The notes under the pieces: generated by a model
Told to the model about the DNA's origin: nothing
Seen by the model: the letters and a program-made list of their open reading frames with translations, nothing else
Databases searched by the model: none
From: a virus
Virus record (IMG/VR): IMGVR_UViG_3300008450_000475
Location: 1 to 23,389 of that record
Reading direction: 5' to 3' (one strand)
DNA length: 23,389 nt
Shown: positions 1 through 23,389 of the stretch, in pieces
Numbering within the stretch: the first letter of the stretch is position 1
How the letters are laid out: the number at the start of each line of letters is the position of its first letter
Translations under genes and position numbers: made by a program

Positions 1-1
1 T

Positions 2-1141
2 TCTGGTGCGGTCGATACAGTAGTTGAAAGATTTGCCTTTGCTTCTAAGCAGGTTGGTAACAAACTGGCTGATGGTACAAACAACTACTACAAGGAAGTT
101 CTCAACCAACAATCACAATATGTCTGGTGGATGAATCACCCATCAGGTAGAAACTGGGGTGCTACTTCTGCAACTGCATTCGATGGTACAGAACAAGATG
201 GTCAAACCGCTGGCCAAGACGCGCTAGTTTTGGACTTACGTGGTGGTAATGTTGCTACGCCGACAACTGGCGATCTACAAGATGCTTACAGCCTGTTTGC
301 AAACAAAGAAATTGTTGATATTTCACTTGTCCTAACCGGTGGTCACGCGGCCGCAGTAGTAAATCACGTAATCGATAACGTAGCATTAGCTCGTTTAGAT
401 TGCGTTGTATTCCTATCACCACCCCTTGCCGCTGTATACAACAACGCTGGCAGTGAAGCTGCGGATGTAGTTGATTATCGTCAAACCGATATTAACCGTA
501 ACACTTCATACGCCGTTATGGATTCTGGCTGGAAGCGCCAGTATGACCGCTACAACGACCAATACATCAATGTTCCTTTGAACGCTGATACTGCTGGTCT
601 TTGTGCCCGCACAGACCAGACAAACGATGCCTGGTGGTCACCTGCTGGCTTCAATCGCGGCCAACTCAAGAATGTTGTTAAGTTAGTTTGGTCTCCAAAT
701 CAGACAGAACGCGACACACTTTATAAGAATGGTGTTAACCCAGTAGCTACCTTCCCAGGTGAAGGCACTCTACTGTATGGTGATAAGACACTTCTTGCTA
801 AGCCAAGCGCCTTCGACCGTATCAATGTTCGCCGTCTATTCATTGTTCTTGAAAAGGCTATCGCAACTGCGGCCAAGTATCAACTCTTTGAGTTCAACGA
901 TGTCTTTAGTCGCGCACAGTTCCGTTCGATGGTTGAACCATTCCTACGTGACGTTCGCGGTCGCCGTGGTATCTTTGACTTCCGCGTTGTTTGCGATGAA
1001 ACAAACAACACCGGCGAAGTTATCGACCGCAACGAATTTGTTGCTGATATCTACATCAAGCCAGCACGTTCGATTAACTTCATCTATCTGAACTTTGTTG
1101 CGGTTCGTACCTCAGTATCGTTCACAGAAGTTGGCGCCTAA
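2..1141 (+). CDS. 18: Tail sheath protein gp18 (C-terminal part, 5' truncated by window)
   Basis: Contractile tail sheath subunit; copies polymerise around the gp19 tube and contract to drive the tube through the host envelope. The reading frame is open from base 2 with no start in sight, so about 379 C-terminal residues are present; the first internal ATG (131) is not the real start. T4 gp18 is about 659 aa, so roughly the last half is seen. The segment with R-G-R-R-G-I-F-D-F near 955-985, the sequence V-C-D-E-T-N-N, and the closing beta strand ending V-S-F-T-E-V-G-A are typical of the conserved sheath C-terminal domain that mediates subunit-subunit strand exchange. The identity is supported by gp19 starting 33 bases downstream, the T4 order. 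Family assignment is from recognition of the C-terminal domain plus synteny. Confidence 0.92.
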   Translation, partial: SGAVDTVVERFAFASKQVGNKLADGTNNYYKEVLNQQSQYVWWMNHPSGRNWGATSATAFDGTEQDGQTAGQDALVLDLRGGNVATPTTGDLQDAYSLFANKEIVDISLVLTGGHAAAVVNHVIDNVALARLDCVVFLSPPLAAVYNNAGSEAADVVDYRQTDINRNTSYAVMDSGWKRQYDRYNDQYINVPLNADTAGLCARTDQTNDAWWSPAGFNRGQLKNVVKLVWSPNQTERDTLYKNGVNPVATFPGEGTLLYGDKTLLAKPSAFDRINVRRLFIVLEKAIATAAKYQLFEFNDVFSRAQFRSMVEPFLRDVRGRRGIFDFRVVCDETNNTGEVIDRNEFVADIYIKPARSINFIYLNFVAVRTSVSFTEVGA

Positions 1142-1149
1142 TAACCCGA

Positions 1150-1157
1150 CTAAATAG
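1150..1157 (+). promoter_or_regulatory. Possible weak late promoter motif (CTAAATAG)
   Basis: CTAAATAG lies 17 bases upstream of the gp19 start and resembles the T4 late -10 element TATAAATA with a changed 5' base. It occupies the same distance range as the clear TATAAATA ahead of gene 3. It may only supplement read-through from gene 18; low confidence. Confidence 0.3.
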
Positions 1158-1174
1158 AAATAGGAGATTTATAA

Positions 1175-1687
1175 ATGGATATTTCAAAATTTAAAGGGTT
1201 ACTAGGGGCTGGCGGTGCTAGACCAAACCAGTTCCGTGTTATTCTGACATTCCCAGGCTACGTTTCTTCGGTGCCGGATACAGAATACTCGTTACTAGTT
1301 ACTGGTGCAGCACTTCCTGCGTCAACAGTAAACCCAACAATCATTCAATACCGCGGCCGCGAAGTTAAGTTGGCAGGTGAGCGTATCTTTGATCCGTTCA
1401 CAATCACAGTTGTCAACGACACTGCGATGTCACTTCGTCGTCCATTCGAAGAATGGATGAATGGTATGAATGATTTAGAAGCCAACACTGGTATTCTAAA
1501 TCCAATTGACTATCAAGTTGATATGTCAGTAGAACATCTAGATCGTAATGACGATCCACTTATGACTTATGTTCTTTATAATGCTTTCCCGATTAACATG
1601 TCGGAAATTGGTTTACAGTATGGTCAGAATGACGTAATTGAAGAGTTCACCGTAACCTTTAACTACTCACATTATCTGACTGCATAA
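1175..1687 (+). CDS. 19: Tail tube protein gp19
   Basis: Major subunit of the inner tail tube, the conduit for DNA between head and host. At 170 aa it is close to T4 gp19 (about 163 aa). The N-terminus (M-D-I-S-K-F-K-G) and the run N-Q-F-R-V-I-L-T-F-P followed by A-L-P-A-S-T-V are characteristic of the gp19 family (phage T4-like tail tube, beta-sandwich related to Hcp), as is the final T-V-T-F-N-Y-S-H-Y. ATG 1175 has a good AGGAG Shine-Dalgarno 8 bases upstream (1162-1166). It sits between sheath and portal genes as in T4. Likely expressed late together with gene 18 at high level. Confidence 0.93.
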   Translation: MDISKFKGLLGAGGARPNQFRVILTFPGYVSSVPDTEYSLLVTGAALPASTVNPTIIQYRGREVKLAGERIFDPFTITVVNDTAMSLRRPFEEWMNGMNDLEANTGILNPIDYQVDMSVEHLDRNDDPLMTYVLYNAFPINMSEIGLQYGQNDVIEEFTVTFNYSHYLTA

Positions 1688-1710
1688 TTCCATCCAACTA
1701 GGATAATTTA

Positions 1711-3285
1711 ATGCAGATATTTGGTTATAAAATTGAAAGGTCTACGGCGTCACAAACTGAGAAATCGTTTGTGGCGCCAACGGACGATGGTGGCGTAGAA
1801 ACTATCAGAGCCGGTGGCTACTATGGCACATACATCGATATCGACGGCACCGCAAATAATGAAATAGAATTAATTCGTAAGTATCGTGAGATTTCTATGA
1901 TGGCAGATATCGATACTGCTATTGATGATATCGTAAACGATTCAATTGCAAATCTTGACGATGAAGCTCCAGTAAAAATTGATCTTGATGAAGTAGAATT
2001 GTCAAAGAATATTAAAAAAATGGTGCAAGATGAATTTCAACTGCTACTTAACATGTTGGACTTCAATCTGAGAGCGCAAGATTACTTTAGACACTGGTAC
2101 ATTGACGGAAGATTGTTCTTCCATAAAGTTGTTGATACTGCAAATCTAAAGAAGGGTCTAGCAGACATTCGCTATATTGACCCAAGAAAAATTAAGAAGA
2201 TGAGAGAGATCCTAAAAGAAAAGGATACAAAAACGGGTGTAGAGTTCATTAAAGAGATTAAAGAATATTTTATCTACAATGAACGCGGTCTAGTTCCAAA
2301 CAAAACTTTCACGCCAGCTGCCTCTATCTCTTCTACCGCCGGTGCCACCATGCGCATCGAAAAAGATTCTATCTGCTTTGTTCCTTCTGGCTTGAAGGAC
2401 ATGGACAGAAACATGCCGTTATCTTTTTTGCACAAGGCTATTCGCCCAGCAAATCAGTTGCGTATGATGGAAAATGCCGCAGTCATCTATCGTATCACGA
2501 GAGCTCCAGAGCGCCGCGTATTCTACGTTGACGTTGGCAATCTTCCAAAGATTAAAGCCGAACAGTATCTCAAGGGTATCATGAACCAGTATCGTAACAA
2601 GGTTGTTTACGATTCTCAGACTGGTGAAATCCGTGACGATAAAAAGTTTATGTCAATGCTTGAAGATTTCTGGTTGCCTCGCCGCGAAGGTGGCAGAGGA
2701 ACACAGATTGAAACTCTACCAGGTGGTCAGGGTCTAGGCGAAATGGGAGACATTGAATACTTCCAGCGCAAACTATATCAAGCGTTGAACGTTCCGATGT
2801 CAAGACTTGAACAGCAAACTGGCCTGAACTTTGGTCGTGCTGCCGAAATCAATAGAGACGAATGGAAGTTTACGAAGTTTATTTCTAAACTGCGCCGTCG
2901 TTTCACACTTCTATTTGATGATCTACTAAAGACACAACTTATTCTCAAAGGTATCATTACCGAGGCCGACTGGGAAAAGATGAGATATAATATCAAGTAT
3001 GTTTTTGCAACAGATGCTTTCTATACAGAATCCAAAGAACAACAAATTCTACAATCTAGAGTTGAAATTCTTCAAGGTGTTGCACCGTTTATCGGCACAA
3101 TGTATAGTAAAGAATATGTTCAAGATAAAATTCTTAAATTGTCAGACGACGAAATTGAAGAGATTAAGAAGCAAAATGATGCAAGTCCTCCTGAAGTTTC
3201 GCCGCCCGACTATTCACCACTAGAAGGCGAACCTCCAGCAGAGGTTCAACAGCAAAATCAAGGACAAGATGATGGACAACAGTAA
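1711..3285 (+). CDS. 20: Portal vertex protein gp20
   Basis: Dodecameric portal at the single packaging vertex: nucleates prohead assembly, docks the terminase during DNA packaging and later the neck. Its 524 aa equal the length of T4 gp20. Recognisable family features are the early D-I-D-T-A-I-D-D-I-V-N-D segment (about residues 69-80), F-R-H-W-Y-I-D-G-R-L-F-F-H (about 126-138), Y-I-D-P-R-K-I-K, the L-P-G-G-Q-G-L-G-E-M motif and Y-Q-A-L-N-V-P-M-S-R-L preceding the clip/stem region. The C-terminal 40 residues are Pro/Glu/Gln-rich and probably disordered. An AGGA Shine-Dalgarno precedes ATG 1711. The 3' end overlaps the next gene. This gene is the usual marker for T4-like environmental phages. 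Confidence 0.96.
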   Translation: MQIFGYKIERSTASQTEKSFVAPTDDGGVETIRAGGYYGTYIDIDGTANNEIELIRKYREISMMADIDTAIDDIVNDSIANLDDEAPVKIDLDEVELSKNIKKMVQDEFQLLLNMLDFNLRAQDYFRHWYIDGRLFFHKVVDTANLKKGLADIRYIDPRKIKKMREILKEKDTKTGVEFIKEIKEYFIYNERGLVPNKTFTPAASISSTAGATMRIEKDSICFVPSGLKDMDRNMPLSFLHKAIRPANQLRMMENAAVIYRITRAPERRVFYVDVGNLPKIKAEQYLKGIMNQYRNKVVYDSQTGEIRDDKKFMSMLEDFWLPRREGGRGTQIETLPGGQGLGEMGDIEYFQRKLYQALNVPMSRLEQQTGLNFGRAAEINRDEWKFTKFISKLRRRFTLLFDDLLKTQLILKGIITEADWEKMRYNIKYVFATDAFYTESKEQQILQSRVEILQGVAPFIGTMYSKEYVQDKILKLSDDEIEEIKKQNDASPPEVSPPDYSPLEGEPPAEVQQQNQGQDDGQQ

Positions 3286-3529
3286 CATTAGTGACTTAAT
3301 AAATAACATTGAAAGCGGCACCTTTGCAGATGCTGAACAAGTTTTTAATGATATTATGGACCTTAAAGCAGGCGAACAGTTAGATCAAATGCGACAAGAT
3401 ATGGCAGCCGGAATTTATAACGACACGCCAGAAGATAATGATGTTGAAGATTTCGATCACTACGAAATCACCGACGAAAATGACCATGGCGATTTAGAAG
3501 AAATAGAGGACACCGATGAAGACCTATAA
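3272..3529 (+). CDS. 67: Small acidic prohead core protein (gp67-like)
   Basis: 85-aa very acidic protein in the position of T4 gene 67 (between portal 20 and protease 21). T4 gp67 is a minor component of the internal scaffold and is degraded by gp21 on maturation. Here residues about 16-50 (F-A-D-A-E-Q-V-F-N-D-I-M-D-L-K-A-G-E) form a predicted amphipathic helix of the type found in environmental T4-like core proteins, and the last 35 residues are mostly Asp/Glu. ATG 3269 and ATG 3272 are in frame; 3272 is preferred because the AAGGA at 3260-3264 is then 7 bases away. The gene begins inside the end of gene 20 and its end overlaps the next start, so translation is probably coupled. Assignment rests on composition and synteny rather than strong sequence identity. 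Confidence 0.65.
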   Translation: MDNSNISDLINNIESGTFADAEQVFNDIMDLKAGEQLDQMRQDMAAGIYNDTPEDNDVEDFDHYEITDENDHGDLEEIEDTDEDL

Positions 3530-4421
3530 GCAACTTCAAGAGCGCATCAACATGGCGAAAGCCAAGATGGGTGATGTCATCAAGGACTTCCAGGACTCCG
3601 ATGCTCCTCAATTCAAGGGCAAGTCGGACGAAAAGCGCCGCCAGATGGCGATTGCTGCTAAGTTGTCAAACGAAGAAGTCGAACTTGATGAAAAGTTTCA
3701 GGTTCACTATTATAACAAGAAGGGCGAGCATGTCAATAGTTCTTCAATCTTTAGTGATAAGGTAAAGGCAGATGCTCATGCCAAGCGTGGCAATTCTATC
3801 GACCAAGCCGGCGGCAAGTATGTTGTCAAGAAACTGGCAAACGAAGAAGTCGAAGAACTAGAAGAGCTTTCCAATTCAACTATGGGTTCTTACACAAAGA
3901 AAGCCGCAGCCGACTTTGATGCTCGTAAACCTAAGATGGGGTATGACGGTCAACTAAAGAAAATGCAGAATCGCAAGATCGGTGTCAACCGCGCTCTTGA
4001 TAAAATGTATGGTGAAGAAGTTGAACTTGACGAAGGTCGTATGAAAGAGATTGCCATGGACATTAACTCCATGGACGATAAAGGTTTCAAAGCCAAACAC
4101 AGGAAGTCAAAGCAAGAGATGCAGTCTGCTCTAAAGTCGGAAGAACTAAAGGGTGATCAACATAAGATTGACGCTAATAAGAATGGTAAAGTTGACGGCC
4201 ACGATTTTAAACTTCTTCGTTCGAAGAAGAAAGTTGAAGAGTCTTCTGATTTAAAGCCATTCATCGTGGTTCACGCCAAGCATGGTAAGTTTGAGACTCA
4301 TGCGGGTTCTACATATGAGGCTGCTAAGAATGCGGCCGCTCATTGGAAAACGAAAAAAGGTACAGCTGGTATGGATGTGCATCGTGCGGACGTCACGCAT
4401 TCGACACAGCATGTCGGCTAA
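3516..4421 (+). CDS. Modular repeat protein of the head gene cluster, with EF-hand-like loop
   Basis: 301-aa basic/acidic mosaic of short modules, function unknown. Visible modules: residues 1-50 containing S-D-A-P-Q-F-K-G-K-S and R-R-Q-M-A-I-A-A-K-L; 60-108 (F-Q-V-H-Y-Y-N-K-K-G); 118-166 (L-S-N-S-T-M-G-S-Y-T-K-K-A); 174-210; a Ca-binding-type loop D219-A-N-K-N-G-K-V-D-G-H-D230 followed by F-K-L-L-R; and a C-terminal domain 245-296 (K-P-F-I-V-V-H-A-K-H-G). The modules are separated by acidic linkers N-E-E-V-E-L-D-E (52-59), N-E-E-V-E-E-L-E-E-L (109-118) and E-E-V-E-L-D-E (167-173), each holding an L-x-E that fits the gp21 cleavage consensus. I recall similar modules recurring in T4-like phage head clusters. 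Inference: internal prohead protein processed during maturation. It overlaps the preceding gene by 14 bases. Confidence 0.75.
   Translation: MKTYKQLQERINMAKAKMGDVIKDFQDSDAPQFKGKSDEKRRQMAIAAKLSNEEVELDEKFQVHYYNKKGEHVNSSSIFSDKVKADAHAKRGNSIDQAGGKYVVKKLANEEVEELEELSNSTMGSYTKKAAADFDARKPKMGYDGQLKKMQNRKIGVNRALDKMYGEEVELDEGRMKEIAMDINSMDDKGFKAKHRKSKQEMQSALKSEELKGDQHKIDANKNGKVDGHDFKLLRSKKKVEESSDLKPFIVVHAKHGKFETHAGSTYEAAKNAAAHWKTKKGTAGMDVHRADVTHSTQHVG
3667..3854 (+). repeat. 17-base direct repeat pair encoding the EEVE linker
   Basis: The 17-mer CAAACGAAGAAGTCGAA occurs perfectly at 3667-3683 and 3838-3854, 171 bases (57 codons) apart and in the same frame. A diverged third copy of the linker (GAAGAAGTTGAACTTGACGAAG) is centred near 4015-4036. 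The copies border one protein module of the repeat protein, so recombination between them would delete or duplicate exactly one module. Confidence 0.85.
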
Positions 4422-4440
4422 CAAGTAAAGGGAATAGTAA

Positions 4441-4818
4441 ATGGCAACGAAAACGGTACTAAAGTTAACACAAGTTCACGGCGTGGTCAAAGTGCGCGGG
4501 ACTGGGAACGCCACTATTGCCCTTGCTACTGACCTAAAGAAGTCATCTGAAACACAGTCTTCACCTAGAGTGAACATTCGCACACTTCACTGGGCGTTGT
4601 CAGTAGGCTCTACTGCTACTATTACTAGAGACAGCGAAGTTCTATATTATCTTTCCGGTTCGGGTAAGATGGAATTTATGGGATGGTCGGATAACGAAGA
4701 AAACGGTTCAGATATTGTTGTAGATTTTTCCTCAGGTACTGGCGCAGTAGTTCTAGAACTTGCTAAGGTTTCCGGTTATGGTTCACAACAACATCAAAAT
4801 CAAGGAGACCTAGGCTAA
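4441..4818 (+). CDS. Unknown beta-rich protein between head genes
   Basis: 125 aa, unrecognised. The sequence alternates hydrophobic and polar residues with many Thr, Ser, Gly and Val, suggesting an all-beta fold (V-L-K-L-T-Q-V-H-G-V-V-K-V-R-G; S-E-V-L-Y-Y-L-S-G-S-G; A-V-V-L-E-L-A-K-V-S-G-Y-G). No signal peptide, membrane span or cysteine is present. The C-terminus is a Gln/Gly tail (S-Q-Q-H-Q-N-Q-G-D-L-G). It is embedded between prohead core genes and gene 21, its stop codon sharing one base with the gp21 start (TAATG), so it is very likely co-expressed with the head proteins. A structural role such as a capsid decoration or fibre-associated protein is plausible from position and composition only. 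Confidence 0.7.
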   Translation: MATKTVLKLTQVHGVVKVRGTGNATIALATDLKKSSETQSSPRVNIRTLHWALSVGSTATITRDSEVLYYLSGSGKMEFMGWSDNEENGSDIVVDFSSGTGAVVLELAKVSGYGSQQHQNQGDLG

Positions 4819-5474
4819 TGAAACTTATTACCGAAGTCAACGAACAAGTTCGTTATATCACAGAAGAAAAGAACGGTAAGAAAGCACTCTATATTGAGGG
4901 CGTTTTCCTGCAGTCCAACATTAAAAATCGTAACGGTCGTATGTATCCATCGGAAATCATGGGTAAAGAAATCAATCGTTACATGAAGGAAGCAGTAGAG
5001 AACAATAGAGCCTTTGGTGAATTGGGACATCCAGATGGTCCATCAATCAATTTAGATAGAGTATCGCATATCATTACAGAACTTCGTCAAGATGGCGATA
5101 ACTGGGTTGGTAAAGCGAAGCTGACAGAAACACCAATGGGCAATATCGCTCGTGGTCTAATTGAGTCTGGCGGTCAACTTGGCGTTTCGTCAAGAGGCCT
5201 CGGTACTTTGAAGGAAAACAGAGACGGTGTTCAAGTTGTGCAAGATGACTTTCATCTAGCGACAGCGGCTGATATCGTAGCTGACCCCTCAGCACCAGAT
5301 GCCTTTGTTCGTGGCATCATGGAAAATAAAGAATGGGTAGTTGTGAATGGTGTTTGGACCGAACAGCATTGCGATATGTCCAAGAAGTATATTAAGAAAG
5401 CAAGTAAGAAACAACTCGAAGAAGCAAAGATTCAAGTCTTTGAACGTTTCTTGCGTCATCTTTCTTCAAAGTAA
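4818..5474 (+). CDS. 21: Prohead core protease gp21
   Basis: Serine protease of the T4-like prohead (herpesvirus assemblin-like fold, family S77). It degrades the internal scaffold and trims the capsid and other head proteins after L/I-x-E motifs before DNA packaging, then digests itself. At 218 aa it is near the T4 length (about 212). The catalytic His is in G-E-L-G-H71-P-D-G and the nucleophile in G-V-S-S-R-G (S124/S125); the flanking N-R-N-G-R-M-Y-P (38-44) and the A-D-I-V-A-D-P-S-A-P-D-A-F segment are hallmarks of the family. The ATG overlaps the upstream stop by one base, and a TATAAATA late promoter for gene 22 follows its 3' end. Confidence 0.93.
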   Translation: MKLITEVNEQVRYITEEKNGKKALYIEGVFLQSNIKNRNGRMYPSEIMGKEINRYMKEAVENNRAFGELGHPDGPSINLDRVSHIITELRQDGDNWVGKAKLTETPMGNIARGLIESGGQLGVSSRGLGTLKENRDGVQVVQDDFHLATAADIVADPSAPDAFVRGIMENKEWVVVNGVWTEQHCDMSKKYIKKASKKQLEEAKIQVFERFLRHLSSK

Positions 5475-5480
5475 TATTTT

Positions 5481-5488
5481 TATAAATA
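5481..5488 (+). promoter_or_regulatory. T4-type late promoter ahead of gene 22
   Basis: Perfect TATAAATA, the T4 late -10 element recognised by the gp55-type sigma, in the 43-base gap between genes 21 and 22 and 29 bases upstream of the gp22 ATG. A T-rich stretch (TATTTT) lies just upstream. An AGGAG ribosome site (5506-5510) follows before the ATG. Confidence 0.75.
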
Positions 5489-5517
5489 GAATATAAAAAT
5501 CCATTTAGGAGACGCAA

Positions 5518-6678
5518 ATGAGTGTAGAAAACAAAATCAGAGAGTTGCTAACTAAGAAGCAACTATCCGAGGAAGTTCTAGATGAGAAGGTTGCAGGTGA
5601 TGCAACCAACCCTAAGCAGGGTTCTTCCGAAGACGCACCTGCTGCTGGCAAACTAGGCGCTGCCGGTGGTAAGGATACATCCATCCCAGCTAAGGTTGCA
5701 GGCGATCAAACACAACCTCGCCAAGGTGATTCCCAGGATGCTCCAATTTCCAGCGAACGTGATGAAGAAACTGATAATCCAGGTGCCAAGGAAGCTGCTC
5801 CAGTTTCCAGCAACCAGGCTACACTTTCTCAGGGCGGCGCAGGTAATGCACCTAACTTCACGACCCATAGTGACCCAACTTCGGTTGTAAACATGGCATC
5901 GTCAAAGGGTAATGTTCATCAAGAAGAAACAGAGGAAGATGGCGAAATGATTGAAGAAGATTTCACTGCCGATCTTGCTACTCTCTTTGATGGTAACGAA
6001 GACCTATCAGAAGAATTCCGTGGCAAAGCATCGTCGCTCTTTGAAGCAATGGTAACTGCCCGTGTAGCCAATCAAATTCAGCAAATCGAAGAAAGTCTAA
6101 TCTCCGAAGCGGCTGAATTGATGGAAGAGTTCAAGGCCGACTTGACCGAGAAGGTCGATTCTTATCTTGGTTATGTAATTGAAAAGTGGGTTGAAGACAA
6201 CGCACTTGCTGTTGAAAATGGTCTTCGCACCGACATCGCGGAATCATTCATCAACAGCATGAAAAACCTGTTCGCAGAACATTATATTGATGTTCCCGAA
6301 GAGAAATATGATGTGCTTGGTGAAATGCAAGCCCAACTAGAAGAAGTATCTGCTAAGTTGGACGAACAAATTTCTGCAAATGTAGAACTGCACAATAACA
6401 ATGTAGCTCTTTTGAAGCATGGCGTTTTCGCCGTTGTTTCTGAGGACCTTGCAAAGACCGATGCTGAAAAGTTTAAGTCGTTGGTAGCTGATGTAGAATT
6501 CGAGAACGCAGACATCTTTGAAGAAAAGTTAAACGTCATCAAGGAAAATTATTTCCCTGCTTCTAAGTCAACTACTATCGTGGAAGACAAACTAGAAGAT
6601 GAAGGCGTGGAAGTCTTAGACGAATCGACAGTCAGTAAGTATGTCCAAGCACTGGATAAGATTGCTGCTCAAAACTAA
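5518..6678 (+). CDS. 22: Prohead core scaffold protein gp22
   Basis: Main internal scaffold around which gp23 polymerises; later cut to small peptides by gp21. The family core is residues about 140-386: L-S-E-E-F-R-G-K-A-S-S-L-F-E, Y-V-I-E-K-W-V-E-D-N-A-L-A-V-E-N, and F-A-E-H-Y-I-D-V-P-E-E-K-Y, highly alpha-helical and acidic. At 386 aa it is much longer than T4 gp22 (about 269); the excess is an N-terminal low-complexity section (20-130) holding three approximate 35-residue repeats that end Q-G-S-S-E-D-A-P (34-41), Q-G-D-S-Q-D-A-P (69-76) and Q-G-G-A-G-N-A-P (105-112). V-L-D-E (20-23) near the N-terminus fits the gp21 cut motif. It has its own late promoter and a strong Shine-Dalgarno. Confidence 0.93.
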   Translation: MSVENKIRELLTKKQLSEEVLDEKVAGDATNPKQGSSEDAPAAGKLGAAGGKDTSIPAKVAGDQTQPRQGDSQDAPISSERDEETDNPGAKEAAPVSSNQATLSQGGAGNAPNFTTHSDPTSVVNMASSKGNVHQEETEEDGEMIEEDFTADLATLFDGNEDLSEEFRGKASSLFEAMVTARVANQIQQIEESLISEAAELMEEFKADLTEKVDSYLGYVIEKWVEDNALAVENGLRTDIAESFINSMKNLFAEHYIDVPEEKYDVLGEMQAQLEEVSAKLDEQISANVELHNNNVALLKHGVFAVVSEDLAKTDAEKFKSLVADVEFENADIFEEKLNVIKENYFPASKSTTIVEDKLEDEGVEVLDESTVSKYVQALDKIAAQN

Positions 6679-6684
6679 TTTTTT

Positions 6685-6692
6685 TATAAATA
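6685..6692 (+). promoter_or_regulatory. T4-type late promoter ahead of gene 23
   Basis: Perfect TATAAATA directly after a T7 run, in the 44-base gap between genes 22 and 23 and 30 bases upstream of the major capsid ATG, with AAGGAG (6709-6714) as ribosome site. Position and spacing match the promoter ahead of gene 22, as expected for the most abundantly made virion protein. Confidence 0.8.
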
Positions 6693-6722
6693 AAAGATAT
6701 TGACACACAAGGAGAAAACTAC

Positions 6723-8006
6723 ATGTTTCTTTCAGAACAACTACAAAAGAAGTGGGAACCTGTTCTAAATCACGGCGGACTCGGCGCGATTAAAGACAAC
6801 TACCGTCGCGCAGTTACAGCCGTCGTTCTTGAAAACCAAGAAAAGGCCCTACGCGAAGAAAAAGAGGCACTTTTCGAAACACCGGCAAATAACATCGGTG
6901 GTACTGGTGCTTCAAACATCGACAAGTATGATCCAATCTTGATCTCGCTTGTTCGTCGCGCCCTTCCTAACCTAATGGCGTATGACGTTGCTGGCGTTCA
7001 GCCAATGACTGGCCCAACTGGCTTGATCTTCGCAATGAAGTCAAACTACACCACACAAGCTGGCACAGAAGCTCTCTTCAACGAAGCCGACACAGACTTC
7101 TCTGGTGCTGGTACTCACGCTGGTTCGAACCCAGTTGACGGTAGCTACACCACAGGTACTGGTATTGCAACAGTTGATGCCGAGCAACTTGGCGAATCTG
7201 GCGGAACCGATTTTGGTGAAATGGCATTCAGCATCGAAAAGACAACTGTTACTGCTAAGACACGCGCTCTTAAAGCAGAATACACAGTTGAACTGGCACA
7301 GGATCTTAAGGCTATTCACGGTCTTGATGCTGAATCAGAACTTTCGAACATTCTTTCACAAGAAATTCTGAACGAAATCAACCGCGAAGTTATCCGCACA
7401 ATCTACAAGGTCGCTAAGACAGGTGCTGCTTCAACTGCAACAGCTGGTACTTTCGATCTTGACGTTGACTCGAATGGTCGTTGGAGCGTTGAGCGTTTCA
7501 AGGGTCTTCTGTTCAACATGGAACGTGACGCTAACGTAATCGCACAAGATACCCGTCGTGGTAAAGGTAACTTCATCATCTGTTCGTCAGATGTTGCGGC
7601 TGCTCTATCTATGGCTGGTGTTCTTGACACCGGTCTCGCTCTAAAGGGTGCAGGTTCACTTGAGTCGGACGACACAGGTAACACCTTTGTTGGTACAATC
7701 AGTGGTAAGAAGGTTTATATCGATCCTTACTCAGCTAACACAGGCGCTGCTAGCCAGTTCTACGTTGTTGGTTATAAGGGCGCTACAGCATATGATGCTG
7801 GTCTCTTCTATTGCCCATACGTTCCACTACAAATGGTTCGTGCTATCGATCCTAACAGCTTCCAACCAAAGATTGGTTTCAAGACACGTTATGGCATGAT
7901 CGCTAACCCATTCGTAACACAGTCGAACGGCACAACTGACGGTGATACATTCACTGCCAACCGTAACCAATACTATCGTCGCGTTAAGGTTACGAACCTT
8001 ATGTAA
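6723..8006 (+). CDS. 23: Major capsid protein gp23
   Basis: HK97-fold protein that builds the icosahedral head lattice. At 427 aa it is shorter than T4 gp23 (about 521). The family signature L-V-R-R-A-L-P-N-L-M-A-Y-D-V-A-G-V-Q-P-M (residues about 79-98) is unmistakable, as are F-S-I-E-K-T-T-V-T-A-K-T-R-A-L-K-A-E-Y-T, Y-K-G-A-T-A-Y-D-A-G-L-F-Y-C-P-Y-V-P-L and G-F-K-T-R-Y-G-M-I-A-N-P-F. The N-terminal 52 residues (W-E-P-V-L then helical, ending E-E-K-E-A-L-F-E) match the propeptide, with L-F-E52 before T53 as the likely gp21 cut. No gene 24 (vertex paralogue) follows; in several T4-like groups that gene is absent or elsewhere. A strong terminator comes next. Confidence 0.97.
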   Translation: MFLSEQLQKKWEPVLNHGGLGAIKDNYRRAVTAVVLENQEKALREEKEALFETPANNIGGTGASNIDKYDPILISLVRRALPNLMAYDVAGVQPMTGPTGLIFAMKSNYTTQAGTEALFNEADTDFSGAGTHAGSNPVDGSYTTGTGIATVDAEQLGESGGTDFGEMAFSIEKTTVTAKTRALKAEYTVELAQDLKAIHGLDAESELSNILSQEILNEINREVIRTIYKVAKTGAASTATAGTFDLDVDSNGRWSVERFKGLLFNMERDANVIAQDTRRGKGNFIICSSDVAAALSMAGVLDTGLALKGAGSLESDDTGNTFVGTISGKKVYIDPYSANTGAASQFYVVGYKGATAYDAGLFYCPYVPLQMVRAIDPNSFQPKIGFKTRYGMIANPFVTQSNGTTDGDTFTANRNQYYRRVKVTNLM

Positions 8007-8012
8007 TCGATA

Positions 8013-8073
8013 CCTTCCCATTAGAGGAAGGGTTGCAAAAAACTGGGGGGAGCAGAAATGCTCTCCCCTTTTT
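8013..8073 (+). terminator. Intrinsic terminator after gene 23
   Basis: A 10-bp stem (8045-8054 with 8059-8068, one G-U pair) closed by a GAAA tetraloop and followed by TTTTT (8069-8073) is a textbook rho-independent terminator. A preceding 6-bp hairpin (CCTTCC 8013-8018 with GGAAGG 8026-8031) directly after the stop codon may add mRNA stability. It separates the head operon from gene 3, which has its own late promoter 4 bases beyond the T-run. Confidence 0.9.
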
Positions 8074-8076
8074 CGT

Positions 8077-8084
8077 TATAAATA
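8077..8084 (+). promoter_or_regulatory. T4-type late promoter ahead of gene 3
   Basis: Perfect TATAAATA just after the gene 23 terminator and 16 bases upstream of the next ATG. Its placement immediately behind a terminator argues that it restarts late transcription for gene 3 and possibly uvsY/uvsW. Confidence 0.75.
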
Positions 8085-8100
8085 ATAGACGGAGAAAGAT

Positions 8101-8637
8101 ATGTCAAGGCGAATTTTAGATACACCGGATACTTTAAATTATCTGAGGCCAAATGGTTTTCAGTTTAATATTGATACGCTTCCTAATGTATCGTTCTTTT
8201 GTCAGTCGGCAAACATACCTGCGTTGTCAATCGGTAACGCATATATTGCTAACCCATTGGTAGACTTCACTGTTCCTGGTACCAATCTTACGTATGATGA
8301 ATTGACCATAAAGTTTATCGTTCAAGAAAACTTCCAAAACTATATTGAGTTACACGATTGGCTAATTGGTCTAGGCTTTCCAGAAGAGCGTAACCAGTAT
8401 AAAGAATTCAAACAAGCCAGAGGCGGAACCGAAAAAGGCTTTAGTAGCTCTGGTGATTATTCTGATGGAACATTAGTTGTTCTAGATTCCGATCTAAATA
8501 AAGCGATGGAAATTAAATTCATTGATTGTTATCCAACAACTTTGCAAGGACTGGAATTTGATATCAGTGATGGTAATGTCCAGTATCTTACAGCACAAGT
8601 CACTTTTAAATATACGATGTATAAGTTTATTCAATAA
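8101..8637 (+). CDS. 3: Tail completion/terminator protein gp3 (tail-tube-like fold)
   Basis: 178 aa, near the T4 gp3 length (about 176). gp3 caps the end of the tail tube and stabilises the sheath before head joining. The sequence follows the tail-tube superfamily plan shared by gp3 and gp19: F-Q-F-N-I-D-T-L, then S-A-N-I-P-A-L-S-I-G, a beta hairpin with Y-D-E-L-T-I-K-F-I-V-Q-E-N-F-Q-N-Y-I-E-L-H-D-W-L (about 73-96), and a final strand T-A-Q-V-T-F-K-Y-T-M-Y. The gene order 23-3-uvsY-uvsW is known from cyanophages. A second tube paralogue or gp54-like protein cannot be excluded without a profile search. A GGAG ribosome site is 5-9 bases upstream, and a dedicated late promoter precedes it. Confidence 0.72.
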   Translation: MSRRILDTPDTLNYLRPNGFQFNIDTLPNVSFFCQSANIPALSIGNAYIANPLVDFTVPGTNLTYDELTIKFIVQENFQNYIELHDWLIGLGFPEERNQYKEFKQARGGTEKGFSSSGDYSDGTLVVLDSDLNKAMEIKFIDCYPTTLQGLEFDISDGNVQYLTAQVTFKYTMYKFIQ

Positions 8638-8653
8638 CTATTGAGGTTATATT

Positions 8654-9094
8654 ATGAAATTATCAGAAGTCCAAGAAATGTGGACAAGCGATTCTAAAAT
8701 AGATGAGTTAAATCTAGGCAGAGAATCTACTAAAACACCAGAATTACATGCAAAGTATTTGAATATTCTTTCAAATACTAAACTGCAACTGCGAAAAGCA
8801 GAAGCAGATTACTATCGTTTGCGCCGCGATAAAGCAAAATACTTTCGAGGTGAAATGACCCTAGATGAACTACAAGATAAGGGCTGGAACCAGTATCAAG
8901 GCCTAAAGCCATTGAAGCATGATATGGAAGACCGCATCAACTGTGATGAAGATATCATTCGAGCTATGGACAAAGTAGAATATGTTAAAGCCTTACTCTA
9001 CCAATTAGAGCAAATTATACGCTCACTAAATAGTAGAACATGGGATATTAAGAATGCCATTGAGTGGACTAAATTTACAAACGGATTGATGTGA
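8654..9094 (+). CDS. uvsY: Recombination mediator UvsY
   Basis: Loads the UvsX recombinase on gp32-coated single-stranded DNA in T4-type homologous recombination and recombination-dependent replication. 146 aa (T4: 137). Typical elements are the N-terminal L-S-E-V-Q-E-M-W-x-x-D-S-K-I-D (3-17), T-P-E-L-H-A-K-Y-L-N-I-L (28-39), and a basic, Tyr-rich stretch K-A-E-A-D-Y-Y-R-L-R-R-D-K-A-K-Y-F-R-G (48-66) that corresponds to the DNA-binding region, followed by a long helical C-terminus. GAGG at 8643-8646 is 7 bases from the ATG. The stop overlaps the uvsW start codon (GTGA), coupling the two recombination genes as in T4 and cyanophages. Confidence 0.93.
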   Translation: MKLSEVQEMWTSDSKIDELNLGRESTKTPELHAKYLNILSNTKLQLRKAEADYYRLRRDKAKYFRGEMTLDELQDKGWNQYQGLKPLKHDMEDRINCDEDIIRAMDKVEYVKALLYQLEQIIRSLNSRTWDIKNAIEWTKFTNGLM

Positions 9095-10572
9095 GTGATC
9101 TAAAAGTTTCCAAGAAAAATGAGGTGCATCTGAAGGTCGATTGTGACCCAGGTATTGCACAAGAAATAAATGATTACTTCACTTTTGAAGTCCCGGGCGC
9201 ACGTTTCATGCCAACGTATCGTGCTAAACTATGGGACGGTAAAGCCAGACTGTTCAATATATGGACAAAAGAACTATACGTTGGTCTTCTACCTTATCTC
9301 AGAGAGTTTGCCGAGCGACTTGACTACACCGTAGACGTTGACATGGAACGCATTGGTGATCCAGTTACTATGAAAGATGTGCAGAAGTTTGCGGAATCTT
9401 TGAACTTACATAGCCAAGATAAGCCAATTGAGACAAGAGACTACCAGTTAGAAGCGGTTAAATATGCTATTCGTATCGGTCGCACACTGCTACTATCACC
9501 TACCGCATCGGGTAAGTCGCTCATCATCTATCTGTTAATGCGTTATCATCAACAGTTTGGTCGTAAGCAGTTGATTATTGTTCCTACCACTTCGCTCGTA
9601 GAACAGATGTATAAAGATTTTCAAGACTATGCATCACACACCGAGTGGTACGTATCTCAGAACTGCGCCAAGATTTACGCTGGCCATGAAAAGTCAAACG
9701 AAGCATCGATTGTAATTTCCACATGGCAGTCCATCTACAAACTACCGAAGAAATTTTTTGCCGAGTTTGATGTTATCTACGGAGACGAAGCACACTTATT
9801 CAAAGCAAAGTCGCTGACATCCATCTTTGACAAATGCACTGAAACGAAGTATCGCATCGGTACCACCGGAACATTAGATGGAATGAAGACCCATAAACTT
9901 ATTCTTGAGGGTCTGTTCGGTAAGGTAAAGAAAGTTATCTCTACTAAAGAACTGATGGACCAAGGCTCAGTTGCTGATCTTGACATTCATTGTATTCTAC
10001 TGGACTATACGGACGAAGAAAAGAAGGTACTGAAGACCTACACATATCAAGAAGAGATGGACTGGTTGGTCACACACCCCAAACGCAACAACGTTATTAA
10101 GAACCTTGCTACAACTCAAAAAGGTAATACACTTGTTCTATTTCAGTTTATTGAAAAGCACGGCCAAGTTTTGTATGATTTAATTAATAATAAGGTCGGA
10201 GATACTCGCCAAGTTTTCTTTGTCCATGGTGGTACAGACACACAACAGCGAGAAGCGATTAGAGATATTACTGAAAAAGAAAAAGACGCCATCATTATAG
10301 CGTCCTACGGCACGTTTTCAACGGGTATAAATATAAGAAATCTGCACAACGTTATCTTTGCATCACCTTCCAAATCGCGCATTAGAAATCTACAGTCAAT
10401 CGGTAGAGGACTTAGAAAAGGTACCGACAAAACAATGTGCAGGCTATTTGATATCGGTGATGACCTAACATGGAAGAGCCGAAAGAACTATACTCTTTCC
10501 CATATGGTGGAAAGAATTAAGATATATAATGAAGAAGGTTTCAACTATAAACTAGTGAGAATACAGCTATGA
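9091..10572 (+). CDS. uvsW: DNA/RNA helicase UvsW
   Basis: Superfamily 2 ATPase that unwinds branched recombination intermediates and R-loops and shuts off origin-dependent replication. 493 aa (T4: about 503). An N-terminal substrate-binding domain (1-110) is followed by the Q-like segment T-R-D-Y-Q-L-E-A-V, Walker A S-P-T-A-S-G-K-S (136-143), motif Ia P-T-T-S-L-V, DEAH box G-D-E-A-H (231-235), motif III T-T-G-T-L-D-G (258-264), motif V S-T-G-I-N and motif VI Q-S-I-G-R-G-L-R-K-G. Translation must start at GTG 9091: the adjacent ATG (9089) is in the uvsY frame. It overlaps uvsY by 4 bases, and its end overlaps the next ATG by 4 (ATGA). Confidence 0.95.
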   Translation: MSDLKVSKKNEVHLKVDCDPGIAQEINDYFTFEVPGARFMPTYRAKLWDGKARLFNIWTKELYVGLLPYLREFAERLDYTVDVDMERIGDPVTMKDVQKFAESLNLHSQDKPIETRDYQLEAVKYAIRIGRTLLLSPTASGKSLIIYLLMRYHQQFGRKQLIIVPTTSLVEQMYKDFQDYASHTEWYVSQNCAKIYAGHEKSNEASIVISTWQSIYKLPKKFFAEFDVIYGDEAHLFKAKSLTSIFDKCTETKYRIGTTGTLDGMKTHKLILEGLFGKVKKVISTKELMDQGSVADLDIHCILLDYTDEEKKVLKTYTYQEEMDWLVTHPKRNNVIKNLATTQKGNTLVLFQFIEKHGQVLYDLINNKVGDTRQVFFVHGGTDTQQREAIRDITEKEKDAIIIASYGTFSTGINIRNLHNVIFASPSKSRIRNLQSIGRGLRKGTDKTMCRLFDIGDDLTWKSRKNYTLSHMVERIKIYNEEGFNYKLVRIQL

Positions 10573-10931
10573 GCGAAGTCACTGTTCTGAGGTTAAAAAA
10601 TGGCGAAACACTAATAGCAAGTGTTCGCCTAGCAGACCCTAATAATTATTGGTTAGACGATCCTATTGCCGTCATTGCGGTCCAAGTCAACCGCGACGGT
10701 GTAAACGGAGAAACTTTTCTCTTGAAACCATGGATTGGAATTTCGCCGGATAAAAGTTTTCTTTTAAGTGCCAAAGAGATACTTACCTCTTGCTCTTTAA
10801 AAGAAAATCTGCTACAACAGTATCTCTCTTACACGGGCAATTACCCCGAACCGATAGAAGACATTGAAGAGTTAAACGAGATAGAAATTCTTCAATCAAG
10901 AATACTAAGAAGTAAAAGATTACTTAATTGA
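10569..10931 (+). CDS. Small Sm-like (LSm-type) protein, function unknown
   Basis: 120 aa. The first 70 residues follow the Sm-fold pattern: a hydrophobic strand V-T-V-L-R-L-K-N-G-E (4-13, Sm1-like L-x-N/D-G), then L-I-A-S-V-R-L, W-L-D-D-P-I-A-V-I-A-V-Q-V and a W-I-G-I-S-P-D segment. Similar short proteins with L-x-x-G-E and a D-P-I/L motif are encoded by many T4-like marine phages near uvsW or gene 55 and have no established function. The tail (85-120) is acidic and helical. It starts within the uvsW stop (ATGA overlap), so it is translationally coupled to the helicase. An RNA-binding or ring-forming role is only an inference from the fold guess. Confidence 0.7.
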   Translation: MSEVTVLRLKNGETLIASVRLADPNNYWLDDPIAVIAVQVNRDGVNGETFLLKPWIGISPDKSFLLSAKEILTSCSLKENLLQQYLSYTGNYPEPIEDIEELNEIEILQSRILRSKRLLN

Positions 10932-10940
10932 TTCATTTTT

Positions 10941-10957
10941 GAAGAGCTACACTCTTC
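10941..10957 (+). terminator. Weak hairpin after the Sm-like gene, possible terminator
   Basis: GAAGAG (10941-10946) pairs with CTCTTC (10952-10957) around a 5-base loop, 9 bases after the stop codon. The U-tract is poor (TTATA), so termination would be inefficient. It marks the border between the uvsY-uvsW transcript and the promoter for gene 55. Confidence 0.35.
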
Positions 10958-11005
10958 TTATACCACAAGAATCACTAGTTGTAAATACTTTTTTTAATAA
11001 AAATG

Positions 11006-11034
11006 TTGCCATATACAAAAAAATGTAGTATAAC
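11006..11034 (+). promoter_or_regulatory. Sigma70-type promoter for gene 55
   Basis: TTGCCA (11006-11011), 17-base spacer, TATAAC (11029-11034): five of six consensus bases at each box with ideal spacing. The start site would fall near 11041, upstream of the GGAGG ribosome site (11050-11054). This lets the late sigma factor be made from a host-type promoter before late transcription begins. It lacks the CGWWTC spacer element of the 18-22 kb promoters. Confidence 0.75.
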
Positions 11035-11059
11035 AGATTATATCATGATGGAGGTCCTA

Positions 11060-11644
11060 ATGGCCAAGAATAAAAAAAATAATGTTCACTACGTAGATAA
11101 CGCCTTGTTTCTAGAAAAAATTACAGAGTATAGAGAAAAGGTTTTGGCTGCTAAAGCTGAACCAGACTATGATAGTAGTAAGAAGCCTCGTGTGCCCAAT
11201 TATCTGGGTGAATGCTTCCTTAAGATTGCCAATCACTTGGCATATAAAAGCAATTTTATTAACTACACATATCGGGATGAGATGATATCAGATGGAATTG
11301 AAAATTGCATTACTTACATCGATAACTTCGATCCTGCTAAGTCTAAGAACCCCTTTGCATACTTCACACAGATTACGTATTATGCCTTCTTACGCCGTAT
11401 TGCGAAAGAGAAGAAGCAACAGTCTGCAAAGTACCGATACATTCGTAATCTAGATGTCCATGATTTGATTACACAAGACCACGACGGCGGTGATTATGGA
11501 AATGAGTTCATTGACTATCTTAAAAAGACGATTGACCTGGTAGAAGACTATGATAAGCCAGCAGAGGTCAGTAATATTCCTAAGCGCCGACCAAAATATC
11601 TGGATAAACAAAAAACTATTGACTCGGGACTAGATTTAGAGTAA
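11060..11644 (+). CDS. 55: Late-promoter sigma factor gp55
   Basis: Small divergent sigma70-family protein that directs host RNA polymerase to TATAAATA late promoters, working with sliding clamp gp45 and co-activator gp33 in T4. 194 aa (T4: 185). The conserved stretch from Y-R-D-E-M-I-S-D-G-I-E-N-C (about 73-85) through F-D-P-A-K-S-K-N-P-F-A-Y-F-T-Q-I-T-Y-Y-A-F-L-R-R-I (about 91-115) is the sigma region-2-like core typical of gp55. An in-frame ATG at 11003 is rejected because it lies upstream of the predicted transcription start; ATG 11060 has GGAGG 5 bases upstream. The target motifs for this sigma are visible ahead of genes 22, 23 and 3. Confidence 0.93.
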   Translation: MAKNKKNNVHYVDNALFLEKITEYREKVLAAKAEPDYDSSKKPRVPNYLGECFLKIANHLAYKSNFINYTYRDEMISDGIENCITYIDNFDPAKSKNPFAYFTQITYYAFLRRIAKEKKQQSAKYRYIRNLDVHDLITQDHDGGDYGNEFIDYLKKTIDLVEDYDKPAEVSNIPKRRPKYLDKQKTIDSGLDLE

Positions 11645-11678
11645 TATGAGAACATCACTCTAATTGAAAGGTACATTT

Positions 11679-11996
11679 ATGATTGATTTTCCAAAAACTA
11701 ATACTGCTGTTAAGTTTGTTTCTGATAACTGGTTCTCCCTGTTGATGTTGGGCGTTGTTTCTACCGCTGTGATTTCAGTTGTTAATAGCGTTGCTGGCCA
11801 TCGCGAAGAAGTTCAGGGTATTTCGGTTCAGAATGCCGGGTGCATCTACCTTGAATCGTCTAAACTCGGCGAGGGTCAGCACTACATGATTTGTGATGGT
11901 CAAATTACATTGATTCGCCTTCAAGAAGGCGAAGAGCTTGATGCGGAACAGGCGCTAGAGAAAGCTATTCCCGTCGCAACTGATACTACAAAGTAA
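11679..11996 (+). CDS. Small single-span membrane protein, unknown
   Basis: 105 aa, unrecognised. Residues about 17-40 (W-F-S-L-L-M-L-G-V-V-S-T-A-V-I-S-V-V) form one clear transmembrane helix after a short N-terminus; no signal peptidase site is evident, so it is probably an inner-membrane anchor. The remaining 60 residues contain two Cys (G-C-I-Y, I-C-D-G) spaced about 19 apart, which could form a disulfide if exported, and an acidic tail. ATG 11679 is chosen over the upstream in-frame TTG 11664 because AAAGG (11667-11671) lies 7 bases before it. It is followed after 8 bases by another small gene. Confidence 0.7.
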   Translation: MIDFPKTNTAVKFVSDNWFSLLMLGVVSTAVISVVNSVAGHREEVQGISVQNAGCIYLESSKLGEGQHYMICDGQITLIRLQEGEELDAEQALEKAIPVATDTTK

Positions 11997-12004
11997 GGTA
12001 AAAC

Positions 12005-12172
12005 ATGACTAAGGAACTAATTGTTCCTGCAATCGTCCAACAGATGGTCGATACTATGCAGGACAAGGCAACGCCTTCTAATATCAGACATAACTACATG
12101 GTGACGGTAGAAAATATTCGTAACTATTGTGATAACGCCTTATCACAATATGCAAAAGAGAAGCGTAAATGA
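12005..12172 (+). CDS. 55-aa hypothetical protein
   Basis: Short ORF with a proper AAGG ribosome site 6 bases upstream of ATG 12005, filling the gap between the membrane protein and the exonuclease. The 55-residue product (starts M-T-K-E-L-I-V-P-A-I-V, ends K-E-K-R-K) is predominantly helical with one Cys and a basic C-terminus. Its stop codon overlaps the next start as ATGA, the arrangement used by true neighbours in this genome, which is the best evidence that it is a gene. Function unknown. Confidence 0.7.
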   Translation: MTKELIVPAIVQQMVDTMQDKATPSNIRHNYMVTVENIRNYCDNALSQYAKEKRK

Positions 12173-12708
12173 AAGTAACTGATCTTAATACCGTTCATGT
12201 AATGATTGACTTGGAAACTCTTTCGACAAGAGCCAACGCGACCATTCTTTCTATTGGTGCTACCAAGTTCACTCTTGGTGAAGGTATTATCGATAAGTTC
12301 TACTGTAACATCGATGCCAAATCTTGTAAGACCGCAGGGCTTCACGTTGACAAGTCTACTATTGATTGGTGGATGCAGCAAAGTGCCGCAGCAAGAGATG
12401 CTCTTCTTGTCGACCAACTACAACTCGTGGACGCACTACTAAGTTTCACTGACTGGATTGGTAGAGACAAGGTAATGCCATGGGGTAACGGTGCTTCGTT
12501 TGATATCTCCATTCTGGAGTCTGCATATGCGGCAGTCAGTCTGCCTTATCCTTGGCGCTATAGCAACATCATGTGCTATCGCACCGTGATGAATCTTATG
12601 GGCCTTAGCAATGCTAAGATTCGTGCAGCCGAAAATGACACGCATCACCATGCACTTGATGATGCAATCAGCCAGACTAATACTTTACTTGGAATTCTAA
12701 AGTCATGA
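12169..12708 (+). CDS. DEDDh-type 3'-5' exonuclease (DexA / Rv2179c-like)
   Basis: 179-aa nuclease of the DnaQ-like superfamily. The four acidic positions and the general-base His can be placed: Exo I M-I-D14-L-E16-T, Exo II G-A-S-F-D112-I, Exo III H160-H-A-L-D-D165-A (HxAxxD). Length and the W-x-N-G-A-S-F-D-I-S-I-L-E-S-A-Y motif resemble the compact phage/mycobacterial exoribonuclease group (PF16473) and also T4 DexA, which is longer (about 227 aa); DNA versus RNA preference cannot be told from sequence. It is translationally coupled to the 55-aa gene upstream. Likely role: processing DNA ends or RNA during phage nucleic-acid metabolism. Confidence 0.82.
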   Translation: MKVTDLNTVHVMIDLETLSTRANATILSIGATKFTLGEGIIDKFYCNIDAKSCKTAGLHVDKSTIDWWMQQSAAARDALLVDQLQLVDALLSFTDWIGRDKVMPWGNGASFDISILESAYAAVSLPYPWRYSNIMCYRTVMNLMGLSNAKIRAAENDTHHHALDDAISQTNTLLGILKS

Positions 12709-12726
12709 AAATTGGTGAGTTATTTG

Positions 12727-13440
12727 ATGAATAGACTAAACTTTCTGCCCAATCCGATTACCAGTAGTGGTTCGTTTGCAGGAATTGATATTGCAGAGTA
12801 TTATAAAAGTAATTTAGAAAAAATGCCTGCTGATTGGCACTATCGTACCAAAGAAATTTACTATAAAACGAACAAACTAAATTATAGAACAGATGAATTT
12901 AGAAATATTTCTTGGGAAGATTCTGTTGTTGTTTTTGGATGCTCGAATGCATTCGGAGTCGGACTGGCAGAAGATGAAACAATAACCCACCAACTTTCAT
13001 TGCTACTTGGTTGCCCAGTTATCAATATGGGAGCAGGTGGAACTTCAATGATGTTTTCATTATACAATCAACTTGTGTTGCATAACATAAAACAACCTAA
13101 AGCAATTGTTAATATGTGGACGGGAATGGAACGATTGACCATTTTTAATAAGGAGTCAGTGGTAAACGTAAATGCACATTCGCAGAGTAATTTTAGTAAA
13201 GAATTGTTCAAACTTTGGAACTTTTATCCAACACATTCACTTTCGTTTTCGTTGATGTTGCAACAAATGTCTGTTGCTTTATGGAAAGATATTCCGCATG
13301 TAGAGGTTACCTTTTTTGAATCTACTGCAAATGATTTGAATTGTAAGTTTTTGAGTTGGGATGATAAAGCTAGAGATCTGATGCATCCTGGACCAGTAAC
13401 AACTTTGAATGCCGCTAAATCAATTGCTAAAAGATTATGA
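12727..13440 (+). CDS. SGNH/GDSL-type hydrolase-like protein
   Basis: 237 aa. Block I is V-V-V-F-G-C-S73-N-A-F-G-V-G-L (GDS-type nucleophile with Asp replaced by Cys), followed by E-D-E-T-I-T-H-Q-L; block II-like N-M-G-A-G-G (100-105) places the oxyanion Gly; the C-terminal D217-L-M-H220-P supplies the catalytic DxxH. This fits an SGNH esterase/acetylhydrolase fold, of the FGCS-x-T/A-x-G type often seen in marine and environmental phages; the substrate (perhaps a surface polysaccharide or modified sugar) is unknown. ATG 12727 has GGTGAG 8 bases upstream; in-frame TTG 12712 and GTG 12715 have no better site. Base composition is visibly more AT-rich than the flanking core genes, suggesting an accessory insertion. 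Confidence 0.78.
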   Translation: MNRLNFLPNPITSSGSFAGIDIAEYYKSNLEKMPADWHYRTKEIYYKTNKLNYRTDEFRNISWEDSVVVFGCSNAFGVGLAEDETITHQLSLLLGCPVINMGAGGTSMMFSLYNQLVLHNIKQPKAIVNMWTGMERLTIFNKESVVNVNAHSQSNFSKELFKLWNFYPTHSLSFSLMLQQMSVALWKDIPHVEVTFFESTANDLNCKFLSWDDKARDLMHPGPVTTLNAAKSIAKRL

Positions 13441-13465
13441 ATAATGTAGCAAGGAAATACTAACC

Positions 13466-14041
13466 ATGGTTGAATATATAAGATATCTCAATATTCCATC
13501 AGTGCCTAATAACCTGATACTAGATTCGATAGAAGAAATTGAGGCATTGGAATCAGTCTGGCCTCAGAATTATGAGCACCCAGAGCGGTTCTTGCTTAAA
13601 AAGAATGCAAATAAAGATCTCGAAGAATTTCTTAGACCTTACTTCGACTTTGATATTACTACGAAGGTTTATTACCAGATAATTAGGTCAAGAAGTCCCA
13701 AGCATATAGACTTTAACCGAACTAGTTGTTATAATTATATTATCAATACGGGTGGAGAAAAGGTATCTACTAGTTGGTTTAATCTAACAAATAGTAAATT
13801 GCTTGAGCACAAAGAAATCATTCCTGATCGAGTGTGGCATAAAATACAAGTAGATGTACCTCATGTAGTGCAGGGAATAATACAAGATCGATTTGCATTA
13901 ACTGTATTCGAATGGGATCCTGGAAAAACTCCTGCTGATATTCTGAGTTGGCACGAACAAGGATATTCAGCAGAAGAAATATCGAGAAAATTAATTAGAT
14001 ATGAACGAAAAATCATTGACAATTCTCTTGATATAGAGTAG
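13466..14041 (+). CDS. 2OG-Fe(II) oxygenase-like (double-stranded beta-helix) protein
   Basis: 191 aa. The metal triad of 2-oxoglutarate/Fe(II) oxygenases can be placed: K-H80-I-D82-F-N-R (HxD), distal P-H133-V-V-Q-G, and an Arg (R142 in Q-D-R-F-A-L-T-V-F) that would bind the 2OG carboxylate. The intervening Y-N-Y-I-I-N-T-G-G, S-T-S-W-F-N and R-V-W-H-K-I-Q-V-D-V strands fit the jelly-roll. The last 45 residues are a helical extension. Such proteins are frequent accessory genes in environmental T4-like phages and are presumed to hydroxylate protein, nucleic acid or a small molecule; the substrate is unknown here. It shares the AT-rich composition of the SGNH gene. Its 3' end contains the promoter for gene 47. 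Confidence 0.72.
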   Translation: MVEYIRYLNIPSVPNNLILDSIEEIEALESVWPQNYEHPERFLLKKNANKDLEEFLRPYFDFDITTKVYYQIIRSRSPKHIDFNRTSCYNYIINTGGEKVSTSWFNLTNSKLLEHKEIIPDRVWHKIQVDVPHVVQGIIQDRFALTVFEWDPGKTPADILSWHEQGYSAEEISRKLIRYERKIIDNSLDIE

Positions 14042-14044
14042 AAT
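14016..14044 (+). promoter_or_regulatory. Sigma70-type promoter for genes 47/46
   Basis: TTGACA (14016-14021), 17-base spacer, TAGAAT (14039-14044), located across the end of the oxygenase gene. The predicted start near 14051 gives a roughly 34-base leader with AAGGA (14072-14076) before the TTG start of gene 47. It lacks the CGWWTC element of the 18-22 kb promoter family. Confidence 0.7.
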
Positions 14045-14084
14045 GAACACAAAGTGCATTTTGATAAATGTAAGGATAAATAAT

Positions 14085-15140
14085 TTGCGTATAGCTTTAA
14101 TAACGGACACTCACTTCGGTGCTAGGTCGGATTCCATTCCGTTCGATAACTTCTTTGCAAAGTTCTACACGGAAACATTCTTTCCCCATCTGGAACGTGA
14201 AGGCATTAAGACTATTATTCACCTTGGCGATGTCTTTGACCGCCGCAAGTTTATAAATTATAATACCTTGAAGAAGTGCCGCGAGTATTTCTTTGACAAG
14301 ACCAGTGATTTGGGCATCGATGTCCATATGATTGCTGGTAATCACGATACTTTCTTCAAGAATACTAATGATGTAAACTCTCTGGATCTTCTTCTCCGTG
14401 AGTATGAGAACATCATTACATATTCAGAAGCAGAAGAAATCAGATTAGACGGAAAGAATCTACTGCTTGTTCCATGGATTTGTTCGGGCAACTATGCAGA
14501 AACTATGGAGGTAGTAAAGAAAAGCAATGCACAAGCAGTATTTGGACACTTTGAGTTTTCAGGTTTCGAAATGTATCGTGGGCATAAAAATGATCACGGA
14601 ATGGACACTGTTGACTTTGATAGATTTCCTCTCGTTTGTAGCGGTCATTTCCATCATCGCAGTCGGTCTGGTAACATTGTCTATCTTGGTAATACCTATG
14701 AGTTTACTTGGAATGATTATAATGATCCGAGAGGCTATCACTTATATGATACGGAAACAAATGAGGTAGAATTCTTTGAGAACCCATTTAAAATCTTCCA
14801 TAAAATCTATTATGATGATACTAATGGTGACCCTTCTGCTATCGACCTTCTACCTATGGTTGGATCTTGTGTTCGTTTGGTAGTTGTGAAGAAGACAGAC
14901 TTCTATAAGTTTGACCGCTTTGTTGATAAGCTGTATGACCTAAATCTAATTGAACTTAAAATCATTGAAGACTTTTCTGAATTTGAAACAGAAGCTACGG
15001 ATGATGAAGAGTTAAATGTAGAAGATACTATGTCTGTTCTCTCAGATTTTGTTGACACTATTCAAACCGATCTGGAAAAGAACCGTATTAAGTCTATTCT
15101 ACAGACACTCTATGTTGAGGCACAGAACGTTACAGTATGA
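14085..15140 (+). CDS. 47: Recombination nuclease subunit gp47 (SbcD/Mre11-like)
   Basis: Metallophosphoesterase subunit of the gp46/gp47 complex that resects DNA ends for recombination-dependent replication and degrades host DNA. The five phosphoesterase motifs are in order: I-T-D-T-H-F-G near the N-terminus, L-G-D-V-F-D-R-R, A-G-N-H-D-T-F, F-G-H-F-E-F-S-G and C-S-G-H-F-H-H-R. The start is placed at TTG 14085, giving M-R-I-A-L-I-T-D (351 aa; T4 339), because AAGGA sits 8 bases upstream and the in-frame ATG at 14043 lies upstream of the predicted transcription start. Its end overlaps gene 46 (ATGA). Confidence 0.92.
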   Translation: MRIALITDTHFGARSDSIPFDNFFAKFYTETFFPHLEREGIKTIIHLGDVFDRRKFINYNTLKKCREYFFDKTSDLGIDVHMIAGNHDTFFKNTNDVNSLDLLLREYENIITYSEAEEIRLDGKNLLLVPWICSGNYAETMEVVKKSNAQAVFGHFEFSGFEMYRGHKNDHGMDTVDFDRFPLVCSGHFHHRSRSGNIVYLGNTYEFTWNDYNDPRGYHLYDTETNEVEFFENPFKIFHKIYYDDTNGDPSAIDLLPMVGSCVRLVVVKKTDFYKFDRFVDKLYDLNLIELKIIEDFSEFETEATDDEELNVEDTMSVLSDFVDTIQTDLEKNRIKSILQTLYVEAQNVTV

Positions 15141-16852
15141 TTATTTTTAACACTATTCGTTGGAAGAACTTTCTTTCCACGGGCAATCAGTTTACTGAAA
15201 TTAAACTAGACCGTTCACCCAGTACCCTCATAGTCGGTGAAAACGGCGGCGGCAAGTCCACGATGCTTGATGCATTGTGCTTCTCTCTTTTCGGTAAGCC
15301 GTTTCGCAACATCAACAAGCCGCAGTTGGTAAACTCCATTAACAAGAAGCAACTTCTGGTTGAGGTAGAATTTCACACAGGCAGTAAACTGTATAAGATT
15401 GTTCGCGGCATCAAGCCCGGTCTTTTTGAAATCTATGTTGATGGCGAACTGTTGAATCAAGATGCGGCCGCTAGAGATTATCAAAAGTATCTTGAGGAAT
15501 CCATTCTCAAGTTGAACTACAAGTCTTTTACCCAGATTGTCATTCTAGGTTCGGCGTCATTCACCCCGTTCATGCAGTTACCTTCTGGTACCCGCAGAGA
15601 AATCATCGAAGACCTACTTGATATTCAAATCTTTACCACAATGAATGTGGTGTTGCGTGACAAGATGAATGCTCTTAAAGATCAATTACAAGATGCCGAC
15701 GGTAAGCTGGAAGTTTTAAAGCAGAAAGCATCAATTCAGAAAGAATATGTTGACACCCTAGAAGCGAATCGAGAGAAGAGAGTCGATGAAATATTGGAAC
15801 GTATTGAGACTGGCGAAGGGAAGATATCGAGTCTTACCAATCTCACCAATGATCTGGCGGGGCAGAAAGTTTCGATTGAAGAAACCCAAAAAAATCTTGG
15901 AGACCTCGCGACCAAGCAAAAGAAACTCGACTCCTTTAAAACCAAATTTTCCGCACAACTCCGTGATCTTCAAAAAGAGGTTGCTTTCTACGAGGAAACA
16001 GATGAGTGTCCTACATGTCAGCAAGGGATTGCCCACGACCATAAAGAAACTATCGTCTCATCAAGACAAGAGAAAATTCAAGAACTCTCTTCTGGAATGG
16101 AGAAACTCCAAGAAGAATTTACAAAACTTGAAGAACTCATTGCGGAAAATGAGGTTCTTTCCGAACAAATTTCTGGGTTGAATACTGAGATTATCACGCA
16201 CAATAATGAAATCATTGTTCAACAGAGATTGATTCAGACTCTTAATTTGGAACTGGCTGATATTACATCTAAAACCGGTAATATAGATACTGAGAAAAAT
16301 AAGTTAAAAACTTATGCTAAGGAAGTTCTGTCTCAGAACGAAGAAAAGGCCAAGTTGAATGAAGAAAAGCATTACATGGATGCTGTCTCCACTCTCCTCA
16401 AGGATACTGGTATTAAGACTAAGATTATTCGGCAGTATCTTCCAGTTATCAATAAACTGGTGAATAAATACCTACAGTCCATGGACTTCTTTGTGCAGTT
16501 TAATCTGGATGAGAAGTTTGATGAAACTATCAAATCTCGCCATCGTGACGATTTCAGTTACGCATCCTTCTCGGAAGGTGAAAAGCAACGTATCGACCTG
16601 GCTCTTCTGTTTACGTGGCGAACAATCGCTAAGATGAAGAACAGCGTGGCTACCAATCTTCTAATCTTGGACGAGGTATTTGATAGTTCTCTTGACAACA
16701 ACGGTACCGATTACGTTATGTCTCTACTTGATACATTGGGTGAAGACACGAATGTATTTGTTATCAGTCATAAGGGCGACCAACTCTTTGATAAGTTCCG
16801 CAGTCTTATTAAGTTTGAAAAGAAAAATAACTATAGTGAAATGGTGATATAA
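15137..16852 (+). CDS. 46: Recombination nuclease ATPase gp46 (SbcC/Rad50-like)
   Basis: SMC-like ATPase partner of gp47. 571 aa (T4: 560). Walker A is G-E-N-G-G-G-K-S (34-41); long coiled coils follow (about 170-420) interrupted by the zinc hook C291-P-T-C294; the ABC signature F-S-E-G-E-K-Q-R-I-D-L and Walker B L-L-I-L-D-E-V-F-D-S-S are near the C-terminus, then V-I-S-H-K-G-D (H-loop). All catalytic elements look intact. The start overlaps the gp47 stop by 4 bases and the gene ends one base into the next ATG, giving a 47-46-deformylase transcription unit. Confidence 0.95.
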   Translation: MIIFNTIRWKNFLSTGNQFTEIKLDRSPSTLIVGENGGGKSTMLDALCFSLFGKPFRNINKPQLVNSINKKQLLVEVEFHTGSKLYKIVRGIKPGLFEIYVDGELLNQDAAARDYQKYLEESILKLNYKSFTQIVILGSASFTPFMQLPSGTRREIIEDLLDIQIFTTMNVVLRDKMNALKDQLQDADGKLEVLKQKASIQKEYVDTLEANREKRVDEILERIETGEGKISSLTNLTNDLAGQKVSIEETQKNLGDLATKQKKLDSFKTKFSAQLRDLQKEVAFYEETDECPTCQQGIAHDHKETIVSSRQEKIQELSSGMEKLQEEFTKLEELIAENEVLSEQISGLNTEIITHNNEIIVQQRLIQTLNLELADITSKTGNIDTEKNKLKTYAKEVLSQNEEKAKLNEEKHYMDAVSTLLKDTGIKTKIIRQYLPVINKLVNKYLQSMDFFVQFNLDEKFDETIKSRHRDDFSYASFSEGEKQRIDLALLFTWRTIAKMKNSVATNLLILDEVFDSSLDNNGTDYVMSLLDTLGEDTNVFVISHKGDQLFDKFRSLIKFEKKNNYSEMVI

Positions 16853-17367
16853 TGGAATTAATTAAATTTACTGACCCAACACTTCGGGTAGAGCCAACAG
16901 CTTTTGAATTTGGCAAAGAAGATGCTAAAGATTTGGTAGATAGACTATGGACAAAATGTCGTGAACTTCGAGGTTTAGGTTTATCTGCAAATCAGGTAGG
17001 AATTGATGCCAAAGTTTTTGTGATGGGTTCAGATGATGATAATCGCAAGAATGTATTTAACCCAAAGATTGTTTCCTCGTCGGAAGAAACCAATCTAGCT
17101 AAAGAAGGCTGCCTAAGTTATCCTGGTCTGTGGCTTTCTATCAAACGCCCAGCCGCCATCACTGCCTCATATCAGAATGTAGAAGGTGAATATATAGTAG
17201 AAGAGTTCACGGGATTGCCCGCTAGAATTTTTCAGCATGAATATGATCATATGCTTGGGTTGAATTTCTCTGACCATGCTTCTGAAATGAAAATGAAGAT
17301 GGCTATGAAGTCACTAGAAAAACGAGCAAAAAGGTATATTAGAAAATATGTCCAACACAACCTATGA
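16852..17367 (+). CDS. def: Peptide deformylase
   Basis: Removes the formyl group from the N-terminal Met of nascent proteins. 171 aa with all three metal-site motifs: G-L-G-L-S-A-N-Q-V-G (41-50), E-G-C87-L-S-Y-P-G and Q-H129-E-Y-D-H133-M-L-G (zinc ligands Cys, His, His; catalytic Glu130). Phage-encoded deformylases are known from cyanophages and other T4-like phages, where they are thought to keep up with the burst of new protein synthesis. The Lys/Arg-rich C-terminal helix (147-171) is longer than in the minimal viral enzymes. It is coupled to gene 46 by a one-base overlap, with no promoter of its own. Confidence 0.95.
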   Translation: MELIKFTDPTLRVEPTAFEFGKEDAKDLVDRLWTKCRELRGLGLSANQVGIDAKVFVMGSDDDNRKNVFNPKIVSSSEETNLAKEGCLSYPGLWLSIKRPAAITASYQNVEGEYIVEEFTGLPARIFQHEYDHMLGLNFSDHASEMKMKMAMKSLEKRAKRYIRKYVQHNL

Positions 17368-17725
17368 TTTCGGATTTACATTCGAAGACCCAACCGAAAC
17401 TGTGGTTCACGTTCGAGAACCATATAATCCTAACGACGATATAGGTGCCAGCGATCTTAAAGATGAGATTATGGCCAAACTCTATGATCTTGAAGCCAGA
17501 CTTCTCACGGTAGACCAGTCAACACTTATCTCAGAACATAAGCGGCTGGTAGAAATGGAAGTTTCTGAAAAGTTGAAGCAGGTAGAAGATTTAATTTTAC
17601 CTTTAATGTATAACCTGATGAAAAATCCTGAAAAGGAATACATCCACTGGCCGAATAGGACACCCATAATTGATAACCAAATTGAAAAGATCACCGCAAT
17701 CACAAGATACTATGAACGAGTTTGA
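17348..17725 (+). CDS. Conserved T4-like phage protein of unknown function
   Basis: 125 aa. The C-terminal part (L-P-L-M-Y-N-L-M-K-N-P-E-K-E-Y-I-H-W-P-N-R, residues about 84-104, followed by I-D-N-Q-I-E-K-I) is a motif I recognise from small hypothetical proteins of cyanophages and other T4-like environmental phages. The N-terminal 35 residues are acidic and probably flexible; the middle is a charged helix with regular Leu/Glu spacing. No membrane span or cysteine. It overlaps the deformylase end by 20 bases and the protease start by 14, so the three are co-translated. Function unknown. Confidence 0.8.
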   Translation: MSNTTYDFGFTFEDPTETVVHVREPYNPNDDIGASDLKDEIMAKLYDLEARLLTVDQSTLISEHKRLVEMEVSEKLKQVEDLILPLMYNLMKNPEKEYIHWPNRTPIIDNQIEKITAITRYYERV

Positions 17726-18308
17726 TGGTCCTTCTAAGGCTAGATACTTTGCGCAACCTGTAGCTACTGTAGTAAATCTATATCTGTGCGGCGAAATTAA
17801 AGCTGCCGAAGAATATGTAGAATGGTTCCAGTTATTTCGAGCGGCTGGCGAGACAGATACTATCTACATTCGTATCAATAGTGAAGGTGGCGACCTGTTT
17901 GCCGCTCTCCAGATAGTAAGAGCAATTCAAGAATCAAATGCTACTATCGTTTGTTCGGTAGAAGGCATCTGTATGTCGGCTGCAACTCTTATCTTCCTTA
18001 GTGCGGACCGCTTTGAACTATCTGACCATACCATGTTTATGTTTCACAACTATTCAAGTGGCACCATTGGTAAAGGCGGCGAAATGTATGACCAAATCAC
18101 ACACTTCCGTGCATGGTCTGAGAAGTTGTTTGCTTCTTTCTATAAAGACTTCCTGACGCCAGAAGAAATTAAGTCTATGCTTGATAACAAGGACATCTGG
18201 CTTGATGCGGAAGAAGTTGCCAAGCGTTTGAAGAACCGTATCGAAGCAGACGCAGAAGAAGAGGCTCCAAAGCCCAAGAAAACTCGAAAGAAAGCCCCGC
18301 CTGTATAA
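17712..18308 (+). CDS. ClpP-like serine protease
   Basis: 198 aa of the ClpP/crotonase fold. R-I-N-S-E-G-G-D (54-61) is the ClpP-type glycine-rich loop, the nucleophile is S89 in G-I-C-M-S-A-A-T, the His is H112 in F-M-F-H-N-Y-S-S-G, and an Asp is available at D161 or D165 in K-D-I-W-L-D-A-E-E. The C-terminal 20 residues are a Lys/Pro/Glu-rich tail. ATG 17712 is preferred to the in-frame ATG 17670, which would overlap the upstream gene by 56 bases and add an unconserved leader. Phage ClpP-like enzymes may replace or redirect host ClpP; a role in head maturation is less likely since gp21 is present. No Clp ATPase is adjacent, though a MoxR-type AAA+ lies 3.5 kb away. Confidence 0.85.
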   Translation: MNEFDGPSKARYFAQPVATVVNLYLCGEIKAAEEYVEWFQLFRAAGETDTIYIRINSEGGDLFAALQIVRAIQESNATIVCSVEGICMSAATLIFLSADRFELSDHTMFMFHNYSSGTIGKGGEMYDQITHFRAWSEKLFASFYKDFLTPEEIKSMLDNKDIWLDAEEVAKRLKNRIEADAEEEAPKPKKTRKKAPPV

Positions 18309-18311
18309 ATA
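18304..18311 (+). promoter_or_regulatory. TATAAATA late-type motif overlapping the ClpP-like stop codon
   Basis: Perfect TATAAATA spans the stop codon of the protease gene, 39 bases ahead of the HAD gene. It could give late transcription of that gene in addition to the sigma70-type promoter that follows, but no ribosome site lies between. A second TATAAATA (18344-18351) touches the ATG and cannot serve it. Confidence 0.4.
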
Positions 18312-18315
18312 CTAC

Positions 18316-18344
18316 TTGACATTCACTCACGAATCGAGTAGTAT
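18316..18344 (+). promoter_or_regulatory. Family promoter P1 (HAD gene), spacer GANTC
   Basis: TTGACA (18316-18321), 17-base spacer, TAGTAT (18339-18344). The spacer holds CGAATCG with GAATC (18331-18335) ending 3 bases before the -10, as in P3 and P5. The predicted start falls at about 18351, on the A of the HAD start codon, so the transcript may be leaderless. Confidence 0.75.
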
Positions 18345-18350
18345 ATAAAT

Positions 18351-18956
18351 ATGATTGGTTTTAAAGAGTTTATAAGTGAGTCGCAAGACAGTGCCGGATT
18401 AACTATCTGGGATATTGACGAGACATTGTTCCGTACCAAAGCCCGTGTCCATATCGTCAAAGACGGTAAGATAATCAAGACACTGGGTAACAAGCAATAC
18501 AATACATATAATTTACAGCCGGGTGAATCCTTTGACTTTAGCGAGTTTAGGGACGCCCGGCATTTTCGTGACACCAGCGAACCTATCGCTAAAGCGATTC
18601 GCAAATTGATTGCAATGCATAAAAATATTAAGGCCCGTGGCAGTAAGATGATTGTCATTACCGCTCGGTCAGATTTCGATGACCGTGATATTTTTCTGGA
18701 TACATTTCGTCAACAAGGTATCGATATTGATGATATCCATGTTCACCGTGCTGGCAATCTAGGCGCTATGCCGTCTGCTCCAGCCAAGAAAATCTTTATT
18801 AAACAATACCTTGACACTGGTAAATTTACTCGCGCTCGTCTCTTTGATGATGCCGTTTCCAATCTCCAGATGTTCAAAGATTTGGCAGATGAATATCCAA
18901 ACATTAAGTTTGAGCCATTCTTGGCTCATGCCGATGGGTCAATGACACGTTTTTAA
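18351..18956 (+). CDS. HAD-superfamily phosphatase-like protein
   Basis: 201 aa. Motif I W-D21-I-D23-E-T-L-F (nucleophile and acid/base Asp), motif II V-I-T104-A-R-S-D, a motif III Lys in A-K-K-I-F-I-K-Q-Y (146-147) and motif IV R-L-F-D166-D167-A-V. The set is complete for a HAD hydrolase; the I-T-A-R-S/T-D and F-D-D-x-x-x-N-L forms resemble phage polynucleotide-kinase-phosphatase and nucleotidase-like HADs, so a nucleotide or nucleic-acid phosphate is a reasonable substrate guess. The N-terminal F-K-E-F-I-S-E is a short segment common at the start of T4-like phage proteins. No Shine-Dalgarno precedes the ATG; the promoter places transcription start at the start codon. Confidence 0.85.
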   Translation: MIGFKEFISESQDSAGLTIWDIDETLFRTKARVHIVKDGKIIKTLGNKQYNTYNLQPGESFDFSEFRDARHFRDTSEPIAKAIRKLIAMHKNIKARGSKMIVITARSDFDDRDIFLDTFRQQGIDIDDIHVHRAGNLGAMPSAPAKKIFIKQYLDTGKFTRARLFDDAVSNLQMFKDLADEYPNIKFEPFLAHADGSMTRF

Positions 18957-18957
18957 C

Positions 18958-18985
18958 TTGACATTACCATCGTTTCGTGTATACT
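18958..18985 (+). promoter_or_regulatory. Family promoter P2 (secreted protein gene)
   Basis: TTGACA (18958-18963), 16-base spacer, TATACT (18980-18985), beginning one base after the HAD stop. The spacer carries CGTTTC at the position where the other family members have CGAATC/CGATTC, so it lacks a true GANTC. The start near 18992 leaves a very short leader containing AAGGAG. Confidence 0.8.
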
Positions 18986-19006
18986 AATAATATAAGGAGA
19001 ATGATT

Positions 19007-19369
19007 ATGTTTAAGTCTATTATTTCTAGTATTATTGCGGTCAGTGTTCTTGCTACTCCTGTAGTAGCAGAAGCCAAGGGTCGTGGTGAACACCGCACTG
19101 AACGCCACGAGCGCAAACGCGGCAATCATATTAATACGGGCGAAGCTATTGCTATCGGTCTAGGCGCATTTATTCTTGGTGCTGCTATTAAAAACAACAA
19201 TAGCCGCGACGAGGAAGTTGAGCGCGAAGTTTATGACCGCGAGTATCAATATCACTATCGTAACCGTGATGCATATTATCGCCGCGACCGTAACTGCCGT
19301 ACCACAGAAGTTACTGAATATGACTACTACGGCAATCGATATATTCGCCGTGAGCGCCGTTGTTTCTAA
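19007..19369 (+). CDS. Small exported Arg/Tyr-rich protein
   Basis: 120 aa, unrecognised. Residues 1-23 are a classical signal peptide: M-F-K then hydrophobic I-I-S-S-I-I-A-V-S-V-L-A-T-P-V-V and A-E-A before a cut to K-G. The mature protein begins strongly basic (R/H/E repeats, about 24-41), has a glycine-rich hydrophobic segment A-I-A-I-G-L-G-A-F-I-L-G-A-A-I (about 47-61), then a charged Tyr/Arg/Asp region and two or three Cys (C-R-T-T-E, R-R-C-F end). Bacterial periplasmic proteins with this layout exist, so host origin is possible. ATG 19007 is preferred to ATG 19001 because AAGGAG is 8 bases upstream; a GTG at 18977 lies inside the promoter. Possible roles: envelope modification or superinfection exclusion (inference). 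Confidence 0.75.
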   Translation: MFKSIISSIIAVSVLATPVVAEAKGRGEHRTERHERKRGNHINTGEAIAIGLGAFILGAAIKNNNSRDEEVEREVYDREYQYHYRNRDAYYRRDRNCRTTEVTEYDYYGNRYIRRERRCF

Positions 19370-19378
19370 AAGAATCGC

Positions 19379-19407
19379 TTGACATTTGGTCGCGAATCGA
19401 CTATAGT
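19379..19407 (+). promoter_or_regulatory. Family promoter P3 (VWA gene), spacer GANTC
   Basis: TTGACA (19379-19384), 17-base spacer, TATAGT (19402-19407). GAATC (19394-19398) ends 3 bases before the -10, within CGCGAATCG. The -35 and first 15 spacer bases are identical to P5, and the downstream AAAT-AT-TGATTGAT is shared too. The leader contains a GATT tetranucleotide repeated in tandem (19417-19429) and a GAGG ribosome site (19432-19435). Confidence 0.85.
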
Positions 19408-19442
19408 AAATTATATGATTGATTGATTGATGAGGTTTTGTG

Positions 19443-21668
19443 ATGTCCCAGTTTGCTGAAAAGTCGATTCTCGCCAAGTTGTTGGCGACAGAAAATATCC
19501 ATGTAGAACACCAGAAGACAAGTACCGCTTACTTCAATCTGGAGACCCGCACGGTCGTGCTGCCGATCTTCAAAGAGACTTCGGCTGACCTTTATGACCT
19601 GCTAATCGGCCATGAAGTCGGTCACGCTCTTGAAACGCCTGCTGACGGCTGGCACTCCAGCATCTCTGAGAAGGGTGTGGGCTTCAAGTCTTTCCTCAAC
19701 ATCATTGAAGATGCTCGTATCGAACGCAAGATGAAGAACCGTTACCCCGGTCTTCGTCGGTCGTTCTACAATGGTTACCAAGAACTCTTCGAAAAGAATT
19801 TCTTCGGTGTCGAAGGTATGGATGTCAATAAGCTAAAGTTCATTGACCGCATCAACCTTCACGCCAAGGTCGGTTCGTTTTTGAACGTCAAGTTCTCGGA
19901 CGAAGAACAAGCGATTGTCAATCGTCTTGACACCCTTGAAACGTGGGAAGATGTGGTTGCTCTCGCCAGCGAACTCTACGAACGTGCCGAAAACTCGACC
20001 GAAGAACTTGACTTCGAACAATTCATGAACGCCCTTGGTGATATCATGGAAGATGGTGACGGTGAATTCGACCCGAGTGCGGACTACGTTGAAGTTCCTA
20101 ATTCGGACAACTCCGATGACAAAGAAAAGCCACAGACGCCTTCTTCTACGGGTCAGAAATCAGAAGACGAAACAGAAGAGCCTAAGTCTTCATCGTCCGA
20201 TGATACCGAAGAAAAGTCAGAAGAAAAGTCAGAAGAGAAAGAAGACGGTTCGTCTGATGACAGTGAGTCTGATGATACAGAAGAAAGCCCTGAGCCGACT
20301 TCGTTCACCGATGAGAACTTTCGTCGGAATGAAGACAGCCTGCTTGATGCAAACGCCCGTGAGACGTTTTATGCCAAGCTCCCTATTCTGAACCCGGCTG
20401 ATTTTATTGTCGGTATTAACACCGTTGAAAAGATGTTGAAGTTCTCTGTTGGTGGCGCCGCATACCGAGCAGGCAAGACTGCTGAACAAGTCAAGATGGA
20501 ACTCTACAAGGAGTTTCTTGCCAAGAACAGCAAGTACCTTAGTTCAATGGCACAGGACTTTGAACGTAAGAAAAAAGCCAAGTCGCTTATGCGCGCCCAG
20601 ACTTCCAAGACTGGCCGCATCAACATGGACAAAGTGTGGGCTTACAAGATTACAGAAGACCTGTTCTTACAGAACACGGTTGTTCCTAATGGTCAGAACC
20701 ACGGCATGCTTCTGTACCTTGATATGTCGGGCAGTATGTCTTCCAACATGTCTGGTACCATGGAGCAGCTGGTTCTGCTGGCTTCGTTCTGCCAGAAAGT
20801 TCGCATTCCTTTTGAAGTTTACGGCTTCATCACAAACTCTAGCGCACCACAAACGTATTTCGATACAGTGCGCAGCCGCAATAACTTGTCGGACCCAAAC
20901 AACCTGATGATTTCTGACCCCAGTTTCCGTATGCTCCAGCTGGTGGCTACCGGTGTTTCTGGCGGTAAGTTCAAGACCCAGATGGCAAATCTTTTGGCTC
21001 TCGGTAATTCTTACAGCCGCAGTTTTCATGACCTTTATCTAGACGGTACCGCTGCCAATTCTTTTGGTCTTGGCAGCACTCCGCTAGAAGAAGCCATTCT
21101 GCTTGGCCGTTACATCGCCGAAGACTTCAAGAACCGCAATCGGGTTGAAGTTCTTTCGTCGGTATTCTTGACCGATGGTGAAGGTGATTGTAACTTTGAA
21201 ACTGTTGGTCATCACAATGATTATCACCGTAAGAACCTAGCTATTGTTGACTCTAAGACTCGTCGCACATTTTTGCAGCAATATGATGGCAATAGCTATC
21301 GCAGCAAGTCTTATTGCAAGGCTCTTTTAGACCTGTATCGTGAGACCACGGGTTCGCGAATGATTAACTTTTACCTAATGGGTTCTTATGACCTCAAGTA
21401 TTTCTTGGCTCGTTCGCTTCTCTCTGGTGTTGCAAGTGATGCCGCCCGCAAGGCTTTCAAGAAGGAGAGCGCCGCTCTCCTCAAGAACACCAATGGCTTT
21501 GATGACCAGTTTCTGATTAAGGCTGGCAGCAGCCTGCAAATCACGGAAGATACTCTGACTGTAGACTCCAACGATAAGAAGGAACTGACCAAGGCTTTCA
21601 AGGCCTTTCAAGATAAGAAATCTATCGGTCGTGTGATACTGACCAAGATGGTCGAAGCGGTAGCCTAA
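19443..21668 (+). CDS. HExxH + VWA domain protein (CobT/NorD-like, MoxR partner)
   Basis: 741 aa. The N-terminal domain carries a zinc-peptidase-type motif G-H57-E-V-G-H61-A-L with a possible third ligand in N-I-I-E89-D-A-R-I-E94. An acidic Ser/Glu/Asp linker (about 197-285) separates it from a C-terminal VWA domain with MIDAS D427-M-S-G-S, the Thr in L-G-S-T-P-L-E-E and the Asp in F-L-T-D-G-E-G-D. This is the layout of VWA partners of MoxR-type AAA+ ATPases (CobT of aerobic cobaltochelatase, NorD). T4-like cyanophages encode a similar pair, usually labelled CobS and peptidase. ATG 19443 is chosen (GAGG 7 bases upstream); an in-frame GTG starts 3 bases earlier. It has its own promoter, and the AAA+ gene follows. 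The substrate is unknown; real cobalt chelation is doubtful because no CobN is visible. Confidence 0.85.
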   Translation: MSQFAEKSILAKLLATENIHVEHQKTSTAYFNLETRTVVLPIFKETSADLYDLLIGHEVGHALETPADGWHSSISEKGVGFKSFLNIIEDARIERKMKNRYPGLRRSFYNGYQELFEKNFFGVEGMDVNKLKFIDRINLHAKVGSFLNVKFSDEEQAIVNRLDTLETWEDVVALASELYERAENSTEELDFEQFMNALGDIMEDGDGEFDPSADYVEVPNSDNSDDKEKPQTPSSTGQKSEDETEEPKSSSSDDTEEKSEEKSEEKEDGSSDDSESDDTEESPEPTSFTDENFRRNEDSLLDANARETFYAKLPILNPADFIVGINTVEKMLKFSVGGAAYRAGKTAEQVKMELYKEFLAKNSKYLSSMAQDFERKKKAKSLMRAQTSKTGRINMDKVWAYKITEDLFLQNTVVPNGQNHGMLLYLDMSGSMSSNMSGTMEQLVLLASFCQKVRIPFEVYGFITNSSAPQTYFDTVRSRNNLSDPNNLMISDPSFRMLQLVATGVSGGKFKTQMANLLALGNSYSRSFHDLYLDGTAANSFGLGSTPLEEAILLGRYIAEDFKNRNRVEVLSSVFLTDGEGDCNFETVGHHNDYHRKNLAIVDSKTRRTFLQQYDGNSYRSKSYCKALLDLYRETTGSRMINFYLMGSYDLKYFLARSLLSGVASDAARKAFKKESAALLKNTNGFDDQFLIKAGSSLQITEDTLTVDSNDKKELTKAFKAFQDKKSIGRVILTKMVEAVA

Positions 21669-21677
21669 AATTACCGC

Positions 21678-21705
21678 TTGACTTCTCCATCGATTCTGCT
21701 ATTAT
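21678..21705 (+). promoter_or_regulatory. Family promoter P4, spacer GANTC
   Basis: TTGACT (21678-21683), 16-base spacer, TATTAT (21700-21705). GATTC (21692-21696) ends 3 bases before the -10. It begins 9 bases after the VWA stop and is in tandem with P5, so the AAA+ gene may be transcribed from two starts. No convincing gene lies between P4 and P5. Confidence 0.75.
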
Positions 21706-21772
21706 AAAATAGTAGACAGAAGAGAGAAAGTGATTCGCTATGAATAATGTTGACACAAAAGGCATTTTGTTC

Positions 21773-21801
21773 TTGACATTTGGTCGCGAATCGTCTATAG
21801 T
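21773..21801 (+). promoter_or_regulatory. Family promoter P5 (AAA+ gene), spacer GANTC
   Basis: TTGACA (21773-21778), 17-base spacer, TATAGT (21796-21801), near-identical to P3. GAATC (21788-21792) ends 3 bases before the -10; GATTCGC 54 bases upstream (21732-21738) is its inverted copy. The predicted start near 21808 gives a roughly 40-base leader with AAAAGG ahead of ATG 21848. Confidence 0.85.
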
Positions 21802-21847
21802 AAATAATGTGATTGATGATGTTTGTTTGTGAAAAGGTGATTTTATT

Positions 21848-23023
21848 ATGATTAATACCCGTGAAGACATGTTGTCTGCCCTTCGTGCCGTCGATACAAA
21901 TGGTGGTGTCTTTCGAAAGAAAGATGTTATCGCCGTGTCCAATTCTCTTGGACTCAAGAGCCGAATTGCAGACAAGATTATGGAAGAGGGCGAGAAGATT
22001 TCTCGTGGCGTTTACGATTTATCGGCTGCAATGGTTGGCGTGACTGCCAAGCCTGCACCTGCGATATTGCAACCAGTTGCTGAGATTATCTCGAAGCCCG
22101 TAGCCAAGACTGTGATGCAGCCTAAACTGGAAGTCATTATTGACAATCTGGTTCCTCGTCTTGATGCGACCTACGTTCCGTTTGGCTTTTACACCGACCT
22201 GATTAAGGTCCTCAAGGCAGAAGCCTTCTATCCCACGTTCATCTCTGGTCTGTCCGGTAACGGTAAGACCACGATGGTCGAACAGGCTTGCGCTAAGTTG
22301 AAGCGCGAATGTCTCCGTGTCAACATCTCGGTCGAAACCGATGAGGACGACCTGATTGGTGGCAACACCCTTGTCGATGGTAACGTAGTGTACCGCGAAG
22401 GTCCTGTTCTGACTGCCATGAAGCGTGGTGCAATTCTTATTCTTGATGAAATCGACCGCGGTTCCAACAAGTTGATGTGCATCCAGGCTATTCTGGAAGG
22501 CAAGCCTTACTTCAATAAGAAGACTGGCGAGACTGTTTTCCCCGCTAAGGGCTTCAACGTCATTGCAACGGCTAACACTAAGGGGCGTGGTTCAGACGAT
22601 GGCAAGTTCATCTCGGCCCAGATTCTTGATGACGCCTTCCTTGAGCGTTTCGCCATCACAGTTGAGCAAGAATACCCATCGGCTAAGGTCGAAAAGAAGA
22701 TTGTTATGAACAAGATGGAAAAGGCTGGTGCGATTGATGAAGAATTCGCCGACAACCTTGTTACTTGGGCTGAAATCATCCGTAAGACTTTCTACGATGG
22801 TGGCATTGACGACCTGATTTCGACTCGCCGTCTTGAACACATTGTTAACGCCTTCGCCATGTTCAAGTCTCGCCAGAAGGCAGTTGAACTTTGCGTAAAC
22901 CGTTTTGATGGCGATACCAAGTCTGCGTTTCTTGACCTCTACAGTAAGGTTGATGCCAAGATTGACACAGGCCCTACCGATAACGTCAATGAAGACGCAT
23001 TTTTTGAAGAGACACCGTTCTAA
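21848..23023 (+). CDS. cobS: MoxR/CobS-like AAA+ ATPase
   Basis: 391 aa. Residues 1-60 look like a small winged-helix-type domain, followed by a linker rich in Pro/Ala/Lys (66-92) and a AAA+ core: Walker A G-L-S-G-N-G-K-T (134-141), Walker B A-I-L-I-L-D-E-I-D (195-203), sensor 1 A-T-A-N-T (240-244) and the arginine finger region D-D-A-F-L-E-R-F (261-268). E-D-D-L-I-G-G and Y-R-E-G-P-V-L-T-A-M are typical of the MoxR/CobS clade. It most likely remodels a target selected by the adjacent VWA protein. The name cobS is the conventional label in T4-like phages; cobaltochelatase activity is not implied. The C-terminal 25 residues are acidic and likely flexible. Confidence 0.88.
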   Translation: MINTREDMLSALRAVDTNGGVFRKKDVIAVSNSLGLKSRIADKIMEEGEKISRGVYDLSAAMVGVTAKPAPAILQPVAEIISKPVAKTVMQPKLEVIIDNLVPRLDATYVPFGFYTDLIKVLKAEAFYPTFISGLSGNGKTTMVEQACAKLKRECLRVNISVETDEDDLIGGNTLVDGNVVYREGPVLTAMKRGAILILDEIDRGSNKLMCIQAILEGKPYFNKKTGETVFPAKGFNVIATANTKGRGSDDGKFISAQILDDAFLERFAITVEQEYPSAKVEKKIVMNKMEKAGAIDEEFADNLVTWAEIIRKTFYDGGIDDLISTRRLEHIVNAFAMFKSRQKAVELCVNRFDGDTKSAFLDLYSKVDAKIDTGPTDNVNEDAFFEETPF

Positions 23024-23032
23024 GGAGATAGT

Positions 23033-23389
23033 ATGACAATTAAATATAAGTATAACGAAGGTGACCTGCTTCGGCAGGTCACCGAGTATGTGAACGCCAC
23101 TTATGGGCAGCACTATTCGCAGAACAAGTACCAAGCTACCGAGTTTATCATTGATGGTGGACACGGTGTAGGCTTCACGGTTGGAAATATCATGAAGTAT
23201 GCCCAGCGTTATGGCCATAAGGGAACTCCTGAAGACTGGCGTAAGGACCTGATGAAGGTCATTCACTATGCCATCATTGCACTGCATGTCCATGATAAGT
23301 CACAACAGCCCAGTCTAGCAGGACTTGACATGGATGTCAACCTAGAAGTAGAAGGTCTTACTTTCACTGGTGTATTACCATCTACGATA
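23033..23389 (+). CDS. DUF3310-like protein (3' truncated by window)
   Basis: ORF from ATG 23033, open to the window end (119 codons), with AAGGAGA 4 bases ahead of GT-ATG, 9 bases after the AAA+ stop. Residues about 36-82 follow the DUF3310 pattern: Y-Q-A-T-E-F-I-I-D, G-V-G-F-T-V-G-N-I-M-K-Y-A-Q-R-Y-G-H-K-G, E-D-W-R-K-D-L-M-K-V-I-H-Y-A. DUF3310 proteins are short phage proteins, related in motif to the SaV family, seen in DNA-metabolism regions with no firmly established function. Here the N-terminus (about 30 residues) and the extension after residue 90 are longer than the family core. It is probably co-transcribed with the AAA+ gene from P4/P5. Confidence 0.75.
   Translation, partial: MTIKYKYNEGDLLRQVTEYVNATYGQHYSQNKYQATEFIIDGGHGVGFTVGNIMKYAQRYGHKGTPEDWRKDLMKVIHYAIIALHVHDKSQQPSLAGLDMDVNLEVEGLTFTGVLPSTI

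Follow-up and report, generated by a model that had tools for sequence, protein, structure and literature searches.

Many promoters in a group of T4-like phages carry a GANTC methylation site at one exact spot, 3 nt upstream of the -10 element. The site, its fixed gap and its conservation are observed across the clade of the stretch analysed here (clade A) and the site is absent from clade B; likewise, a small methylase is encoded in clade A records and missing from two clade B records. A methylation site at one exact promoter position, together with a related methylase, suggests that these T4-like phages control their own genes by DNA methylation. We give an even chance to the reading that these are methylation-responsive sigma70-type promoters of T4-like alphaproteobacterial phages, in which GANTC is fixed by the -10.

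Five promoters with a site fixed by the -10 element

The window is the whole 23,389-nt stretch of IMG/VR record IMGVR_UViG_3300008450_000475. Its five promoters lie where the first-pass annotation had placed them (Table 1), and all have a sigma70 -35 and -10 and fit TTGACW-N7..9-CGWWTC-NNN-TA (chance expectation 0.00; 0/100 shuffles). The proposal that the element is tied to the -10 holds, as its end is always 3 nt before the -10 whether the spacer is 16 or 17 nt. In 200,000 trials with shuffled spacers, five CGWWTC elements or four gap-3 GANTC sites never arose. GANTC lies between the -35 and -10 in P1, P3, P4 and P5 and is missing from two other sigma70-like sites (11006 and 14016), both as first described. 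P3 and P5 are not independent, because most of their spacer is the same. GANTC is scarce in the window, with 67 sites where a dinucleotide shuffle predicts 106.9, and 4 of these 67 fall within the 143 promoter bases (binomial P 0.00045). Middle promoters of T4 that depend on MotA/AsiA have a MotA box in place of the -35 element; all five window promoters have TTGACA or TTGACT there and are not of this type.

Table 1. Promoters P1-P5 of the window and the genes behind them
Feature	Position	Strand	-35, spacer (nt), -10	Element	Product and matches
P1	18316..18344	+	TTGACA-17-TAGTAT	GANTC (GAATC) at 18331-18335	
Gene behind P1	18351..18956	+			201-aa polynucleotide-kinase-like / HAD-like protein; phrog_415 5.1e-12; PF03767 under its cut-off
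P2	18958..18985	+	TTGACA-16-TATACT	CGTTTC at 18971-18976; without GANTC in window	
Gene behind P2	19007..19369	+			120-aa protein, function unassigned; no Pfam match
P3	19379..19407	+	TTGACA-17-TATAGT	GANTC (GAATC) at 19394-19398	
Gene behind P3	19440..21668	+			742-aa 'peptidase'; phrog_459 4e-181; weaker cobalamin-biosynthesis (CobT-like) phrog_5298 4e-9
P4	21678..21705	+	TTGACT-16-TATTAT; TGC preceding -10	GANTC (GATTC) at 21692-21696	
P5	21773..21801	+	TTGACA-17-TATAGT	GANTC (GAATC) at 21788-21792	
Gene behind P5	21848..23023	+			391-aa AAA_5 ATPase, presumably CobS/MoxR-like; PF07728 2.1e-17

The fixed element was originally read as CGWWTC. Its exact position before the -10 stands, but the base preceding GANTC varies (C or A, with G and T once each in lineage D), and the conserved core is GAWTC, within the CcrM target GANTC. 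CGWWTC was therefore discarded as a conserved unit; clade B spacers are instead GTTTTG- or GTTTCG-like. At the promoters the N of GANTC is nearly always A, sometimes T and never C or G. This choice is narrower than CcrM requires.

Conservation within clade A

Loci were fetched by their AAA-ATPase gene, and promoter slots were defined as distances from that gene. The slot counts cover the window, 22 of the 27 loci from clade A and 37 of the 53 others; loci that start inside the gene, are short or are more distant were left out. Because several of the loci are nearly identical, the counts are not independent. With the window included, GANTC is present in 19/19 clade A loci having a site at the P1 slot and in 23/23 at the P5 slot, and it occurs in 10/10 P3 sites falling within the slot used. 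The P2 slot holds GATTC in 18/20 loci (window included), the exceptions being L007 and the window itself. The CGTTTC without GANTC first reported for P2 is thus correct for the window, but the window is the exception in its clade. GANTC occupies the P4 slot in four of eight loci, again with the window, and the remaining four have CAATTC. Two more P4-like sites with GANTC (L024, L028) lie beyond the slot used.

A wider set of 98 sigma70-like sites was picked on the -35 and -10 only, in the window and in three records fetched by gene homology (G002, G003, G004). GANTC at gap 3 was found in 29 of these and not in the other 69, while any other gap from 0 to 10 occurred once; one-mismatch forms are few (8 vs 29 exact). 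Beyond the window, the proposed promoter pattern has 14 and 15 matches in a pair of long records from clade A, and only 4 in G003 (clade A, 131 kb). Promoters ahead of orthologous genes have different spacers, 16 or 17 nt, with the gap still 3 (G002/G004 pairs 148333/84540, 151419/86360 and 157016/91168), and some orthologues in this comparison have lost the site. GANTC is rare overall in these three records and the window (observed/expected 0.73-0.80).

Absence from clade B and recurrence in distant lineages

The corresponding slots of clade B hold promoters too, yet GANTC is in none of 135 sites (37 loci examined), and six clade B records yielded 0/135 gap-3 GANTC in a different set of sigma70-like sites. 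The site does occur in the more distant lineages M and D, despite clade B being nearer to clade A (median identity 67-72% for B, 52-54% for M and 33-46% for D). Lineages M and D and record G153 were retrieved with a search pattern containing CGAATC (at least 120 stretches, 119 loci used); every contig there has one or more sites by selection, and the 15 distant-lineage records examined for the motif were hand-picked from these loci. The unbiased counts are those from G002, G003, G004 and the window, from the loci fetched by the ATPase gene and from the clade B records. One-mismatch and exact sites in the filtered sets number 1 vs 10 in M and 0 vs 22 in D.

A comparison for genes that A shares with M or with D, but for which none turned up in B, gave 38 rows, including some early genes with GANTC promoters; no obvious regulator appeared among the 7 of these 38 scanned with Pfam. 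Clade B is represented by fragments only, and gene absence is safe only for the methylase, whose neighbours are seen together.

Among isolate phages searched whole, Melnitz-2 and CcrColossus have one match each to the promoter pattern, and Cr30, phiM12, HTVC008M, Mosig, PAU, phiM9, phiN3, Atu_ph07 and P10VF have none. The reversed control gave 0 in the set with Melnitz-2, Cr30, phiM12 and HTVC008M and 1 (PAU) in the other isolate set. Under-representation of GANTC was considered as a host marker and dropped as not specific, since it is also seen in other phages: observed/expected in the first 100 kb is 0.61 in phiM12, 0.18 in HTVC008M, 0.80 in Cr30 and 0.88 in Melnitz-2, and further values are 0.88 in G145, 0.90 in G144 and 0.92-0.97 in clade B.

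A small methylase accompanies the sites

Clade A phages encode, outside the window, a 181-aa methylase (L221:15841-16386) with the SAM motif FAEPCAGDG and the catalytic motif TNPPW (NPPW/F/Y). It belongs to phrog_799 (1.1e-35), as does the phiLM21 enzyme phiLM21_p027 (3e-61), although direct identity between the clade A methylase and this verified enzyme is only 27%. The available text of PMC5537653 reports GANTC methylation by phiLM21_p027 and by 179-aa prophage enzymes with an NPPW/F/Y motif. We infer from this family membership that GANTC is also the target of the phage enzyme here, and the window's own genome presumably carries it.

The methylase is found at 83-100% identity in 43 contigs, including G001, G002 and G003, and is missing between conserved neighbours in the clade B records G009 and G010. 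Outside clade A, small phrog_799 methylases with NPPW are encoded in records from two distant lineages; the matches in G145 and G144 have 53% and 63% identity. Relatives are further encoded by 45 isolate phages, at least 42 of them of alphaproteobacterial genera by name; Atu_ph07 has such a relative but not the GANTC promoter pattern. The methylase neighbourhood of 37 contigs with 48-58% relatives has 1 gap-3 site in 54. This is weak counter-evidence, as even the 43 clade A contigs yield just 3 sites in 46 there. An N6_N4 methylase of G004 was rejected as a CcrM mimic (346 aa, SPPY motif, no phrog_799 match, present in 1/14 records).

Host type and promoter geometry in host genomes

The alpha_tmRNA model scores above threshold in clades A and B and lineage D, and such an alphaproteobacterial tmRNA points to hosts of the kind that usually have CcrM and GcrA. 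GcrA was matched in 9/10 alphaproteobacterial and 0/2 gammaproteobacterial genomes and in 10/12 alphaproteobacterial genomes of a second, overlapping set, although a match is not proof because the GcrA model also hits Sulfolobus among the controls. The RAMA domain, as in CcrM, was found in 11/12 alphaproteobacterial and 0/2 gammaproteobacterial genomes. A phage-encoded GcrA was discounted (0/14 phage records).

The promoter geometry is not enriched in alphaproteobacterial genomes, with 27 matches vs 36 reversed controls in 114 genomes and 24 vs 26 in a second scan of 58; these scans test the class only, the true host not being among known genomes. No clear gap-3 peak appeared in 1.14 Mb of the GcrA-bearing genome G063, chosen for its three hits. 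Flanks in agreement with YGAKTCK, the published GcrA motif, were seen at 17/29 sites in A, 13/14 in M, 20/22 in D and 1/8 in G153 (background 0.26-0.41), the last three having been fetched with a CGAATC pattern.

Proposed methylation control and its alternatives

The first-pass annotation had linked GANTC to CcrM and proposed either that the genes sense host cell-cycle or phage DNA methylation state or that the element binds a regulator. This interpretation is supported in part. The CcrM link is strengthened by the one exact gap, the 14 and 15 copies in long records, the distant lineages and the GANTC-family methylase in clade A, but the host-genome scans, with a geometry not above control and no clear gap-3 peak, count against it; cell-cycle sensing and an effect on timing are predictions. 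Taking the -10 hexamer as -12 to -7, GANTC, in practice GAWTC, would occupy roughly -20 to -16. Its adenine methylation by host CcrM and/or the phage phrog_799 methylase would most likely set promoter activity. The likeliest reader would be the host GcrA-sigma70 complex, an activator of methylated-GANTC promoters in Caulobacter, and the phage methylase would hold replicating phage DNA in the active state. We infer the methylation itself, the reader protein and the sign of the effect; the promoters are probably early.

The element may instead be an operator, about GAWTC, for a sequence-specific phage or host regulator that acts beside the -10 independently of methylation, the GANTC identity being incidental. 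The preference for A at N, with T at times, favours this, as does the absence of enrichment in alphaproteobacterial genomes, and a rigid gap would suit a protein contacting sigma domain 2. We nevertheless consider an operator unlikely, given that the methylase parallels the sites in clade A and in the two clade B records that lack it, that exact sites are far commoner than one-mismatch ones and that the Pfam-scanned part of the A+M/D genes offered no obvious regulator. Another possibility is that the phage methylase itself binds or methylates the site and shuts off early genes as it builds up. In its favour, clade A has the methylase gene together with the sites and clade B has neither, and the site would fall within the region covered by RNA polymerase; this account is improbable in view of Atu_ph07, and of Caulobacter, where sites between -35 and -10 accompany activation in the available text of PMC4287350.

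Promoter cassettes could also have spread by duplication and exchange with GANTC as a functionless passenger. P3 and P5 are near copies, TTGACATT is common to many promoters, and some early genes with these promoters occur in A, M and D and were not found in B. The gap, however, is constant while spacer length, flanks and -10 vary, and the site recurs in lineages whose median identity to clade A is no more than 33-54%. Apart from the promoters, GANTC is scarcer than expected in clade A, though likewise in other phages, and we regard a mere passenger as very improbable.

Returning to methylation control, the promoters resemble the GcrA/CcrM sigma70 promoters of Caulobacter in having GANTC between the -35 and -10 and in a partial fit to YGAKTCK, as far as the available portions of PMC3667746, PMC4287350 and PMC7987155 describe them. 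They differ in being phage-borne, in the rigid 3-nt gap and in a geometry not enriched in alphaproteobacterial genomes, and their methylation is predicted. PMC4287350, in part, places the activation of cell-cycle promoters that have GANTC between -10 and -35 at 40-60 min. Several host promoters showed activity losses of 60-80% in tests of GcrA/CcrM control in PMC3667746. Moderate repositioning of GcrA sites should matter little according to the portion of PMC7987155 available, which fits poorly with the rigid gap here. The predicted enzyme resembles the phage CcrM-mimic GANTC methylases (phiLM21_p027 and those of Paracoccus prophages) in its NPPW/F/Y motif, a length of about 180-218 aa and occurrence in alphaproteobacterial phages, and shares phrog_799 with phiLM21_p027, the member of that group tested; the available text of PMC5537653, PMC6536676 and PMC7139368 mentions no GANTC promoter set in the same phage. 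CtrA acts at the site TTAA-N7-TTAA. CtrA-controlled promoters of alphaproteobacterial phages likewise connect phage genes to a cell-cycle system of the host, through a different regulator, and predicted GcrA sites showed no positional skew in the phages scanned there (PMC9437464, available portion).

A more specific version, to which we assign somewhat less than an even chance, is a phage-borne epigenetic module. In such a module, a lytic T4-like phage would encode a CcrM-mimic methylase of its own alongside a set of about 14 early promoters that have the enzyme's target fixed by the -10, enzyme and sites would be gained or lost together, and methylation of incoming or newly replicated DNA would time the early programme. 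Alphaproteobacterial phages often encode mimics of the host cell-cycle methylase specificity, whose purpose is left open in the available text of PMC5537653 and PMC7139368. A promoter set with a fixed target in an enzyme-bearing clade, missing from its nearest relatives, which lack the enzyme, makes that purpose testable. Enzyme and sites together may work as a switch in phage gene control, and adenine methylation by CcrM mimics would then join the known means by which lytic phages time their genes.

A promoter element at a fixed distance from the -10

The 23.4-kb viral fragment has a T4-like gene content, which includes tail sheath, portal, head maturation protease and major head protein as well as DNA helicase, late sigma factor, SbcD- and SbcC-like nuclease subunits, peptide deformylase, Clp-type protease and AAA_5 ATPase. 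The isolates nearest by head protein are Methylophilales phage Melnitz (68%) and Pelagibacter phage HTVC008M (66%). The first-pass annotation had described five TTGACW promoters (P1-P5) with a CGWWTC element, in most a GANTC (the CcrM target), ending 3 nt before the -10. All five are confirmed at its coordinates; the spacers measure 16 or 17 nt, and the element invariably lies at this distance. The pattern has five matches in the window, all on a single strand, and none in 100 shuffles. P3 and P5 are near copies, and hence the five promoters count as non-independent. The window holds two extra GANTC sites close to these promoters (table).

Unbiased sites were picked solely on TTGACW, a 16-18-nt spacer and TA...T, with no gene filter. 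The window and three related viral records (G002, G003 and G004) gave 98 such sigma70-like sites, 29 of which have GANTC at a gap of 3 nt from the -10. GANTC occurs at gap 9 in one site and at none of the remaining gaps between 0 and 10; one-mismatch forms at gap 3 number eight. In G002 (171.6 kb) the GANTC promoter pattern has 14 matches and in G004 (103.6 kb) it has 15; a reversed-pattern control has none. Before three orthologous genes the spacer differs in length between G002 and G004 (16 versus 17 nt) with the 3-nt gap unchanged, a change that may reflect promoter replacement and not an indel. Judged from these sequences, the gap is anchored to the -10. The site is lost at some orthologues (AAATC at G002 128023 versus GAATC at G004 72147) and, in the other direction, GGTTC at G004 97313 faces GAATC at G002 156718.

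Coordinates of promoters and other features in the window and related viral records
Feature	Location	Remark
P1	18316	window
P2	18958	window
P3	19379	window
P4	21678	window
P5	21773	window
Extra GANTC	19372-19376	just upstream of P3
Extra GANTC	21732-21736	between P4 and P5
Spacer-shifted promoter	G002 148333; G004 84540	156/157-aa gene
Spacer-shifted promoter	G002 151419; G004 86360	118-aa gene
Spacer-shifted promoter	G002 157016; G004 91168	78-aa gene
Permuted tmRNA	L221:14720-15093
Permuted tmRNA	L214:5146-5519
Permuted tmRNA	L206:10400-10704
Permuted tmRNA	L281:7442-7865
Permuted tmRNA	L292:9383-9782
Second methylase	L220:1477-2517	G004
Zeta-toxin/AAA-like kinase	L228:10462-11136	G002
tRNA gene cluster	L227:5259-13427	G002

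Distribution among related phages

The ATPase behind P5 retrieved at least 80 related contigs (the best 80), comprising 27 close contigs with 84-100% identity over the ATPase gene (clade A) and a next group at about 68-77% (clade B). Promoters were compared by slot, the distance from the ATPase gene, in 22 clade A loci plus the window and in 37 clade B loci. GANTC is present in 19/19 sites of the P1 slot, 23/23 of P5, 18/20 of P2 (the exceptions, the window and L007, both read CGTTTC) and 4/8 of P4 in clade A and the window. It is also present in all 10 P3 sites within their slot, the limits of which missed P3 in other loci and caught one unrelated site. The same slots in the 37 clade B loci contain 135 sigma70-like sites; GANTC is absent from all of these, and their spacers read GTTTCG, GTTTTG or AAAA-like. 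Near the -10, at about the same position, clade B promoters (e.g. L059:9939, G009) show a recurrent stretch in the spacer that differs from the clade A element and reads GTTTYG-GG or near-palindromes such as CCGCAAAATTGCGG.

Across eight clade A records the first-pass pattern gave 53 matches (5, 14, 4, 13, 4, 4, 4 and 5), and across six clade B records none; the control gave 1. In a count over six clade B records there are 37, 28, 31, 15, 11 and 13 sigma70-like sites with no GANTC at gap 3; other gaps were 4 (three times), 6 and 8 (once each). The original observation is both confirmed and extended.

More distant T4-like contigs were retrieved by a scan for TTGACA-N7..9-CGAATC-NNN-TA, which preselects one such site per contig. 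Among 119 of the loci from that scan, 20 have two or more GANTC promoters, and 13 of 15 hand-picked records (two of the 15, G147 and G153, being clade A-like) hold 60 matches to the GANTC pattern (control 1). On contigs thus preselected, gap-3 GANTC occurs in 10/22 filtered sites of lineage M (G145, G140, L100; one-mismatch forms 1) and in 22/60 of lineage D (seven contigs; one-mismatch forms 0). Median identity of reciprocal best pairs is 67-72% for A-B, 52-54% for A-M and 33-46% for A-D, the last with extremes resting on just 8 and 5 pairs. M and D are farther from A than B is, yet bear the site, so the trait does not track the phage tree in the most straightforward manner; it was either lost in B or gained in A.

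A small predicted phage methylase

Clade A genes with relatives in M or D and none found in B fill 38 rows; one entry is a protein of 181 aa that bears the motifs FAEPCAGDG and TNPPW. PHROGs assigns it to phrog_799, DNA methyltransferase (1.1e-35), which also takes phiLM21_p027 (3e-61) and proteins of G144 (1.3e-36) and G145 (4e-33); Pfam and PDB gave no match. Its direct identity to phiLM21_p027 is 27%. The phiLM21 enzyme is reported to methylate GANTC, as are Paracoccus prophage enzymes of 179 aa that carry NPPW/F/Y motifs, and proteins of DSS3P8 and phiN3 stand in the same report's alignment of putative and confirmed enzymes (PMC5537653). The DSS3P8 protein is 54% identical to the clade A methylase. 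Relatives occur in 45 isolate phages, at least 42 of alphaproteobacterial genera judged by name; one infects Microcystis.

Among 80 of 88 relatives, the gene is found in at least 43 contigs at 83-100% identity, including G001, G002 and G003; the window covers too little of its own genome to reveal whether the gene is there. G009 and G010, both of clade B, have the two neighbour genes side by side with no methylase in between, and in G004 neither the gene nor these neighbours were seen. Gap-3 GANTC occurs in 1/54 sites near methylase relatives in 37 other contigs. Such sites are rare around the gene even in the 43 clade A contigs (3/46), so this neighbourhood says little about their presence. 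A second methylase, of the N6_N4 type, is encoded by G004 (346 aa, SPPY motif; 1/14 records tested), and G002 encodes a 225-aa zeta-toxin/AAA-like kinase (PF06414) with relatives in M and D and none found in B.

Hosts

Permuted tmRNA is encoded by G001, G002, G003, G009, G010, G142 and G144, and all four tested (G002, G009, G142, G144) pass the Rfam alpha_tmRNA threshold. None was found in G004, G145 or G011, all partial records, which leaves lineage M without such a host indication. The phage tags include ANDNVAFAGYALAA, ANDNVAFALAA, ANNNYKPSGLALAA and ANDNFAPSEFALAA. A search of genomes for ANDNVAFA... gave 24 stretches; 5/11 tag loci examined have a permuted tmRNA bearing the tag, all alphaproteobacterial, with four assigned to Rhodospirillales or Rhodospirillaceae. 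Short stretches of phage tmRNA also match three loci of Clostridia type. We take tmRNA type and tag matches to point to hosts among the Alphaproteobacteria for clades A and B and lineage D. G002 also has 24 tRNA genes within about 8 kb.

GcrA was detected in 9/10 alphaproteobacterial genomes and 0/2 gammaproteobacteria, by a model that also rings in the control Sulfolobus, and in 10/12 alphaproteobacterial genomes of a second, overlapping set. The RAMA domain, as in CcrM, is present in 11/12 alphaproteobacterial and 0/2 gammaproteobacterial genomes.

Possible readers of the site

In Caulobacter, GcrA is reported to bind sigma domain 2 as well as GANTC in its methylated form (PMC3667746, PMC7403470), and activation at 40-60 min is described for cell-cycle promoters that carry GANTC between the -10 and -35 (PMC4287350). 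The phage promoter geometry fits this GcrA/CcrM class. The GcrA motif is given as YGAKTCK (PMC7987155), and the bases flanking the phage sites agree with it in 17/29 promoters of A, 13/14 of M and 20/22 of D (background 0.26-0.41), and in 1/8 of G153. Precedent, geometry and flanks lead us to prefer the view that these promoters respond to methylation and that GcrA is their reader. The first-pass interpretation, that these genes sense methylation state or that the element binds a regulator, is supported in part. Several results speak against the GcrA reading and would also allow the site to be read by a regulator blind to methylation or by the methylase. The geometry is not enriched in 114 alphaproteobacterial genomes (27 matches versus 36 controls) or in 58 (24 versus 26), and 1.14 Mb of one alphaproteobacterial genome has no clear gap-3 peak. 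GANTC has only A or T as its middle base in these promoters. No such promoter occurs in Agrobacterium phage Atu_ph07, which does have a relative of the methylase, and the pattern is missing from Caulobacter phage Cr30, whose host possesses both GcrA and CcrM.

Among the papers listed for GANTC, CcrM, GcrA and phage promoters, none deals with GANTC inside phage promoters, judged by title and abstract start. A phage scan describes predicted GcrA sites without positional skew, with CtrA sites that did matter (PMC9437464), and GANTC is reported as depleted in some pelagiphages (PMC9516812). In the first 100 kb of HTVC008M (L306-L310) it is almost absent (30 versus 165.9 expected).

Under the favoured GcrA reading, host GcrA would read methylated GANTC in the phage promoters, and the phage phrog_799 enzyme would supply or maintain the methyl mark. 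We infer that promoters of the P1-P5 type are early, given their housekeeping consensus and the fact that 9/14 G002 matches cluster at 140-162 kb among small genes. A CcrM-type site embedded in promoters, combined in these phages with a gene for a methylase of the CcrM-mimic family, is a variant on a known theme.
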